A stretch of 64,000 bases of DNA from Halorarum salinum (GTDB lineage: Archaea > Halobacteriota > Halobacteria > Halobacteriales > Haloferacaceae). Of the stretch, positions 1-64,000 are shown piece by piece. Within the stretch, counting starts at the first letter, position 1, and every line of letters begins with the position of its first letter. Below the pieces are notes generated by a model that did no database searches, had not been told where the DNA came from, and worked only from the letters and a program-made list of their open reading frames with translations. A program made the translations under genes and the position numbers. The stretch covers positions 372,001 to 436,000 of the forward strand of contig NZ_CP058579.1 of the NCBI RefSeq assembly GCF_013402875.1, written 5' to 3'.

Positions 1-115
1 CCCCAGTCGGGGGGACGGGGTCGGAGGCGACGGAACGGGGTCGAGGTCGAACGGCTCCGTTCGCGCAACCGGCGGCTAGACGGCCGGTTCGACGGGTGAG
101 GGCCCGAGGGCTCGG

Positions 116-1056
116 TCAGAACGTGACGACGCCGTCCACCTCGAACCGGGCGCCTCCCAATGCCGACCCGGTCGCGGACACCGTCCAGCCGTGCGCCTCC
201 GCGACCTCCCGGACGATGCTCAGCCCGTAGCCGATTCCACGTCGCCCTCCGCGATCCCGGGGCCGTCGTCGGCGACGTAGAACCCCCGCCCGTCCGCGAG
301 CGTGCCGACCCCGACCCGGACCGCGGGCCCAGCGTGTTCGACGGCGTTCCGGAGGAGGTTCTCGAGCAGTTGGTGGAGCCTGTCCGGGTCGGCCTCGGAC
401 TGCCCGACGACCGTCTTTGGCTCCTGCGTCTCCATCGCCTCCCGGTAGGCCGGGACGAACGGGTTCCCGTCGTCGCTCCCCTCGCCCCGGATCAGTTCGA
501 GGAAGTCGTCGCCGAGGTGGTCCTCGCGCGACCCGGGGAACCCCGAGACCGCCTGCCGGTTCGCCTCGGTGATGCGCCACTCGGAGTCGACCGCGATGAA
601 GCGGTCGGTGATGCGGCCCAGAATCCGCCGCCGTCTGCGGGTCACCTCGTCGACCTTCTCGGTCGCCCGGTAGTGGTCGACCGCCGTTCGCACGCGGTTC
701 GCGAGCAGGTCCCAGTGGTCCTCGCCGCCCCCCTTGCGGATGTAGTCGGTGACGTCGGCCGAGATGGCCTCGCTCGCGACCGACTCGCTCCCGCGTGCGG
801 TGTAGAGGATGACCGGAAGCGACGGGTGCTCCTCGCGGACGGTCTCCAGCAGTTCGATCCCGTTCGTGCCGGGCATCTCGTAGTCCGTGAGGGGGCACTC
901 GACGTTCGCGAGACGGCGGGGGTCCCCGAGAACCTCCTCCGGGGACGACGCCGTCCCCATCGTCACGTCGGGGACCCGACGCTCGAACCGGGCGACGACG
1001 AGTTCGAGCGACTGGACGTCGTCGTCGACGTACGGGACCCGGCGGGAACGGGACAT
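116..1056 (-). pseudogene. Decayed receiver/PAS/histidine-kinase fusion
   Basis: Remnant of a haloarchaeal response-regulator/PAS/HATPase sensor protein. The frame entering at 1056 shows a receiver domain (residues about 7-125, DDD near the start, phospho-acceptor Asp58 in DYEMPG), then a PAS fragment ending near SGFPGSREDHLG, then the N box (ENLLRNAVEHAG) and the DDGPGIAEGD box. The phospho-acceptor His helix expected between PAS and N box is absent. The frame then stops at 220, but the ATPase C-terminus (GYGLSIVREVAEAHGW) continues in another frame to a TGA at 116-118, and the stretch between the DDGPG and GYGLS boxes is missing. One out-of-frame deletion near 228-240 plus in-frame losses explain this. 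It is very unlikely to be an active kinase; an isolated receiver function cannot be excluded. Confidence 0.8.
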
Positions 1057-1164
1057 GGAGGGGAACTCGACAACCGCCTGATTTATCTCTACTGATCCGA
1101 TGCACAGCTCTGATACCGGGGCGTGTGGCTCCCGACGGCGATCGGTCCTGGCGGTGGAACCGGG

Positions 1165-2415
1165 TCAGAACGGCGAGCGAGCCGAGCCGTCCAGTTCCAG
1201 CGCGACCACGCGGCCGTTCCCGTACATCACGTACACCTCGTCCGATCCGTCGCCGTCCGTGTCCGCGACCGTCGGATGGGTGTAGATGCGCTCCTCGCGG
1301 GCGTAGGTCGCCCGCACGTCCCCGGTCGCGGGGTCGACGATCGTGACCGTGCCGTCGTTCGTCGTCGCGACGAGGTCGGGGTCGCCGTCGCCGTCGAGGT
1401 CGCCCAGCACGGGCGGGGGCGTCATCCGCGTCTCCTCGGTCGTGAGCGCCGTCGTCCACTCCCCCTCCCCCGTTTCGCCGTCGAGCGACCGGAGCCGGCC
1501 GTCGGCCGCGACCGCGTACACCTCGGCTCGGCCGTCGTCGTCCCCGTCGCCGACCGCGTGGACCGCGGCGAGCGTCCCCAGGTCGCGGCGCCACCGCGTC
1601 TCGCCGGTCGCGCCGTCGAGCACCCCGACGGTCCCCTTCGTCGTCGCGACGACGACCTCCGGGGAGCCGTCGTCGTCCACGTCCGCGCTCGTCGTCCAGC
1701 CGACCGGTTCGTCGAGGCCGCTCCGGTTCCAGACGGTCCTCCCCTCGCCGTCGAGGAGGACGACCCGCCCGTCGGTGGTGCCGACCGCGAGATCCGTCCC
1801 GCCGTCGCCGGTGAAGTCGCCCGCCCGCGGCTCGCCGTTCACGACGCCGCCCACCGTGCGTTCCAAAAGGAGCGACCCGTCCGGGGCGTACACGTGGACC
1901 GTCCCGCGGACGTCGACGACAGCGATCTCGGCGCGGCCGTCGCCGGTCAGGTCGGCCACGACCGGCTTCGTGTAGCCGTACGCCGAGAGCCGCTCCCGGA
2001 ACTCGACCTCGCCGGTGTGCGCGTCGAGTCCCAGCAGGTCCTCGGTCGTCGAGGCGGCGAACACCTCCGCCCGCCCGTCCCCGTCGGCGTCGGCGACCGC
2101 GGGGTCGGCGACCGCGTGGAGCGTACAGTTCGCCGGTGGAACCCCGTGGTCCCACCGCTCGGACCCGTTGCCCGCGTGAAGCGCGACGAGCCGGCACTGT
2201 TCCGTTCCGCCGGCCCCGCTGACCGGCGCGTACACCGTTCCCTCGCCGTCGACCCGGGCGGCGGCGACCGCGTGGTGGTTGGCCCTGATGTCGGTCGCCG
2301 TGTCGCTCACCCACCGCTCGGACAGCGTCGCGTCGTCCCCGAGGGCGACGGCGCCGACGGCCGCGAGGAGCGCTCCGAGGACGACGAGCAGCGCGACGGC
2401 CGTTCGCGGGCGCAT
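1165..2415 (-). CDS. Secreted FG-GAP/VCBS-type beta-propeller protein
   Basis: A 416-residue exported protein. It starts with a short basic stretch and a hydrophobic segment (residues about 5-25, signal peptide or anchor), followed by seven repeats each carrying a DxDGDG-like loop, such as DADGDGRAEV, DLTGDGRAEI, DVDDDGSPEV and DTDGDGSDEV. This is the calcium-binding signature of FG-GAP/integrin-alpha-type repeats, and seven of them suggest a complete seven-bladed propeller. PQQ-like phrases (LDGETGEGEW) alternate with them. No catalytic residues were recognised, so an extracellular binding role is inferred. The start at 2415 is chosen because it opens the signal sequence and has a TATA-like TTATAC about 27 nt upstream, fitting a leaderless transcript. 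It is divergent from the membrane protein at 2561. Confidence 0.85.
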   Translation of the reverse strand: MRPRTAVALLVVLGALLAAVGAVALGDDATLSERWVSDTATDIRANHHAVAAARVDGEGTVYAPVSGAGGTEQCRLVALHAGNGSERWDHGVPPANCTLHAVADPAVADADGDGRAEVFAASTTEDLLGLDAHTGEVEFRERLSAYGYTKPVVADLTGDGRAEIAVVDVRGTVHVYAPDGSLLLERTVGGVVNGEPRAGDFTGDGGTDLAVGTTDGRVVLLDGEGRTVWNRSGLDEPVGWTTSADVDDDGSPEVVVATTKGTVGVLDGATGETRWRRDLGTLAAVHAVGDGDDDGRAEVYAVAADGRLRSLDGETGEGEWTTALTTEETRMTPPPVLGDLDGDGDPDLVATTNDGTVTIVDPATGDVRATYAREERIYTHPTVADTDGDGSDEVYVMYGNGRVVALELDGSARSPF

Positions 2416-2560
2416 GCTCCACCCTTCGGGGCGAACCGTATAAGCCGTCCCACAGCGGGCGGGCGTTCGAGAGTCGAACCACCCGCCGCCCGGGAGCGAG
2501 CGGGCGCCCCTCGGGAGCCGAACCGCGGGGCTTTTCGCCTCCACGCCGAACCTCCGGTCG

Positions 2561-4066
2561 ATGGAGGCGGACGCACGGTCGAGCGCGCGGCCGGCCGCGA
2601 GCGCGGTCGCCGCCCTCGTCGCCGGGGCCGTCGCGCTCGCCGCGTTCGTCGGCCGGGCCGCCGCACACGACGTGAGCGCCTCGCGGTTCGACGCGCCGCT
2701 CCCGTTCCCGCTGCTGCTCGCCGGCGCGGCAGTCACGGTGCTGGCGACCGCGGCGCTGCTCGAGGGGTCCGGAAGCGTCCCGACGCTCGACCGGAGGCCG
2801 GGGGTCCGGCTCCCGACGAGGCCGACCGGGGCCCTGCGGACCGCTGCGAGGGGAGCGTTCGCCGTCGCGGTCGTCGCCGCCGTCCTCGACGGCATCCTCG
2901 GCCCGCAGGTCGCCGCCGAGAACGCCGCCACGACGTTCGTCTGGCCGGTGTGGCTCCGCGGGCTGGCGACGCTCGCGGTCCTCGTCGGCTCCGTCTGGCC
3001 GACCCTCTCGCCGTGGCTGACAGCCTACGAGCTGCTGTGCCGCCTGGAGGGCGGGCCGATCGCGATACTGGGCGAGTACCCCGACAGGCTGGCCCACTGG
3101 CCGGCCACGCTCGGGTTCGTCGCGGGCGTCGGCGTGGTGGCGACGCTGACCGTGACGCCGCAGTCCCCCCGGTCGACGGCCGGCGTCGTGGCGGGCTACG
3201 CCGCCGCGATGCTCGTCGGCGGGGTCTGCTTCGGACGCGAGTGGTTCCGCCGGGCGGACGTCCTCGCCGTCCTCTATCGGTCGTTCGGCCGCGTCGCCGT
3301 CCTCGACGAGCGCGAGGGTCGACAGTGCGAGAGCCGGCGGCGCGAGCGCGACCGGGACGATGGCGGGCGACACTCGAACGGCCCGCGCGTGTCGCTCCGG
3401 TTCCCGTGGACCGGCTGTACGACCCCCGTCGCCGACGCCTCGCTCGCGGCGTTCGTCGTTGCCGCGGTGTACACCGTGAGCTTCGACGGGTTCACGAACA
3501 CGCCGGAGTTCCAGTCGCTCCTGTTCGGCACCCGGCGCGCGCTGGGCGTCGGCCCGGTCGCGAGCGTGCTCCTGTACGTCGCGGGCCTGCTCGGGTTCCT
3601 CGTCGCGTTCGCGTGCGTCGCGGCGCTCGCGGACCGACTCGGTCGGGGCACGGAACCGCGACACGGGGCGGGGAGCCGGTCGGGGGCGACGTCGTGGCGC
3701 GGCGCGACGCTCGCGTTCTCTCCGACGGTCCTCCCCATCGCGGCGGCCTACGAGGTCGCGCACAACTACCCCTACGTCCTCGGGAACCTCGGCCGGCTGG
3801 CGACGCTCTCGTTCCGGGCCGGGGGCGTCCCGGTCGGGCCGATCGAGCCGCTGGGCTGGCTTCCCATCGAGGGGTTCTGGGCGTCGCAGGTGCTCCTCGT
3901 GGTGGTCGGCCACGTCGTGGCGGTGGTCGCGGCCCACGGGGTCGCGGTCCGGCGGTACGGCGGCGGAGCGGGAGCGCGTCGCGGGCACGCCCCGCTGCTG
4001 GCGCTGATGGTCGGCTACACCGTACTCTCGCTGTGGATCGTCTCGCGGCCGGTGGTTTCGTTCTGA
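2561..4066 (+). CDS. Polytopic membrane protein, unknown function
   Basis: A 501-residue protein with roughly ten hydrophobic segments and a signal-like first segment ending AAAHDVSASRFDAPLP. The motif 'AH, Arg-x-Asp, then Pro-Leu-Pro at the start of the next membrane helix' recalls a family of actinobacterial and haloarchaeal membrane proteins sometimes labelled fenitrothion hydrolase. I recall that label from memory and would not trust it as a function. A hydrophilic, Arg/Asp-rich loop separates the two halves around residues 248-283, followed by DGFTNTPEFQSLLFG, another family-like motif. The gene is divergent from the propeller gene, with 145 nt between the starts. Repeat element A begins directly after its stop codon. 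Confidence 0.7.
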   Translation: MEADARSSARPAASAVAALVAGAVALAAFVGRAAAHDVSASRFDAPLPFPLLLAGAAVTVLATAALLEGSGSVPTLDRRPGVRLPTRPTGALRTAARGAFAVAVVAAVLDGILGPQVAAENAATTFVWPVWLRGLATLAVLVGSVWPTLSPWLTAYELLCRLEGGPIAILGEYPDRLAHWPATLGFVAGVGVVATLTVTPQSPRSTAGVVAGYAAAMLVGGVCFGREWFRRADVLAVLYRSFGRVAVLDEREGRQCESRRRERDRDDGGRHSNGPRVSLRFPWTGCTTPVADASLAAFVVAAVYTVSFDGFTNTPEFQSLLFGTRRALGVGPVASVLLYVAGLLGFLVAFACVAALADRLGRGTEPRHGAGSRSGATSWRGATLAFSPTVLPIAAAYEVAHNYPYVLGNLGRLATLSFRAGGVPVGPIEPLGWLPIEGFWASQVLLVVVGHVVAVVAAHGVAVRRYGGGAGARRGHAPLLALMVGYTVLSLWIVSRPVVSF

Positions 4067-4493
4067 GTCGGGTGGCGATGCTTCGCGGTTCGAGTCGTCG
4101 TGAGGACCCTCCGTTTCGAGGTTAGTCCGGTCGTCGTGGGGGAGTTCCCGAAAGCCCCCGCGGGGGCGGGGACGTTCACGAGGCGCAGAGCGTCTCGTGA
4201 GCTCGCGAGAGCAAAGCTCTCGTGAACGGCGCGGACCGCCAAGCACCACAGCGCGACCGAAGGGAGCGCGAGGGGCGCGGCGGCCGCACCGACCCGAGCC
4301 CCGCGGGGGCTATCGAGAACGAGGCCACGGCGCACGAATCAATACAGGAGCCGACAGCGGTGGGGGCTTTCGGGAACTGTGCTGCGATGACCGAACCAGC
4401 CACGAAGCAGACAGCGGCGGGAGCTTTCACGGTCATCGCCACGGTTCCCCACGCGCCCACCGAAACACCACCCGCCAAAAGTGGATAGCGGAA
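4067..4493. repeat. Dispersed repeat element, copy A
   Basis: Non-coding stretch between two convergent genes. On the right, three tandem units have their GGGGGCT-like anchors at 4305, 4362 and 4419, an exact 57-bp period, pointing right. On the left, at least one unit points left (AGCCCCC at 4153-4159), with a truncated one outside it. Between them lie two hairpins with 3-nt loops (4176-4200 and 4203-4225) and a core at 4240-4292 that matches copies C and D. The units therefore face outward from the core. Short peptides can be read through all frames because 57 is divisible by 3, but nothing suggests they are made. Confidence 0.8.
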
Positions 4494-5243
4494 TCAGACC
4501 AGTTCGATCTCGTGCCCGTCCTGGTCCTTCGTGAACGCGTACCGGAAGTCGCACGACTCGGGATCGCGGTAGTCCTCCGACTCGCGCTCGAGCACCGCCT
4601 CCCAGTCCTCCTCCAGGTCGTCGACGCGGACCGCGAGGTGACCCCAGGCGTCGCCCATCTCGTAGCTCCGCCCGTCGTAGTTGTACGTGAGTTCGACCGA
4701 CATCGCCTCCTCGCCGGCGTCCTCGGGCTTCATGAAGTAGTTGGCGAACGTGTCGGCCTCCCAGCGACCGGCGTGCTCGTACTCGAACGTGCGCAGCCAG
4801 TAGCCGAGCGCCTCGGCGGCGTCCTCGACGCGCATCATCGTGTGGTCGAGCGACCAGCGGGCGCCGTGGTCGCGCTGGACGATCTCGATCTCGTGGCCGT
4901 CGGGGTCCTTCACGAACGCGTAGCGGCCGCCGCAGGAGTCGGGGTCGCGGTAGTCCTCGACGCCCGCGTCCATCAGCTCCTCGTAGGCGTCGTACACGTC
5001 GTCGACGCGGACGGCGATGTGGCCCCACGCGTCGCCCATGTCGTACGTGCGGTCGTCGTGGTTGTACGTGAGTTCGAGCGTCGCGGAGTCCTCGCCCGCG
5101 TCGGCGGGCCCGAGGTGGACGTTCGTGAACGTGTCCGCGTCCCACCGGCTCTTCTCCTCGTAGCCGAAGTGACCGGTGTAGAACTCCATCGCCTCGTCGA
5201 GGTCCTCGACGCGCATCATGACGTGGTCGAGCGTGAATGCCAT
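4494..5243 (-). CDS. Tandem VOC-domain (glyoxalase/dioxygenase-fold) protein
   Basis: A 249-residue protein made of two vicinal-oxygen-chelate modules in tandem (residues about 1-122 and 125-249). Each begins LDHxMMRVED and ends with a GHEIE motif. Both halves keep a potential metal set: His in LDH, Glu in the VELTYN or LELTYN strand, His in DAWGHxAVRVDD, and Glu in GHEIE. Whether it is a lactoylglutathione-lyase type enzyme, a ring-cleaving dioxygenase or a resistance protein cannot be told from sequence; glyoxalase-like is the usual database wording. The start at 5243 gives MAFTLDHVMM, right at the domain edge. It stands alone, with its 3' end facing repeat element A. Confidence 0.85.
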   Translation of the reverse strand: MAFTLDHVMMRVEDLDEAMEFYTGHFGYEEKSRWDADTFTNVHLGPADAGEDSATLELTYNHDDRTYDMGDAWGHIAVRVDDVYDAYEELMDAGVEDYRDPDSCGGRYAFVKDPDGHEIEIVQRDHGARWSLDHTMMRVEDAAEALGYWLRTFEYEHAGRWEADTFANYFMKPEDAGEEAMSVELTYNYDGRSYEMGDAWGHLAVRVDDLEEDWEAVLERESEDYRDPESCDFRYAFTKDQDGHEIELV

Positions 5244-5419
5244 GTTCGATGGGTGGGCCGCGCCGTCGAAAAGGGTACCGACGTCGAACGGTTTGGCGGG
5301 GGCCGCCGGGACGGATCGTCCGTCGCCGGGTCGGTCGCCGCCGGTCGGCCAGGTCACGCCGCCGGCCGGCCACCGCGCCGTCGCGCGACCCTCCGCCGCC
5401 CCAGTTGGTCCGCCGGCGT

Positions 5420-6214
5420 TCAGTCGTCCGCCGCCGTCGGCACCGTCCGCTCGGACCCCTCGTTCAGGCCGCCGTCGAGCAGGCGGCCCGCGCCGGGGAC
5501 CTGCGTGCTCAGGCCCAGTTCGTCGAGGATCTCGTAGGTCGTCGCGGTCGCCGCCGAGAACACTGGGAGGCCGAACCGGTCCTCGGCGGCCTGGACGGCC
5601 GCCAGCGACGGCATCTGGACGCACGAGGAGAGCACCAGCGCGTCGGCGTCGTCCGTGTTCAGCCCGTCCGCGACGTCGACGAGGTTCCGCTGGTCGAGTT
5701 CGGCGACCTCCAGGTTGTCCGGACACTCGAGCGTCTCGTAGTCGACGACCTCGACGCCGCCGCTCTCGAAGTAGTCGATCACCGTCCGCGTGAGCTCCTC
5801 CACGTACGGCGCGATCAGCGCGACGCGGTCGGCCTCCAGCCTGTCGAGCGCCCGGACGAGCGCGCCGGCGCTGGTCACGACCGGCGCGTCGCCGTCGTTC
5901 TCGACCGTCCGCTCGCGGAGTTTGGCCTCGCTCTCCTCGTGGTAACCCGGTCCCTGGGCCATGATTCCGATGAGGCAGGCGTAGGCGATGACGTCACAGC
6001 GGGCGTCCGACAGCAGCGTCGCGCAGTCCTCCGACTGCTCGTCCATGCGTTCGAGCTCCTCCTCCGTGACGCTCTGCATCCGCATCCGACTGGAGTGGAA
6101 CGTGAACGACTCGCCGTAGAGCTCCGGCCGCTCGTCCAGCATCGCCGGGATCTCCGTCTCCATCGTCACGTTCGAACTCGGGACGATCACGCCGATCCGG
6201 TAGTCGTCGGTCAT
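5420..6214 (-). CDS. Asp/Glu racemase-superfamily protein, maleate cis-trans isomerase-like
   Basis: A 264-residue cytosolic protein with the two-cysteine architecture of the aspartate/glutamate racemase, arylmalonate decarboxylase and maleate isomerase superfamily. The N-terminal PSSNVTMETE loop is characteristic of the maleate isomerase branch. Cys80 in YACLIG and Cys198 in SSCVQMPS are the expected catalytic pair. Length is normal for the branch. The true substrate is unknown; haloarchaeal members are annotated only by homology. It is on the same strand as the VOC gene downstream (176 nt apart), so co-transcription is possible but not shown. Confidence 0.85.
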   Translation of the reverse strand: MTDDYRIGVIVPSSNVTMETEIPAMLDERPELYGESFTFHSSRMRMQSVTEEELERMDEQSEDCATLLSDARCDVIAYACLIGIMAQGPGYHEESEAKLRERTVENDGDAPVVTSAGALVRALDRLEADRVALIAPYVEELTRTVIDYFESGGVEVVDYETLECPDNLEVAELDQRNLVDVADGLNTDDADALVLSSCVQMPSLAAVQAAEDRFGLPVFSAATATTYEILDELGLSTQVPGAGRLLDGGLNEGSERTVPTAADD

Positions 6215-6325
6215 ACGGGGGCGAGTACGGAACCGAGCGCATAGAACGTTCGGACGGGCTCTCCGGGCGTTCGGACCGGCCCGTTCCCCTCAAAGCACTT
6301 ACCGTCCGGACGAGCAGCCCCGGCC

Positions 6326-7258
6326 ATGGGACGCTCGCGACGCGACGCCCTCCGCGCGCTCGCCGTCGCCGGCGCGCCGGGGCTGGCCGGCTGTGGCGGC
6401 GGGGGCGGGGAGACCCCGACCGGCACGGGCGACTCCGGCACAGTTCGGCCGAGCGACTCGCCGACCGACCCCACGACCGACCCGACGTCGACCGACGATC
6501 CCCCCGCGGAGCTCGTGTTGCGACCGCACGAGGCCGTCCCCGACGCACCGCTCGCCGTCTTCCCGGCGGGGCTCCGCGACTGGCTCCGCGAGGCGGCCCG
6601 GACGGGCGGGTCCGTGCGGGGACACGAGTCGGTCCCCGTGTACGCGCCCGACCCGCTCGTGGCGGAGTTCCGGACCGTCGACCTCCGCACGCCGGGGGGC
6701 GAGCTCGACGGGACCTTCGAGGTCCGCGCCGAGGGCGGCCCGCGATACGAACTTCGGCTCTCGGCCGACCCCGTCGAGTCCGTCCCGACCGACGGGACGG
6801 TCACGGAGGTGTCCTCGCTCCCGGCCGACAGACGGGAACTCGCCGTGGACGCGATCGAGGGGAACTGGCCGGGCGCCTACCCCGAGACGGAACGCGGCGA
6901 GTGGGTCAGGGAGGAGTTCTTCGGGGGCCACTTCGAGCGCGAGGGGCGGACCTACCTCGGCAGCGAGGCCGAGCAGACCGACGCCGCCTTCTTCAGTACC
7001 ACGGTGTGGACCGTGCTGTCGATGACGCCCGTGGAGGACGACGGGGTCGACGCGGACCCGGTCGCCCTCCGGTTCCCCGAGATCGGTCACGGCGTCCGGG
7101 CCGCCGTCGAGGACGCGCTGGCCGACTGGGAGGGAACCGGGAGGGAGGGCAGGGCGTGGCTCGAACCCGAACACCGTCCCGAGGCGGTGGCCGCGTTCGC
7201 CGCCGGGACCGGGGCGCTGCTCACCCACACGGCAGCGTTCTCGGTGGCCGTCGAGTGA
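6326..7258 (+). CDS. Predicted Tat-exported lipoprotein, unknown function
   Basis: A 310-residue protein beginning MGRSRRDALRAL, a twin-arginine signal, followed by a lipobox LAGC near residue 20 and a Gly-rich then Thr/Ser/Pro/Asp-rich linker (about residues 22-60), the typical layout of a haloarchaeal membrane-anchored lipoprotein. The mature region (about 65-310) is acidic and shows no motif I recognise. A short stretch (EGRTYLGSEAEQTD) recurs in no neighbour. It has its own promoter region after the divergent isomerase gene (111 nt) and converges with the small membrane protein at 7310. Confidence 0.75.
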   Translation: MGRSRRDALRALAVAGAPGLAGCGGGGGETPTGTGDSGTVRPSDSPTDPTTDPTSTDDPPAELVLRPHEAVPDAPLAVFPAGLRDWLREAARTGGSVRGHESVPVYAPDPLVAEFRTVDLRTPGGELDGTFEVRAEGGPRYELRLSADPVESVPTDGTVTEVSSLPADRRELAVDAIEGNWPGAYPETERGEWVREEFFGGHFEREGRTYLGSEAEQTDAAFFSTTVWTVLSMTPVEDDGVDADPVALRFPEIGHGVRAAVEDALADWEGTGREGRAWLEPEHRPEAVAAFAAGTGALLTHTAAFSVAVE

Positions 7259-7309
7259 GAGAGGACCGCGGGTCGAAGTTCGCCGTCGAGTCGAATCGCG
7301 CCGCCCGGG

Positions 7310-7774
7310 TCAGGACCGCGCCGCCCGGTACCGCCAGCCCGCGACCGCCCACGCCGCCAGGGTCCCCACCGGGTACGCAGTCCGCTCGGGCTGGACCCCG
7401 AACTCCAGCGCGACAAGGAGGTTCGTGACGCCCGCGAGCGCGAGCAGGCCCGCGGTGACGCGCGGGTCCTCGGCGTCGAGGAAGCCGATCCCCGCCGACA
7501 GCAGCGCGAGCGTCCAGAACAGCACGGCCGAGGCCCACTGGAGCAACAGCGGCGGCCCGGCGAACAGCGGGTAGTCGGAGAGCAGCGAGACGGAGAGGCG
7601 CGGATCGAACCCGACGGCGCCCCAGAGGAAACGGAGGACGAATCCGCCGCCGGTGAACGACTGGACCGACCACGGGAGGAGGCCGACGAACAGGACGGCG
7701 GCGACCACCCGGGTCGGCGTCGCGCGGGGGACGGCCTTGCGGGGGAGCGTCGCCCCGCGGGCCGAACGGGTCAC
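7310..7774 (-). CDS. Small four-helix membrane protein, haloarchaeal family
   Basis: A 154-residue protein with about four membrane segments (residues about 22-40, 72-93, 98-125 and 130-148) and an Arg-rich N-terminus. It resembles, from memory, the haloarchaeal TIGR04206 family; no function is known to me. Its start overlaps the stop of the DRG GTPase gene by 4 nt (ATGA at 7771-7774), so it is the second gene of that transcription unit and is probably translated by coupling. Confidence 0.7.
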   Translation of the reverse strand: MTRSARGATLPRKAVPRATPTRVVAAVLFVGLLPWSVQSFTGGGFVLRFLWGAVGFDPRLSVSLLSDYPLFAGPPLLLQWASAVLFWTLALLSAGIGFLDAEDPRVTAGLLALAGVTNLLVALEFGVQPERTAYPVGTLAAWAVAGWRYRAARS

Positions 7775-8880
7775 TTCCGCGTGACCAGCCGGAGCACGTC
7801 CTCGTCGGCGAGTTCGTGGCCCGTGCCGACCTGCTGGTCGTCGTGCTTCGCGCTCGGGCCGGAGACGCGGGCGAAGCGGAATCGGTCCTCGAACTCGCCG
7901 CCCAGTTTCTCGCAGGCGTCCGCGACCGTGTCGCCCTCGCGCAGGACGAGCGGCTCCTCGTAGTCGACGCCGCGGCCGGGCTTGTCCATGTAGATCCGGA
8001 TGAGCCCCAGGGTGTCCCAGATGCGGTCCTTCAGGCCGTCGAGCCCGAGTTCCTCCTCGGCGGAGATGAACGTCACCTCCTCGGGGTCGAGGCCGTGCTC
8101 GCGGAGCTCCGCCTCGACCGTCGGGAGGTACTCCTCGTCGATGAGGTCGGCCTTGTTCACCGCGACCATCGAGGGGAGGTACACCCGGTTGTCCATCACG
8201 CCGTCGATGAGCTCGTCGATGGTGAGGTCGTGCGGGATGGTCACGGCGGCGTTGACGAAGCCGTGCTCCCGGAGGACGCTCTTCACGGTCCCCTCGTCGA
8301 GCGAGACCGAGTCGCCCATCGTCACGCGGATGCCGTCCTTGTGCGTCTTCCGGACGGAGATGTTCGGCGGCTCCGCGTCCAGGCGGATCTTGTTCAGGTA
8401 CAGTTCCTCGCGCAGGCGCTCGTACTGGTCGATCTCGAACACCGAGAGGAGGAAGACCACCAGGTCGGCGGTGCGGACGACCGAGAGCACCTCCTTCCCG
8501 CCGCCGCGCCCGCCCGCGGCGCCCTCGATGAGCCCCGGCACGTCGAGGATCTGGACGTTGGCGCCGCGGTACTGGAGCATCCCCGGGTTCACGTCGAGGG
8601 TCGTGAACTCGTAGGCGCCCGTCTCGCTGTCGGCGTTCGTGATGGCGTTGATGAGCGTGGACTTGCCGACGGAGGGGAAGCCGACGAGCGCGACCGTCGC
8701 GTCGCCGGTCTTCTCGACCGCGTAGCCCTGGCCGCCGCCGGAGGAGGACTGGTTCTCCAGCTTCTCCTTCTTCTCCGCGAGCTTCGCCTTCAGGCGACCG
8801 ACGTGCTCCTCGGTCGCCTTGTTGTACGGCGTCTCGGCGATCTCCTCGCGGAGGTCCTCGATCTCCTCCTCCAGTCCCAT
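7771..8880 (-). CDS. drg: DRG-family GTP-binding protein (Obg superfamily)
   Basis: A 369-residue GTPase of the developmentally regulated GTP-binding family, thought to act with ribosomes. Visible parts in order: an N-terminal coiled helix rich in Glu/Lys (about 1-50), G1 GFPSVGKST, the G3 motif DVPGLIEGAA followed by GGRGGGKEVL, G4 NKAD, and a C-terminal TGS domain (from about residue 285) ending with a VLRLVTRK strand. The frame is open further upstream, but MGLEEEIEDLREEIA is the family N-terminus, and a TATA-like TTTAGG lies about 28 nt before 8880. Leading gene of a two-gene unit with the membrane protein at 7310. Confidence 0.93.
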   Translation of the reverse strand: MGLEEEIEDLREEIAETPYNKATEEHVGRLKAKLAEKKEKLENQSSSGGGQGYAVEKTGDATVALVGFPSVGKSTLINAITNADSETGAYEFTTLDVNPGMLQYRGANVQILDVPGLIEGAAGGRGGGKEVLSVVRTADLVVFLLSVFEIDQYERLREELYLNKIRLDAEPPNISVRKTHKDGIRVTMGDSVSLDEGTVKSVLREHGFVNAAVTIPHDLTIDELIDGVMDNRVYLPSMVAVNKADLIDEEYLPTVEAELREHGLDPEEVTFISAEEELGLDGLKDRIWDTLGLIRIYMDKPGRGVDYEEPLVLREGDTVADACEKLGGEFEDRFRFARVSGPSAKHDDQQVGTGHELADEDVLRLVTRK

Positions 8881-9097
8881 CACCTCCGACTCGGCCGTGC
8901 GTGCGCCTAAACGCTTTCCTTCGGTTCGGTCGGGGCGGACCGTCCGTACCGGCGAGCGATCCCCGTTCGCCCGGCGAAACCGGACCCGCGCGGACCCGCC
9001 GGCACGATACGTCACTCGTACAATACGTTTTTCCGAGGGAGTATCCGCCATTTTCGGCGGATAGACGGCCCCGAACGGGCGGATGCGCGTTTCGACA

Positions 9098-9122
9098 CGG
9101 TTATACGGCACGCTCGTAACCG
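9098..9122. promoter_or_regulatory. Inverted repeat around a TATA-like box before the 67-residue gene
   Basis: CGGTTA at 9098-9103 is mirrored by TAACCG at 9117-9122, 13 nt apart. The TTATAC inside the left arm lies about 35 nt before the ATG at 9138, so a protein bound here, or a short hairpin, would overlap the promoter. This is a sequence observation only. Confidence 0.4.
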
Positions 9123-9137
9123 TGGAGACAAGACGAG

Positions 9138-9341
9138 ATGCCGGATCCCTCCCGTCTCCGCGACAGCACGCAGATCGTCCTCCCCTGTGACGCGCTCGAC
9201 CCCGTCCGGGCGGACGTGGAGGCGGATTTCACCGTCACGGTGTTCCGAGAGGGCGACGCGATGTGCCGGATCATCGGCAGCCCCGTGGAGATCAAGGCCG
9301 TCTCCAACTACCTCTCCCGGCACGGCGTCAACGTGCCGTGA
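9138..9341 (+). CDS. Small conserved haloarchaeal protein (VNG_1110C-like)
   Basis: A 67-residue soluble protein with one compact alpha/beta-looking domain. The pattern (TQIVLPCDAL, FTVTVFREGD, CRIIGSPVEIKAVSNYL) resembles, from memory, the VNG_1110C family of small haloarchaeal proteins of unknown role. The C-terminal half IIGSPVEIKAVSNYLSRHG looks like a helix-capped ligand-binding motif, but no function can be given. It precedes the oxidase cluster by about 150 nt and is divergent from the DRG gene. Confidence 0.75.
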   Translation: MPDPSRLRDSTQIVLPCDALDPVRADVEADFTVTVFREGDAMCRIIGSPVEIKAVSNYLSRHGVNVP

Positions 9342-9488
9342 ACGGCGGCGTGGCGGATGGGCATCGCGTGGCGGACGAGCGCCGCCCGGTTCGGGGCGCG
9401 TCGACGGGGGACGTGCGCCCCGGGCACGTCGAACGTGCCCGCCGTACGACACCGACAGCCTTTGATGCGACCGGGCGTAACTCCGGGC

Positions 9489-9866
9489 ATGGACGAGAAC
9501 CCGGGCCTCAGCGACCAGTACCGGATGGCCAGCCCGTGGCCGCTGTTCGTCGCGCTCGGACTGCCCATCGCGGAACTGGGGCTGCTGTTCGGGATCATCC
9601 CGCTCGCGGTCGGCGGGGTCCTCCTGTTCGGCGGCTCCATCGCCGGAATGGTCACCGAGTCCGGCTACGCCTCGACGGCGTGGCGCGCGCTCGCCGTCGT
9701 CGCGCTGTTCGCGATGGCGCTCGGCGCCGCGCTGGTGTACGCCGACCCGGCGACCGAGGTCGCGCTCGCCCCGCGCGGGTACGCCACCGTCGGCGCCGGA
9801 CTGCTCATGCTGCTGGCGGGCGTCGCGGGCGAACTGTTCGACTACGAGTCCGAAATCGCCGCCTGA
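9489..9866 (+). CDS. Oxidase-cluster membrane protein
   Basis: A 125-residue protein with four predicted membrane segments (about residues 15-35, 38-60, 66-85 and 92-112) and a short polar N-terminus (MDENPGLSDQYRMASPWP). Proteins with this N-terminal DQYRxASPWP pattern commonly sit beside haloarchaeal cytochrome oxidase genes and are called cox cluster proteins; an assembly or accessory role is inferred from that context alone. An upstream extension is possible in frame, but this ATG gives the family N-terminus. Confidence 0.75.
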   Translation: MDENPGLSDQYRMASPWPLFVALGLPIAELGLLFGIIPLAVGGVLLFGGSIAGMVTESGYASTAWRALAVVALFAMALGAALVYADPATEVALAPRGYATVGAGLLMLLAGVAGELFDYESEIAA

Positions 9867-9968
9867 ACGGTCCGTACACCTCGATCGGCGCGGTCCCCCG
9901 CCCCGGCGCGCGAACGGCAGGCGGTTCGGCCTCGGCTGGAGCGAACCGACAAGGTATTTTGGCCGCGC

Positions 9969-9981
9969 TGTGCAAAGCACA
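9969..9981. promoter_or_regulatory. Short hairpin just upstream of the DUF6684-type gene
   Basis: TGTGC-AAA-GCACA is a perfect 5-bp inverted repeat with a 3-nt loop. It ends 3 nt before the ATG at 9985 and lies just after the TATA-like TATTTTGG at about 9953-9960. It would sit at or near the transcription start, so it may be an operator or part of a very short leader. Confidence 0.4.
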
Positions 9982-9984
9982 CCT

Positions 9985-10368
9985 ATGGCAACCATCTTCG
10001 ACAGGGAGACCCTGCTGGACCTGACGGTCAACGTCATCCCGCTGGGCATGATCCTGATCTTCGGCGTCGGGTACCTCATCTTCAACCCGTGGGCCGACGA
10101 CGGTCTCTTCGGCAACCTCCTCATGATCGGCCTGCACGCGGTCCCGTTCATCGGCCTCCTCGTCCTGACGTACGTCTCCGGGAAGGCGATCGCGGGCGAC
10201 GAGCAGCGCTCGTCGGTGTACCACCAGGGCCAGGCGGCCGTCCGGGGTGCCGAGGAGAAGCACGCCGTCGAGGGGTCGGCCGAGGACGGGTCGAGCGCCG
10301 CCGGGGCCGAGACGACCGGGGAGGCCGAGTCGACCGTCACCGAGGGCGAGACGGCCCCCGAGCAGTAA
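9985..10368 (+). CDS. Small two-helix membrane protein (DUF6684-like), oxidase cluster
   Basis: A 127-residue protein with two membrane helices (about 16-36 and 47-66) followed by a long acidic, Glu/Ala/Thr-rich tail (from residue about 75). It resembles the DUF6684 proteins found next to haloarchaeal heme-copper oxidases. The start at 9985 (MATIFDRETLLDL) is preferred over an upstream GTG at 9970 because the TATA-like TATTTTGG lies about 28 nt before it and the family begins this way. It lies 114 nt before the oxidase subunit, in the same direction. Confidence 0.75.
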   Translation: MATIFDRETLLDLTVNVIPLGMILIFGVGYLIFNPWADDGLFGNLLMIGLHAVPFIGLLVLTYVSGKAIAGDEQRSSVYHQGQAAVRGAEEKHAVEGSAEDGSSAAGAETTGEAESTVTEGETAPEQ

Positions 10369-10443
10369 CGCCGGGCGGTAGCTCCGGTTCCCCGAGGGGC
10401 CCGCGGGCCCCGACGCCCGTCGCCGTCCGGCCGTCGCGCCCGA

Positions 10444-10474
10444 CTCGAATCTTTCTTGTGCCTCCGAATTCGAG
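10444..10474. promoter_or_regulatory. Inverted repeat bracketing the oxidase promoter
   Basis: CTCGAAT (10444-10450) and ATTCGAG (10468-10474) form a perfect 7-bp inverted repeat 17 nt apart. The weak TATA-like ATCTTTCTT lies between the arms, about 30 nt before the ATG at 10483. The placement suits an operator that controls the oxidase gene; no cognate regulator is identified, although a winged-helix gene lies downstream at 12555. Confidence 0.4.
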
Positions 10475-10482
10475 TTCCTCCC

Positions 10483-12249
10483 ATGCAGTTAACCGGCCAA
10501 CTCCTGTTGACGGTGCTCATGGGGGCGTTCCTCGTGGGCGTGGCCGTCTTCCTCGCGCGGGTGGAGGACTGGCGGTCGTACACCCCGCTGGGTGCCGGCG
10601 GGGCCGTCGGCGACTCGGGCTACGTCCACCGCGAGAAGCCCGCCGGGTTCATCCGGTGGCTCACGACGGTCGACCACAAGGACATCGGGCTCCTCTACGG
10701 GCTCTACGGGACCATCGCGTTCCTCGTCGGCGGGCTGATGGTGATGCTCATGCGCGCGGAACTCACCACGCCCGAGACGGAGGTGCTGGGCTCGGCGACG
10801 TTCTACAACTCGCTGATGACGAGCCACGGCATCACGATGCTGTTCCTGTTCGGGACGCCCATCATCGCCGCGTTCGCGAACTACCTCATCCCGCTGCTCA
10901 TCGACGCGGACGACATGGCGTTCCCGCGCATCAACGCCATCGCGTTCTGGCTGCTGCCGCCGGGCGCGCTGCTCATCTGGGCCGGGTTCTTCCCGCTCCC
11001 GGACGTCATCCCCGCCCAGACGGGCTGGACGATGTACCCGCCCATCTCCGCCGGCGTCGGCAACGGGAACCAGGCGAACGTCGGCGTCGACCTGATGATG
11101 CTCGGACTCCACCTCACCGGGGTCTCGGCGACGATGGGCGCCATCAACTTCATCACGACCATCTTCACCGAGCGCGACGAGCGGGTCACCTGGGCGAACC
11201 TCGACATCTTCTCGTGGACCATCCTCACCCAGTCGGGGCTCATCCTGTTCGCGTTCCCGCTGCTCGGGAGCGCCCTGGTCATGCTGCTGCTCGACCGGAA
11301 CTTCGGCACGACGTTCTTCACCGTCGGCGGGGGCGATCCGATCCTCTGGCAGCACCTGTTCTGGTTCTTCGGCCACCCCGAGGTGTACATCCTCGTGTTG
11401 CCGCCGATGGGGATCGTGAGCTACGTCCTGCCGCGGTTCGCCGGGCGGAAGCTGTTCGGGTTCAAGTTCGTCGTCTACTCGACGCTGGCGATCGGCGTGC
11501 TCTCGTTCGGCGTCTGGGCCCACCACATGTTCGCCACGGGCATCGACCCGCGCCTCCGCGCGAGCTTCATGGCCGTCTCGCTCGCCATCGCCATCCCGAG
11601 CGCGGTGAAGACGTTCAACTGGATGACGACGATGTGGAACGGGAAGCTCCGGCTCACCGCGCCAATGCTGTTCTGCATCGGCTTCGTCTCCAACTTCATC
11701 ATCGGCGGCGTCACCGGGGTGTTCCTCGCGTCGGTGCCCGTCGACCTGGTGCTCCACGACACGTACTACGTCGTCGGTCACTTCCACTACATCGTGATGG
11801 GCGCCATCGCCTTCGCCGGCTTCGCCGGCATCTACTACTGGTTCCCGCTCGTCACCGGGCGCTGGTACCAGCGCCGCCTCGCGAAGATCCACTTCTGGCT
11901 GTTCATGGCCGGCACGAACGTGACGTTCTTCGCGATGGTGCTGCTGGGATACGGCGGCATGCCCCGCCGGTACGCGACGTACCTGCCCCAGTTCGCCACG
12001 CTCCACCAGATCGCCTCCCTCGGCGCGCTCATGCTGTTCGTCGGCGGGATCGTCTGGGTGTACAACCTGGGCATCTCGTGGATGGAGGGGCCCCGTGTGC
12101 AGAGCGGCGACCCGTGGCGGCTCTCGGAGAACGACCTCAACACGGCCGAGTGGGACTGGTTCGACCGCAGGCGCGAGACCGCGGTCGCCGACGGCGGCCG
12201 GGGGGACGACGACCCCGCGACCGGCGGCGGACGCGACGACGGGAACTGA
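10483..12249 (+). CDS. coxA: Heme-copper oxidase subunit I, A-type
   Basis: A 588-residue catalytic subunit of a terminal oxidase, membrane-embedded, reducing oxygen at the heme/CuB centre. A first extra membrane helix precedes the family start WLTTVDHKDIGLLYGLYG. Visible ligands: His in TSHGITMLF (low-spin heme), the CuB His plus cross-link Tyr in GHPEVYI (the Glu there is the A-family D-channel residue), the His pair in WAHHMFATGID, and the VGHFHYIVMG heme ligands. The C-terminus is an acidic Gly/Asp tail. No subunit II or III gene adjoins it; only the two small membrane proteins upstream and a 28-residue peptide downstream do. The start at 10483 (MQLTGQLLL) opens the extra helix; an earlier ATG at 10456 would add nine non-family residues. 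Confidence 0.95.
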   Translation: MQLTGQLLLTVLMGAFLVGVAVFLARVEDWRSYTPLGAGGAVGDSGYVHREKPAGFIRWLTTVDHKDIGLLYGLYGTIAFLVGGLMVMLMRAELTTPETEVLGSATFYNSLMTSHGITMLFLFGTPIIAAFANYLIPLLIDADDMAFPRINAIAFWLLPPGALLIWAGFFPLPDVIPAQTGWTMYPPISAGVGNGNQANVGVDLMMLGLHLTGVSATMGAINFITTIFTERDERVTWANLDIFSWTILTQSGLILFAFPLLGSALVMLLLDRNFGTTFFTVGGGDPILWQHLFWFFGHPEVYILVLPPMGIVSYVLPRFAGRKLFGFKFVVYSTLAIGVLSFGVWAHHMFATGIDPRLRASFMAVSLAIAIPSAVKTFNWMTTMWNGKLRLTAPMLFCIGFVSNFIIGGVTGVFLASVPVDLVLHDTYYVVGHFHYIVMGAIAFAGFAGIYYWFPLVTGRWYQRRLAKIHFWLFMAGTNVTFFAMVLLGYGGMPRRYATYLPQFATLHQIASLGALMLFVGGIVWVYNLGISWMEGPRVQSGDPWRLSENDLNTAEWDWFDRRRETAVADGGRGDDDPATGGGRDDGN

Positions 12250-12366
12250 CGGACGGTCGGGAAGCGCGGGTCCGGCGGCGGTCGTTTTTCGGGCGGTGCG
12301 TCCCGCCGAACAGTCACGCCGCCGTAACGGGGCGAGCCGACCGTCGCGACCGTCGCCGCCGGGTGG

Positions 12367-12453
12367 CTACACCAGGACGAGGACGAGGCCGGTAGCGAAC
12401 ATGAGGAGGGCGATGCCGCCGAGGATGACGCCGAGCAGGTCCTTGTCGCTCAC
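12367..12453 (-). CDS. Putative 28-residue single-pass membrane peptide
   Basis: Begins with GTG at 12453 and reads MSDKDLLGVILGGIALLMFA followed by a short Leu/Val tail to a TAG. The pattern is a charged N-terminus plus one membrane helix. Small one-helix peptides are frequent subunits of respiratory complexes, and this one lies directly behind the oxidase gene on the opposite strand, so a role there is possible. Support is only compositional and positional. Confidence 0.45.
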   Translation of the reverse strand: MSDKDLLGVILGGIALLMFATGLVLVLV

Positions 12454-12554
12454 GACGGGGACTGGGGGCGGCGGCGGCAAAGACCCGTCGTTCCGGCCGG
12501 CGCCGTCGACCGACGTACCCCTGCCGGCCGGGCGCGTCGAGCGGCCTCGACTCG

Positions 12555-13109
12555 TCAGTTCGGGCTCCCACGCCAGGCCGTCGGCCAGTACCGGTCCACG
12601 AACCTGTAGACAGTTCCGACCGGCCGGGGGGCGTCCTCGGACTCCCCTCCCCGCTCGTCCCGTGTAGCCTCGGCCGGGTCGAGCGACAGGTAGGCGAACA
12701 GCCGGGCCGCCCCCGGCCCGAGTTCGACGTCCCCGCGGTCCCGGTCGTAGTCGATCACGTTCGCGTCGTCGAGTTTCGGGAGGTGACACTGGTACAGACC
12801 GATGTACACGCGCTTTCGCTGGTCCGAGGAGAGGTGGCCGGGATCGGTCCCGTTCTCCTTCGAGGCGATGTGCTCCGCGAGCTCGCCGATGGTCGTGCTC
12901 CCTCCCTCCTCGTCCAGTTTCTCCAGTATCTCACACCGGCGCTCCGCCGACAGCAACTCGAAGACGCGACCCCTGGAGAGCCCCGTCGGCCCCTCCTCGG
13001 ACGTCTCCGACGGCCCGGACGGCCGTTCGGCCGTCGGCTCCGCCTCAGCGTCCGTCTCGGTCGTCCGCGAACTCGCTCCCGCCGTCTCGACCCTGGATAG
13101 TGCACTCAT
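12555..13109 (-). CDS. Winged-helix transcriptional regulator, DUF7344-like
   Basis: A 184-residue protein with a polar Ser/Glu/Pro-rich N-terminus (1-45) and a winged-helix domain (about 48-145). The sequence LSAERRCEILEKLDEEGGST, then IGELAEHIASKENG, then RKRVYIGLYQCHLPKLDDANVI with an acidic wing, is the standard haloarchaeal DUF7344 pattern. It probably binds DNA in the cytosol; ligand and targets are unknown. A near-perfect 22-bp palindrome at 13244-13265 in the divergent spacer is a candidate target or self-regulatory site. Confidence 0.85.
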   Translation of the reverse strand: MSALSRVETAGASSRTTETDAEAEPTAERPSGPSETSEEGPTGLSRGRVFELLSAERRCEILEKLDEEGGSTTIGELAEHIASKENGTDPGHLSSDQRKRVYIGLYQCHLPKLDDANVIDYDRDRGDVELGPGAARLFAYLSLDPAEATRDERGGESEDAPRPVGTVYRFVDRYWPTAWRGSPN

Positions 13110-13243
13110 GAGTTACCCCTTTCATGGAACCCGTGACCTCGAGCAGGTTCGGGGGGCCGTCCCGTCGAGCCGACCCCGTACTCGAACCACGTACCATACA
13201 CCCCATGGCACGATACCGAACCACAAATGTCTGTGTGAGACGC

Positions 13244-13265
13244 GCGTCAGACGATCGTCCGACGC
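13244..13265. promoter_or_regulatory. 22-bp near-perfect palindrome in a divergent promoter region
   Basis: The centre GACGATCGTC is a perfect 10-bp palindrome, flanked by GCGTC on the left and GACGC on the right with one unpaired base on each side. It lies between the divergent regulator gene (start 13109) and the membrane-protein gene (start 13355), about 60-80 nt upstream of the latter's TATA-like box. This is the geometry of a dimeric regulator operator. Confidence 0.5.
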
Positions 13266-13354
13266 GGCCGCGTTCGACCCGATCGGCCGGCTCGAACGGT
13301 CGAACGCGGGTTCGAGAGCACAAGCCATATTCGCGGGGCGGGCGAACGCCGACC

Positions 13355-13639
13355 GTGACCGAACCCGACGTCGGATCGATGCGCCGAACGGGAGGGCGGC
13401 GGCTTGTCCTCGTGCTGTACGCCCTGCTGGTCTTCGTCGGCGGGGCCGCCGGCGTGCTCGTCTCCGTGTTCGTCGAGGGGCTCTCCGCGCCCAGGCTGTT
13501 CGGCCTGATCGCGCTGCCGGTCTCGACGGTCGGGTTCGCCGCCTACGGGGCCGTCACCGTCGCGGTCCTCCTCGGCGTCCCGCTCCTGCTCGTCGCGTAC
13601 GTCTCCGCGGACATCGACGACGCCCCCGACGACGGGTGA
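13355..13639 (+). CDS. Small membrane protein, unknown family
   Basis: A 94-residue protein with a basic N-terminus (RRTGGRR) and two to three membrane segments (about 17-37, 46-66 and 68-86), ending with an acidic tail. The GTG at 13355 is chosen because CATATT at 13325-13330 lies about 27 nt upstream, the spacing for a leaderless start. An in-frame ATG at 13379 would remove eight residues. Function unknown. Next gene downstream is UspA, with its own promoter. Confidence 0.65.
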   Translation: MTEPDVGSMRRTGGRRLVLVLYALLVFVGGAAGVLVSVFVEGLSAPRLFGLIALPVSTVGFAAYGAVTVAVLLGVPLLLVAYVSADIDDAPDDG

Positions 13640-13726
13640 TGCGTCCGGGTTCCACCGCGGTCCGGACGCCGGCGGGACGGTCAGTTCGGCGAAAGGACTA
13701 ATCCTCGCCGGGGAGAGCGTGCGGAC

Positions 13727-14128
13727 ATGTACCACGTCGTACTCGGCGTCGACGAGAACGAGGACCGGGCGGAGGCGGGGGCTCGGGCGGTCACGAACCT
13801 CCCCGGCGACCCCGGCGAGAAGCGCGTGACGCTGCTCCACGTCTTCCAGGACAACCCCAGCGGCGCGTCGGCGACGCAGGTGGCCTCGGTCCGCGCGGCC
13901 GAGGACGTGCTGGAGGCGGCCGGCGTCGCGGTCGAGATCGACGAGTCGAGCGGCGATCCGGCCGAGGCCATCCTCGAACTCGCCGAGGAGGGCGACGCCG
14001 ACGTGATCGTCGTCGGCGGGCGCAAGCGCTCGCCGGCTGGCAAGGCGCTGTTCGGCAGCGTCACCCAGACGGTCATCCTCAACGCCGACCGGCCGGTGAT
14101 GGTGACCGGGATGACGACCGGGGCGTGA
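13727..14128 (+). CDS. Universal stress protein, single UspA domain
   Basis: A 133-residue single-domain UspA protein, cytosolic. The ATP-binding signature is present as GGRKRSPAGKALFGSV (about residues 104-119, the G-x2-G-x9-G-S/T pattern), and VVLGVDENED marks the first strand and Asp. Such proteins usually dimerise and respond to stress; the specific role is unknown. A TATA-like ACTAATCC lies about 27 nt before the ATG, indicating its own leaderless transcript. Confidence 0.9.
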   Translation: MYHVVLGVDENEDRAEAGARAVTNLPGDPGEKRVTLLHVFQDNPSGASATQVASVRAAEDVLEAAGVAVEIDESSGDPAEAILELAEEGDADVIVVGGRKRSPAGKALFGSVTQTVILNADRPVMVTGMTTGA

Positions 14129-14190
14129 CCGAGGGCGGCGGCCGGCCGTCGAACCGCGACGGGGAACGCGGACGGATGGGACGGGTCTAC

Positions 14191-14883
14191 TCAGCTCCGG
14201 CCGTCGGCCCGCGCCAGCAGGTCCGCGAACTCGCCGGGCCGTAGCCGGCCGCTCTCCCGGGCCGCGAGGTCGCCGTCGCGGAACACGAGCGTCGTCGGCG
14301 CCGCGTCCACCGCGAACGCCTCGCGGAACGCGTCCGCCGATCCGCCGTCGATGCCGGCGACCGCGCCGTTCGCCGGAAGCCGGTCGAGCAGCGCGTCGAG
14401 GTCCCCCTTCATCCGGTCGCAGGGTGCACAGTCCCGACGCCAGACGAACAGGACGGCGTCGGGGTGGTCCGCGAGGAACGACTCGTAGTCGTCGTCCGCG
14501 AGTTCGCGCTGGCCGACCGGGACCGGCGAGGGCGGCGCCACCTCGACGACGATGGCCGCCATCGTCGCCAGTTCGACGGGCGGGGGCGACTCCTCGAGGA
14601 ACGACCCAAGCGCGAGGTAGGCGGCCAGTTCCGCCCGGGTGACGCCGAGCTCCTCGATGCGCGTCGCCGCCTCCGCCTCGTCGACGTCGAACACCTCCGC
14701 GACCGTCCCGCGGAACCGTTCGTCGTCGACCTCCAGGTACGTGTCGCGGTACACCGCGTGGACCGACTCGAACGGCCGGGTCGCCGTCAGTTCGCCGTCG
14801 GGCGCCTCGTCGACGACGCCGGCGTCGACGAGCCGGTCCAGCAGCGCCTCGGGCTCCACGTCCGCGGGTGGAGCGTCGCTCAT
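14191..14883 (-). CDS. Thioredoxin-like protein, last gene of the ABC operon
   Basis: A 230-residue acidic protein. The C-terminal part (about 120-230) has a thioredoxin fold with WRRDCAPCDRMKG, a CxPC-type active site, and later AAPTTLVFRDGD with the cis-Pro region. The N-terminal part (about 1-110) is an all-helical-looking domain I do not recognise, with an internal TATRPFESVHAVYRDTYLE segment. Its start overlaps the stop of the upstream ATPase gene by 4 nt (ATGA), so it is translated as part of the transporter operon. Why a thiol protein travels with this transporter is unclear; the binding protein carries several cysteines it could act on only if exported, and no signal peptide is seen. 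Confidence 0.8.
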   Translation of the reverse strand: MSDAPPADVEPEALLDRLVDAGVVDEAPDGELTATRPFESVHAVYRDTYLEVDDERFRGTVAEVFDVDEAEAATRIEELGVTRAELAAYLALGSFLEESPPPVELATMAAIVVEVAPPSPVPVGQRELADDDYESFLADHPDAVLFVWRRDCAPCDRMKGDLDALLDRLPANGAVAGIDGGSADAFREAFAVDAAPTTLVFRDGDLAARESGRLRPGEFADLLARADGRS

Positions 14884-15686
14884 ACGCCGAGGTACCGCTC
14901 GCGGATCTCCTCGTCGCCCCGGAGCTCCTCGGCGCCGCCGGCGAACACCAGTTCGCCCTGGTCGAGCACGTACGCCCGGTCGGCGATGTTCATCGCGGCG
15001 ACGGCGTTCTGCTCGACGAGCAGGATGGTCTTGCCCGAGTCGGCGATGCGCTGGATGGCGCTCTCGACCGAGGCGATGATCTGGGGCGCGAGCCCCTCGT
15101 ACGGCTCGTCGAGCATCAGCAGGTCGGTCTGCTGTTTCAGCGTGCGGGCGATCGCGAGCATCTGCTGTTCGCCGCCCGAGAGGGTGCCGGCCCGCTGGTC
15201 GGCACGCTCCTCCAGGCGCGGGAACTCCTCGTACACCTCCGCGGTGGTCATCCCGCCCTCGCCCATCGTGACGCTCCGACCGACCGTGTTCGACCGGTTG
15301 CGCGCCACGTCCGCGAGGTGGAGGTTCTCCTCGACCGAGAGGTTCGGGAAGATGCGCCGCTCCTCGGGCACCAGCGCGATGCCCATGGAGGAGACGTCCT
15401 CGGTGGCCGCGTCGGTGATGTCCTCGCCCCGGAACCGGATCTGCCCGCTCCTGACGTCCGGGGGACGCGCGCCCGCGATGGCGCGGAGCGTCGTCGTCTT
15501 CCCGGCGCCGTTGCGCCCGAGCAGCGTGCACACCTCGCCCTCCTCGACGTGCACCGAGAGGTCCCGGAGGATGTGGCTCTGGTCGTAGTAGGCGTCCACC
15601 CCCTCGAGGGTGAGCAGGTGCTCGTCGGTATCGGCCGCCTCGGTCGCGGCCGCGCTGGCGACGTCCGCCTCGGCCGGGGGGCTCAA
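14880..15686 (-). CDS. livF: Branched-chain amino acid type ABC transporter ATPase (LivF-like)
   Basis: A 268-residue ATP-binding subunit. After a 20-residue Ala/Glu-rich extension it shows LLTLEGVDAYYDQSHILRDL, Walker A GRNGAGKTTT, the LivF-like EERRIFPNLSVEENL, ABC signature LSGGEQQM, Walker B LLMLDEP and the switch His replaced in position by LLVEQN, as is usual for LivF. No ATG or GTG precedes the domain in frame. The TTG at 15684-15686 overlaps the TGA of livG (TTGA) and is the only start that leaves the domain intact, so a TTG start with translational coupling is inferred. Confidence 0.92.
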   Translation of the reverse strand: MSPPAEADVASAAATEAADTDEHLLTLEGVDAYYDQSHILRDLSVHVEEGEVCTLLGRNGAGKTTTLRAIAGARPPDVRSGQIRFRGEDITDAATEDVSSMGIALVPEERRIFPNLSVEENLHLADVARNRSNTVGRSVTMGEGGMTTAEVYEEFPRLEERADQRAGTLSGGEQQMLAIARTLKQQTDLLMLDEPYEGLAPQIIASVESAIQRIADSGKTILLVEQNAVAAMNIADRAYVLDQGELVFAGGAEELRGDEEIRERYLGV

Positions 15687-16441
15687 AGCTCCACCCCCCC
15701 GAGGTACGCCTCCTGGACCGCCGCGTCGCCCTGTACCTCCTCGGGCGTCCCGTCGGCGATGATCTCGCCACGGTTCAACACGAGGATGCGGTCGGAGATG
15801 CTGAAGATGACTTCCATGTCGTGTTCCACGAGGATGAACGTGAGTCCGAGCTGCTCCTTGACCTCCTCGATGAGTTCGACCGTGTCGCTCGTCTCGTCGG
15901 GGGACATGCCCGCGGTCGGCTCGTCCATCAGGAGGAGGTCGGGTTCGCTCGCGAGCGCGATGCCGAGTTCGAGCCTGCGCTTGTCGCCGTACGGGAGGTC
16001 CTCGGCCGGCACGTCCCGCTGGCCGTGGAGGCCGACCGATTCGAGCGTCTCCCGGGTCAGTTCGGCGACGGCCGGGTAGCGGTCCCGGTGGCGCAGGAAG
16101 TTGAACCGGAACGAGCCGTGTTCGGCCGCGAGCGCGGCGATCTCCGCGTTCTCCCGGACGGTCAGCTCCGGGAAGATGGATGCGGTCTGGAACGACTTGC
16201 TGATGCCGCGCTGGACCACCTCGTGTGGCTTCTTCCCGAGGATCGACTCGCCCTTGAACCGGACATCGCCCGCGGTGGGTTCGAGCCGGCGGGTGACGAG
16301 GTTGATGAGCGTCGACTTGCCGGCCCCGTTCGGGCCGATGATGGAGACGCGCTCGCCCTCCTCGACGTCGAAGGTGACGTCGTCGGTGGCGACGAGGCCG
16401 CCGAACTCCTTCGTGAGGCCGTCGAGTTCGAGCAGCGTCAT
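15683..16441 (-). CDS. livG: Branched-chain amino acid type ABC transporter ATPase (LivG-like)
   Basis: A 252-residue ATPase subunit: Walker A GPNGAGKST, LivG-type SFQTASIFPELTVRENAEI, signature region LPYGDKRRLELG (the Ser-Gly of the canonical signature is replaced by Tyr-Gly, common in LivG), Walker B LLLMDEPTAG and switch His in VEHDMEV. It pairs with LivF to drive the LivHM permeases. Its start shares one base with the stop of livM (TGATG) and its end overlaps livF, so the three are translationally coupled. Confidence 0.95.
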   Translation of the reverse strand: MTLLELDGLTKEFGGLVATDDVTFDVEEGERVSIIGPNGAGKSTLINLVTRRLEPTAGDVRFKGESILGKKPHEVVQRGISKSFQTASIFPELTVRENAEIAALAAEHGSFRFNFLRHRDRYPAVAELTRETLESVGLHGQRDVPAEDLPYGDKRRLELGIALASEPDLLLMDEPTAGMSPDETSDTVELIEEVKEQLGLTFILVEHDMEVIFSISDRILVLNRGEIIADGTPEEVQGDAAVQEAYLGGVEL

Positions 16442-17541
16442 CAGCGCTCACCCCCCATGCGATCGCGGACGGCCTCGCGGACGTCCTCGACGATTCCCCA
16501 GATCCCCCGCGGGAACAGCCAGATGACGCCGACGAAGATGACCCCGAGGATGAGGTGCCACAGCGTCCCGATCGTCCCGAAGCCGCTGACGACGTTCTCG
16601 ACGTAGAGGTACAGCCCCGCGCCGAGGATGGGGCCGAACAGCGAGCCCGCGCCGCCCAGCACCGTGATGATGACGATCTCGCCGCTCTCGGTCCAGTACA
16701 GCGACTCGAGCGGGACGTAGTTGCCGTGGATGGTGAACAGGCTGCCCGCGACCCCGGCGAACGCGCCCGAGATGACGAACGCCATCAGCTTGTAGCGCCG
16801 GACGTTCAGTCCGACGAACTCCGCGCGCTGTTCGTTCTCGCGGATGGCGTTCAGCACGATGCCGTACGGCGAGTTGAGGACGCGGTACGCGACCACCACG
16901 GCGAGCACGAAGAACGCCGCGACGAACACGTACAGCATCTCGCCGAGCAGGATCGAGACCGGCCAGAACACCGGGAGCCCGAGGTCGATCACGCCGAACA
17001 GCGGTTCGACGTGCACGCTCGTGAAGCCGTTCTCCCCGTTCGTGAGCGACGCCAGCGGCGAGGCCGCCATGTAGAACAGCATCTGGGCGAACGCCAGCGT
17101 CAGGATGGCGAAGTAGATGCCGCCCCGGCGCAGCGAGAGGTAGCCGAGCACCCACGACAGCAGGACGGCGAAGGTCGTCCCCGCGAGCACGACCAAGAGC
17201 GGCAGGCCAGAGACCTCCGCGCTGAAGATGCCCGCCGCGTAGGCCGCGCCGCCCCAGAAGGCGGCGTGTCCGAACGACAGCAGTCCGGTGTAGCCGAGCA
17301 GCAGGTCGAAGCCGATGGCGAAGATGCCCCAGATGAGGATGAGCGACGCCAGGCCGCGGTAGCCCTGCAGGACGTCGCTGAGGACGGGGGCGTCCGCGAA
17401 CAGCCACGGGAAGACCGCGACCGCCGCGACCGTGATGGCCGCCACCGTCGCCTCGTTGCCCTGGACCGTCCGCCAGCGGTCGTAGAGGCCGGCGCCGACG
17501 AACGTCTCCTCCTCCGTCGACGTTCCGACTTCGTCGCTCAC
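16441..17541 (-). CDS. livM: Branched-chain amino acid type ABC permease (LivM-like)
   Basis: A 366-residue integral membrane permease with about nine to ten helices and a 35-residue polar N-terminus (MSDEVGTSTEEETF). Family marks: FDLLLGYTGLLSFGHAAFWG near the N-terminal third, AIRENEQRAEFVGLNVRRYK, the cytoplasmic loop that contacts the ATPases, and a late VLGGAGSLFGPILGA. It forms the channel together with LivH. One nucleotide separates it from livH. Confidence 0.95.
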   Translation of the reverse strand: MSDEVGTSTEEETFVGAGLYDRWRTVQGNEATVAAITVAAVAVFPWLFADAPVLSDVLQGYRGLASLILIWGIFAIGFDLLLGYTGLLSFGHAAFWGGAAYAAGIFSAEVSGLPLLVVLAGTTFAVLLSWVLGYLSLRRGGIYFAILTLAFAQMLFYMAASPLASLTNGENGFTSVHVEPLFGVIDLGLPVFWPVSILLGEMLYVFVAAFFVLAVVVAYRVLNSPYGIVLNAIRENEQRAEFVGLNVRRYKLMAFVISGAFAGVAGSLFTIHGNYVPLESLYWTESGEIVIITVLGGAGSLFGPILGAGLYLYVENVVSGFGTIGTLWHLILGVIFVGVIWLFPRGIWGIVEDVREAVRDRMGGER

Positions 17542-17542
17542 G

Positions 17543-18514
17543 TCAGGACACCTCCTCGCTGCCGAACAGCCCCTCCGGGCGCAACAGCAGCACGACCGCC
17601 GCGAGCGCGTAGATTCCGACCTGCGACCAGGCCGACCAGGAGAGGGCTCCGCCGATCACGGGGATGCTCGCCAGCGGCGCGCCCACCAGGATGGCGTACA
17701 CCATCCCGACGGCCGCCCCGCCGACGACGGCCCCCCGGATGGAGCCGACCCCGCCGATGACGACGACGAGGAACGCCGGGACGAGCGTCTCCATGCCGAT
17801 GCTCGGGTTGACGTTCTCCAGCGGCGCGCCGACGACGCCCGCGACGCCCGCGAGCGCCGCGCCGATGGCGAACATCACGATGTACGGCCGGGTCAGCTTG
17901 ATGCCGAGCAGTTGCACCATCTCCGGGTCCCGCGTGCCGGCGCGGACGACCAGCCCGAAGTCGGTGTACTCGACCAGCAGGAAGACGAGGAGGACGAGCA
18001 CCGCCGTGATGGCGATGACGTAGAGCCGCCACTTCGGAAAGTTGCCGACGACGGGGAGCGCGACGGGGCCCGACGCCCAGCCGGGCCGCCTGAAGTTGAT
18101 GCTCTGGCCGCCGAACAGCACCCGGACCGCCTCCTGGACGATGATGGCGAGCCCGAACGTGACGAGGATCTGGTCGAGGTCCGACCGGTCGTAGAACGGC
18201 CGGGCGAGATACCGCTCCATCGCCAGCCCCACGACGAACACCAGTGCCGGGACGATGACCAGCGCGGGGAGGAACCCCCATCCGAGGCCGACCGTGTCGT
18301 AGCCGTACCGCTGGAGCAGGCCGTTGCTGAGCGACACCTCGTTCGCGATCAGGAGGCCGGCGTAGGCGCCGACGAGATACAGCGCGCCGTGCGCGAAGTT
18401 GACGAACTTGAGGGTGCCCAGGATGATGGAGAGGCCGATGGCGACCAGGATGTAGATCGCCCCGGCCTGCAGCCCGTTGAGGAACACCCCGAGGAGGTCG
18501 GCGAACAGGCTCAC
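17543..18514 (-). CDS. livH: Branched-chain amino acid type ABC permease (LivH-like)
   Basis: A 323-residue permease with about eight helices. The N-terminus LLGVFLNGLQAGAIYILVAI, the LKFVNFAHGALYLVGAY motif and the late VIGGVGSIRGAVVGG are typical of LivH. The start is a GTG at 18512-18514 giving MSLFADLLG; no ATG precedes the first helix in this frame. It lies 92 nt downstream of the binding-protein gene; the gap is AT-richer and may hold a processing or secondary promoter site (AGATTTTC and ATTGATATTC, read along the minus strand, near 18535-18580). Confidence 0.94.
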   Translation of the reverse strand: MSLFADLLGVFLNGLQAGAIYILVAIGLSIILGTLKFVNFAHGALYLVGAYAGLLIANEVSLSNGLLQRYGYDTVGLGWGFLPALVIVPALVFVVGLAMERYLARPFYDRSDLDQILVTFGLAIIVQEAVRVLFGGQSINFRRPGWASGPVALPVVGNFPKWRLYVIAITAVLVLLVFLLVEYTDFGLVVRAGTRDPEMVQLLGIKLTRPYIVMFAIGAALAGVAGVVGAPLENVNPSIGMETLVPAFLVVVIGGVGSIRGAVVGGAAVGMVYAILVGAPLASIPVIGGALSWSAWSQVGIYALAAVVLLLRPEGLFGSEEVS

Positions 18515-18606
18515 GCCGCCGCTCCCCCACAGTGTGTGAGATTTTCTATCATGATCGTGGGTGTATCGTACACGAATATCAATGTGGCGAGTGAACCGCG
18601 GTCGGG

Positions 18607-19956
18607 TTATTCGGAGCCGTCGTCGCCGAGTTCACAGTCGGCTGCCGGGCCCTCGTCACACGCGTAGCCGACGTCGTCCCGGGAGGTGACGTTCACCACT
18701 TCGAAGAACTGACCGTCGCCCTGTTCGGACTCCGGGAGCCCGCGGACGATCGGGATGTCGCGCTGGGCCTGGTGGTCGCACGCCCGCATCGTCTCGGCGC
18801 CCATCCCGATGTTGTCGTACTCGTAGCCCTCCAGCTGGCTGATGACCTCCGGCGGGTAGAACGTCCCCGCCCGCTCGGCGGCCGCGGCGTACTGGAGCGT
18901 CTGGGCGTATGCGATCTGTGCCGGCCCGGACGGGACCCGCCCGTTGTACGCCTCCCCGAACGCCTCGGTGAACGTGTTCGACGGACCGTTGTCGATCTGG
19001 GAGTCCCACGCGATGGTGCCGTAGATGCCCTCGATGGCCTGGGACGCGCCCTGCGCCATCGGCCGGTTGTACAGCGGCATCACGATCTCCATGTCCTGGT
19101 CGATGCCGGCCTCGACGGCCTGCGAGAGGGAGTTCGCCCCGTCGAGTCCGTAGTGGTTGAGGAACAGCGCGTCCGCGCCGGAGCTCGCCGCCTCCGAGAG
19201 GTACGACTGGTAGTCGCTCTCCCCGAGCGGGGTGGCGACGCTGTCGACCTCGGACCAGCCGGCCTCCTCGAAGAACATCCGCATCGACTCCTGCTGGGTC
19301 TGTCCCCAGCTGTAGTCGGCGTACAGCTGGTAGAAGGAGAGGTCGCTGCCGTAGTCCTCGGTGACGACCGGCGCGAGCGCCTGTCCGGTCATGTACGCGT
19401 TGAACATCTCCCGGAAGCCGTACCGCTGGCAGTCCTTCCCGGTGGTGTCGTTCGAGTGGGTCAGACAGCACATGAACAGCACCCGCTCCTCCTGGGCGAG
19501 CCCCTGCATGGCGATGGCAGTCGCGCTGGAGGAGCCGCCCGAGAACATGATGACGTCGTCGCGCTCGATCATCCGCGAGGCTGACTCGCGGGCGGTGTCG
19601 GCGTCGGTCGCGGTGTCGCCCTCCACGTAGTCGACCTCGTAGTCGAGGACGCCGTCGCCCGAGAGGTCCCCGAAGTCGTCGACCCAGCCGCCGCCGTTGT
19701 TCAGGTGTTCGACGGCCAGCTGGTACGCGCGGAGTTCGTCCTCGCCCTCGGAGGAGTACGGGCCGGTGGTCGGCACGTTGAAGCCGAACGTCACCGTGTC
19801 CCCCTCGACCGGGTAGTTCCCGAGCGCGGGGTACTCGGAGTCCCCGCCGCCGCCGCCGCCGGTACAGCCGGCCAGTCCCGCGAGTCCGACCGCGCCGGCC
19901 GCGCCCGAGGTCTTCAGCACGTCGCGCCTGGTTAGTGATTCGCTATCGCGCGCCAT
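18607..19956 (-). CDS. ABC substrate-binding lipoprotein (LivK/amide-binding type)
   Basis: A 449-residue extracytoplasmic binding protein of the Leu/Ile/Val-binding (periplasmic-binding 6) fold. It has a Tat signal (LTRRDVLKTSGAAGAVG), a lipobox LAGC near residue 30, a Gly-rich linker and then the fold: FGFNVPTTGPYSSEGEDELR, MIERDDVIMFSGGSSSATAIA and AQTLQYAAAAERAG. It contains several cysteines (MCCLTHSND, KDCQRYG, RACDHQ and a C-terminal pair), more than usual. The ligand may be a branched-chain amino acid, a short amide or a carboxylate; this cannot be decided. First gene of the operon, preceded by a 325-nt AT-rich control region. Confidence 0.92.
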   Translation of the reverse strand: MARDSESLTRRDVLKTSGAAGAVGLAGLAGCTGGGGGGDSEYPALGNYPVEGDTVTFGFNVPTTGPYSSEGEDELRAYQLAVEHLNNGGGWVDDFGDLSGDGVLDYEVDYVEGDTATDADTARESASRMIERDDVIMFSGGSSSATAIAMQGLAQEERVLFMCCLTHSNDTTGKDCQRYGFREMFNAYMTGQALAPVVTEDYGSDLSFYQLYADYSWGQTQQESMRMFFEEAGWSEVDSVATPLGESDYQSYLSEAASSGADALFLNHYGLDGANSLSQAVEAGIDQDMEIVMPLYNRPMAQGASQAIEGIYGTIAWDSQIDNGPSNTFTEAFGEAYNGRVPSGPAQIAYAQTLQYAAAAERAGTFYPPEVISQLEGYEYDNIGMGAETMRACDHQAQRDIPIVRGLPESEQGDGQFFEVVNVTSRDDVGYACDEGPAADCELGDDGSE

Positions 19957-20281
19957 GCAACTACCCGTGGGAACTTCGTTAATGAACGTTCCGTGTATAT
20001 TCCCTTAGTTAGTGATAATACTGATAATATGTCTTCTGAAGATTCTGCATGATAATCATTATCACACTGCCGTCGTTTTAGTACGGCGATCGGCGTGAAA
20101 AATAAGGAACGTTCGTGATGGTCTCGCCCGGATGACGCGCGATTCGCCGGAACGGTCCAGGGTTCCACGTTTAAATTCATCGGCTGAGGCCGTGCCGACG
20201 GACGGCTTCGCCCGGCGGTCGGTCGGTTCGTCGGACTGGACGAGTTCGTCGAGCCGAGCCCGGGGAATTCGTCGAGTCTGG
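19957..20281. promoter_or_regulatory. Control region upstream of the ABC operon
   Basis: 325 nt without a gene, much richer in AT than its surroundings around 19990-20105. It holds two copies of the palindrome GAACGTTC (19984-19991 and 20107-20114, 123 bp apart), a 15-bp perfect palindrome (20050-20064), GATAATA-type direct repeats at about 20020-20030, and TATA-like boxes on the minus strand near 19993-20000 and 20170. The nearer GAACGTTC lies between the likely TATA box and the start codon of the binding-protein gene, so repression there is plausible. Nothing else was seen. Confidence 0.55.
20050..20064. promoter_or_regulatory. 15-bp perfect palindrome, candidate operator
   Basis: TGATAAT-C-ATTATCA, a perfect 7-bp inverted repeat with a 1-nt centre, about 95 nt upstream of the binding-protein start. 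It is strikingly AT-rich for this genome and stands between the two GAACGTTC copies. Confidence 0.5.
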
Positions 20282-20956
20282 CTAGGCGAGTTCGCCCGCG
20301 ACGTCGGCGAGCGACGACGCCGTGAGCGACGGTTCGGGGCCGGCCCGCTCGAACGGATCGTTCCTCCGGTTCACCCATGCCGTCCGCATTCCCGCGTTCC
20401 CGGCGCCGGCGACGTCCCAGGCGTTCCCCGAGACGAGTCGGCATTCGCCCACGTCCCGGCCCGTGCGTTCGGCGGCGTTCTCGTACACGGCGGGGTCCGG
20501 CTTGAACGAGTCCACCTCGTCGGCGCTGATGACCTCGTCGAGGTGGGGCGCCAGCCCGGCGTTCCCGGCGAGCGTCCCCAGCATCTCCGGGTTCCCGTTC
20601 GAGAGCGCCGTCACCGTGTGTCCGGCCTCCGACAGCCGAGTCAGCGCCTCGACTGCGTCGGGGAACGGGTCGAGGCGCTCGTAGGCGGCGAGCACGCGCT
20701 CGCGGGTCGGTTCGTCCGCCGCCACGCCCCACTGGTCGAGCGCGTAGCCGAGCGCGTCCCGCGTGACGTCCCAGAACGGACGGTAGTCGTCCATCAACGC
20801 GACCTGGTAGGCGTACTGGAGCTGCTTCGCGCGCCAGGTCGCGTCCAGTTCGGCGACCAGCGCGTCGGACACGGCGAGTTCCGCCGCGAGCGTCTCCCGG
20901 ACGCTGCTCGTGTCACACAGCGTCCCGTACATGTCGAAACACAACGTCTCCGCCAT
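20282..20956 (-). CDS. Haloacid dehalogenase, type II (HAD superfamily)
   Basis: A 224-residue cytosolic hydrolase. All L-2-haloacid dehalogenase landmarks are visible: nucleophile Asp8 in FDMYGTL, Ser119-Asn120 in ALSNGNPE, Lys152 in SFKPDP, and Asn178/Asp181 in SGNAWDVAGAG. The family removes halide from 2-haloalkanoic acids, but HAD phosphatases with other substrates look similar. An upstream in-frame start (20980) exists; 20956 is preferred because MAETLCFDMYG is the family N-terminus. It could be co-transcribed toward the ABC operon, but 325 nt separate them. Confidence 0.88.
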   Translation of the reverse strand: MAETLCFDMYGTLCDTSSVRETLAAELAVSDALVAELDATWRAKQLQYAYQVALMDDYRPFWDVTRDALGYALDQWGVAADEPTRERVLAAYERLDPFPDAVEALTRLSEAGHTVTALSNGNPEMLGTLAGNAGLAPHLDEVISADEVDSFKPDPAVYENAAERTGRDVGECRLVSGNAWDVAGAGNAGMRTAWVNRRNDPFERAGPEPSLTASSLADVAGELA

Positions 20957-21052
20957 ACGGGCCGTTCTCGACCCCGACACAAAGACGCACGGTCCCCGGC
21001 AGCGCCGGCGACCGCCGCATAGCTTTAGGCGTAGTCCGTGCTAACCAACTAC

Positions 21053-21817
21053 ATGAATCTGCGTGAAGCAACCCCCGAGGACGTGGACGGCGTCCGGACC
21101 GTCGCCCGCGCGTCGCTGGAGGCGTCGTACGGCCACGCCGTCCCGACGGAGGCCATCGGGGAGGCCGTGGAGGCGTGGTACGACGCCGGGGACCTCGCCG
21201 ACGAACTGGCCGACGAGGACGTCGTGTTCGTCGTCGCCGAGGACGCGGAGGGGTCCGGCCGCGTCGCCGGGTTCGCCCAGAGCTACGTCGTGGACCGCCG
21301 GGAGCCGATCGGCGCGATCGACTGGCTCCACGTCCACCCCGACTACCGGGAGCGGGGCGTCGGCACCGACCTCCTCCGGCGGGTCGAGTCGGAGCTGCAC
21401 GACCGCGGGGCGACCCGGATCGAGGGGCGGGTGCTCGTGGCGAACGAGGCGGGGACGGGGTTCTACGAGGAGGAGGGGTTCACCGAGGGGGACGAACGCA
21501 CCGTCGAGATCGGCGACGAGTCGTTCCGCGAGCGCCGGTACACGAAGCTCCTCGAGGAGGACGGCGAGGCGGAGCGGATCGAACCGCTCACGACCGCCGA
21601 CGGGAGCACGCTGTACGTCGCCTACGACGAGGCCGAACGCGCCTCCAAGGCGCCGTTCTACGCGACGTACGCGGAGGCCGACCGGACGACCCGCGAGGGG
21701 TACCGCTGTGGCAACTGCGGGAGCGTCTCGATCCTGATGGACTCGATGGGGACGGTGTCGTGTCCCGACTGCGGGAACCGTCGGAAGCCGGTGCGGTGGG
21801 ACGCGGCGTACCTCTGA
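21053..21817 (+). CDS. GNAT acetyltransferase with C-terminal zinc ribbon
   Basis: A 254-residue protein. Residues about 1-160 form a GNAT acetyltransferase: IDWLHVHPDYRERGVGTDLL is the acetyl-CoA binding motif A, and NEAGTGFYEEEGF is motif B. The C-terminal part (about 170-254) contains CGNCGS and, further on, CPDCGN, a four-cysteine ribbon like the DUF5816 domain seen in some haloarchaeal acetyltransferases (from memory). The acceptor is unknown. The ATG at 21053 has a TATA-like TTTAGGC 25-30 nt upstream; an upstream GTG at 21038 lies between box and ATG and is less likely. Confidence 0.85.
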   Translation: MNLREATPEDVDGVRTVARASLEASYGHAVPTEAIGEAVEAWYDAGDLADELADEDVVFVVAEDAEGSGRVAGFAQSYVVDRREPIGAIDWLHVHPDYRERGVGTDLLRRVESELHDRGATRIEGRVLVANEAGTGFYEEEGFTEGDERTVEIGDESFRERRYTKLLEEDGEAERIEPLTTADGSTLYVAYDEAERASKAPFYATYAEADRTTREGYRCGNCGSVSILMDSMGTVSCPDCGNRRKPVRWDAAYL

Positions 21818-21922
21818 ACGGCCGCCGGCGGAGGGGACCGCCGGGGCCGCGGAGCGTTCGGTCGTATCACGTTCGATACTCGGAGCGTCGTGATTAAGCC
21901 GGGGCGGTCCGCCGTCGACGGT

Positions 21923-22732
21923 ATGGACGGACGGGTGCTCGCCGTCGTCGGCGCGAAGGGCGGCGTCGGGAAGACGACGACGAGCCTCAACCTCGCGGCC
22001 GCGCTCGCGGAGGACGGGCGCGCGGTGGCGGTCGTGGAGGCGGACCTGGCGATGGCGAACGCCGTCGACTTCCTCGACGTGGACGTCGAGAGCGGACGCA
22101 CGTTCCACGACGTGCTCGCGGGCGGCGCGGGGGTCGACGAGGCCACCTACCCCGCGGCGGGGGGGTTCGACGTGGTGCCGAGCGGGACGGAACTGGACGG
22201 CTTCGTGAGCGCGGACCTCGACCGCTTCCCCGGCGCGCTCGACGCGCTGAAGGCGCGCTACGACGCCGTCGTCGTCGACACCGGCGCCGGGGTCAGCCGC
22301 GAGACGGTCGTGCCGACGAAGCTCGCGGACGCCTCGGTGCTCGTCTCGACGCCCCGGGTCGCCTCGGTGCGGGACGCGGACAAGACGATGACCGTCGCCG
22401 AGCGCGCGGGCGCGCCGGTGGGCGGCGTCGTGCTCACGAAGTCCGGCACCGGGCGCTCGCCCCCCGCGCGGCGCATCGCCCGGTTCCTCGACACGGACCT
22501 GCTCGGGCACGTCCCCCACGACGAGGCCATCCCCGAGTCCCAGGACGCCGGCCAGCCGGCGGTCGCGTACGCGCCCGACAGCGACGCCGCGATGGCCTAC
22601 CGCGGCGTGGCGGACGCGCTGCGGCGCCGCCCGGACATGCTCGGCATGACCGTCGGCGGCGGCTCGAGCGGGTTCCGGTTCGGGAGCGGCGCGAGCGCGG
22701 ACGGCGGGACTGCGGGGGACGTGTTTCGGTGA
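21923..22732 (+). CDS. MinD/ParA-family ATPase
   Basis: A 269-residue P-loop ATPase with deviant Walker A KGGVGKTTTS (residues about 9-18), Asp in EADLAMANAVDFL, Walker B VVVDTGAGVSRET and NTP-site LTKSGTG. Members position cell components or partition DNA; haloarchaea carry several MinD paralogues linked to motility and surface structures, but no partner gene is next to this one. No amphipathic membrane-targeting helix is evident at the C-terminus, which is Gly/Ser-rich. ATG 21923 gives the family N-terminus MDGRVLAVVG, and GTGATTAAG lies 25-30 nt upstream as a possible TATA region. Repeat element B starts right after the stop. Confidence 0.85.
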   Translation: MDGRVLAVVGAKGGVGKTTTSLNLAAALAEDGRAVAVVEADLAMANAVDFLDVDVESGRTFHDVLAGGAGVDEATYPAAGGFDVVPSGTELDGFVSADLDRFPGALDALKARYDAVVVDTGAGVSRETVVPTKLADASVLVSTPRVASVRDADKTMTVAERAGAPVGGVVLTKSGTGRSPPARRIARFLDTDLLGHVPHDEAIPESQDAGQPAVAYAPDSDAAMAYRGVADALRRRPDMLGMTVGGGSSGFRFGSGASADGGTAGDVFR

Positions 22733-23454
22733 TTCGGATCGTTTTGCGAGACGGCTGGTGTCGGACAAATTACGGCGATTTTCTCGCTGGGTCTCGATCC
22801 CGGAGCCCATCCGGATGCCGGGGAGTAGTTCCCGAAAGTCCCCGCAATTCTCGGCTAGGGATCGAGTCCAAGTCCCTTCAGAACGTCTGGAAAGCCCCCG
22901 GCGTTCTCGGCTCCCGCGGCCCGCTCTGCGCTCCTCGTCACTCGGCCTTCGGCCTCGTTCCTGCGGTGCTTGAGGGACCGGGATTCGCCGAGAACGCCGG
23001 CCCCTTTCAGTCCCACCCACACCGCACCACAGCCTCCCCAGCCGATTCGTTCCCTTCGGTCGCTCATCCCTCGCGCGCATCCGGCTGGCACGGAGGCCAG
23101 CCGGCACGCGCCACCGCACCGACTGTACCATGGTTCGAGACGCCGAAGGCGTCTGGTCAGCAGTGAGAACTCTTCGAGTTCTCACCGCATCACGAGGGAC
23201 GCTTTGCGTCCCTCGAACGACAGCGGCCGCACCGACTCGAGCCCCGCGGGGGCTTTCGAGAACTACGACACGACGAAGCCACCCGCATCGAAACTGGCAA
23301 CCACGGGGGCTGTCTGGAACTGTTCGACGACGACCGAACCAACCACGACAAAGCCGGCCGATTGCCACAGTCGACAGGACGAGGCAGTCGTCACGGCAAA
23401 ATCCCGCCGGCGAAGAGAAGGACCCGTCAGAACTCGAAGCTCACCGAATCGGAC
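22733..23454. repeat. Dispersed repeat element, copy B (composite)
   Basis: 722 nt between convergent genes, the largest copy in the window. From left: two left-pointing units (AGTCCCC at 22837 and AGCCCCC at 22893, 56 bp apart); a diverged core (about 22909-22972, ending GGTGCTTG); the CCCCTTTCAG/TCCCACCC module (23001-23018), followed by an AGCC-rich stretch; a 9-bp hairpin (23081-23104); three perfect 3-nt-loop hairpins (23138-23215); a short inverted core piece with GCGGCCGC (from 23223); and two right-pointing units with GGGGGCT at 23248 and 23305, exactly 57 bp apart. It looks like two partial elements back to back. No convincing gene. Confidence 0.8.
23138..23215. repeat. Three consecutive perfect hairpins with 3-nt loops
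   Basis: Stem 1: AGACGCC, loop GAA (23138-23154). Stem 2: GTGAGAACTC, loop TTC (23163-23185). Stem 3: CGAGGGACGC, loop TTT (23193-23215). Each is fully paired (7, 10 and 10 bp), yet the three stems share no sequence. Copies A and D carry analogous hairpins with other stems. Confidence 0.8.
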
Positions 23455-25065
23455 TCACCCCTCACCGACCATCCGATCCTCGCCCTCCCACTCCTGCTGC
23501 CGAAGCTCGTACTTCTGGATCTTCCCGGTCGCCGTCTTGGGCAACTGCTTCACGAACTCGACGTGCTTCGGGACCTTGAACGACGCGAGCCGCCCCCGAC
23601 AGAACGCCAGCAACTCGCCCTCGCTCGTGCCCGGGTCCGCCAGGTCGCCGTTCGCGGGGACGACGAACGCCTTGGGCGTCTCGCCCCACTCCTCGCTCGG
23701 CACCGGGATGACCGCGACGTCGCCGACCGCGTCGTGGGAGAACAGCGCGTCCTCCAGTTCGATCGAGGAGATGTTCTCCCCGCCCGAGATGATGATGTCC
23801 TTCTTGCGGTCCTGGATGGTGATCATGCCGCGGTCGTCGACGACCGCGAGGTCGCCCATGTGGTAGTACCCCTCCACGCGGTCGTCGAACGCCTCCTCGG
23901 TGGCCTCGGGCTTCTCCCAGTAGCCGTCCATCACCTGGTTGCCGCGAACGACGATCTCGCCGACCGTCTCGCCGTCCTCGGCCACGTCCTCGCCGTCCTC
24001 GTCGACGACGCGGATCTCCGTGCCGAGGTAGCCGAAGCCCTGCGTCTTCTTCACCGCGAAGCGGTCGTCCGAGTCGTCCTCGAAGTAGCGCCGGGCGTCC
24101 GAGGTGGTGATGAGCGGGCCGGTCTCGGTGGCGCCGTACACGTGCTTGAGGTACCAGCCGAACTCGTCCTCGATCGTCCGGACGGTCGCCTCCGGCGGGG
24201 CCGCGCCCGCGGTGGCGACCCGGACGTCCTGCCCGGCGTCGACGGCGCCGCCGTGTTCGTCGTGGTGGTCCCCGAGCATCTTGAGCACCGTCGGCGCCGC
24301 ACAGAAGTACGTCACGTCCTCGTTCCGGAGGCGGTCGAACGCCTCGGCGGCGTCGACCCCGCGGGTGCAGACGTGTCTGGCGCCCATCCCCGTGACCGCG
24401 TAGAGGTGGCCCCAGCCGTTCACGTGGAACATCGGCAGCGTCCAGAGGTAGGTATCGTCGTCGCGCAGCTCCTGGTGGACCGCGATGGTGTAGGCGTGGA
24501 GCGTCTCGGTTCGGTGGGTCCGGCAGACGCCCTTCGGGTCGCCCGTCGTCCCGGAGGTGTAGTTGATGGTGATCACCTCGTCCTCGCTCATCACCGGGCG
24601 CTCGTACCCGCCCGCGTCCGCGAGGACCTCGTCGAACGCCTCCCAGTCACCCTCGACGGCGTCGGCGTCGTTCGTGATGAACGTCTCGGTCGGAACGCTG
24701 TCGCGGACGGCCTCGATGCGGTCGGCGTACTCGGCGTCGGCGTAGATGGCCGTCACCCCGGCGTCGTTCAGGATGTACTCGAAGTCCGACTCCACGAGCC
24801 GGTAGTTCAGGGGCGTGTGGACCGCGCCGGCCTGGAAGCTCCCGTAGGCGGCCTCGAGGTGGTAGTGCGTGTTCGGGTCGAGGACGGCGACTCGGTCGCC
24901 CTTCCCGACGCCGCGCTCCTGCAGCGCGGCGGCGAAGCCGTCCGCCCGCTCGCCGAGTTCGTCGTACGTGTATCGCGTCCCGTCGACGGCGAGGACCGCC
25001 TCCCGGTCCCCGTAGTTCCGGCGGGCGCGGTCGAGAAAGTCCGTCACTAGCAGCGGTTTCTCCAT
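23455..25065 (-). CDS. AMP-forming acyl-CoA synthetase
   Basis: A 536-residue member of the acyl-activating (ANL) superfamily that makes an acyl-adenylate and then an acyl-CoA. Motifs: phosphate loop YTSGTTGDPKGV, A5 YGATETGPL, hinge region YYHMGDLAVVDDRGMITIQD followed by RKKDIIISGGENIS, and the catalytic Lys in KTATGKIQK. The overall pattern matches medium/long-chain fatty-acid ligases rather than acetyl-CoA synthetase; the acyl chain cannot be predicted. The likely promoter has a TATA-like GATTATC on the minus strand 30-35 nt before the start, embedded in a motif shared with the ABC operon region (25084-25100). Confidence 0.92.
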   Translation of the reverse strand: MEKPLLVTDFLDRARRNYGDREAVLAVDGTRYTYDELGERADGFAAALQERGVGKGDRVAVLDPNTHYHLEAAYGSFQAGAVHTPLNYRLVESDFEYILNDAGVTAIYADAEYADRIEAVRDSVPTETFITNDADAVEGDWEAFDEVLADAGGYERPVMSEDEVITINYTSGTTGDPKGVCRTHRTETLHAYTIAVHQELRDDDTYLWTLPMFHVNGWGHLYAVTGMGARHVCTRGVDAAEAFDRLRNEDVTYFCAAPTVLKMLGDHHDEHGGAVDAGQDVRVATAGAAPPEATVRTIEDEFGWYLKHVYGATETGPLITTSDARRYFEDDSDDRFAVKKTQGFGYLGTEIRVVDEDGEDVAEDGETVGEIVVRGNQVMDGYWEKPEATEEAFDDRVEGYYHMGDLAVVDDRGMITIQDRKKDIIISGGENISSIELEDALFSHDAVGDVAVIPVPSEEWGETPKAFVVPANGDLADPGTSEGELLAFCRGRLASFKVPKHVEFVKQLPKTATGKIQKYELRQQEWEGEDRMVGEG

Positions 25066-25083
25066 GCTCGCCCGGAACTTCCG

Positions 25084-25100
25084 GGACGTTCGTGATAATC
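25084..25100. promoter_or_regulatory. GGACGTTCGTGATAATC motif at the acyl-CoA ligase promoter
   Basis: Lies 19-35 nt upstream of the ligase start on the minus strand. It differs by only three positions from the copy at 20106-20122 in the ABC operon control region, and a related form (GGGATCGTTCATTATAAT, 27606-27623) overlaps the symporter promoter. The AT-rich right half probably contains the TATA box, so a factor bound here would compete with TBP/TFB. Confidence 0.45.
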
Positions 25101-25219
25101 GTTGTGGGGTTGGTAACGGGTGACGTGAAGCGAGGAAAAGGTCGAGGGCACTTTCAGCGGACGCGTCCGCCCCGCGAACGGGCCGGTGGCTGGCCCGCGG
25201 AGGTGCGTCGGCGGGGAAC

Positions 25220-25444
25220 TCAGCTCGCGCCCCGCGCCTCCCTCGCGGCGTCCAGCGACCAGAAGAAGCCGTAGTAGGCGAGGACGCCGCCGAACATCGC
25301 GAGGTAGTAGGCCCATCGTGGCCCCTGGAGCCACTCGAAGACGAGCGAGACGGCCGTCACCCACGTCATGGCGAACACGAGGTCGACGAACATGCCCGAG
25401 CGGTTCTCCCGGACGTGGTCGCCGATCGCCTCGAGCCGGCTCAT
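25220..25444 (-). CDS. Small membrane protein, haloarchaeal
   Basis: A 74-residue protein with an amphipathic N-terminus (MSRLEAIGDHVRENRSG) and two membrane helices (about 18-38 and 43-63). It lies between the ligase and the symporter genes on the same strand, 37 nt after the symporter stop, so it is probably the third gene of the symporter operon. No function is known. Confidence 0.7.
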   Translation of the reverse strand: MSRLEAIGDHVRENRSGMFVDLVFAMTWVTAVSLVFEWLQGPRWAYYLAMFGGVLAYYGFFWSLDAAREARGAS

Positions 25445-25481
25445 CGGCGGCGGGGACGCGCGGCGGCGCGCTCGGACACTG

Positions 25482-27158
25482 TCAGTCGTCCCCCGGTTCG
25501 CCGCCGTCGGTCGCCGCGACGTCCTCGGCGGACTGCATCCTCGTCATCGGCTCGGGGCTGTGACACTGCCGCACCAGGCGCTTGGTCTCCATGTCGGGTT
25601 CATCCGTCACCAGCGAGACCCCGATGGTGACGGCGAACACGACCGGGACGGCGATCAACGCCGACCCGATCGCGGGCACCGCCGCCGCCAGCGTCGCCGA
25701 GTAGGGCTCGCCGGAGCCGACGTACGTCGGCAGCACCTCGTTTATCATCGGGACGGTCCAGACGATCAGGCCGGTCGTCATCCCCGCCAGCGCGCCCTGC
25801 CGGTTCGTGTTCTCCCACCAGAGCCCGAGGAAGAACATCGGGAACAGGACCGCGCCGGCCAGCGAGAACGCGTACGAGACCAGCGCGGCGATCGGCGCCG
25901 CGGGGTCGAGCGCCGCGAGCGTCGTGACGACGCCGAGCGCGACGATGCTCGCTCGTCCGACCAGCACCTGCCGGCGCTGGCTCGCGTCCTCGTTCACGAT
26001 GTTCGCGTAGATGTCGTGGGAGATGGCCGAGGAGCCGGCGATGAACAGGCCCGACACCGTCGCGATCGCCGCGGCGATGCCCCCGGCCGCGACGAGTCCG
26101 ACGAACCACTCGGGCAACTCCGCCAGCTGGGTCGCCAGCACGACGATGACGTCGCCCGCGGCGGAGGTCATGCCTGGGTCGCCGTACACCGCGCCGATGT
26201 TCCGCGAGTACAGGTCGGTCCCGAACGCCGCGAACGCCGGCGCCGAGAGGTACAGCAGGCAGATGAAGAACAGCCCCCAGACGGTCGACCAGCGGGCGGT
26301 CCGCTCGTTCTCGACCGTGTAGAACCGGACGAGCACGTGTGGCAGCCCGCAGGTCCCGACGACCAGCGAGAACGCCGTCGCGATCCAGAGGTAGTAGCTC
26401 TCGTTGACGAACGGCTCGCTGAACTCCGAGCTGAGCGAGCCGATCATCGCGCCGTACTCGATCTGGGGCAGGGCCGTCGAGTAGCCCTGCGAGAGGCCGA
26501 CCGCGTACAGGCCGACGAGGAACGCGACGATGAGGATGACGTACTGGACCGCCATGTTCTTCGTCGCCCCCATCATCCCCGAGAGGGTCAGGTAGCCGAC
26601 CGTGATCGCCATCATCAGGACGACCATCGACTGGTAGCCGCTCAGCCCGGGAATGCCGACGTCGCCGAAGATGTAGAGCCCGACCAGTCCCATGCCGCGC
26701 GCCTGCCCGATGGCGTAGACGAACCCGATAAGGAACGTCGTGACCGCCGCGATGGCGCGGGCGGCGTCGGAGTTGAAGCGGTCGCCGACGAAGTCGGGGG
26801 CCGTGTACTTCCCGAACCGGCGCATCTGCGCGGCCAGGAAGATGAGGAGGATGAAGTAGCCCGCCGACCAGCCGACGACGAACGCGAGGCCGTAGAACCC
26901 CGACAGCGCGATGAGCGCCGCCATCCCCAGGTACGAGGCGGCCGACATCCAGTTGGCGCCGATGGCCATTCCGTTCTCGACGTTCCCGATGGACCGGCCG
27001 GCGACCCACATCTCCTCGGTGTCGGCCACGCGGAACGCGTATCCGATGCCCAGGAACAGGGCCAGCATCGCGACGACCAGGACGGCCGGTGCGAGCTTGA
27101 ACGAGACGTTCAGCCCCTCCGGAAGGAGGCCGCTCTGGAGGAACGCGCCTGCGGTCAT
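25482..27158 (-). CDS. Sodium:solute symporter (SSS family), large subunit
   Basis: A 558-residue transporter with about 13 membrane helices, of the SSS branch whose members take up acetate and other small carboxylates. Marks: EEMWVAGRSIGNVENGMAIG with the ANWMSAASYLG helix breaker (sodium-site region), and a late FLIAGSSAISHDIYAN-like segment (LFIAGSSAISHDIYANIV). The 40-residue acidic tail is polar. Its start overlaps the stop of the small-subunit gene by 4 nt (ATGA), the usual two-gene arrangement of this branch. Proximity to acetyl-CoA synthetase and acyl-CoA ligase supports a carboxylate substrate. Confidence 0.92.
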   Translation of the reverse strand: MTAGAFLQSGLLPEGLNVSFKLAPAVLVVAMLALFLGIGYAFRVADTEEMWVAGRSIGNVENGMAIGANWMSAASYLGMAALIALSGFYGLAFVVGWSAGYFILLIFLAAQMRRFGKYTAPDFVGDRFNSDAARAIAAVTTFLIGFVYAIGQARGMGLVGLYIFGDVGIPGLSGYQSMVVLMMAITVGYLTLSGMMGATKNMAVQYVILIVAFLVGLYAVGLSQGYSTALPQIEYGAMIGSLSSEFSEPFVNESYYLWIATAFSLVVGTCGLPHVLVRFYTVENERTARWSTVWGLFFICLLYLSAPAFAAFGTDLYSRNIGAVYGDPGMTSAAGDVIVVLATQLAELPEWFVGLVAAGGIAAAIATVSGLFIAGSSAISHDIYANIVNEDASQRRQVLVGRASIVALGVVTTLAALDPAAPIAALVSYAFSLAGAVLFPMFFLGLWWENTNRQGALAGMTTGLIVWTVPMINEVLPTYVGSGEPYSATLAAAVPAIGSALIAVPVVFAVTIGVSLVTDEPDMETKRLVRQCHSPEPMTRMQSAEDVAATDGGEPGDD

Positions 27159-27592
27159 TCGTCGGCGCCCCCGTCCGCGGCGACCGCGCTCCCGTCGCCG
27201 GCCGCCGTCCCGGGACCCCGTCCGTGTTCGATGCCGTACTTCTCGTCGAGCCGGTCACGCTTTCGCGCGTACCAGAACGACAGCACCAGCGCGCCGCCGG
27301 GCGCCCCGATCGCGACCAGGAAGTAGTGCAGCGGGAAGCCGAGCACCGGCATCCTGGCGGTCATGGGGCCGGGCGCGACGAACGTCAGCGTCACCGGGCC
27401 GAAGACGACGAGCGCCCAGGCGACGAAGCCGGTCCAGACCACGCGGAGGTGGTCCCGCATGAACGGCGTGCTAGGGTTCAGAAGGTTCACCTCGCGTTCG
27501 AGGTAGTTCGTGTCGCGGTGGTTCCGGGCGGCCCCTGTAACGGTTCCTCCGTCGGTTTCGGTCGAGGCGTCTCCCCCCTCTCCGTCGACCAT
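27155..27592 (-). CDS. DUF4212-type small subunit of the sodium symporter
   Basis: A 145-residue protein with a polar N-terminus, the conserved YLEREVNLLNPSTPFMRDHL segment, two membrane helices (about 52-72 and 84-106) and the FWYARKRDRLDEKYG end motif of the DUF4212 small symporter subunit. It is translated first, and the large subunit is coupled to it by a 4-nt overlap. A TATA-like ATTATAAT on the minus strand lies about 28 nt before the ATG at 27592, suggesting a leaderless operon. Confidence 0.88.
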   Translation of the reverse strand: MVDGEGGDASTETDGGTVTGAARNHRDTNYLEREVNLLNPSTPFMRDHLRVVWTGFVAWALVVFGPVTLTFVAPGPMTARMPVLGFPLHYFLVAIGAPGGALVLSFWYARKRDRLDEKYGIEHGRGPGTAAGDGSAVAADGGADE

Positions 27593-27964
27593 CCGATGGA
27601 AAATCGGGATCGTTCATTATAATTTCTCCGGCCGTCGAATCTGTAGTAACTCGAACGTGTTCGAACGAAGCCGTCGGGACGAAACCCATCCCTCGACGAC
27701 GCTTCCCCGACGGGTGGCCGTTCGCCGGAGTCGAGTTCACGGACGGGAGTTCGACGGGTCTGACCCGGGCCGACGGGGAGTCCGACCCCGCGTCGGCCGT
27801 CCACGCCTCCCTACCTTCACACGGACGTCCGTCCCGAAACCCCTCCTCGCCCGTGGCGCGATTCCCGCTCGGCGTCGGATCGCGCACCCTCGATCGTCTC
27901 CCTTTCGACGTCCACCGGGCGCAGGGACGCCGAGCGAACCGCCGAAGAATATCGACCGGGTCGC
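27593..27964. promoter_or_regulatory. Symporter promoter region and spacer to acs
   Basis: 372 nt without a recognisable gene. The first 75 nt hold the symporter promoter: the motif GGGATCGTTCATTATAAT (27606-27623) and a 6-bp inverted repeat TCGAAC-GT-GTTCGA (27651-27664). The remainder, behind the 3' end of acs, is ordinary GC-rich sequence in which I see nothing. Confidence 0.5.
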
Positions 27965-29968
<2,004 letters not shown>

Positions 29969-30066
29969 TGAAAGGTGGGAATAGACCGTGATAAAACCTA
30001 CCCCACGGCGCGGGTGCGTTCGCTCGCTGGCGGAGCCTCTCGGAACTGAAACGACGGCGCGCCCGG

Positions 30067-31770
30067 CTACGAGGCCAGCCCGATCTTCTCGCGGTAGGCG
30101 CCGTAGTGGCGTTCGAACACGTCCATGATCTCGCCCATCGTGGCGTACGTCTTCACGGCCTCGACGAGGACGGGCATCACGTTCTCGCCGTCCTCGATGG
30201 CTCCGTCCAGGTCGGCGAGCGCCGCCTCCACGGCCGCGTCGTCGCGCTCGGCCTTCACCTCCGCCAGCCTGTCGAGCTGGCGCTCCTGGGTCTCCTCGTC
30301 GACGTGGAGCAGGTCCGTGTCGGGGTCCTCGTCGACGGCGTACTTGTTCACGCCGACGACGACCTCCTCGCCCTCCTCGACGCGCTCCTGGTACTCGTAG
30401 GACGCCTCCTGGATCTCGCGGTGGAAGAAGCCCTGCTCGATGCCCTCGAGCACGCCGTCGCGGACGGAGCCGTCGCCCATCCCCCGGATCTCCTCGAGGT
30501 ACGCCATCGTCTTCTCCTCGACCTCGTCGGTCAGGCTCTCGACCATGAACGAACCCGCGAGCGGATCCACGCTGTCGGCCGCGCCGGACTCCTCGGCGAT
30601 GATCTGCTGGGTGCGCAGGGCGACGCGGACCGCCTCCTCCCCGGGGAGCGCGAGCGCCTCGTCGAAGGAGTTGGTGTGGAGGCTCTGGGTGCCGCCGAGC
30701 ACGCCCGCCAGCGCCTGGATCGTCACGCGGACGATGTTGTTGAGCGGCTGCTGGGCCGTGAGCGACTGCCCGGCGGTCTGGGTGTGGAACTTCAGGCGCT
30801 TCGCCTCGTCGGCCTCGGCGCCGTACCACTCGTCCATCACGTTCGCGTAGACGCGGCGGGCCGCGCGGAACTTCGCCACCTCCTCGAAGATGGAGTTGTG
30901 CGAGTTGAAGAAGAAGGAGAGCTGCGGGGCGACCTCGTCGACGCCCAGCCCGCGCTCCTCGGCGTCCTCGACGTAGGCGAAGCCGTCCGCGAGGGTGAAG
31001 GCGAGCTCCTGGATCGCGGTCGATCCGGCCTCGCGGATGTGGTAGCCCGAGACGGAGATGGGGTAGATGCCCGGCGTCTCACGAATCGCGAACTCGACGG
31101 TGTCGGTGACGAGATCGAGTGAGGGCTCCGGGGGGATGACCCACTCCTTCTGGGCGATGAACTCCTTCAGCATGTCGTTCTGGAAGGTGCCCCGGAGCCG
31201 TTCGCGTGGGACTCCCTGCCGGTCCGCGAGCGCGACGTACATCGCGAAGATGACGGGCGCGCTGGGGTTGATGGTGAACGAGGTGGACACCTCGCCGACG
31301 TCGATGCCGTCGAAGAGGATCTCCATGTCGCGGAGGGTGTCCACGGCCACCCCCTCCTTGCCGACCTCTCCGTCCGAGAGCGGGTCGTCCGAGTCCTTGC
31401 CCATCAGGCTCGGCATGTCGAACGCCGTCGAGAGCCCTGTCTGGCCGTTCTCGATGAGGTAGTGGAAGCGCTCGTTCGTCTCCTCCGCGGTGCCGAAGCC
31501 GGCGAACTGGCGCATCGTCCAGGTGCGCCCGCGGTACATCGTCGGGTACGGGCCGCGGGTGTACGGCTCCTCGCCGGGGAAGCCGAGGTCCTCCCCGTAG
31601 TCGAGGTCGGCGACGTCCTCGGGGGTGTAGAGGTCCTCGATCTCCAGGTTCGAGACGGTCGCGAACCGCTCCTTGCGCTCGCCGTGGGCGTCGACGGCCG
31701 GGTCCCGGGTCTCGGCCTCCCACTCCTCGCGGGCCTCGCGTATCGCCGCGAGGTCCTCCTCGTCGTACAT
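30067..31770 (-). CDS. Methylmalonyl-CoA mutase, large (catalytic) subunit
   Basis: A 567-residue TIM-barrel subunit that rearranges methylmalonyl-CoA and succinyl-CoA, used in propionate and branched-chain amino acid breakdown. Family marks: YPTMYRGRTWTMRQFAGFGT, the substrate-binding TAFDMPSLMG, SVSGYHIREAGSTAIQELAF, and the late LGGTQSLHTNSFDEALALP. The B12-binding domain is absent, as in archaeal and some bacterial enzymes where it is a separate subunit; that gene is not in this window. The ATG at 31770 lies about 27 nt from a minus-strand TTAATGACC box; an upstream ATG at 31797 lies inside that box and is disfavoured. Repeat element C occupies its upstream side. Confidence 0.93.
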   Translation of the reverse strand: MYDEEDLAAIREAREEWEAETRDPAVDAHGERKERFATVSNLEIEDLYTPEDVADLDYGEDLGFPGEEPYTRGPYPTMYRGRTWTMRQFAGFGTAEETNERFHYLIENGQTGLSTAFDMPSLMGKDSDDPLSDGEVGKEGVAVDTLRDMEILFDGIDVGEVSTSFTINPSAPVIFAMYVALADRQGVPRERLRGTFQNDMLKEFIAQKEWVIPPEPSLDLVTDTVEFAIRETPGIYPISVSGYHIREAGSTAIQELAFTLADGFAYVEDAEERGLGVDEVAPQLSFFFNSHNSIFEEVAKFRAARRVYANVMDEWYGAEADEAKRLKFHTQTAGQSLTAQQPLNNIVRVTIQALAGVLGGTQSLHTNSFDEALALPGEEAVRVALRTQQIIAEESGAADSVDPLAGSFMVESLTDEVEEKTMAYLEEIRGMGDGSVRDGVLEGIEQGFFHREIQEASYEYQERVEEGEEVVVGVNKYAVDEDPDTDLLHVDEETQERQLDRLAEVKAERDDAAVEAALADLDGAIEDGENVMPVLVEAVKTYATMGEIMDVFERHYGAYREKIGLAS

Positions 31771-32205
31771 GGACGCACTAATTGCCGGAACGGTCATTAA
31801 GGATTCGGGTGGTCCGGAGTTCTCGGTGATCGGTTTCCGGATGGGTACTCGGGTCGTAGGTGGTCGGGCAGACTCCCCTCTGGTAGTGTCGGAGTGCAGA
31901 CCGCGAAACCCCCGCAGCTATCGCTTTCCGGTTCAGTTAGTGCGTCGCCGAACACGTCCAGAAAGCCCCCGCGGCTGTCGGCGACGGCGCGACTGGCAAG
32001 CACCGCAGCGCCCGAACAGGGTGAGGGCGCGAGGAGCGCAGCGGCCGCACCGACCCGAGACCTCCGCGGGGGCTCTCGAGGCAGCCGTCACCACGAAAGC
32101 CGAATCAAAAACAGCCGTCACCCGGATGGCCAAACCAACCCATCAACCGACGACGAAGAAGCAACGACACACAAAAGCCCCTCACCCCCCAACGCCCACC
32201 CAGAA
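31771..32205. repeat. Dispersed repeat element, copy C, in a divergent promoter region
   Basis: 435 nt between the divergent mutase and DUF5788 genes. Left-pointing units have AACCCCC at 31907 and AGCCCCC at 31964, exactly 57 bp apart. The core occupies 31997-32053 and matches copy D over its full 57 nt with few changes. A right-pointing unit has GGGGGCT at 32068, followed by a degenerate second unit. Within the core, GCGCCC and GGGCGC can pair. Unlike A and B, this copy lies where two promoters must also fit: the mutase box near 31797 and the region around 32170. Confidence 0.8.
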
Positions 32206-32646
32206 GTGCAGCCCTACGAACGAAAACAGCTCCTCGAGCGGATCAACCGCGAGAGCGCCACCATCGGCGTGGACATCCCCGATCGGATCGACGTCCAGGG
32301 CGAGCCGATCGACCTCCGCGAGTTCGTCTTCGAGATCAAACGGCGCGACACCGTCCCCGAGGGCGAGCGCGACCGCGTCGAGCGGGCGAAGCGGAACCTC
32401 CGCCGCGAGCGCATCGAGCGGCTCGAGCGCATCGAGGAGGACGAGGTGGACTTCGCGACCGGCGAGGAACTCGCCGCCAGCATCATCGGCATCGACCGGG
32501 CGCTGGAGGCGCTCGAACAGCTCCGGCCGCCCGACCTCGAGTCCGAGGCCGAGCGCCAGGAGGCGATGGACCGCAAGCGGTGGATGAGCTTCCTGAAGAA
32601 GGCGCTCGGGCACGACGAGTCGAGCGGCCGTCGGGGCGGACGGTAG
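32206..32646 (+). CDS. DUF5788-like haloarchaeal protein
   Basis: A 146-residue, very charged, mostly helical soluble protein. The stretch YERKQLLERINRESATIGVD followed by LREFVFEIKRRDTVPEGERD and, later, IIGIDRALEALEQL matches, from memory, the DUF5788 family. A coiled coil is likely around residues 60-90 (Arg/Glu heptads). The open frame runs back into the repeat element, but the GTG at 32206 is the natural start because everything before it is repeat sequence. Function unknown. Confidence 0.8.
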   Translation: MQPYERKQLLERINRESATIGVDIPDRIDVQGEPIDLREFVFEIKRRDTVPEGERDRVERAKRNLRRERIERLERIEEDEVDFATGEELAASIIGIDRALEALEQLRPPDLESEAERQEAMDRKRWMSFLKKALGHDESSGRRGGR

Positions 32647-32742
32647 CCCCGGACCGCCGCCCTCGCTCGTCCACGTTCCCGCTCGCGAGTCGGTCCCGCC
32701 CGGCCCGTCGTTCTAAGTTCCGTCCCCGCGAGAGCACGGACG

Positions 32743-34485
32743 ATGAGGAACGCAGAGGTCGCCGCGCTGCTGGAGGAGTTCGCGGACCTGCTGGAGGCCC
32801 GGGACGTCTCCTACAAGCCGAACGCCTACCGGCGGGCCGCCGAGAACGTCCGCGACCACCCCCGTGCGATCGAGGACATGGCCGCCGAGGGGGAGGAGGC
32901 GGTCGCCGAGATCGACCAGGTGGGCGACGCCATCGCGAGCAAGGTCGTGGAGTACTTCGAAACCGGCGAGATCGAGGAGCTGGCGGAGCTCCGCGCCGAA
33001 CTCCCGGTCGACATGGTCGCCCTGACGCGCGTCGAGGGCGTCGGCCCGAAGACGGTCGGCACGCTGTACGAGGAACTCGGCGTGACCACGCTCGAGGAAC
33101 TCGAGGAGGCAGCCGAGGCCGGACGCATCCGGGAGGTGAAGGGGTTCGGCCCGAAGACCGAGGAGAACGTCCTCGAGAACGTCGCCTTCGCCCGGCAGGC
33201 GGGGGAGCGCCAGCGCCTGGGCGACGCCCGCCCGATCGCCGACGACGTGCTGGCGTACCTCCACGAGATCGAGGGGGTCGAGGCGGTCGAGGTCGCCGGC
33301 TCCATCCGCCGGTGGAAGGACACCATCGGCGACGTGGACGTGCTCGCCGCGACCGAGACGGGGCCGGCGGTCGTCGACGCGTTCACGGACTGGCCGCTCG
33401 CGGACGCGGTCATCGAGGCAGGCGAGCAGAAGGCCAGCGTCCGCGCGAACGACGTCCGGGTCGACCTCCGGGCGGTCGTCCCCGACGAGTTCGGCGCCGC
33501 CCTCCAGTACTTCACCGGGTCGAAGGCGCACAACCTCCGGGTCCGCAACCTCGCGATCGACCGCGGGCTGAAGATGAACGAGTACGGCATCTTCGACGTC
33601 TCCGACGTCGCGGACCCGGACGCCGACCAGCGTGCGGGCGAGCGCCTCGGCGGCGCGACCGAGGCGGAGATGTACGAGCCGCTCGGCCTGCCGGTGTTCG
33701 CCCCCGAGATCCGGTGTGACACGGGCGAGGTCCAGGCGGCCCTCGACGGCGACCTCCCCGACCTGCTCGAACACGAGGACGTCCGCGGCGACCTGCACAC
33801 CCACACCGACTGGTCCGACGGGGGCTACACCGTCGAGGAGATGGTCGCCGCAGCGGCCGAGCGGGGCTACGATTACCACTGCGTCACCGACCACGCCGTG
33901 GGGCCGGGCGTGTTCGGCGACGCGGGGCTCACCGACGAGGAGGTGCGCGAGCAGGCCGAGGCGGTCGAGCGCGTCCGCGAGGAGGCCGCGATCCCGGTGT
34001 TCCACGGCGTCGAGGCGAACGTCGACGCCGACGGCGACGTGACCACCAGCGACGACCTGCTCGCTGAACTGGACGTCGTGATCGCGTCCCCACACGCCGC
34101 GCTCGACCAAGGGGAGGCGACCGACCGGCTCGTCCGCGCCGTCGAACACCCGCACGTCGACGTGCTCGGCCACCCAACGGGACGGCTCATCAACCGGCGC
34201 GCGGGCCTCGACGTGGACTTCGAGCGGCTCGCCGAGGCGGCCGCCGCCGCCGGGACCGCCATCGAGGTGAACGCCAACCCGGCACGGCTGGACGCCAACG
34301 GCGACGCCGTCCGCGCGGCGGTCGACGCCGGCGCCCCGATCGCCGTCGACACCGACGCCCACTCGCCCTCGGAGTTCGAGTACGTGCGCTACGGCGTCCA
34401 CACCGCCCGGCGTGGCTGGGCAGAGACCGCCGACGTGGTGAACGCGCGGGACGCCGAGGGGCTCCGCGAGTTCCTCGACGACTGA
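32743..34485 (+). CDS. polX: Family X DNA polymerase with PHP nuclease domain
   Basis: A 580-residue repair polymerase. In order: helix-hairpin-helix 8-kDa-like domain (1-70), a second HhH (about 90-140), the polymerase palm with GSIRRWKDTIGDVDVL (about 186-201, metal Asp pair), the dNTP-binding FTGSKAHN, and the C-terminal PHP domain from about residue 350. The PHP domain shows DLHTHTDWSDG, CVTDHA, HGVEANV, ASPHAAL, GHPTGRL and DTDAH, all the metal ligands expected for a 3'-5' nuclease. Both activities should be present, suiting base-excision or gap repair. Its TGA overlaps the next gene's ATG by one base. Confidence 0.95.
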   Translation: MRNAEVAALLEEFADLLEARDVSYKPNAYRRAAENVRDHPRAIEDMAAEGEEAVAEIDQVGDAIASKVVEYFETGEIEELAELRAELPVDMVALTRVEGVGPKTVGTLYEELGVTTLEELEEAAEAGRIREVKGFGPKTEENVLENVAFARQAGERQRLGDARPIADDVLAYLHEIEGVEAVEVAGSIRRWKDTIGDVDVLAATETGPAVVDAFTDWPLADAVIEAGEQKASVRANDVRVDLRAVVPDEFGAALQYFTGSKAHNLRVRNLAIDRGLKMNEYGIFDVSDVADPDADQRAGERLGGATEAEMYEPLGLPVFAPEIRCDTGEVQAALDGDLPDLLEHEDVRGDLHTHTDWSDGGYTVEEMVAAAAERGYDYHCVTDHAVGPGVFGDAGLTDEEVREQAEAVERVREEAAIPVFHGVEANVDADGDVTTSDDLLAELDVVIASPHAALDQGEATDRLVRAVEHPHVDVLGHPTGRLINRRAGLDVDFERLAEAAAAAGTAIEVNANPARLDANGDAVRAAVDAGAPIAVDTDAHSPSEFEYVRYGVHTARRGWAETADVVNARDAEGLREFLDD

Positions 34486-34988
34486 TGACCCCCGACGGAG
34501 CCGACGGGAGCGGAAACGGTGACGCCGGGCCGGACGGTACGGACGAACGCGACCGCCTCCTCCTGGACGCCATGCTCGGCACGCTGGCGACGTACCTCAG
34601 GATGTGCGGCTACGACGCCGCCTACGCGCTCGACCGTGGAATCGAGGACGACGACCGGCTCCGCGGGCTGGCGGCCGCGGAGGGGCGCCGGCTGCTCACG
34701 CGCGACGCGTCGCTCGCGGACCGAACCGACGGCGCGCTGCTGCTGGAGTCGCGCGAAGTGACCGACCAGCTCCGCGAACTGCGCGCCGCCGGCCTGGACC
34801 TCTCGCTGCCCGACCGACCGACGCGCTGTGGAACCTGCAACGGCCCGCTGGCGTGGCTCGACGATTCGGAGCCGCGGCCGTCGAACGCACCCGCCGACGG
34901 GCCGACGTGGCGCTGTCGGGACTGCGGGCAGCACTTCTGGAAGGGGAGCCACTGGGACGACGTTCGCGACACGCTCGCGCGTCTGTAG
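34485..34988 (+). CDS. Mut7-C RNase domain protein with zinc ribbon
   Basis: A 167-residue protein. After a Gly/Asp-rich 22-residue leader comes a PIN-like Mut7-C domain: LLLDAMLGTLATYLRMCGYD, acidic DRGIEDDDRL, and LLTRDASLADR. The C-terminus carries two cysteine pairs (RCGTCNGPL and RCRDCGQHFWKGSHW), a zinc ribbon with the typical WKGSHW end. Predicted RNA-degrading enzyme by family; substrate unknown. It is coupled to polX by TGATG, hinting at joint expression of a repair polymerase and a nuclease. Confidence 0.88.
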   Translation: MTPDGADGSGNGDAGPDGTDERDRLLLDAMLGTLATYLRMCGYDAAYALDRGIEDDDRLRGLAAAEGRRLLTRDASLADRTDGALLLESREVTDQLRELRAAGLDLSLPDRPTRCGTCNGPLAWLDDSEPRPSNAPADGPTWRCRDCGQHFWKGSHWDDVRDTLARL

Positions 34989-35007
34989 CCGCCTCGGGAT
35001 CCGGGGG

Positions 35008-36120
35008 TTACCGGGGGTTCCACTCCTCGCAGGCGTCCATGTCGTCCATCAGGTCGTCGTGGAGCCCGCAGTACGGCTGCATCCCGTTCTCGGTCCTGAC
35101 GTACTGGAAGTGGGTGCAGGAGCCGCAGTAGGCGTCGCCCGCGTTCTTCGGCCGGTCGCCTGCCGCGTCGGTATCGCCCGTCGACGGGGCCGACTGGGTC
35201 GACTGATCCGACGGGGAACCCGCGGCGGGCGAGGACGCGGAGGCGGTCGACGCTCCGCCCGGTCGGTCCCGGAGCGGCTGGATGTCCTGCGTCGACGCGC
35301 CGCCGTCGCTGGCGGGTGAATCGCCCCCGGAGGACTCGCGGCTCGCTGAGTCGCGCCCGGACGAATCACGTCCGGGCGAATCACGACTCGCAGGACCCTG
35401 ACTCGTCGAGTCGCGCCGCCCGGAACCGCGTCGGGTGGGCTCGGACGCGGGCGAGTCCGGGGCGGAGGTCGCCAGGTCGCCGCGGCGGTTCGTCTGCGTT
35501 TCGACGTCGCCGTCCGGGGTGTTCCCCATGAAGCCGATCCCTCCCATTCGACCCATCGCGCCCTTCGCACCGTCGACCTCGGTGACCTGCGAGCGGGGGA
35601 CCTCGATGATCTCCGTCTCGCCCTGGCGGGTGACCTGCAGTCGAACCGTTCCGCCGGGGTCGTTGCGGGACTTGAAGTTCGCCACGCCGACGAACAGACA
35701 CCAGAAGGTCGTCATGATGCCGAGGAAGTAGACGCCCGACGTCGGGAGCGTGAGGTTGACCAGTCCCTCGCCGCAGTTCGATCCCGACCACTGGCACGGG
35801 TACGCGTGGGCGAACAGCGCGACGCCGAGCAACGCGACGCCCGCGCCGACGATGGCGGCCGCCCGGGTGCGTCGACCGGCCGGGAGGACGGTGAAGATGC
35901 CGAGAAACACCGCGGGAACGCCGAGTCCCCCGAGCACGCCGCCGTACTGTCGGGCGTCGGTGAGGCCGAGCGCGCTTATCGAGGACTCGGTCGTGGCGAC
36001 GGCGATGCCACAGACGACCAGCAGCGCGCCGAGGAGAAACAGCCCCACCCCGAGGTACAGCCGACGGAGGCTGGCGTACTCGCCAACCTGCCCCTCGTAC
36101 ACCTCCGAAAGACTGGTCAT
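35008..36120 (-). CDS. Four-helix membrane protein with Ser/Arg/Asp-repeat linker (DUF7139-like)
   Basis: A 370-residue protein: four membrane helices (about 22-45, 58-80, 86-105 and 128-150), then a cytoplasmic-looking domain with VRLQVTRQGETEIIEVPRSQ, a long disordered linker (about 205-325) built from repeated Arg-Asp-Ser phrases, and a C-terminal cysteine motif (YCGSCTHFQYV, later PYCGLHDDLMDDMDACEEW), a probable metal site. The start at 36120 (MTSLSEVYEGQVGEY) is the family N-terminus; an upstream in-frame ATG would add nine unlikely residues. Role unknown. Confidence 0.8.
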   Translation of the reverse strand: MTSLSEVYEGQVGEYASLRRLYLGVGLFLLGALLVVCGIAVATTESSISALGLTDARQYGGVLGGLGVPAVFLGIFTVLPAGRRTRAAAIVGAGVALLGVALFAHAYPCQWSGSNCGEGLVNLTLPTSGVYFLGIMTTFWCLFVGVANFKSRNDPGGTVRLQVTRQGETEIIEVPRSQVTEVDGAKGAMGRMGGIGFMGNTPDGDVETQTNRRGDLATSAPDSPASEPTRRGSGRRDSTSQGPASRDSPGRDSSGRDSASRESSGGDSPASDGGASTQDIQPLRDRPGGASTASASSPAAGSPSDQSTQSAPSTGDTDAAGDRPKNAGDAYCGSCTHFQYVRTENGMQPYCGLHDDLMDDMDACEEWNPR

Positions 36121-36366
36121 GCCCCCGGCTATGAGACCATCACACAAAACAGTATGTCAGACGTGGTCGTTCGACGGGCGTGACGGGGAGGCGGAGCCGC
36201 GGGCTCGGATTCGACTCCCCAACGGGGTGGCCGCGATCCGCCGCGGTCGGGCGTCCGGTTCCTCACCGTTCGGCGACGACCGCCTCGACGGCGGCGGGCC
36301 GGCGGGCGACTCCCCGAAACGCCGCGAACGGAAAGGATTACACCCGGCGCTTTCGAACCTCCGTCC

Positions 36367-36657
36367 ATGGCCGACGACGAATCCGAGGAAGCGGAGGAGC
36401 CCGCCGTCGAACTCGGCGAGGGGCCGGCGGTCGAGGGCGCCCCCGTCGCGCGGGTCGCCTCGCGACTCACCTGGCCCCAGGAGAAGTCCCGAATCGTCGA
36501 GAAGGAGGGCGACGCGGTGATCCGAACGCCGGACGGTCCGTGCGAACTGGACGAGGTGCTCGATGCGGTGGACGTGACGTACTTCGACCGGAGGCAGACG
36601 TTCGTCGCCGCCGTCGAGGACGTCGTCGGACGCGGCCCGGTCGAGACCGCCGAGTGA
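36367..36657 (+). CDS. DUF5789-like small acidic protein
   Basis: A 96-residue acidic protein with LTWPQEKSRIVEKEGDAVIR followed by TPDGPCELDEVLDAVDVTYF, resembling the haloarchaeal DUF5789 family (from memory). A small mixed alpha/beta fold is likely. No function known. It stands in front of the DUF302 gene with 60 nt between; shared transcription is possible. Confidence 0.8.
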   Translation: MADDESEEAEEPAVELGEGPAVEGAPVARVASRLTWPQEKSRIVEKEGDAVIRTPDGPCELDEVLDAVDVTYFDRRQTFVAAVEDVVGRGPVETAE

Positions 36658-36717
36658 CCGGCCGACGACCCCGGGCACGCGAGTAACCTTTTCCCGCGCT
36701 CGGGCGAACCTCCGCAC

Positions 36718-37167
36718 ATGACGCTCCCGTTCGATCCCGAGGCGGTGTCCGCCGGCGACGTCGGCGAGAAGCGCGCGACCCTGGAGATGGACCACGAGGC
36801 CGCCGTCGAACACGTCCGCGAGACGTTCCTGGCGAACGGCTTCGGCGTCCCGGTCGAGTTCTCGCCGTCCGAGTTGCTGAACGAGAAGGTCGACGCCGGC
36901 CGCGACCCGTACTACGTGCTGGGCGCGTGCAACCCGGGGATGGCCGACCGGGCGCTCGACGCGACGGGGAGCCGGATCGGCGCACTGTTCCCGTGTAACG
37001 TCGTCGTCTGGGAGGAGGACCCGGGCGTCCAGACGGTGTACCACGTGAGCATCATGCGAATCGCGCGACTGCTCGGTCTCGACGCGGACCGCGAGGCGAT
37101 CGACGACATCGTCGCCGAGACGGGCGAGATGGTCGACGCCGCGTACGACGATCTGGACACGGTCTGA
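36718..37167 (+). CDS. DUF302-domain protein
   Basis: A 149-residue cytosolic protein whose middle (GFGVPVEFSPSELLNEKVDA, YYVLGACNPGMADRALDA, LFPCNVVVWEE) is the DUF302 fold, including the conserved Cys-Asn-Pro and the Pro-Cys-Asn-Val strand. DUF302 proteins are thought to bind small ligands or metals, and none has a settled function that I can apply here. A TATA-like AACCTTTTCC lies about 25-30 nt before the ATG. Confidence 0.88.
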   Translation: MTLPFDPEAVSAGDVGEKRATLEMDHEAAVEHVRETFLANGFGVPVEFSPSELLNEKVDAGRDPYYVLGACNPGMADRALDATGSRIGALFPCNVVVWEEDPGVQTVYHVSIMRIARLLGLDADREAIDDIVAETGEMVDAAYDDLDTV

Positions 37168-37220
37168 TCGGCCTCACGCGCCGGGACCCCCGGCGGCACG
37201 GACGTCGACGGGGATGGCTT

Positions 37221-38486
37221 CTACACCCCGAAGTCCGCGAGGCTCGACTGGAGTCCGGCGACCATCGTGGACTTCGACCGGAGGCGCCCGAGCGACACGG
37301 GGAGGTGGTCGACCACCGAGCGGACCGCGGCCTCGAACGTCTCAGCCTCCCCGTGTTCGCCCTCGAACGCGTTCCGGACCGCCTCGCGGATCTGCCAGAC
37401 GCCGACCGGGCCCCAGTAGTCGTCCGAGACGTGCCGGAGGACGAGCACCTTCGCCTGTCGACCCTCGGCCGAGAGGTGTTCGAGTACGCCGAACCGCGCG
37501 GCGTAGTAGGCGCCGGCGGTCTCCTCGACGTAGCCGGTCCGCCCGTCGCGGTTCTCGTGGGCGCTCGACATCGCCGTCCCGGTCGCCGGGTCCGGGTTCC
37601 AGATGCTCCCCGGCGCCTTCATCTCGACCAGTTCGTACTCCCAGTCGCCCGGGGCGAGCACGACCCAGAAGGCGTTCCCGAGGTACTCGTTGCGCCACAC
37701 CTGGACCGAGTCGACGCTCGGCGCGTCGCGGACGGTCCCCCGGAGGTACTTGCCGACGGTGTCGTCGACGGCGGTGATGGACCACCGGGTCGGGACGAGT
37801 CGGCGGTCCTCCCCGCGCCCCAGCGCGCCCGCCGAGAGCACGGTGTTGATGTCGTACACGTCCAGCCCGCGGCGGTAGAGGTAGGTCATCGCGCCCTCGG
37901 CGTTCCAGTCGTCATCCTCCAGCGTCTTCTTCACCGGGCGGGGGACGTGCGGGTTCTCGGTGAGTTCGGCCGACTCGGCGCGTGCACGCGGGCCGGTGGG
38001 CGTGGCGATGTCGGCCTCCGAGACGTCGAAGTCCAGGTCCGGGCCGTCGTCGAGTCCGATCTCCACGTCCACGGGGCGGTCGGCGATGGCGACCTCGCGC
38101 TGGGTGCCGAGGAAGCCGTTCCACGCGTCGTGGACGTTCGTCACGTCGGCCGCCCTGTTGGAGTTGAGCAGCGAGGTGCGCCGCTCGAAGACGTCCGAGA
38201 TGGAGACGCGCTCGTCGTACCAGCCGGCGTTCGTCTCGAAGCTGGCCGCGTCGGCCTCGTGGCCGACCGGCGAGAGGATGCCCGTCGAGACCTTCGGGTA
38301 GTTCGAGCGACCGACGAAGATGGACGGGGAGACGGAGCCGAACACGGAGTCGCCGCTCGTGGCCTCCTCGAAGCGGTGCTGGAACGACTCCATGTGATCG
38401 AGGAGTTCGTACGACTTCTCCGAGGCGAGCCGGCGCCGCTCGGCGCGCTCGTTGGCCTCGAACTCCACGAACTCGTCCAGCTTCAT
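37221..38486 (-). CDS. nreA: DNA repair protein NreA
   Basis: A 421-residue archaeal Nre-family repair protein, implicated in resistance to DNA crosslinks and PCNA binding. Family marks: KSYELLDHMESFQ, SVSPSIFVGRSNYPKVSTG, TSLLNSNRAADV, and the late VLRHVSDDYWGPVGVWQIRE. The C-terminus QSSLADFGV fits a PCNA-interacting peptide (Gln-x2-Leu-x2-Phe). The frame stays open upstream, but MKLDEFVEFEANERAERRRL is the family start. It lies alone, convergent with the DUF302 gene. Confidence 0.92.
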   Translation of the reverse strand: MKLDEFVEFEANERAERRRLASEKSYELLDHMESFQHRFEEATSGDSVFGSVSPSIFVGRSNYPKVSTGILSPVGHEADAASFETNAGWYDERVSISDVFERRTSLLNSNRAADVTNVHDAWNGFLGTQREVAIADRPVDVEIGLDDGPDLDFDVSEADIATPTGPRARAESAELTENPHVPRPVKKTLEDDDWNAEGAMTYLYRRGLDVYDINTVLSAGALGRGEDRRLVPTRWSITAVDDTVGKYLRGTVRDAPSVDSVQVWRNEYLGNAFWVVLAPGDWEYELVEMKAPGSIWNPDPATGTAMSSAHENRDGRTGYVEETAGAYYAARFGVLEHLSAEGRQAKVLVLRHVSDDYWGPVGVWQIREAVRNAFEGEHGEAETFEAAVRSVVDHLPVSLGRLRSKSTMVAGLQSSLADFGV

Positions 38487-38785
38487 TCGGTGCCGGCTAG
38501 CGGCCGAACGGGCTTGAACGTTCCCCGTAGCGGCGGCTCGCGGGCCGAGCGTGGGAGTGGCGGGTCGGGAGCGGGGGCGAGCAGGCGACGCGGACGGCGG
38601 GGCCGCGCGGCGGTGCGTCACGAGTGTCCGGACCGGCTCCCGTCGGGCCGGAGGCAACCGCGGAGCGCCGCGCGGCGGTGCTCAGGTCACGGGGGCGGTG
38701 GTCCCGTCACCGTACTTGAAGCTACGCGTCGCTCGACGGGACGCGTTCCGGACGAAAAGTTCGGTTCCGGGGTTGGGACGACGCC
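38487..38785. other. Gene-free spacer between tfb and nreA
   Basis: About 300 nt. It must contain the nreA promoter and the end of the tfb transcript. An imperfect inverted repeat GGTCACGGG / CCCGTCACC (about 38694-38720) could fold into a hairpin behind tfb. No open frame with family features was seen. Confidence 0.5.
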
Positions 38786-39763
38786 CTAACTGTGGATGCC
38801 CATCGCCTCGATCTGCTCCTGGTAGCGGTTGCGGATGGTGACCTCGGTCACCTGGGCGACGTCGGCGACTTCCCGCTGGGTCTTCTTCTCGTTACACAAG
38901 AGCGAGGCGGCGTAGATCGCGGCCGCCGCGAAGCCCGTCGGCGACTTCCCCGACAGCAGTCCCTCCTCCGCGGTCGTCTCGATGATCTCGTTGGCCTTGT
39001 TCTGGACCTCCTCGCTGAGCTCGAGTTCGGAGCTGAACCGCGGGACGTACTTCTTGGGGTCGACCGGCTTCATCTCGAGGCCGAGTTCCTGGGAGATGTA
39101 GCGGTACGTCCGGCCGATCTCCTTGCGTTCGACCCGCGAGACCTCGGAGATTTCCTCGAGCGAGCGGGGGATGCCCTCCTTCCGACAGGCGGCGTACAGC
39201 GCGGACGTGGAGACCCCCTCGATGGAGCGGCCGCGGATGAGGTCCTCTTTGAGCGCGCGGCGATAGATGACCGAGGCGACTTCGCGCACCGAGCGGGGCA
39301 CGCCGAGCGCGGAGGCCATGCGGTCGATTTCCGAGAGGGCGAACTGGAGGTTGCGTTCGCCGGCGTCTTTGGTGCGGATGCGCTCTTGCCACTTGCGGAG
39401 GCGGTGCATCTGGGAACGCTTTTCCGAGGAGAGCGAGCGACCGTAGGCGTCCTTGTCCTTCCAGTCGATGGTGGTGGTGAGGCCCTTGTCGTGCATCGTC
39501 TCGGTGACGGGCGCGCCGACGCGGGACTTGGACTGCCGCTCGGAGTGGTTGAACGCCCGCCACTCCGGCCCGCGGTCGATCTGGTCGTCCTCCACGATGA
39601 GCCCCGTCGGCTCGTGAATCAGCTCCCCGTCAGCCGTTCGAACGAGGTCCTCCTCGTCGACGTCCTCCGGATCGAGCTCCGTCCCCTCGTCCGACTCGGA
39701 CTCCCCTCGGTCCTCCCACTGTCGTCGCTCCCGTTCCTCCCGCTGGCGGGTGGGCCGTGTCAT
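38786..39763 (-). CDS. tfb: Transcription factor B (TFB) lacking zinc-ribbon cysteines
   Basis: A 325-residue archaeal TFIIB homologue. The B-finger/linker ([20 protein letters not shown]), the [20 protein letters not shown] segment and both cyclin folds (about 125-215 and 225-320, with [11 protein letters not shown] and [17 protein letters not shown], the BRE-contact helix) are fully conserved. The N-terminal ribbon is not: the positions normally Cys-x2-Cys and Cys-x2-Cys are Asp31, Asp34, His50 and Thr53. The ribbon contacts RNA polymerase, so this paralogue may recruit it differently. The two cyclin cysteines left are ordinary. Haloarchaea carry many TFBs; this is probably an auxiliary one. 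Confidence 0.95.
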
Positions 39764-39876
39764 CGCGTTTTTATACTATCCGTCGCTGCACACTTCAACG
39801 TTGGCCCGGTAGGAGGAAAACCGACCGACTGAACGCGAACGGAACGCTTTCGCGTCGAGGGGTTCCAGCGTGAGGT

Positions 39877-40470
39877 ATGCCGGTCATCGAGTGCGACACC
39901 GAGTCCGCCCGGAGGCGACTGGAGGACGCCGGGGTCGTCGTTTCCGAGGGCAACACCGACCACGAGCAGTGGCGCGCGGAGCGCGACGGCGCGACGGCGG
40001 TCGCCTACGACGACAAGGTCGTGGTCCAGGGGAGCGACCCCGCGCGGCTGACGACGCTGCTCCGTGGTGGGGGCGGGCGGGGACACGTCTACTTCGACGG
40101 GGCCTCCCGCGGAAACCCGGGGCCGGCGGCCATCGGCTGGGCCGTCGTCACGAGCGACGGCGTCGTCGCCGAGGGCTCCGAGCGCATCGGGGAGACGACG
40201 AACAACCGGGCGGAGTACGCCGCGCTGATCCGGGCGCTGGAGGGCGCACGCGACTACGGGCTCGACGAGGTCGACGTGCGGGGCGACTCCCAGTTGATCG
40301 TGAAGCAGGTCCGCGGCGAGTGGAACGTGAACGAGCCGACGCTCCGCGAGAAGCGGGTCCGCGCCCGCGAGTTGCTGGACGGGTTCGACCGCTGGACCCT
40401 CGAACACGTCCCGCGGGAGATAAACGAGCGCGCCGACGAACTGGCGAACGAGGCGTTCGATGGTGCCTGA
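39877..40470 (+). CDS. rnhA: Ribonuclease HI
   Basis: A 197-residue RNase HI that cuts RNA in RNA-DNA hybrids. The first 65 residues form the extra N-terminal domain usual in haloarchaeal enzymes. The catalytic set is complete: Asp74 in YFDGASRGNPGPA, Glu113 in NNRAEYAALI, Asp137 in VRGDSQLIV, and the last Asp in NERADELAN near residue 187. It overlaps the next gene by 11 nt and is divergent from tfb. Confidence 0.94.
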   Translation: MPVIECDTESARRRLEDAGVVVSEGNTDHEQWRAERDGATAVAYDDKVVVQGSDPARLTTLLRGGGGRGHVYFDGASRGNPGPAAIGWAVVTSDGVVAEGSERIGETTNNRAEYAALIRALEGARDYGLDEVDVRGDSQLIVKQVRGEWNVNEPTLREKRVRARELLDGFDRWTLEHVPREINERADELANEAFDGA

Positions 40471-41119
40471 ACGGACCGACGAGCCGGACGACGTGGAACC
40501 GGACGGGAGGGACCGGGTGGAGACGGGGGCTGACGAGGGAGGTGACGCGGAACCCGAAGCGGACGCGGAATCGGAACCGGACGGCGACGAGGAGCTCCCC
40601 GCCGACCTGATCGAGGAGGCCGAACGACTCACCCGCCTGGCCCGAAAGGCCGTGGACGAGGAGGAGGCGGCCGCCTACCGGTCGGACCGCGAGCGGCGGC
40701 TGGCCGAGCACGACTTCACCGCGCGGGTCCGCGAGGGGGACGACACCCTCGTGTTGCACCCGGAGGAGTGGCTCGAGGACGGCCTCGCTCGCGTGGACCG
40801 CATCGAGGACACCTCGCGGGCGATCGAACGTCCCCTCTCGGGTCCGGGTGACCCGGACGACTGGCAGGCGGTCGAGGAGTACAACGCGTCGCTCGTCGAG
40901 CGCGTGACCGCAGAACACGGCGAGACACACGGCGCGAACGCGCGCGCGTTCGCCGACTTCATGGGGAACCACTACGCCAAGCGGATGGACGAGGCGACCG
41001 ACGAGGAGGTCGCGGAGTTCCTCGCGGAGTACTTCCCGCGGAACGCGTGGCCGACGGACGAACAGCGGGACCTCGCCGAGTCGTCGGTCGGGTTCGTGTT
41101 CGAATCGACGGACCGGTAG
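40460..41119 (+). CDS. DUF7108-like acidic protein
   Basis: A 219-residue acidic protein. The first 45 residues are a low-complexity Glu/Asp/Pro tail. The core (EEAERLTRLARKAVDEEEAA, LHPEEWLEDGLARVDRIEDT, RPLSGPGDPDDWQAVEEYN, FADFMGNHYAKRMDEAT, RNAWPTDEQRDLAESSV) resembles haloarchaeal DUF7108 proteins that commonly follow rnhA. The ATG lies 11 nt inside rnhA, so the two are coupled, which suggests a shared process, but no activity is known. Confidence 0.82.
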   Translation: MVPERTDEPDDVEPDGRDRVETGADEGGDAEPEADAESEPDGDEELPADLIEEAERLTRLARKAVDEEEAAAYRSDRERRLAEHDFTARVREGDDTLVLHPEEWLEDGLARVDRIEDTSRAIERPLSGPGDPDDWQAVEEYNASLVERVTAEHGETHGANARAFADFMGNHYAKRMDEATDEEVAEFLAEYFPRNAWPTDEQRDLAESSVGFVFESTDR

Positions 41120-41141
41120 CTTGGCAGGTGAAAAACGGGGT

Positions 41142-41165
41142 GGGCCCGACCCCCCGGGCGGGCCC
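41142..41165. terminator. GC hairpin between convergent genes
   Basis: GGGCCCG (41142-41148) and CGGGCCC (41159-41165) form a perfect 7-bp stem with a 10-nt loop between the DUF7108-like gene and the convergent PadR gene. It can fold on both strands, so it could end both transcripts, but no long T-run follows. Confidence 0.4.
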
Positions 41166-41225
41166 CCCTTCGAGTCGTCGTTCCCCGCGTGATCGTCGGC
41201 TCGCCGACCGGCCGTCGGTCGGGCG

Positions 41226-41579
41226 TCAGTCGTCGATGCGCTCCCGGACCTCGTCCGCGCGGTCCTCCCCGGTGACGTACTTGGAGAGCACCCAGTCGAT
41301 CCGGTCGAGGACCGCCTGGCGGCCCGTCTCGGTGAGCGCGTACTGGTTCGTGCGCTTGTCGAGTTCGCTCTTCTCGACGAGGTCCATCTCGACCAGGTCG
41401 TCCAGGTTCGGGTAGAGCCGACCGTGGTTCACCTCGGCGTCGTAGTACGATTCGAGCTCCCGTTTGATCGCGAGTCCGTACATCGGCTCCTCGGCGAGGA
41501 TGACGAGGATGTTCTGTTGGAACGCGGTCAGGTCGCGAGCGACGCCCACACTGTCGCTCTTGGTTTGTGCCTCTGACAT
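41226..41579 (-). CDS. PadR-family transcriptional regulator
   Basis: A 117-residue winged-helix repressor-like protein: FQQNILVILAEEPMYGLAIK, then the recognition helix region YDAEVNHGRLYPNLDDLVEM and the wing KRTNQYALTETGRQAV. PadR proteins dimerise through the C-terminal helix (DRIDWVLSKYVTGED). The strong TATA-like CTATTTAATAG (41606-41616, nearly palindromic) lies about 30 nt before the start and may also be its own control site. Targets unknown; pyrophosphatase lies divergent to it. Confidence 0.9.
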   Translation of the reverse strand: MSEAQTKSDSVGVARDLTAFQQNILVILAEEPMYGLAIKRELESYYDAEVNHGRLYPNLDDLVEMDLVEKSELDKRTNQYALTETGRQAVLDRIDWVLSKYVTGEDRADEVRERIDD

Positions 41580-41902
41580 GCGATAGGGGTAGAGATGTCA
41601 CCTGTCTATTTAATAGTTGGCAACCGAGACGGCGTTTTCTGGCGATAGAAGGCGAGAGACGGCGCTAATCGACGGTTCCGATCGACCGTTCCCCCGAAGT
41701 CGTCGGATCGAGCGTGCGCCTCGGGCGAGTGTCGGACAGCCGAATGGATAAATCCTCGGCCTGCGTTCCCCGGGTGAAAGAGCCTCGTCCCTCGCGCGCG
41801 GTTGCCGTCGGAGCGTCCGCGACCGCCGACGCGGACGCGACTGCCGTCCGGGCGAGCGCGTGCCGAAAGGACTTTGCCCGTTTTCCGGGAAGCCACTGGT
41901 GC
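41580..41902. promoter_or_regulatory. Divergent spacer between padR-type gene and ppa
   Basis: 323 nt. The left edge holds the PadR promoter (CTATTTAATAG, 41606-41616). GGATAAATCC at about 41744-41753 is a perfect 10-bp palindrome and an AT-rich box. AGGACTTTGCCC lies 30-35 nt before the ppa start. The middle (about 41620-41720) shows nothing recognisable. Confidence 0.45.
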
Positions 41903-42436
41903 ATGACGAACCTCTGGGAAGACCTCGAGACGGGGCCGAACGCCCCCGAGGAGATCTACGCCGTCGTGGAGTGTCTGAAGGGCGAACGCAACAAGTACGA
42001 GTACGACAAGGACATCCCGGGCGTCGTCCTCGACCGCGTGCTCCACTCGAACGTCCACTACCCCTCCGACTACGGCTTCATCCCGCGGTCGTACTACGAC
42101 GACGAGGACCCCTTCGACGTGCTCGTGCTGCTAGAGGACCGGACGTTCCCCGGCTGCATCGTCGAGGCCCGCCCGGTCGCCCTGATGAGGATGGACGACG
42201 ACGGCGAGCAGGACGACAAGGTCGTCGCCGTCCCCTCGGAGGACCCGCGGTACGACCACGTCGAGGACCTGGCGGACATCCCCCAGCAGACGCAGGACGA
42301 GATAGACGAGTTCTTCTCGACGTACAAGAACCTCGAGGAGGGAAAGGAGGTCGAGACGCTCGGCTGGGAGGACCGGCAGGCCGCCTACGACGCCATCGAA
42401 CACGCACAGGACCTCTACGAGGAGCACTTCGGCTGA
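41903..42436 (+). CDS. ppa: Inorganic pyrophosphatase, family I
   Basis: A 177-residue soluble enzyme hydrolysing pyrophosphate and so pulling nucleotide polymerisation and acyl activation forward. Active-site signature is complete: KYEYDKD, HYPSDYGFIP, DDEDPFDVLVL (the D-x-D-x-x-D metal cluster) and DPRYDHVED. The frame is open upstream, but MTNLWEDLETGPNAPEEIYA is the standard haloarchaeal N-terminus. The acyl-CoA and acetyl-CoA synthetases elsewhere in the window are among the pyrophosphate producers it would serve. Confidence 0.96.
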   Translation: MTNLWEDLETGPNAPEEIYAVVECLKGERNKYEYDKDIPGVVLDRVLHSNVHYPSDYGFIPRSYYDDEDPFDVLVLLEDRTFPGCIVEARPVALMRMDDDGEQDDKVVAVPSEDPRYDHVEDLADIPQQTQDEIDEFFSTYKNLEEGKEVETLGWEDRQAAYDAIEHAQDLYEEHFG

Positions 42437-42496
42437 GCCCGGGGCCCCGTTCCCGAAGCGACCCCACGAACCGCCAGCCGTAACGCCGGCTCATGC

Positions 42497-42523
42497 CCTC
42501 CGGACATAGCCCCGGTCCGGAGG
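42497..42523. terminator. Perfect 9-bp hairpin behind ppa
   Basis: CCTCCGGAC (42497-42505) and GTCCGGAGG (42515-42523) pair perfectly around a 9-nt loop. It lies 60 nt after the ppa stop and just before a TTATGATTATGG stretch, so it could terminate ppa or act as an operator for the small gene at 42580. Confidence 0.5.
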
Positions 42524-42579
42524 ATGTGTTATGATTATGGGTAATCTTTTGCCGCGGCGGCGGCTAGTGCCGACCGAGC

Positions 42580-42705
42580 ATGGCCGCCAAACGACCGACC
42601 CTCGGCGTGAACCACCCGACGGTGATCCCCGCGAACTTCGAGCCCGAGCACCCCCGGGAGGAGGACGAGGACCTCGAAGCACCCGAGACCGACGAGGACG
42701 AGTAG
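42580..42705 (+). CDS. 41-residue acidic small protein
   Basis: Reads MAAKRPTLGVNHPTVIPANF, then an acidic tail that ends EAPETDEDE. The amino-acid bias (basic start, acidic tail, codons ending in C/G) is that of a real haloarchaeal protein, and an AT-rich box (GTAATCTTTT) lies about 35 nt upstream, after the hairpin at 42497. No motif or relatives can be named with confidence; it may be a short interaction peptide. Confidence 0.55.
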   Translation: MAAKRPTLGVNHPTVIPANFEPEHPREEDEDLEAPETDEDE

Positions 42706-42994
42706 CCCGATCCGGGGAGCGCCCCGCTCCACCGAGAACGACGAGCCGGGTATCGGATTCGCACGACCGCTCGTCGACGGAGACGGACGTCGGCCGTGGA
42801 TGTCCGGCGGTCTCACGACGAGAGTTCCCCGACCGGCGCGCGTGACCGCGAAGGCGGACGAAGTACGGTCGAGCGGACGTTCGACGTCCGGGCTTCCGCG
42901 GTCGTCCGGCGTCGGGGGAGACGGCGCCGGTACGCCGCGGAACCGCATCGCTCGGAGGCAACTCCTATTACCGGCCCGCAGGTAAGGGCGGGTA
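42706..42994. other. Gene-free spacer
   Basis: 289 nt before the rhomboid gene. It contains the rhomboid promoter near the right end (CTCCTATTACC about 30 nt before the ATG). The remainder is unremarkable GC-rich sequence with no repeat-element match. Confidence 0.5.
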
Positions 42995-43918
42995 ATGGCG
43001 AGATGCGAGGTGTGCGGCGAGTACGAGAACATGCCGTACCAGTGCCGTCGCTGCGGGCGGACGTTCTGCGCGGAACATCGGCTCCCGGAGAACCACGACT
43101 GTCCGGGGCTGAACGAGTGGAACGACCCCGGCGGCGTCTTCGACTCGGGGTTCGACGACTCCGTGGACGACCGCGGCGGCGACTCGGGCGGCGTGACCTC
43201 GCGGATGAGCTCCTACGTGGACCGGCAGACCTCCACCGGCGGCGCAGTCGGGTTCTTCAGGGGGAACATGACGTTCGTGTTCCTCGGGCTGATGTGGCTC
43301 ACCTTCGCCGCACAGCTCGTCGTCGGGGGCCTGGTCTCGCGCCAGCTCGAACTCGACCTGTTCGTCCTCCAGTTCGCCCACCCCGAGTACGTCTGGGCGT
43401 GGTTCACCTCCATCTTCGCCCACGGCGGGTTCACCCACATCGTGTTCAACAGCATCGTGCTGTACTTCTTCGGACCGGTCGTCGAGCGGCGACTGGGGTC
43501 GAAGCGCTTCACCGCGCTGTTCCTCGCGTCGGGCGCGCTCGCCGGCCTCGCGCAGGTCGGCGCGACCCTCTACATGACCGGCGGCGCGCTGCCGCGCTCG
43601 CCCGGCGTCGTCGGCGCCTCGGGCGCCATCATGGCCGTCATGGGGCTGTTGACGGTGCTCCGGCCGAACCTGAAGGTGTACCTCTACTTCATCCTCCCCA
43701 TGCCGCTGTGGGTGCTCACGCTCGGGTTCGCCGCGTTCTCCATCTTCGCGGGGCTGGGAACGTTCGGGAACGGGAACGTCGCGAACTGGGCCCACCTCGC
43801 CGGCCTCGGGATGGGCCTCGCGTACGGCGCGCTCGTGAAGGGTGAACGACAGGCGCCCGAGTCGCTCCGGTTCGGCGGGCCGGGCGGACCCGGCGGCCCG
43901 GGTCGCGGCCGGTTCTGA
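42995..43918 (+). CDS. Rhomboid intramembrane serine protease with AN1-type zinc finger
   Basis: A 307-residue membrane protease. Residues about 4-36 form an AN1-like zinc finger (CEVCGEYENMPYQCRRCGRT, then FCAEHRLPENHDC), probably cytosolic. A Gly/Ser/Asp linker follows, then six membrane helices. The catalytic Ser lies in VGASGAIMAV (near residue 210) and the His in NWAHLAGLGMG (near 265); AHGGFTHIVFNS is the L1-loop/helix 2 motif. The C-terminus is a Gly/Pro-Gly-Arg tail. Such zinc-finger rhomboids are common in haloarchaea; substrates are unknown. The next gene starts right after its stop codon. Confidence 0.93.
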   Translation: MARCEVCGEYENMPYQCRRCGRTFCAEHRLPENHDCPGLNEWNDPGGVFDSGFDDSVDDRGGDSGGVTSRMSSYVDRQTSTGGAVGFFRGNMTFVFLGLMWLTFAAQLVVGGLVSRQLELDLFVLQFAHPEYVWAWFTSIFAHGGFTHIVFNSIVLYFFGPVVERRLGSKRFTALFLASGALAGLAQVGATLYMTGGALPRSPGVVGASGAIMAVMGLLTVLRPNLKVYLYFILPMPLWVLTLGFAAFSIFAGLGTFGNGNVANWAHLAGLGMGLAYGALVKGERQAPESLRFGGPGGPGGPGRGRF

Positions 43919-44767
43919 ATGCCGGACGTCGTCCGCCCGGAGTTCCGCCCCGACCCCTCGCTCTCCCGCGAGGCGATGGAGGCGCTCCAGCGGGACGTCG
44001 CGGCCGCCGCCGTCTTCGAGGACGACCTGGGGTTCGACCCCGCCGCGGTCCGACTCGACGCCGGCCAACGGTCGCTCGCGACCGGCGTCGAGCCCGCGGC
44101 CGGCGCGGACGCCACGGACGGCACGAACACCGCCGACGCCGCCGCCCGGTTCCCGGACCCGCCCCTCGTCGCGGGCATCGACCAGGCGTTCCTCGACGAT
44201 CGGGCCGTCTCGGCGGTCGTGGTGACGCGGGGAAGCGAGGTCGTCGAGCGGACCTACGCCGTCTCGCCGCTGGACGTCCCGTACATCCCCGGCCTGCTCT
44301 CGTTCCGCGAGGGCGGCCCCGTCCTCGACGCGCTGGCGACCCTGGATGCCGAACCGGACCTGTACGTCCTCGACGGGAGCGGGCGGGTCCACTTCCGCGA
44401 GGCCGGCATCGCCACCCACGTGGGCGTCATGCTCGACGCGCCCGCCGTCGGCGTCGCCAAGAGCCTCCTCTGCGGGAGGCTGGAGGAGGAACCGGACGGC
44501 CGGCCCGCGGGCTGGCGGACGCCCATCCTGGCGAACGGCCGGGTCACGGCCCCCGAGGGGACCGTCATCGGCTACGCCTACCAGTCACGCCAGTACGACA
44601 CCAATCCCGTCATCAACCCGCTGTACGTCAGCCCGGGCCACCGCGTGAGCGCCGAGACGACGGTCGATCTGGTCGCCGGGTTGTGCGACGGCTACAAGCT
44701 CCCCGAGCCGACGCGGCTGGCGGACTCGTACGCCGACGATGCGAAGCGCGAGGTTCGTAAGGGGTAG
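43919..44767 (+). CDS. nfi: Endonuclease V
   Basis: A 282-residue repair nuclease that nicks next to deaminated adenine (inosine). Catalytic acids: Asp88 in VAGIDQAFL, Glu131 in IPGLLSFREGG and Asp152 in YVLDGSG, followed by the family-specific THVGVMLDAPAVGVAKSLLCG. An Ala/Asp/Thr-rich insertion at about 58-78 is longer than in bacterial enzymes. The ATG directly follows the rhomboid TGA with no gap, so the two are one transcription unit. Repeat element D begins just after its stop. Confidence 0.93.
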   Translation: MPDVVRPEFRPDPSLSREAMEALQRDVAAAAVFEDDLGFDPAAVRLDAGQRSLATGVEPAAGADATDGTNTADAAARFPDPPLVAGIDQAFLDDRAVSAVVVTRGSEVVERTYAVSPLDVPYIPGLLSFREGGPVLDALATLDAEPDLYVLDGSGRVHFREAGIATHVGVMLDAPAVGVAKSLLCGRLEEEPDGRPAGWRTPILANGRVTAPEGTVIGYAYQSRQYDTNPVINPLYVSPGHRVSAETTVDLVAGLCDGYKLPEPTRLADSYADDAKREVRKG

Positions 44768-45254
44768 TTCGTTTCGTTCGGATCGCCCGCCCCTGCGACG
44801 CTCGGTTCGTTGATCGGTTCGGGCATCGTAGCGCAGACGCCGAAAGCCCCCGCGACTGTCGGCTCGGTGCGGCCGCTGTGCTCCTCGCGCCCTCACTGCG
44901 TTCGGACGCTGTGGTGCTTGACGGTCCGCGCCAGCGCCGACGGCCGCGGCCCCTTTCAGTCCCACCCGCCGCACCCACAGCCACCCCAGCCGATCGCGAT
45001 GCTCGCTCGCTGCGCGTCTCGTCCCTCGCGCGTCGTTGGCCGCGCACTACCCGGGACCTTCGGTCCCGTGCGGTCACCCTCGCTCGCGTGACCGAGGCGC
45101 GGCCGCCGCGCGCCAACCGGCGGGTTCGTCGAGCGCACCTCGGCGACGGCTTCGGAACTCTCCTCGAACGGCCCAGGCCCGAATCGCGGAGCGGGGAGAA
45201 ACACGAACGGCCGAGGGGGCCGAAAGTTAACACCCAGGCCGCCGACGTGGGGAC
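44768..45254. repeat. Dispersed repeat element, copy D
   Basis: 487 nt between co-directional genes. Two left-pointing units have anchors at 44788 and 44845, exactly 57 bp apart. The core spans 44864-44920 (57 nt, TCGGTGCGGCCGC to GGTGCTTG). The CCCCTTTCAG/TCCCACCC module is at 44950-44967 and is followed by an AGCCACCCCAGCCGATCGCG stretch, also in B and E. Then come two hairpins: CGGGACC-TTC-GGTCCCG (45052-45068) and CGGTCAC/GTGACCG (45071-45094). No right-hand units were found. The last 50 nt hold the promoter of the SDR gene (AAAGTTAACACC about 27 nt before its ATG). Confidence 0.8.
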
Positions 45255-46079
45255 ATGGAACGGACGGTCCTCATCACAGGCTGCTCGTCCGGCATCGGGC
45301 GCGCGACCGCCGAGGCGTTTCTCGACGAGGAGTGGACGGTGTACGCGACTGCCCGGAACCCCGCCGACGTCCAGACGCTGGGCGAGCGGGAGGGCTGTCG
45401 GATCGCCTCCATCGACGTGACCGACCCGGACGACGTCGAACGGGTCGTCGACGAGATGCTCGACGAGACCGGCCGCATCGACTGCCTGGTGAACAACGCC
45501 GGCTACGGGCAGATCGGACCCGTCGAGGACGTGTCCACCGACGCCGTGGAGGCCCAGTTCGACGTGAATGTCTTCGGGCCTCACAGGCTCGTCAGGGCAG
45601 TCCTCCCGGCGATGCGCCGGCGCGAGGACGGCACCATCGTCAACGTCTCCAGCGTGCTCGGCCGGACGGTCGTCCCGGGCACGGGAGTGTACGCGGCATC
45701 GAAGCACGCGCTGGAGGCGATGAGCGACGCCCTCCGGAGCGAGGTCCGCGAGTTCGGCGTCGACGTGGCGCTCGTCGAGCCCGGTCCGGTCGACAGCATG
45801 TTCGAGGACCGCGCCAGGGCCGAACTCGAGGGGCTCGACCGCTCGGGCGCCTACGAGTCGTTCTACGGCCTCTACGAGGACTACGACGCCGTCGGCGGGG
45901 GCGGCGTCGGCTCGATCCCTCCCGAACGGGTCGCCGAGGAGATCGTCAACGCCGCGAGCGCGACCAAGCCGGCCGCCCGCTACCCCGTCGGCCCGCTCGC
46001 CAAAGCCGGCGAGGTCGGGCGCTACGTCCCGACGTGGCTCGCCGACGGGGTCTGGTCGCTCGTGCGAAAGCTCGGATGA
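45255..46079 (+). CDS. Short-chain dehydrogenase/reductase (SDR)
   Basis: A 274-residue NAD(P)-dependent oxidoreductase of the classical SDR type. TGCSSGIGRATAEAF is the cofactor Gly motif, LVNNAGYGQ the NNAG motif, NVSSVLGR supplies the catalytic Ser, and YAASKHALEAMSDAL the Tyr-x3-Lys pair. The overall look (GxVEDVSTDAVEAQFDVNVFG, VEPGPVDSMFEDRA) is that of the 17-beta-HSD/retinol-dehydrogenase-like group, but the substrate is open. A leaderless promoter box lies in the end of repeat element D. A small gene follows 33 nt downstream. Confidence 0.92.
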   Translation: MERTVLITGCSSGIGRATAEAFLDEEWTVYATARNPADVQTLGEREGCRIASIDVTDPDDVERVVDEMLDETGRIDCLVNNAGYGQIGPVEDVSTDAVEAQFDVNVFGPHRLVRAVLPAMRRREDGTIVNVSSVLGRTVVPGTGVYAASKHALEAMSDALRSEVREFGVDVALVEPGPVDSMFEDRARAELEGLDRSGAYESFYGLYEDYDAVGGGGVGSIPPERVAEEIVNAASATKPAARYPVGPLAKAGEVGRYVPTWLADGVWSLVRKLG

Positions 46080-46112
46080 CCGCGACTGGTGCGATGAAAC
46101 GACCGACCGCCG

Positions 46113-46391
46113 ATGACTGACGAACGACTCCGCCGGCTCCACGACCACCTCGACGCGACCGCCGAACTCCCGGTCGAGCGGGAGGCGAGCGCGTACCTCG
46201 GCGAGGCGGAGGCGGTCGCCCGGGACCTCGTCGAACGGTCCGCCGAGTCCGCGGTCGTGCGCGAGCGAACCGGCCACGTGCGTGACCTGCTGGCCGAGAT
46301 CGAGGGAACGGGGAACACGGACGCCGACGAGCACGTCGCGGAGGCGCGCGCGCTCGCGAGCGAACTCGCGGGGGAGGGCGCCGACGATTAG
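46113..46391 (+). CDS. Small all-helical acidic protein
   Basis: A 92-residue protein of three predicted helices rich in Glu, Ala and Arg (LRRLHDHLDATAELPVEREA, AEAVARDLVERSAESAVVRE, VAEARALASELAGEG). Similar small haloarchaeal proteins exist, but I recognise no named domain. Its stop region overlaps the stop of the convergent ATPase gene by 4 nt, so the two transcripts overlap head-on. Confidence 0.7.
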   Translation: MTDERLRRLHDHLDATAELPVEREASAYLGEAEAVARDLVERSAESAVVRERTGHVRDLLAEIEGTGNTDADEHVAEARALASELAGEGADD

Positions 46392-47563
46392 GCGAGGCAG
46401 GCCGCGACGACCCGAAGCGCGTCCGGCCCGCGGACCTCGTCGGCGAGCAGGGGGATCCGCCTCACGTCGCGGCCGCGGAACAGGTCGGTCGAGCGCGAGA
46501 GGGCGGACTGCTGGACCTCCCAGCGGCGCTGGCAGAACTCACAGCCCTCTAGATCCGGCGTGACGACCCAGTCGTCGTCGATGGCCCCGCCGGCCACGTC
46601 GCCCGGGTCCTCCATCACCCGGTTCACGACGAGCGTCCGGACGGGAATCCCGAACTCGTCGAGCCGTTCGACGAGGCGCTCGGACTCCATGACGCTCATC
46701 TCCTCGGGCACCATCACGACCCGGAAATCGGTTCGCTCGGGGTCCCGGAGCACCGACCGCAGGCGCGCTATCCGACCTTTCAACTCGTCGAGGTCCGGCC
46801 CGCCGGGGCCGCCCTCGCCCATCCCGAACAGCCCCTTCATCCCCTCCATCATCCCGGAGAACCGCTGACGGAGCCTCATCAGGCGACCGACCATCGAGTC
46901 CAGCAGTTCGGGAAGCTGGAGCAGTCGGAGCGTGTGGCCGGTCGGGGCGGTGTCGACGACGACGCGGTCGAACCGCGGGTCGTCGAGGTGTTCGAGCAAC
47001 TGGCGCATCGCCGCGGCCTCGTCCGCGCCGGGCATCGGCCCGCCGAGCATCGCGCCGAGCGGCCCGTCCTCCATCGGACCGGCCCCCGTCGACCCGTCCC
47101 CGGCCGATCCGCCCCCCATGGCCCCTCCCAACCCGCCGAGGCCCCCGAGGGGGTTCCCCGCCGACGGGTCCGCGTCCTCGCCCGCTCCCGCCGCGTCGCC
47201 GAACAGCCCCTCGTCCATCGCGGCGTCGGGGTCGATCTCGGCTGCGTACAGCGGCACGTCCTCGTGGATGCGCGAGGGCTCGGCCGGAATCGAGGTCCCG
47301 AGCGTGTCCGACAGCGAGTGGGCCGGGTCGGTCGAGACGACGAGCGTCGCGACGCCGTCGGCCGCGCTCGCGAGCGCGGTCGCGGCCGCACAGGTCGTCT
47401 TCCCGACCCCGCCCTTCCCGCCGTAGAGGACGTACTCGGGCGCGTCGCGCTCGGCGGTCCCCGCGACGTCGACCGCCTCCCCCATCCGCGTCCCCGCTCC
47501 CGGTACGGCGTCCTCCTCCCCGTCGTCCACGCGTTCGACGGGTTCGACGTCGATGTCGCTCAT
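46388..47563 (-). CDS. ArsA/Get3-family ATPase
   Basis: A 391-residue deviant-Walker ATPase. Visible: Walker A GGKGGVGKTT (48-57), switch I STDPAHSLSD, switch II VVVDTAPTGHTLRLLQLPEL, and CEFCQRRW near residue 345, the CxxC that in Get3 joins the dimer through zinc. This favours a tail-anchored-protein-targeting or chaperone role over arsenite efflux, since no arsB-type gene is nearby. Residues about 118-190 are an unusual Gly/Met/Pro-rich insertion just where Get3 has its substrate-binding helical part, and a Met-rich helix (MMEGMKGLFGMGEG) follows later, as expected for a hydrophobic groove. Confidence 0.9.
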   Translation of the reverse strand: MSDIDVEPVERVDDGEEDAVPGAGTRMGEAVDVAGTAERDAPEYVLYGGKGGVGKTTCAAATALASAADGVATLVVSTDPAHSLSDTLGTSIPAEPSRIHEDVPLYAAEIDPDAAMDEGLFGDAAGAGEDADPSAGNPLGGLGGLGGAMGGGSAGDGSTGAGPMEDGPLGAMLGGPMPGADEAAAMRQLLEHLDDPRFDRVVVDTAPTGHTLRLLQLPELLDSMVGRLMRLRQRFSGMMEGMKGLFGMGEGGPGGPDLDELKGRIARLRSVLRDPERTDFRVVMVPEEMSVMESERLVERLDEFGIPVRTLVVNRVMEDPGDVAGGAIDDDWVVTPDLEGCEFCQRRWEVQQSALSRSTDLFRGRDVRRIPLLADEVRGPDALRVVAACLA

Positions 47564-47802
47564 TACGTCCGTCGAGGCGTTCGGGACTTGTCTATCCGTT
47601 GGTCCCCGTCGAGCCGCGGCCGTCGCGGACTCCGTCGAGCCGACGGTCGAACCACGTCTTGGATACGAGGGTTCAAGTACGAAACCGCAACCAGAACCCC
47701 GCGGACGTCCACGGTCCCGACGGCGATCGGGACCGACAGTCCGCGTAGGCCCTCACGGGCCCGAGCCATCCGGCGACGGCCGCTCGAACGGCCCGCGAGC
47801 GG

Positions 47803-48903
47803 CTACGAGAAGTAGTCCGCGAGCCGTGTGGCCGCCTCCTCGACGCGGGGGGTGACGAGCGCGAACCGGAACCATTCCGCACGCGCCGAGCCGAACGTCT
47901 CGCCCGGCATCCCGGCGACGCCCGCCCCGTCGACGAGTCGCTTCGCGTTCGCCATCGTCCCCGGGAAGCCGTCGAACCGCGCGAGCACGTAGAACGCCCC
48001 GTCGGGAGTGGTGTACTCGGCGTCCGCCACGTCGAGCGCGTCCGTGAAGGTGCTCACCCGGTCGCGGAGCATCGACCTGACCCGCTCGTAGTACTCCGGT
48101 TCCGTCCCCCGGAGCGCCCGGAGCACCGCGACCTGCGGCGGCCGGGACGTGGCGACGTTCACGAGCATGTGCCGCGTCTTCGCGCCGCCGACGAACTGCT
48201 CGGGGAGCACCGCGTAGCCGACGCGGAAGCCGGTGATCGCCATCGACTTCGAGAAGCCCGAAGTGACGATCACGCGGTCCGAGTCGAGCGTCAGCGCCGA
48301 CTCGAACCCGCCCGTGAAGTCGAAGTGGTCGTACACCTCGTCGGAGACGAGCGTCGCGTCCACCTCCGCCGCGAGGTCGGCCAGGTCCCGCATCGTCTCC
48401 CGGGAGTACACCGCCCCGGTGGGGTTGTTCGGCGTGTTCACCAGGACGAGCGCGGTGTCCTCGCTGGCCGCCTCGCGGAAGCGATCCGGGTCGATGGAGC
48501 CGTCGCGCTCGGTCGGCACCAGGGTCGTGTCGCCGCCGAGCAGTTCGGTCTTGCCGGGGTAGTACGGGTACACCGGATCCGCGAGGAGCACCTCGGAGCC
48601 GGCGTTCCGATCCAGCGCCGCCGCCATCGCGAGGTAGTTCGCCTCGCCCGTCCCGTTGGTGACGACGATCCGACCCGGGTCGACGTTCCGGCGCGCGGCG
48701 ATCTCCTCGCGCAGTTCCACGAGCCCCTCGCTCGGGGGGTACTGGAACTCGTCCGGTTCCGCGTCTGCGTACTCCCGGAGTCCGTCCCGGAGCGCGGTCG
48801 GCGGCTCCCAGTCCGGGTCGCCCGACACCATGTCCACCACGTCTCCCTCGGCAGCCCTGGCGTACTGCATCAGGTGGAAGAACTGCGGCCGCTCGTAGTT
48901 CAT
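47803..48903 (-). CDS. PLP-dependent class I/II aminotransferase
   Basis: A 366-residue fold-type I enzyme. Cofactor and substrate marks: MVSGDPDWEPP at the start, TNGTGEANYLAMAAAL, NTPNNPTGAVYSRET, SDEVYDHFDF (Asp and Tyr contacting PLP) and SGFSKSMAITGFRVGY with the Schiff-base Lys, then a C-terminal FRFALVTPRVEEA with the carboxylate-binding Arg. Amino donor and acceptor are not predictable. It lies divergent from the CinA-type gene (108 nt between starts). Confidence 0.92.
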   Translation of the reverse strand: MNYERPQFFHLMQYARAAEGDVVDMVSGDPDWEPPTALRDGLREYADAEPDEFQYPPSEGLVELREEIAARRNVDPGRIVVTNGTGEANYLAMAAALDRNAGSEVLLADPVYPYYPGKTELLGGDTTLVPTERDGSIDPDRFREAASEDTALVLVNTPNNPTGAVYSRETMRDLADLAAEVDATLVSDEVYDHFDFTGGFESALTLDSDRVIVTSGFSKSMAITGFRVGYAVLPEQFVGGAKTRHMLVNVATSRPPQVAVLRALRGTEPEYYERVRSMLRDRVSTFTDALDVADAEYTTPDGAFYVLARFDGFPGTMANAKRLVDGAGVAGMPGETFGSARAEWFRFALVTPRVEEAATRLADYFS

Positions 48904-49011
48904 GGGCGTCGCTGGGTCCCCGCCGGTCTTTACTCCCGCGGTCACGACGTCGGCACCGGCCCGTCGACGCCGACCCGCGGATATTTGACCGAACCCGACC
49001 AAGCGGCCGCC

Positions 49012-49536
49012 ATGGACGAACCCGCGATCGACCCGCCGATCGAGGAGCGCGTCGGCGACGCCCTTCGGGCGGCCGGGGCGACCGTCGCGACGGCCGAATC
49101 GTGTACAGGCGGGCTGGTCGGTTCCCTGCTGACCGACGTCCCCGGGTCGAGCGACTACTTCGACCGGGGGGTGGTGACCTACTCCTACGACGCGAAGCTG
49201 ACCGAACTCGCGGTCCCGCGCGAGCACCTCGACGAGGAGGGCGCCGTCTCGAGGCCGGTCGCCAGGGCGATGGCCCGCGGGATACGCGACACCGCGGGGA
49301 CCGACTGGGGCGTCGCCACGACGGGCATCGCCGGCCCCTCGGGCGGGACCGAGGAGAAGCCGGTCGGCACCGTGTTCGTCGGGGTCGCCCGTCGCGGGGA
49401 CTGGGGGACCGGCGAGAGCGGCGCGGCCGTCTCGCGCTACGAGTTCGACGGGAGCAGGGCCGAGATCAAGGGGCGGATCGCCCGGCGGGCGCTCGCGGAC
49501 CTGCTCGAATCGGTGGAGGGGGACGAAGGGAACTGA
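49012..49536 (+). CDS. CinA C-terminal (nicotinamide-nucleotide amidase-type) protein
   Basis: A 174-residue stand-alone CinA amidase domain. TVATAESCTGGLVGSLLTDV carries the catalytic Ser region, followed by FDRGVVTYSYDAKLTELAVP, MARGIRDTAGTDWGVATTGI and AGPSGGTEEKPVGTVFVGV, all conserved in the NMN-deamidating family, which recycles pyridine nucleotides. A TATA-like GATATTTGACC lies about 28 nt upstream of the ATG, matching a leaderless start. The frame extends backwards through the aminotransferase region but only as an antisense artefact. Confidence 0.9.
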   Translation: MDEPAIDPPIEERVGDALRAAGATVATAESCTGGLVGSLLTDVPGSSDYFDRGVVTYSYDAKLTELAVPREHLDEEGAVSRPVARAMARGIRDTAGTDWGVATTGIAGPSGGTEEKPVGTVFVGVARRGDWGTGESGAAVSRYEFDGSRAEIKGRIARRALADLLESVEGDEGN

Positions 49537-49574
49537 AGCCGCCTCGCGGAACTCCGGGCCGAATCGGAGTCGAC

Positions 49575-50336
49575 TCAGTAGACGGAGACCTCGTCGAACC
49601 GGCCCCGGTAGGCGATGTGGCGGGGGTGGGTCGGCTCCATCCCCGACAGGAACAGCCGGTCCAGTTTCCCGTAGGAGTTCTCGATTCCGAGGTGGGCAAA
49701 CTCGGCCAGCCGGCGCGCTCGCGTCGCCGGGTCGGACCGCTTCACGACCGTCCGCTCCACGCGGTCCCTGAGCGCGGCGACCAGCGCCTCCTCGTCGCGC
49801 ACGTCGTCCTCGAACTCGGTCCAGGCGGCGCCGACGGTGCCGCGAAGGTGGGCGTACGAGGAGCCGAACCCCGGAACGTCGAACGCGTTCGAGATCCGGA
49901 CGCCGCGCTCGTTCTGTCGGGCGAACAGCTTCGCGTTGTACGTCTCCACGGCGTGGAGGCGGTTCCGATACGCGCTCACCTCGGCGCGCGTGAGGCTCAC
50001 GTTCATGAACTCCGGGTGGGGGACGAGAACGGCGGCCTCCTGTCGCTCGAACTCGGCGAGCGCGGCCTCGTAGGTGACGAAGTCCGGGACCGGCTCCGAG
50101 AGGCCGAGCGCGAGGAGGTGACGGCGGTTCCGCCAGTCGCCGGTGAACACCTCCCGGGCGGGAACGACGGTCACCTCGTCCGTCGAGTACCGCCTCGAGC
50201 GGGCGCGGATCTCCGGGAGCCGGGTGAAGTGGGGGGCGTACACCAGCGTGTCGACCCCCGCCTCGGCGGCGCGCTCGACGACTCGCTCGTCGAGCACTTT
50301 CACGTGGAGGTCGACGCGTGTCGGGGCGTCGCTCAC
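49575..50336 (-). CDS. PHP-domain protein with incomplete metal site
   Basis: A 253-residue protein of the PHP superfamily as found in haloarchaea. RVDLHVKVLDERVV replaces the usual His-x-His with His-x-Lys; YAPHFTRLPEIRARS, VVPAREVFTGD, VLVPHPEFMNVSL and a C-terminal NSYGKLDRLFLSGMEPTHPR are visible. Some ligands remain, so phosphoesterase activity is possible but the first motif is degenerate. I cannot assign a substrate. Its start is about 90 nt from the divergent zinc-finger gene. Confidence 0.8.
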   Translation of the reverse strand: MSDAPTRVDLHVKVLDERVVERAAEAGVDTLVYAPHFTRLPEIRARSRRYSTDEVTVVPAREVFTGDWRNRRHLLALGLSEPVPDFVTYEAALAEFERQEAAVLVPHPEFMNVSLTRAEVSAYRNRLHAVETYNAKLFARQNERGVRISNAFDVPGFGSSYAHLRGTVGAAWTEFEDDVRDEEALVAALRDRVERTVVKRSDPATRARRLAEFAHLGIENSYGKLDRLFLSGMEPTHPRHIAYRGRFDEVSVY

Positions 50337-50424
50337 GACAGGAAATCGACGGGACGGAGGTTAGTGGTTGCGCTTCCGGCGGTCCCGAGAAACGCTTTTG
50401 GGGGCGCCGGGCGTGGAACCCCGC

Positions 50425-50721
50425 ATGACCCGGTGGGCCTGCGCGATCGGCGGGTGCGACGCGTCGTTCGAGGGCGTCGAGGACGCCGTCGTCCACCAGA
50501 CGGAGCGCCACGAGCGCCACGAGTGCAAGGTGTGTGGCACCGTCGTCCCCGACGGCTACTTCGCCATCCGACACGCGTTCGACGAGCACACGCGCGCCGA
50601 GTTCGTCCGGGCTTACGACGCCGACTCCGACGCGGTCCGGGTGCGCGAGGAAGTGAAGGAGGACGTCGAGTCGGAGGTCGACCTCGAGTCGGTCGTCGAA
50701 CGCATCAACGGAGCGGTGTAG
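50425..50721 (+). CDS. Small protein with two C2H2-like zinc fingers
   Basis: A 98-residue protein with two finger-like units: Cys-x4-Cys-x11-His-x4-His (CAIGGCDASFEGVEDAVVHQ...) and Cys-x2-Cys-x12-His-x4-His (CKVCGTVVPDGYFAIRHAFD...). An acidic helical tail follows (KEDVESEVDLESVVERING). It resembles haloarchaeal DUF7565-type proteins, from memory. It may bind nucleic acid or protein; no evidence decides. GCTTTTGGG lies about 28 nt before the ATG. Confidence 0.8.
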   Translation: MTRWACAIGGCDASFEGVEDAVVHQTERHERHECKVCGTVVPDGYFAIRHAFDEHTRAEFVRAYDADSDAVRVREEVKEDVESEVDLESVVERINGAV

Positions 50722-50748
50722 CCGGGACCGGCGGCGCGGCGTGGGGGA

Positions 50749-51213
50749 CTACCGTTCGTCGCTGTCCAGCACGCGGATCTGGTCCCCGCGGACCGTCACC
50801 GGGATCGGGACCGTCGCCTCGTACAGTTCGACGGTCACCTGGTCCTTGCCCTCGTCGATGCGCTGGACCTGCGCCTTCTCGCCCTTGAACGGGCCGGCGA
50901 TGAGTTCGACGATGTCGCCCTCCGCGATCCCCTCGACGTCCGGGGTCGGCGAGAGGAAGTGTTCGACCTCGGACATGGAGGATCGGCCGGCCTCGCCGTC
51001 GGGGCCCTCGACGAGCCCGCGGGCGTGGGGAACCTCCTCCAGCACGCGGCGGATGATCGCGTCCCCGTCGGCCTCGACGAGCACGTAGCTCGTGAGCTGG
51101 TCGGGCGCGAGCACCGCGTGGATCTCCGACATCTCCTTGCTGGCGATCATGTCGGCGACGGTGCGCTCCTGGCTCGCCGTCGTCTTCACCGAGAAGATGG
51201 GCAACTCAGACAC
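50749..51213 (-). CDS. spt5: Transcription elongation factor Spt5 (NusG homologue)
   Basis: A 154-residue elongation factor that clamps RNA polymerase. NGN domain (about 4-85: [51 protein letters not shown]) and KOW domain (about 98-150: [20 protein letters not shown]). The start is the GTG at 51211-51213, which overlaps the end of secE by 8 nt; it gives [12 protein letters not shown], the family N-terminus, and no ATG is available. Spt4 and the polymerase subunits are not in this window. Confidence 0.95.
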
Positions 51214-51379
51214 CCCCCGGGAGGAACGACATGACCGCGAAGATGACGAACCCGAGGAAGCCGACGAGGAAGATGCCCGCACCGGCGATCTTCGAGACCT
51301 GGGAGAACTCCTCCCAGGAGGGCGTGCTCGCCAGTTTGAGCACCCGTACGTAGCTGTTCAGGTCGTACTTGACGTCCAT
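51206..51379 (-). CDS. secE: Protein translocase subunit SecE/Sec61 gamma
   Basis: A 57-residue single-pass membrane protein of the Sec translocon. The amphipathic helix ([20 protein letters not shown]) lies on the membrane, and [20 protein letters not shown] is the membrane span. A clear TATA-like GATATAGATG lies about 28 nt before the ATG, so the secE-spt5 pair has its own leaderless promoter. In many haloarchaea ftsZ1 lies directly upstream; here an amidase gene lies between. Confidence 0.95.
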
Positions 51380-51631
51380 CGTTGCCGGGGATACTTCGCC
51401 GTGGCATCTATATCTGTTGCATCCGGTGTGAGCGCGGACGGCCGTAGGCAGGTGTTCCTGGTCCGCTGAACGGCGGTCATGGCGGTCGATCGTCCGGGCC
51501 CCGTTCGGTCGGAGGTGAGGCGGATCGGATCGCGACGGAGCGTGCGGATCGACGACCGGGCGTTCTCGAACGACGGGTGGCGGGAAGTCGCGTCGAAACG
51601 GTGGCACGTACCCGTCGAACCGGATTCGGAG

Positions 51632-53149
51632 TCACACGCCGTCGAGTTCCCCGAACCGCTCGGGCGGGTGCCGATGGTTCGTCGCCCGTTCGAAGCCGTA
51701 CGCAAGCTCGAACAGGCGAGGTTCGGCGAAGTCCCGCCCGAGGAGTTCGACGCCGACCGGGAGTCCGGCGTCCGTGAAGCCGGCCGGAACGACGATCGCG
51801 GGCAGCCCCGTGTGTGCCGAGAGCTCGCAGTTCATCTCCGTGAACGGCTGGTGCTCTGGAATCTCGACGGGCGGAACCCTCGACGGTGGGTACAGCAGGG
51901 CATCGAGGTCGAGTTCGGTCATGCGGGAGAGCGTGGTCCCTCTCAGTCGCTGCCGTCGCCGGAGCCGGCGGAGGTACCCCGCGTTCTCGTCCAGCGATTC
52001 GACGTCGACGTCCAGGATGCCGGCCTCGTCGATCCTCGATTCGATCGAGGGTGCGATCTCCCCCGTCCCGTGGACCTCCGCCAGCGAACCGTACGGCGCT
52101 GCGTCCCCGAGTTCCGAGAGGTACCGGTCGAAGTCGCGAGCGAACTCGTACTGGAGAACGCGGGCGCTCTTCAGGAAGTCGACGTCGACCACGTCGACGG
52201 GGTCGACGATCGCCGCGCCGGCCGCGGCCATCTCCTCGACGGCTTCCTCGACGACGGTCGTCACGGCGGCAGCGTCCGTCTCGGACGCGCTCTCCTCGTC
52301 CCGGAGGCCGAAGAACTCCCGTGCGACGCCGATGCGCGCGCCGTCGAGCCCGTCGGCGTCGAGGTGCGGGACGTACCCGTCCGCCGGAACCTCGTCCGCA
52401 CCGGTCGCCGTGACCGGGTCGTCCGGGTCGTAGCCGGCCATGACCTCCAGCATTCGTGCGGCGTCAGCGACGGTCCGAGTGACGGGGCCGGCGGTGTCCT
52501 GGGTCTCGCTCAGCGGGACGATCCCCGACCGGCTGACCAGCCCCCTCGTCGGGCGGACGCCGACGAGGTCGTTGAACGCGGGCGGTGATCGGACGGACGA
52601 ACAGGTGTCCGAGCCCGTCCCGACGGTGGCCAGGTTCGCCGCGACGGCCGCTGCCGTACCGCCGCTGGATCCGGAGGGTCGGCGGTCGAGGTCGTACGCG
52701 TTCCGCGTCTCGCCGCCGAGCGAGCTGATGGTGTCGACGCCGAACGACAGCTCCTGGAGGTTCGCCTTCGCGACGACGACGGCGCCGGCCTCCCGGAGCC
52801 GTTCGACGACGAACGCGTCCCGCGGCGGCCTGGACCCCGCGAGCGCTGCCGACCCCGCGGTGGTCGGCATGTCGTGGGTGTCCTGGTTGTCCTTGAGGAT
52901 CACCGGAACGCCGTGAAGCGGTCCCGCGAGGCCGTCGCGCTCGAACCGCGCGTCGAGTCGGCGGGCACGCTCGCGAGCGTCGTCGTTCACTGCCAGGATC
53001 GCGTTCAGCCGGCCGTCGTACGCGTCGATACGCGCCAGATAGCGGTCGACGAGCGCTTCGGCGGTGACTCGCCCGTCCGCCATCGCGGCGTGAACGTCGG
53101 CGACGGTCGCCTCGACGACGTCGAACGAATCAGCGGGCGATGTGGACAT
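51632..53149 (-). CDS. Amidase-signature enzyme, between ftsZ1 and secE
   Basis: A 505-residue amidase-signature hydrolase. The Ser-cisSer-Lys triad is readable: Lys86 in VILKDNQDT, cis-Ser162 in PSGSSGGTAAA and nucleophile Ser185 in the DTCSSVRSPPAFNDLVG loop, where the canonical Gly-Gly before Ser has become Cys-Ser. Length fits Glu-tRNA amidotransferase A-like and aliphatic amidases, but the signature around Ser185 is atypical, so it is not GatA. Its position splits the usual ftsZ1-secE-spt5 block, suggesting insertion. It is flanked by gene-free spacers of about 250 and 290 nt. Substrate unknown. Confidence 0.88.
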   Translation of the reverse strand: MSTSPADSFDVVEATVADVHAAMADGRVTAEALVDRYLARIDAYDGRLNAILAVNDDARERARRLDARFERDGLAGPLHGVPVILKDNQDTHDMPTTAGSAALAGSRPPRDAFVVERLREAGAVVVAKANLQELSFGVDTISSLGGETRNAYDLDRRPSGSSGGTAAAVAANLATVGTGSDTCSSVRSPPAFNDLVGVRPTRGLVSRSGIVPLSETQDTAGPVTRTVADAARMLEVMAGYDPDDPVTATGADEVPADGYVPHLDADGLDGARIGVAREFFGLRDEESASETDAAAVTTVVEEAVEEMAAAGAAIVDPVDVVDVDFLKSARVLQYEFARDFDRYLSELGDAAPYGSLAEVHGTGEIAPSIESRIDEAGILDVDVESLDENAGYLRRLRRRQRLRGTTLSRMTELDLDALLYPPSRVPPVEIPEHQPFTEMNCELSAHTGLPAIVVPAGFTDAGLPVGVELLGRDFAEPRLFELAYGFERATNHRHPPERFGELDGV

Positions 53150-53439
53150 CGGTGGTCGACTCGTGTGGTACGTCCCGGACCGACGACCTGAATCTGCCGG
53201 CCGAGGAAACGTGGGGACCACGGGGATTCTCGCTTTCCGAGCGCTTCCCCGATCTGCTGTAGCCGGGTGCGTCGCCGGCGCCCGTGACCCGTCCGTTCCG
53301 AGGGTTCCCGAGGCGGTCGTGCCGGCAGCGACCCGGGTGGTTCCCACGATGGAGCCGTGGCTCCAGGGTCGATCGAACGTTCGGAGGTAGAGCGGGAACC
53401 GTGGACCCTCTCGCCGACCGGTACGTCCTGCCCACCCGA

Positions 53440-54612
53440 CTACTCCACGTAGTCGATGTCCTCGAGCTTCCGCTCCGCCTTCGCCTGGGCCGCGTCGTTT
53501 CGGCCGTAGATCTGGGGCGAATCGACGCCCGTGACGACGATCATCGTCCGCATCGTGCCGTCGAGTTCCTCGTCGATGGAGGTCCCCCAGATGATGCGCG
53601 CGTCGGGGTCGATCCGGTCGTAGATCTCCTCGACGACGCCCTCTGCCTCCTCGATGCTCATGTCAGACCCGCCGGTGACGTTCACCAGCGCGGAGTTCGC
53701 GCCGGAGATATCCACGTCGAGTAGCGGGGAACGGAGCGCCGACTGGACGGACTCCTGGGCCTTCGTGTCCGAGTCGGACTCGCCGAGGCCGATCATCGCG
53801 ACGCCGCCCTTCTCCATGACGGTGCGGACGTCCGCGAAGTCGAGGTTCACGAGGCCGGGCTTGGTGATGAGCTCCGTGATGCCCTTCACCGAGCGCATCA
53901 GCACCTCGTCGGAGATCTTGAACGCCTGCCGGACGGGGAGCTTCCCGACGGCGTCGAGGAGCCGGTCGTTCGGGACGACGATGACGGTGTCGGCGACGTC
54001 ACGCAGGCGCTCGAGACCCGCCTCGGCGTTGGTCCGCCGCACTTCGCCCTCGGCCGTGAACGGCGTCGTGACGATGGCGATGGTGAGCGCGCCGATCTCG
54101 CGGGCCGCCTTGGCGACGACGGGCGCCGAGCCGGTGCCGGTGCCGCCGCCCAGACCGGCCGTGACGAACACCATGTCGGAACCGGAGATGGAGTCGCGGA
54201 TCTCCTCCTGGGACTCGATGGCCGCCTCCTCGCCGACCTGGGGGAGCGAGCCGGCGCCGCGGCCCTTCGTGCGGTCCTGGCCGATGAGGATCTTCGTGTC
54301 GGCCTCGATGTTCACGAGGTGCTGGACGTCGGTGTTGGCCGCGACCAGCTTCGCGCCGTGGATCCCCTCCTCGGCCATCCGGTTCACCGTGTTGCCGCCC
54401 GCGCCGCCGCAGCCGACCACGGTGATGTTCGTCTGGAGGTCCTGCAGGACGTCCTCCAGCTGTTCGTCGGTCATCTTGCCCGAGGTGGGGGTGCCCTCGG
54501 TCGGGTCGGAGGCGCCCGAAGCGGGGTCGTCCACCGTCGCACCCTCCGGCACGTCGGCGGACTGCCCCTCCCCTTCGGCCTCGTCGATCGCGTCCTCGAC
54601 GATGGAGTCCAT
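53440..54612 (-). CDS. ftsZ1: Cell division protein FtsZ (FtsZ1 type)
   Basis: A 390-residue tubulin-like GTPase that forms the division ring scaffold. An acidic 60-residue N-terminal extension is typical of haloarchaeal FtsZ1. GTP motifs: [15 protein letters not shown], the tubulin signature [12 protein letters not shown] (about 153-164), [20 protein letters not shown], and the T7 synergy loop [11 protein letters not shown] that completes hydrolysis. The C-terminal tail is short ([12 protein letters not shown]). Confidence 0.97.
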
Positions 54613-54708
54613 AGGTTATGCCGGGCCTACCTCCCCGGGCGTTATTATCCTTCCCCTCTCGTCTGCCACGCGTCAGACATTTCGGGGGCCTACCGCCCGA
54701 TTCGGGGA

Positions 54709-56145
54709 TCAGACTCGGAACCGCTCCTCGCGCTCGCGGCGGACCTCGGCCGGCCGGACGGTCTCCCCGCCGACCTCGACGGGTTCCCCGGCCGCGAGGC
54801 GGCCGAACTCCGGCCCCTCCGGGACGCCGCGCTCGACCGCGGCCGCCGGGTCGAACGCCGCGACCCGGGCGACGACCGCGCCGTCCAGTCGGGTAACCTC
54901 GTCGTACTTCCCCCGGAGGACGCGGGCGAGGTCGTCGATCAGTTCCTCGCGGGCGTCGGCGTGGGGGAACGCCGCCCGGCCGTCGGCGCGGGTGCCGTTC
55001 TCGCTCGTCTCGAAGGCGACCGAACGGGCCTCCACGGCCGCCAGCGTCGCGTCGGCGTCGATTCCGTGTGCCTCCGCCAGCAGGTCCGCCGGGAGCGAGT
55101 GGACCTCGTAGTCGGTCGACCGGGACTCCCCGAACCGCAACCCCTCGTCCACGGGCCGGAGGTCGGCCTCGAGCGCGGCCACCAGATCGAGCGGACGGTC
55201 GTCCGCCTCGCGCACCCAGGTCTCGCTCACGACGCGAACGCCGGACGGAACGTCGGTCCCGGCGTCCGCGTCCCCGTCCCCGAGGTCCCGGAGCGCGCGC
55301 TCCAGGGCGGGACGGTCGCCCTCGAGCAGCGCGAACCGGGCGTCGCTCGCCGCGAAGGCGGCCGCGAGCGTGTCACGGTGCTCGGCCGGGTGGCCGAGTT
55401 CCTCCAGTTGCCAGTCCGAGGCGACGTGGCCGACCCCCCACGCGGTCTCCCGGAGGACCCGCTCGAACCGCGGGGCGTAGTGGCCGCCGCCGAAGCCGAC
55501 GAGGTGCCGCGGCGCGGACCCGTCGGAACCGTCCGCGTCGTCGACCCCCTCGACCGGACCGTCCCCCCCGTCGACGGCGACCGTCGCGTCCCGTTCCGGG
55601 AGGTCGAGGACGGCCCGCGCGACCGCCGCCGCGCCCGCCGGGTCGTCCCACTCGGCCTCGTCGCTGCCGAGTTCGGCGAAGACGGACGGGACCGCGACGT
55701 CTGTCGGGCCGTGGTGGGTGCACTCGACGGCCACGTCGTACCCCTCGGGCGCGTGCTCGTCGAACCCGGCGACGAGCGCGCGCTGGACGCCGGGGCAGGC
55801 GGGGGCGAACGCGCGGTCGCTCCCGCCGTACTCGGCCGGCCCGAAGTTCCCGGTGAAGTGGCAGGTGAGAAGCGGACCCGTGTCGCCGGAGTGGCGCGAG
55901 ACGAACACGAGGAAGTCGGGGCGCTCGGAGAAGGCGGGCGTCGGGTCGTCGAGGCGGATGTGGAGGTCGTCGAACTCGCGGCGTTCGAGGACGGTCCCCC
56001 CGACCGTCGTCCGGTGGTACGTTCCGCCGCCGTCGGCGTCCGGTCGGGAGTCGTCCTCGCGTGCGGTCCAGTCGGCGAGCGCGAGCAACTGCTCGCCGGT
56101 GTGCTCGGAGGCGCTGTCGGCCCGTGAGACGACGACGGCGATCAC
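54709..56145 (-). CDS. dtdA: D-aminoacyl-tRNA deacylase, archaeal DtdA type
   Basis: A 478-residue zinc enzyme that removes D-amino acids mischarged to tRNA. Family motifs: IAVVVSRADSASEHTGEQLL at the start, FVSRHSGDTGPLLTCHFTGN, ECTHHGPTDVAVPSVFAELG, and GFGGGHYAPRFERVL, which carries the metal His. The C-terminal half (about 240-478) is more variable and acidic. The start is a GTG at 56145; the longer open frame upstream lacks family similarity. The gene is divergent from the 38-residue gene and hef. Confidence 0.93.
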   Translation of the reverse strand: MIAVVVSRADSASEHTGEQLLALADWTAREDDSRPDADGGGTYHRTTVGGTVLERREFDDLHIRLDDPTPAFSERPDFLVFVSRHSGDTGPLLTCHFTGNFGPAEYGGSDRAFAPACPGVQRALVAGFDEHAPEGYDVAVECTHHGPTDVAVPSVFAELGSDEAEWDDPAGAAAVARAVLDLPERDATVAVDGGDGPVEGVDDADGSDGSAPRHLVGFGGGHYAPRFERVLRETAWGVGHVASDWQLEELGHPAEHRDTLAAAFAASDARFALLEGDRPALERALRDLGDGDADAGTDVPSGVRVVSETWVREADDRPLDLVAALEADLRPVDEGLRFGESRSTDYEVHSLPADLLAEAHGIDADATLAAVEARSVAFETSENGTRADGRAAFPHADAREELIDDLARVLRGKYDEVTRLDGAVVARVAAFDPAAAVERGVPEGPEFGRLAAGEPVEVGGETVRPAEVRREREERFRV

Positions 56146-56393
56146 GCCCGAGGGGAGGAGGCGGGGGCGGAAAACGGGGTCGATTCGCGCATGGCGGGAG
56201 CGAACCGGCCGATCGGCGCGCGGCGACCGGGCCTCCGTTCGGGCGAGCGAGGGAGACCGCACGAGACCGAAGGTCCCACATAGCGTGTGGCCGGTGCGCG
56301 CCGGGCGACCGACTCCCGTACGGCTCCGTTCGGACGACGTCGACGCAGTCGCCGGGGGAATCGTTAAGAGGAATCTCGCCGTCACATCGACCG

Positions 56394-56510
56394 ATGACGG
56401 AGTCCGAGGACTGTCACATCCCCGAGTGGGCGGCGCTCATGGGCGTGTCGGTCCCCGAGACGGCCTGCGAGGAGCGGGCCCTCGGTTCCCGGGGGCGAGA
56501 GGACCGCTGA
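56394..56510 (+). CDS. 38-residue small protein before hef
   Basis: Reads MTESEDCHIPEWAALMGVSV followed by PETACEERALGSRGREDR. The two cysteines and the HIPEWA phrase recur, to my recollection, in other haloarchaea at comparable positions, which supports a real gene. TCGTTAAGAG lies about 30 nt before the ATG as a promoter box. It is 64 nt upstream of hef in the same direction. Function unknown; a small metal-binding or partner peptide is possible. Confidence 0.6.
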   Translation: MTESEDCHIPEWAALMGVSVPETACEERALGSRGREDR

Positions 56511-56574
56511 GCCGGCCGTTCAGTTCCGCCGCGGTTCGCGAAGTTTTACCCGCGGTGACGGCCAAGAGCCGCTG

Positions 56575-59097
56575 ATGGCGGAGGCCGCCGACCCCGACAC
56601 CGAGTACGTCGACCACGCCCTCCTGAACCCCGGGTTCATCGAGCGGCGGCGCTACCAGGTCCAGCTCGCCGAGACGGCGAAGCGGGCCGACACGCTCGTC
56701 TGCCTGCCGACCGGGCTGGGCAAGACCACCGTCTCGCTGCTCGTGACGGCCCACCGACTCGCGGAGGTCGGCGGCAAGGCGCTGCTGCTCGCGCCGACGA
56801 AGCCGCTCGTCCAGCAGCACGCGGAGTTCTACCGCGAGGCGCTGTCGGTGCCCGACGACGAGATCGTCGTGTTCACGGGCGACGTGAAGCCGGACGACCG
56901 CGCGGCGCTGTGGGACGAGTCGCGGGTCGTCATCGCCACGCCGCAGGTGGTCGAGAACGACCTCGTCGGCAACCGCGTCTCGCTCGCGGACGTGACCCAC
57001 GTCACCTTCGACGAGTGCCACCGCGCGACCGGCGACTACGCGTACGTCTACATCGCCGATCGCTACCACGCCGACGCGGAGCGACCCCTCGTCACGGGGA
57101 TGTCCGCCTCGCCGGGCGGCGACGAGGAGGAGATCCTGATCGTCTGCGAGAACCTCGGGCTCGACGAGGTCGAGGTGATGACCGAGGCCGACTCGGACGT
57201 CTCGGAGTACACCTACGACACGGACGTCCAGTGGGAGAAGATCGAACTCCCCGACTCCATCATCGAGATCCGGAACTCCCTGAACGAGGTGATCGGGGAC
57301 CGGCTGGAGAGCCTCAAGTCGCTCGGCGTCTCGAACACGACCCAGCCCGACGTCTCCCAGAAACAGCTCAACGAGATGCGCGCGCAGCTCCAGCGCATGA
57401 TGGACGGCGGGAACTCGGACGCGTACAAGGGGATGTCCGTCCACGCCGAGGTGATGAAGCTCCGACGCGCGGTCGAACTCGTCGAGACCCAGAGCGTCGA
57501 GGCGCTCCGGCGCTACTTCGAGCGCCAGCGCAACGCCGCCCGCTCGTCGGGGGCGTCGAAGGCGAGCCAGCGGATGATCGCCGAGCCGAAGGTGCGGGAG
57601 GCGATGCGGAAGGCCGAGTCGTTCGACGACCTCCACCCGAAGTTCCGGCGCACCAGGGTGCTGCTCGCCCAGACGCTCGGCATCGGCGGCGGCGAGCGCG
57701 TCATCGTGTTCACCGAGTCGCGCGACACCGCAGAGGCGCTGACGGAGTTCCTCTCGGCCTCCTTCGACACCCGGCGGTTCGTCGGGCAGGGCGACAAGGA
57801 GGGGAGCGACGGGATGACCCAGAAGCAGCAGGGGGAGACGCTCGACGCGTTCCGCGCCGGCGAGTTCGAGGTGCTCGTCTCCACCTCCGTCGCCGAGGAG
57901 GGGCTGGACGTGCCGGAGGTCGACCTCGTGCTGTTCTTCGAGCCAGTTCCGACGGCCATCCGGTCGATCCAGCGGAAGGGCCGGACCGGCCGGCAGGACG
58001 AGGGGGAGGTCGTCGTGCTGATGGCCGAGGACACCCGCGACGAGGCGTACTTCTGGATCTCACGGCGCAAGGAGAAGCAGATGGAGGAGGAGCTCCGGTC
58101 GCTGAAGGGCGTCGCCGAGAACGTCGAGGCGGAACTCGGCGGCGACGGCCAGGCCGACCTCTCGTCGTTCGACGGGGACGGGTCGAGCGGCGGGTCGGCG
58201 GGCGGCCCGAACGCCGACTCCGGGAACGAGGGCTCGGCCGACGGAGCGGCGAGCGGGAGCGCACAGCCCGGACTGACGGAGTTCGACGCCGAAACCGGCG
58301 ACGGGTCGGACCCCCGGGACGACGGGTCGGGTTCCGCGGTCGACGACCGGGCGGGCGCGGGGGACGATTCGGCGGCCGCCGAGGACGACGCCGAAACGTC
58401 GGACGGGGGCGTCGTCGCGACCGCCGGGACGAACGACGACGTCGAGGGCACCGAGATCGTCGTCGATCAACGCGAACTCGACTCGACCATCGCGCGCGAC
58501 CTCTCCACGCGGGATGGGGTCACCACCCGGCTCGAGACGCTCGAGGTCGGCGACTACGTGCTCTCGGACCGGGTCGCCGTCGAGCGCAAGTCCGTCGCGG
58601 ACTTCCTCGACACGCTCGTCGGCGGCGATCGCTCGATGTTCGAGCAGGTCAAGGACACGGCCCGTGCCTACTCGCGTCCGATCGTCATCGTCGAGGGCGA
58701 GGACCTCTACGGCGAGCGGAACGTCCACCCCAACGCGGTCCGGGGGGCGCTCTCCTCGCTCGCCATCGACTTCGACGCCTCCGTCCTGCGGACCGAGGAC
58801 GAGGCCGACACGGCGGACTTGCTGGAGGTCATCGCGAAGCGCGAGCAGGAGACGAACGACCGCGAGGTGTCGGCCCACGGCGAGAAGGCGGCCAAGACGC
58901 TCGCCGAGCAGCAGGAGTACGTCGTGAGTTCCATCGCGGACATCGGCCCGGTGACCTCGCGGGCGCTGCTGGAGCACTTCGGCACCGTGGAGGCGGTGAT
59001 GACCGCCCGGGAGGAGGACCTGCTGGAGGTGTCCGGCGTCGGCGAGGTGACCGCCGAGCGCATCCGCGAGGTCGTGGGCGAGGAGTACCCGGAGTAG
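56575..59097 (+). CDS. hef: Hef: FANCM-like helicase fused to ERCC4/XPF nuclease
   Basis: An 840-residue fork-processing enzyme. The superfamily 2 helicase has Walker A TGLGKTT (near 45-52), the FDECHRATG box (near 145), the VIVFTESRDTAEAL motif, and VLVSTSVAEEGLDVPEVDLV followed by SIQRKGRTGRQDEGEVVVLM. A low-complexity acidic Gly/Ser/Asp linker (about 515-620) follows. The ERCC4 nuclease has EVGDYVLSDRVAVERKSVAD with the GDY/ERK catalytic motif near 660, and two HhH motifs end the protein (about 785-835). The protein is complete. It repairs stalled forks, probably with PCNA. Confidence 0.96.
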   Translation: MAEAADPDTEYVDHALLNPGFIERRRYQVQLAETAKRADTLVCLPTGLGKTTVSLLVTAHRLAEVGGKALLLAPTKPLVQQHAEFYREALSVPDDEIVVFTGDVKPDDRAALWDESRVVIATPQVVENDLVGNRVSLADVTHVTFDECHRATGDYAYVYIADRYHADAERPLVTGMSASPGGDEEEILIVCENLGLDEVEVMTEADSDVSEYTYDTDVQWEKIELPDSIIEIRNSLNEVIGDRLESLKSLGVSNTTQPDVSQKQLNEMRAQLQRMMDGGNSDAYKGMSVHAEVMKLRRAVELVETQSVEALRRYFERQRNAARSSGASKASQRMIAEPKVREAMRKAESFDDLHPKFRRTRVLLAQTLGIGGGERVIVFTESRDTAEALTEFLSASFDTRRFVGQGDKEGSDGMTQKQQGETLDAFRAGEFEVLVSTSVAEEGLDVPEVDLVLFFEPVPTAIRSIQRKGRTGRQDEGEVVVLMAEDTRDEAYFWISRRKEKQMEEELRSLKGVAENVEAELGGDGQADLSSFDGDGSSGGSAGGPNADSGNEGSADGAASGSAQPGLTEFDAETGDGSDPRDDGSGSAVDDRAGAGDDSAAAEDDAETSDGGVVATAGTNDDVEGTEIVVDQRELDSTIARDLSTRDGVTTRLETLEVGDYVLSDRVAVERKSVADFLDTLVGGDRSMFEQVKDTARAYSRPIVIVEGEDLYGERNVHPNAVRGALSSLAIDFDASVLRTEDEADTADLLEVIAKREQETNDREVSAHGEKAAKTLAEQQEYVVSSIADIGPVTSRALLEHFGTVEAVMTAREEDLLEVSGVGEVTAERIREVVGEEYPE

Positions 59098-59143
59098 GTT
59101 CGACCCGGCCGTCACTCCCCGAACGGGTGGTCGAAGGCGGCCC

Positions 59144-60052
59144 TCACTCGACCCCGCCCAGGGAGTACGGGCCGGTGTTGTTCCGTGCCGACAGGACGAC
59201 GCTCCGGGCGTTCTCGCGGATCGAACGGCTGGTCGATCCGGAGAGGAGCTGCCGGAGGCGGCCCGTCGTCGGCGCGCCGAGGACGGTGAGCCCGTAGTAG
59301 CGCGACTGCTCGACGATCGCCTCGGCGGCGTCGTCCGCCTCGAGCACCCACGTCGTGGTCGTCCCGGGCCGCCCGATCCGCCGGGACGCGGCGTCGACGT
59401 ACTCCTCCGCGAGCTCCCGCTCGTCCGCGGAGGCGTCCCCGTCGACGACGTGGAGGACGTCGATCCACGCCCCCCAGTCCTCGGCGACGCGCCGGGCGAC
59501 GTCCGCCGCGAGCCCGGAGTGGGGACCGCCGGCGATGGAGACCAGGATCGACGGCGCCTCCCCGTAGCCGTGCTCGCCGTTCGCGACGACGACGTCGCAG
59601 TCGGCCTGGACGGCGATCCGCTCGGCGACCTCCCGGCCGAGCAGGTCGCTCGGCGATCCCCCGGGGAGCACGAGCGTGTCGACGTCGTCGCCGTCGACCG
59701 CGCGGAGCACCTCGTCGACGAGGCGGCTCCCGTGGGCCGCTCGCCCGCCCGCTCGCCCGGTCGACCCGTCCAGGGACCGGGAGAGGAGGCGGGCCGCGTC
59801 GTCGTCGGCGACCCGGTCGCGCGCCTCGCGAAGCGTCCGTTCGGAGGCCCAGCCGGGGTCCAGCACCCCGACCGACGCGTCCGCGATCCGGGCGAGCGTG
59901 GCGGCGACCCCGAGCTGGTCGGCGAGAGCCGGGGCGTCCACGTCGAGCAGCGGTGCCATGAGGCGTCGACCCTCGAGTTCTCCCCCGAAGTACGGCGCCC
60001 CCTCGGGGAGCCCGTCCCCACCCCCCAGCGCGGTGAACGGCGACAGCGTCAT
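59144..60052 (-). CDS. Tandem UspA-like protein
   Basis: A 302-residue protein with two alpha/beta units. The N-terminal half (about 30-150) begins LMAPLLDVDAPALADQLGVA and contains DTLVLPGGSPSDLLGREVAE; the C-terminal half (about 165-290) contains ILVSIAGGPHSGLAADVARR and a normal UspA end, LTVLGAPTTGRLRQLLSGST. Only the second half keeps the Gly-x2-Gly...Ser/Thr nucleotide-binding pattern clearly. The neighbourhood of hef and a broken OsmC gene suggests stress response at most. Confidence 0.82.
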   Translation of the reverse strand: MTLSPFTALGGGDGLPEGAPYFGGELEGRRLMAPLLDVDAPALADQLGVAATLARIADASVGVLDPGWASERTLREARDRVADDDAARLLSRSLDGSTGRAGGRAAHGSRLVDEVLRAVDGDDVDTLVLPGGSPSDLLGREVAERIAVQADCDVVVANGEHGYGEAPSILVSIAGGPHSGLAADVARRVAEDWGAWIDVLHVVDGDASADERELAEEYVDAASRRIGRPGTTTTWVLEADDAAEAIVEQSRYYGLTVLGAPTTGRLRQLLSGSTSRSIRENARSVVLSARNNTGPYSLGGVE

Positions 60053-60144
60053 ACATCGTTCCTCCCGCCCCGGTCACAAAAAACCGGACGTCGGTTCGGG
60101 GGACGAACGGGCGGGAACGCGGTCGAAACTGGGTCAGTACGGCG

Positions 60145-60738
60145 CTAACGGCCGTCCGACGGCTCCGACGCGCCCGTCAGGCGGAGGTTCGGTTCACATG
60201 CGTGGGCCGGCGTCACCAGGTCGTACACCGCCGAGCGGCCGACCGACTCCTCGAGGTACCGACGGTCGGCCCCGTCGAGACCCTCGCCGGCGACGTCGAT
60301 GTCGACGTTCAGGTCGCCGAACGTGTCGATCGGATCGCCGGCCCCGTCCTCTACGTCCGCCAGGTGGAGGAAGACGAACGGGCCCCAGTCGATGGACACG
60401 CTGGTCTCCAGGCGGTCGAGTTCGATCCCGCGCCGATGGCGCTCATGGAGACGGCGGCGTTGAGACAGCCCGTGAGCGACGCCAGCGCCGTCTCGGTGAC
60501 CTGGGGCCCGTCGGTCGGGTCGAGGAAGCCCACGGCCGCCTCCACCTCGCGATGCCCGCCCAAGTGGTGGGCGTACTCGCGGGCGACGCGGTCGATCCGC
60601 TCCCCGCCGAGCGTGTACGGCCCGGTCGTCGCCCTCGTGTGGATGGCGCGTCCCTCGTAGACGCCCTCGGCCGCGAGGCCGAACTGGACGTCCTCGGGGT
60701 CCGCCTCGGCGTTGGTGGGTGCCGGTGTTCGTCGGCAA
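60145..60738 (-). pseudogene. OsmC-family gene broken by frameshifts
   Basis: OsmC/Ohr-fold peroxidase-like sequence split over frames. One frame carries DPEDVQFGLAAEGVYEGRAI, YTLGGERIDRVAREYAHHLG and PQVTETALASLTGCLNAAVS (catalytic-type Cys) up to MSAIGAG; the next carries GIELDRLETSVSIDWGPFVF and the remaining C-terminus to 60145. One missing G in the run at about 60427-60429 (plus strand CCC) joins the two. At the 5' end a PTN motif occurs twice in different frames, and no ATG leads the main frame. Either a recent pseudogene or a sequencing error in homopolymers; two lesions favour decay. Confidence 0.75.
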
Positions 60739-60790
60739 GTAGGGAGCCGGTCGAGGTACGACCGGCCGTCGAGTCGGGACCCGACCGCGT

Positions 60791-61543
60791 TCAGCGCCGC
60801 AGGGCGGAGAGCGCCTCCGCCGCCTCGCGGGCGGCCGCGAGGTGGTCGCGCGCGACCCGCGGGTCGTCGGCGTCGGCGCCGGCGGTCGCGTGGCGGGTCA
60901 CCGCCGCGACGAGCGCGTCCGTCGCCTCGCCCGGGTCGCCGGCCGCGTCCGACGGTGGAGCCGCCGCCGTCGACGCCTCCGACCGGCCGTCGGGGCCGGA
61001 TCGGCGTCCGGCGCCGGTCCGCCGCGGGTCGTCGCCGTCGTTCGACCCCGACCCCGACGGCGGCGCCCGTCGCCGGCCGCCCGCGTGCCGTCGGGCAGCA
61101 GGTGCATCGCCGGCGTTCCGTCCCGCGGGGTCGTCGCGCCCCGCCGGGTCGTCGTCCGGCCGCCCGTCGAGCGGGGCGTCCGCGGCTCCGTCCGTCGCGT
61201 CGGCGGCCGCGTCCGTCGCCGGTGGCGCGTCCGCGTCGTCCGCCGCCACCTCGTCGCCCTCGGCCGCCCCGTCGCCATCGACCGTCCCGTCGTTCGCGGG
61301 TCGCTCGGCCCGACAGGTCACGCAGAACTCCTGGCCGTTCTGCCGGAACAGGGGGTCGCCGCAGGTGTCGCAGTGCCTGTTCGTCATCGTCGCACCCTTG
61401 AGCAGCAGTTCGCTCATCCGGCGCGTCGACTCGCGCTTCTCCTCGTCGCGAGCGTACTTCTCGCGAAGCTTCTCGCGTTCGGCCTCCTTGTCGAACCCGG
61501 AGTCGCCGGCGTCCCCGCCGTCGCCGGGGTCTGTATCGCTCAT
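60791..61543 (-). CDS. p27/Sjogren autoantigen-type zinc protein with long disordered tail
   Basis: A 250-residue protein. N-terminal charged helix (about 18-42), then the zinc ribbon NRHCDTCGDPLFRQNGQEFC with VTCRAERP completing four cysteines (about 55-80), the signature of the autoantigen p27 family. About 130 residues of disordered Asp/Ala/Gly/Arg-rich sequence follow (85-205), with unusually many Arg for this proteome, and a C-terminal helix (ATDALVAAVTRHATAG, ARDHLAAAREAAEALSALRR). Function unsettled in archaea. It is divergent from the helicase at 61657. Confidence 0.85.
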   Translation of the reverse strand: MSDTDPGDGGDAGDSGFDKEAEREKLREKYARDEEKRESTRRMSELLLKGATMTNRHCDTCGDPLFRQNGQEFCVTCRAERPANDGTVDGDGAAEGDEVAADDADAPPATDAAADATDGAADAPLDGRPDDDPAGRDDPAGRNAGDAPAARRHAGGRRRAPPSGSGSNDGDDPRRTGAGRRSGPDGRSEASTAAAPPSDAAGDPGEATDALVAAVTRHATAGADADDPRVARDHLAAAREAAEALSALRR

Positions 61544-61656
61544 ACGCGTGTGAAGGAGGGCGGCGGCGAAAAAGTCAGCGGAGCGTCGTGCCGGCGGCCA
61601 GCGACCGGGGAGCCGCGCACCCGAGCGTTCAAATCCGATGACACGCTACTACGACC

Positions 61657-63864
61657 GTGTCGACCACGGACGACCACCTGCGCTTCTTCCCGTACGAGGA
61701 GCCGTACCCGAACCAGCGGGAGGCGATGGACCGGGTCGGCAACGCGCTCGCGCGGGGCCAGGACGTGCTCCTCGAGGGCGCACCCGGCACCGGGAAGACG
61801 CTCTCGGCGCTCGTGCCGGCGCTCGCACACGCCCGCGAGCACGACCGCACGGTCGTCATCACCACGAACGTCCACCAGCAGATGCGCCAGTTCGTCGAGG
61901 ACGCCCGCGCCATCAACGAGGCCGAGCCCATCCGCGCGACGGTGTTCAAGGGGAAGTCCTCGATGTGCCACATCGACGTGGACTACCAGGAGTGCCAGAC
62001 GCTCCGGGACACGACCCGCTCGCTCGTCGAGGACCGGCAGGACAGGGAGCAACTGGAACGCCGGCTGGAGGACCTCACCGACGAGATGCGCGACGGCGGG
62101 GGCGGAGGATCCGACGGGGGCGGGGTGAACGGCGGCGACGCCGGCTCCGCCGCGGAGGCCCGGCAGGCGGTCGCGGCGGAACTCGAGTCGCTGGAGGAAG
62201 AGATCGAGGACGCGACGAACGTCTGCGAGCACTACATGAACAACCTCACGGCCGACACCGGCGAGTTCTTCTCGTGGCTGTTCCGGGACGTCCGGCGACC
62301 CGACGAGGTGTACGAGTACGCCGAGCGCCAGGGGCTGTGCGGCTACGAACTGCTGAAGGAGGGAATGGAGGACGTGGAACTGGTCGTCTGCAACTACCAC
62401 CACCTGCTCGACCCGACCATCCGCGAGCAGTTCTTCCGCTGGCTCGACCGCGAGCCGGAGGACGTCATCACGGTGTTCGACGAGGCCCACAACGTCGAGG
62501 GCGCCGCCCGCGAGCACGCCAGCGAGGCGCTCACGGAGAACACCCTCGAGTCGGCGCTCTCGGAACTGGAGGAGACGGACGACTCCCGCGCCGAGCCGGC
62601 CGAGAACGTGCTCCGGGCGTTCACCGAGGCGCTCCGGGCGACGTACGACGAGAACCTCGGCTTCGGCGAGCGCGAGCGGGTCGGCGAGAACTGGTTCGAC
62701 GTCTCCGTCGCGAACGAGGACCGGCGCGACGACCTCACGCTCGCGTTCCTCGACCGCTACGAGGGGCGGGGGATCCGCGCGGAGTGCGACCTCGCGCTCC
62801 AGCTCGGCAAGCGCCTCGACGAGGAGTACGAGGACGCCTACCGCGACGGCGAGACCACCACCCGGCGCGAGTGTCACCTCCTCTCGGCGGCCGCGTTCGT
62901 CTCGGCGTGGATGGACGGCGGCGGCGAACTCGGCCAGCACCCGATGGTGTCGGTCCGCAGGGACGCCGGCACCGACGAGGTGTACGGCCGCGCGGAGCTG
63001 TACACCTGCATCCCGCGGGAGGTCACCCGGGACCTGTTCGAGGAGGTGTACGGCTCGGTGCTGATGTCCGCGACGCTGCGCCCATTCGACGTGACCCAGG
63101 ACGTGCTCGGACTCGACTCGCCGGCCACGCTCGCCTACGAGCTGTCCTACCCCGAGGAGAACCGCCGGACGTACTCGGTGTCGACGCCGGCGCTGTTCTC
63201 CTCGGAGCGCGACGACCCCGGGACCCAGGAGACGGTCGCGTCGACGCTCTCGGACGCCGTCCGCTTCACGCCGGGCAACAGCCTCCTCTTCTTCCCGTCG
63301 TACGCCGAGGCCGAGCGCTACCACGAACTGCTCTCGGGCGACCCCGAACTCGGCACCGTTCTGCTCGACGGCTCGGACCAGGACACGGAGGACCTCCGGA
63401 CGACGCTCGTCGGGAGCGACGACGCGGCGCTTTTCACCTCGCTGTGGGGGACGCTCGCGGAGGGGGTGAGCTTCGACGGCGACGCGGCCCGGACCGTCGC
63501 GGTCGTGGGGGTCCCGTATCCGCACCTCTCCGAGCGCATGGAGGCGGTGCAGGACGCCTACGACCGCGTGTTCGCCGAGCGCTCGCGGGACGCCGGGTGG
63601 GAGTACGCCGTCGAGATCCCCACCGTTCGGAAGACGCGACAGGCGCTCGGGCGGGTCATCCGCTCGCCGGAGGACTTCGGGGTTCGGTTGCTGCTGGACA
63701 AGCGGTACACGAGCGCGGACATGGGGAAGTACTCGGTGCGCGGGACGTTCCCGCCCGAGGAGCGGGAGGAGTTAATCGACATCAGGCCCGGGAAGCTGAA
63801 GTTCGCGATGCTGAACTTCTACTCCGATCACGACGCGTACTCGGGGTCGCCGCCGGAGCCGTAG
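61657..63864 (+). CDS. XPD/Rad3-like iron-sulfur DNA helicase
   Basis: A 735-residue superfamily 2 helicase. Walker A GAPGTGKTLSA (about 43-53), DEAH box FDEAHNVEG (near 274), motif VLMSATLRPFDVTQ, and late LGRVIRSPEDFG. Four cysteines (104, 113, 190 and 228) are spaced as an Fe-S cluster domain, but with a long Glu/Asp/Gly-rich coiled insertion (about 118-185) between the second and third. Predicted 5'-3' unwinding in repair. The start is GTG at 61657, with TCAAATCC about 26 nt upstream. It ends with a Pro-rich tail (SGSPPEP), 136 nt before the window end. Confidence 0.93.
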   Translation: MSTTDDHLRFFPYEEPYPNQREAMDRVGNALARGQDVLLEGAPGTGKTLSALVPALAHAREHDRTVVITTNVHQQMRQFVEDARAINEAEPIRATVFKGKSSMCHIDVDYQECQTLRDTTRSLVEDRQDREQLERRLEDLTDEMRDGGGGGSDGGGVNGGDAGSAAEARQAVAAELESLEEEIEDATNVCEHYMNNLTADTGEFFSWLFRDVRRPDEVYEYAERQGLCGYELLKEGMEDVELVVCNYHHLLDPTIREQFFRWLDREPEDVITVFDEAHNVEGAAREHASEALTENTLESALSELEETDDSRAEPAENVLRAFTEALRATYDENLGFGERERVGENWFDVSVANEDRRDDLTLAFLDRYEGRGIRAECDLALQLGKRLDEEYEDAYRDGETTTRRECHLLSAAAFVSAWMDGGGELGQHPMVSVRRDAGTDEVYGRAELYTCIPREVTRDLFEEVYGSVLMSATLRPFDVTQDVLGLDSPATLAYELSYPEENRRTYSVSTPALFSSERDDPGTQETVASTLSDAVRFTPGNSLLFFPSYAEAERYHELLSGDPELGTVLLDGSDQDTEDLRTTLVGSDDAALFTSLWGTLAEGVSFDGDAARTVAVVGVPYPHLSERMEAVQDAYDRVFAERSRDAGWEYAVEIPTVRKTRQALGRVIRSPEDFGVRLLLDKRYTSADMGKYSVRGTFPPEEREELIDIRPGKLKFAMLNFYSDHDAYSGSPPEP

Positions 63865-63924
63865 TCGGGGTCGGCGGACGGCTCGAACGTCCGCCGACGT
63901 GTCGCCGACCGTGGCGCCGTCGGT

Positions 63925-64000
63925 TCCGTCGTCGGCACGCGGACCCCCGTTGCTTGCCCACTGAAGTCCACCAGCCTCCCCAACCGATCGCGCTCCTTGC
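63925..64000. repeat. Dispersed repeat element, copy E (cut by the window end)
   Basis: The last 75 nt match the second module of copies B and D: TTGCTTGCCC, then AAGTCCACC, then AGCCTCCCCAACCGATCGCG, ending in the window edge. Units and core are not visible; they could lie outside the window. Confidence 0.6.

Follow-up and report, generated by a model that had tools for sequence, protein, structure and literature searches.

The window analysed here is a stretch of 64,000 nucleotides (positions 372001-436000 of a 4.02-Mb contig) from the 4.26-Mb genome of Halorarum salinum. Related sequences lie at five places in it (elements A to E), and their parts are a foot with the motif GGGGGCTTTC, the S motif (GTGGGACTGAAAGGGGC), a hairpin cassette and a G module. 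Element A begins with a left foot that points left (GGGGGCTTTCGGGAAC, 4144-4159, minus strand), followed by a hairpin cassette between two inverted feet (4160-4304, plus strand), which contains two perfect tip hairpins, an AAGCACC..GGGGCGC core and GGCCGCACCGACCCGAGCC, and no S. The right foot at 4305 is followed at 57-bp spacing by iteron feet at 4362 and 4419 (4305-4428, plus strand). Positions 4494-5357 on the minus strand hold a gene of the glyoxalase family that contains a tandem duplication, its two copies 73-81% identical in DNA and offset by about 381 bp.

Element B starts on the minus strand with a left arm: an iteron foot at 22828 and a proximal foot at 22884, 56 bp apart and pointing left (22828-22899), and a hairpin cassette with the stem CGGCGTTCTCGGC/GCCGAGAACGCCG (22900-22999). 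These are followed on the same strand by an exact S (23000-23016) and by a G module (TCGGCTGGGGAGG, GCGCGAGGGATGAG) with the left hairpin domain (23017-23130). The right arm, on the plus strand, begins with three chained perfect hairpins, each with a 3-nt loop, and GCGGCCGCACCGACTCGAGCC (23131-23247), followed by a foot at 23248 and an iteron foot at 23305, 57 bp apart (23248-23320). In element C, a proximal foot (approximately 31955-31970) and a one-mismatch iteron foot at 31907 lie 57 bp apart and point left (31907-31970, minus strand); a single hairpin cassette without S (CAAGCACCGCAG..GAGGAGCGCAGCGGCCGCACCGACCCGAG, 31971-32067, plus strand) is held between this arm and the inverted right foot GGGGGCTCTCGAGGCA (32068-32083, plus strand). 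Element D lies entirely on the minus strand: a foot pointing left (GGGGGCTTTCGGCGTC, 44836-44851) with a weak iteron partner at 44788, a hairpin cassette (44852-44948), an exact S (44949-44965), and a G module with the left hairpin domain (44966-45125). Element E (63938-64000, minus strand) consists of a decayed S and G module and runs about 90 bp beyond the end of the window.

The sequence-only reading had listed these five places as recurring non-coding sequence, with GGGGGCT anchors spaced 57 bp apart in A to D (56 bp in the left part of B). All five are real and non-coding; E has neither foot, iteron nor anchor. Exact anchor pairs were found at 4305/4362 and 23248/23305 on the plus strand (two at spacing 57 in the window, against a mean of 0.005 in locally shuffled windows), and the remaining partners are inexact: 4419 (GGGAGCT), 31907 (GGGGGTT) and 22837 (GGGGACT, at spacing 56 as claimed) each have one mismatch, and the partner at 44788 in the D pair (44788/44845) is a weak match.

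Alignment of loci showed that the repeat unit is modular. From 5' to 3' a unit comprises the left hairpin domain and G module (pattern ..GCGCGAGGGACGAG [hairpin] GAGGCTGGGGAGG..), S, the hairpin cassette, the right foot and further feet. S is the 5' half of this larger element and contains its own foot (GTGGGACTSAAAGGGGC); the right foot (GGGGCTTTS) is the 3' half. The cassette, with its freely varying stem, has a core that recurs between copies, AAGCACC..GGAGCGC, and encloses a variable hairpin. In some elements the cassette is turned round relative to its feet, and in others the feet adjoin directly with no cassette. The outward symmetry has two sources: a head-to-head arrangement of two units, or a single cassette flanked by two inverted feet, the latter being the S-less type of elements A and C. 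Arrays of feet contain 1-7 units.

Several variants of this plan were observed. Inside some cassettes (loci L338, L346 and L359, and the C site of genome G104, which is locus L304, 14501-15600 of its reverse complement) two to four perfect hairpins, unrelated in sequence and each with a 3-nt loop, follow one another and look as if whole hairpins had been added as modules. A second type of tail, on the 5' side, consists of short repeats of approximately 27-28 bp (CGGTGACACNNNCCACCGGAAACGC) upstream of S in genus g28 and its relatives (L147-L266, L094-L110). Compact outward pairs, with two S head to head only 45-50 bp or so apart, were seen in several genera (L112, L114, L115; genomes G147, G027, G072, G080). 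In the Halorarum genome, a subfamily (L463-L474) has GTGGGAATGGAAGGGGC and GCGGGACTGAAAGGGGCCGG as its forms of S, separated by some 200-214 bp, in copies about 80% identical.

The period and the polarity were followed through the whole genome. A search for the foot (GGGGGCTTTCGRGAAC, up to 2 mismatches) returned 82 matches, compared with 6 for the reversed control. Among 60 loci read in this genome, all 19 pairs of opposite-strand neighbouring feet were in the -/+ arrangement, and 14 of 22 pairs of same-strand neighbours had a spacing of 57 bp. The 14 pairs of S less than 700 bp apart were all -/+ too. With a looser motif and unconstrained spacing the value was 57 bp in 20 of 37, most of the others being 54, 56 or 58. 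In g2, a Halorubrum-like genus and probably Halorubrum itself, 40 of 50 neighbouring feet had this spacing; in other genera it was found once in 28. The loss of fixed period or of outward polarity, either of which had been named as fatal to the initial claim, was thus not observed, but 57 bp is limited to this family of genera and was rejected as a haloarchaea-wide constant. The sequence following the foot in 57-spaced pairs had a mean identity of 66% in g2 and 43% in the Halorarum genome, often 20-50% and as low as 21%: the length between feet is held while the sequence drifts. At locus L335 the iterons seemed to decay with distance from the hairpin, as after a leader, but over 51 arrays this was not general.

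S (up to 2 mismatches) was found in 113 of 195 Halobacteriales genomes, many named haloarchaea included, in 0-138 copies per genome (control, 0-1); among 204 genomes of the phylum from outside the haloarchaea, a stricter pattern matched in one. In the Halorarum genome 88 of 89 arms are intergenic, with the next gene start or end usually about 40-210 bp from the foot, and there is little orientation preference (next gene co-directional with the arm in 50 cases, opposed in 35); gene context was taken from a home-made gene caller that missed some membrane proteins. S showed no clear orientation trend relative to the replication strand per 0.5 Mb. A search of plasmids gave partial matches in two Halobaculum plasmids only, and among viral contigs S was present in two, with no full element recognised. 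No Rfam family matched the window above its gathering threshold, which sets aside a known RNA family, and a tRNA scan found none. An intrinsic terminator, one of the first functions proposed, is not supported: the aligned arms of the elements read have no U-run after the hairpin, and gene orientation is near random. The motif strings were found in no haloarchaeal paper of the open-access collection searched, subscription papers being outside that search, and the repeat family has apparently not been described before.

The feet enclose a stem of about 13 bp, immediately next to them, that varies in sequence from copy to copy while its halves remain complementary. When the 3' halves were re-dealt within each of three groups, Watson-Crick pairing fell from 0.80 to 0.59 (own genus), from 0.89 to 0.67 (g2) and from 0.78 to 0.48 (other genera); the observed values lay beyond all 2000 permutations, although permutation and binomial values overstate independence because the copies are related. 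Pairing also joins the two feet, on either side of a nearly constant GGG x GGG internal loop, and here too changes are compensated: in place of GAAAG/CTTTC, 47 of 47 g2 units have CAAAG/CTTTG, and an inner A-T pair was changed to G-C nine times. Each of the three facing G's of the loop was kept in 253-256 of 257 units. Halves of the G-module hairpin formed 5.6 of 7 pairs when matched and 4.1 when swapped. A G-quadruplex from four G-runs in one arm was considered and rejected, since other genera do not conserve the fourth of these runs (GGGAAC).

Mismatches are asymmetric. G.T exceeded A.C by 92 to 29 (97 to 27 in a second count; the p-value of 8e-9 is a guide only, because the copies are related), and this excess indicates selection on the strand running from S to the foot and therefore that one strand folds, as RNA or, less likely, as single-stranded DNA (ssDNA). 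An RNA fold of element D recovered the foot pairing, the GGG x GGG loop, the stem and the GCACC/GGAGC core, with the minimum free energy structure equal to the centroid, and the opposite strand was less stable. Compared with shuffled sequences, the RNA fold of D was modestly better and the fold with DNA parameters no better; this is as expected for GC-rich sequence and is not decisive. The proposal of a structured single-strand element is thus well supported by the covariation and the G.T/A.C asymmetry. The small perfect tip hairpins follow another rule: 103 of 133 have 3-nt loops, 101 of these 103 are closed as C-NNN-G, and the two strands are balanced, which suggests palindrome formation at the DNA level for those parts and not RNA selection.

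The history of gain and loss was read from comparisons between species, not strains. Genes of the window are 75-93% identical to those of genome G195, in which the A and C sites are occupied with different hairpins (the A site there carries S), the B site is a 189-bp spacer without modules and the D site is a remnant; the C site is occupied in G104 too. At one site in genus g28 the flanks and feet are kept in four species, with other cassette types in two of them, and a fifth species is empty. Three sites were compared in g2: the first carries the element, in a single orientation, in ten species and is reduced to 17-38 bp in six, at the second about ten species match over the element, and the third is short in most species. 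At this third site in G178 a 9-bp direct repeat with one mismatch (GGAGTGAGC/GGAGTGGGC) flanks the element, whose ends are not definable elsewhere. The L335 and L336 sites are empty in several species. At the L335 site of G202 (L407) a gene stands in place of the element, its product resembling a DHH-type phosphoesterase by eye.

No recent burst was detected in the Halorarum genome: there are no near-identical copies, and the best element-wide match between different loci is about 85%. Together with the site comparisons, this indicates an old family that persists at its sites, turns over its insides and is slowly gained or lost. The suggestion of a miniature mobile element gains partial support from presence and absence at orthologous sites and from one candidate target-site duplication, but near-identical copies are absent and no mobilising enzyme came to light. 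Remnants of a known insertion sequence were looked for in the Y1 class: the transposase (PF01797) is absent from G000, G104, G195, G041, G133, G008 and G033 and present in G074, G187, G110 and G178. As it is missing from five of the seven tested genomes with at least 70 copies, Y1 was rejected as the mobiliser. No transposase reading frame was noticed between the arms in the loci read.

Probably, if by no wide measure, the iterons form the 3' tails of a haloarchaea-wide repeat family, modular in build and interspersed between genes, whose folded strand would be RNA and whose spread would be slow. We take the family to be a BOX/REP-like structured repeat, most likely transcribed. The folded strand would be made from the element's own promoter or by read-through. 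In g2, and there only, a TATA-like box lies near the left boundary in 24 of 41 elements, against 0 of 41 further upstream; a promoter starting transcription exactly at the left boundary is not supported, as the TATA-box distances do not fit. The constant feet and the internal loop may be recognised by a host protein, the spaced feet of the tail offering repeated copies of its recognition site. The family may spread slowly as a non-autonomous element, after which elements would persist at their sites while inner hairpins are exchanged. This explanation is weakened by the balanced C-NNN-G triloops of the tips, which look DNA-made rather than RNA-selected, and the inverted cassettes, the feet without cassettes and the absence of near-identical copies count against it, as do the margins of the modelled folds over shuffled sequence and the restriction and position of the TATA-like boxes. 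A further proposal is held only tentatively: a class of structured RNA or ssDNA hairpins with up to about 100 sites per genome, in which the GGG x GGG joint would be quadruplex-like or protein-bound in the potassium-rich cytoplasm, the 57-nt-spaced copies of the 3' half would act as alternative partners or docking sites, and cassettes would be exchanged between fixed feet by a putative enzyme.

The main rival, which we consider rather unlikely, is a folded ssDNA site of recombination or transposition, similar to attC or REP: one strand would be extruded during replication or transfer, and a putative recombinase would cut at the feet and exchange cassettes. Such a site would fit the exchange of cassettes between fixed feet at one orthologous site, the empty feet and inverted cassettes, and the C-G-closed 3-nt tip loops, a type unusually stable in DNA; the G.T/A.C asymmetry fits ssDNA too. 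Against it stand the lack of Y1 transposase in five of the seven high-copy genomes tested, the absence of any recombinase gene linked to the elements and the DNA-parameter fold of D. Integron attC sites, one of the closest parallels, are described as imperfect hairpins with constant feet and stems variable in sequence and length, recognised on one strand (PMC2727003 among others). At the haloarchaeal repeat, in contrast, neither linked gene cassettes nor an integrase was noticed. The foot consensus is unlike the attC boxes. REP and BIME sequences, as usually defined, share with it a conserved foot with a variable stem, frequent inverted pairs and dozens to hundreds of intergenic copies; the haloarchaeal repeat, however, is much larger, with both feet conserved and iterons in its tail, and most of the high-copy genomes tested lack the Y1 (HUH) host transposase on which mobility of the REP/RAYT or IS200 type depends.

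An array of protein-binding sites on double-stranded DNA, serving chromosome organisation, insulation or regulation, is improbable. The feet would be operators in 57-bp phase and the hairpins secondary, in keeping with the spacing held over drifting sequence, a TATA-like tract in 38 of 47 Halorubrum-like (g2) iterons, the weak gene-orientation preference and the long-lived sites; free variation of stems with kept complementarity and the G.T/A.C asymmetry would be left without explanation, and the spacing is rarely seen in other genera. The protein-binding iterons first suggested thus keep their constant spacing as an argument, but not the value 57 throughout the haloarchaea. Least probable is a decay of MITE-like insertion-sequence copies that now lack a function, their perfect hairpins made by templated palindrome repair during replication: the empty B, L335 and L336 sites, the D remnant in G195 and the direct repeat in G178 speak for this, but such repair predicts equal G.T and A.C, even diverged copies keep the feet and the GGG x GGG loop almost unchanged, sites persist across species, and no parent insertion sequence was seen (the systematic search covered Y1 only). 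Haloarchaeal MITEs and palindrome-associated transposable elements are small, non-coding, intergenic and patchy in copy number; the repeat differs in being GC-rich, with no regular target-site duplication established and no parent element found.

The modular, RNA-like repeat favoured here would be closest in kind to the BOX elements of Streptococcus pneumoniae, whose boxB modules stand in tandem. These are interspersed, intergenic and modular, with variable numbers of tandem modules, an RNA-like fold, slow turnover and no known enzyme of their own (PMC3049150). The haloarchaeal repeat is likewise intergenic and modular, with a tandem module of variable number and a single-strand fold, but its tandem units lie outside the hairpin as a 3' tail at fixed 57-bp spacing, its stems vary freely, it has the GGG x GGG loop, its hosts are haloarchaea and its sequence is unrelated. 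Compensatory changes on one strand are shared with structured non-coding RNAs. CRISPR arrays resemble the tails in their regular short period. The motif end GGGACTGAAA resembles some CRISPR repeat ends. A CRISPR array was nevertheless rejected: what separates the feet is related sequence that drifts, not unique spacers between identical repeats, and the repeat is a two-foot hairpin in dozens of dispersed copies.

More than half of the sampled haloarchaeal genomes thus carry a structured repeat, sometimes in over 100 copies each. The copies form a large natural covariation data set for a fold that is specific to one strand and has an unusual GGG x GGG loop, in cells rich in potassium. They also allow the question to be put how interspersed repeats arise and are maintained in archaea that lack a REP-type transposase. 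If transcribed, the family would rank among the group's most abundant families of RNA-like elements.
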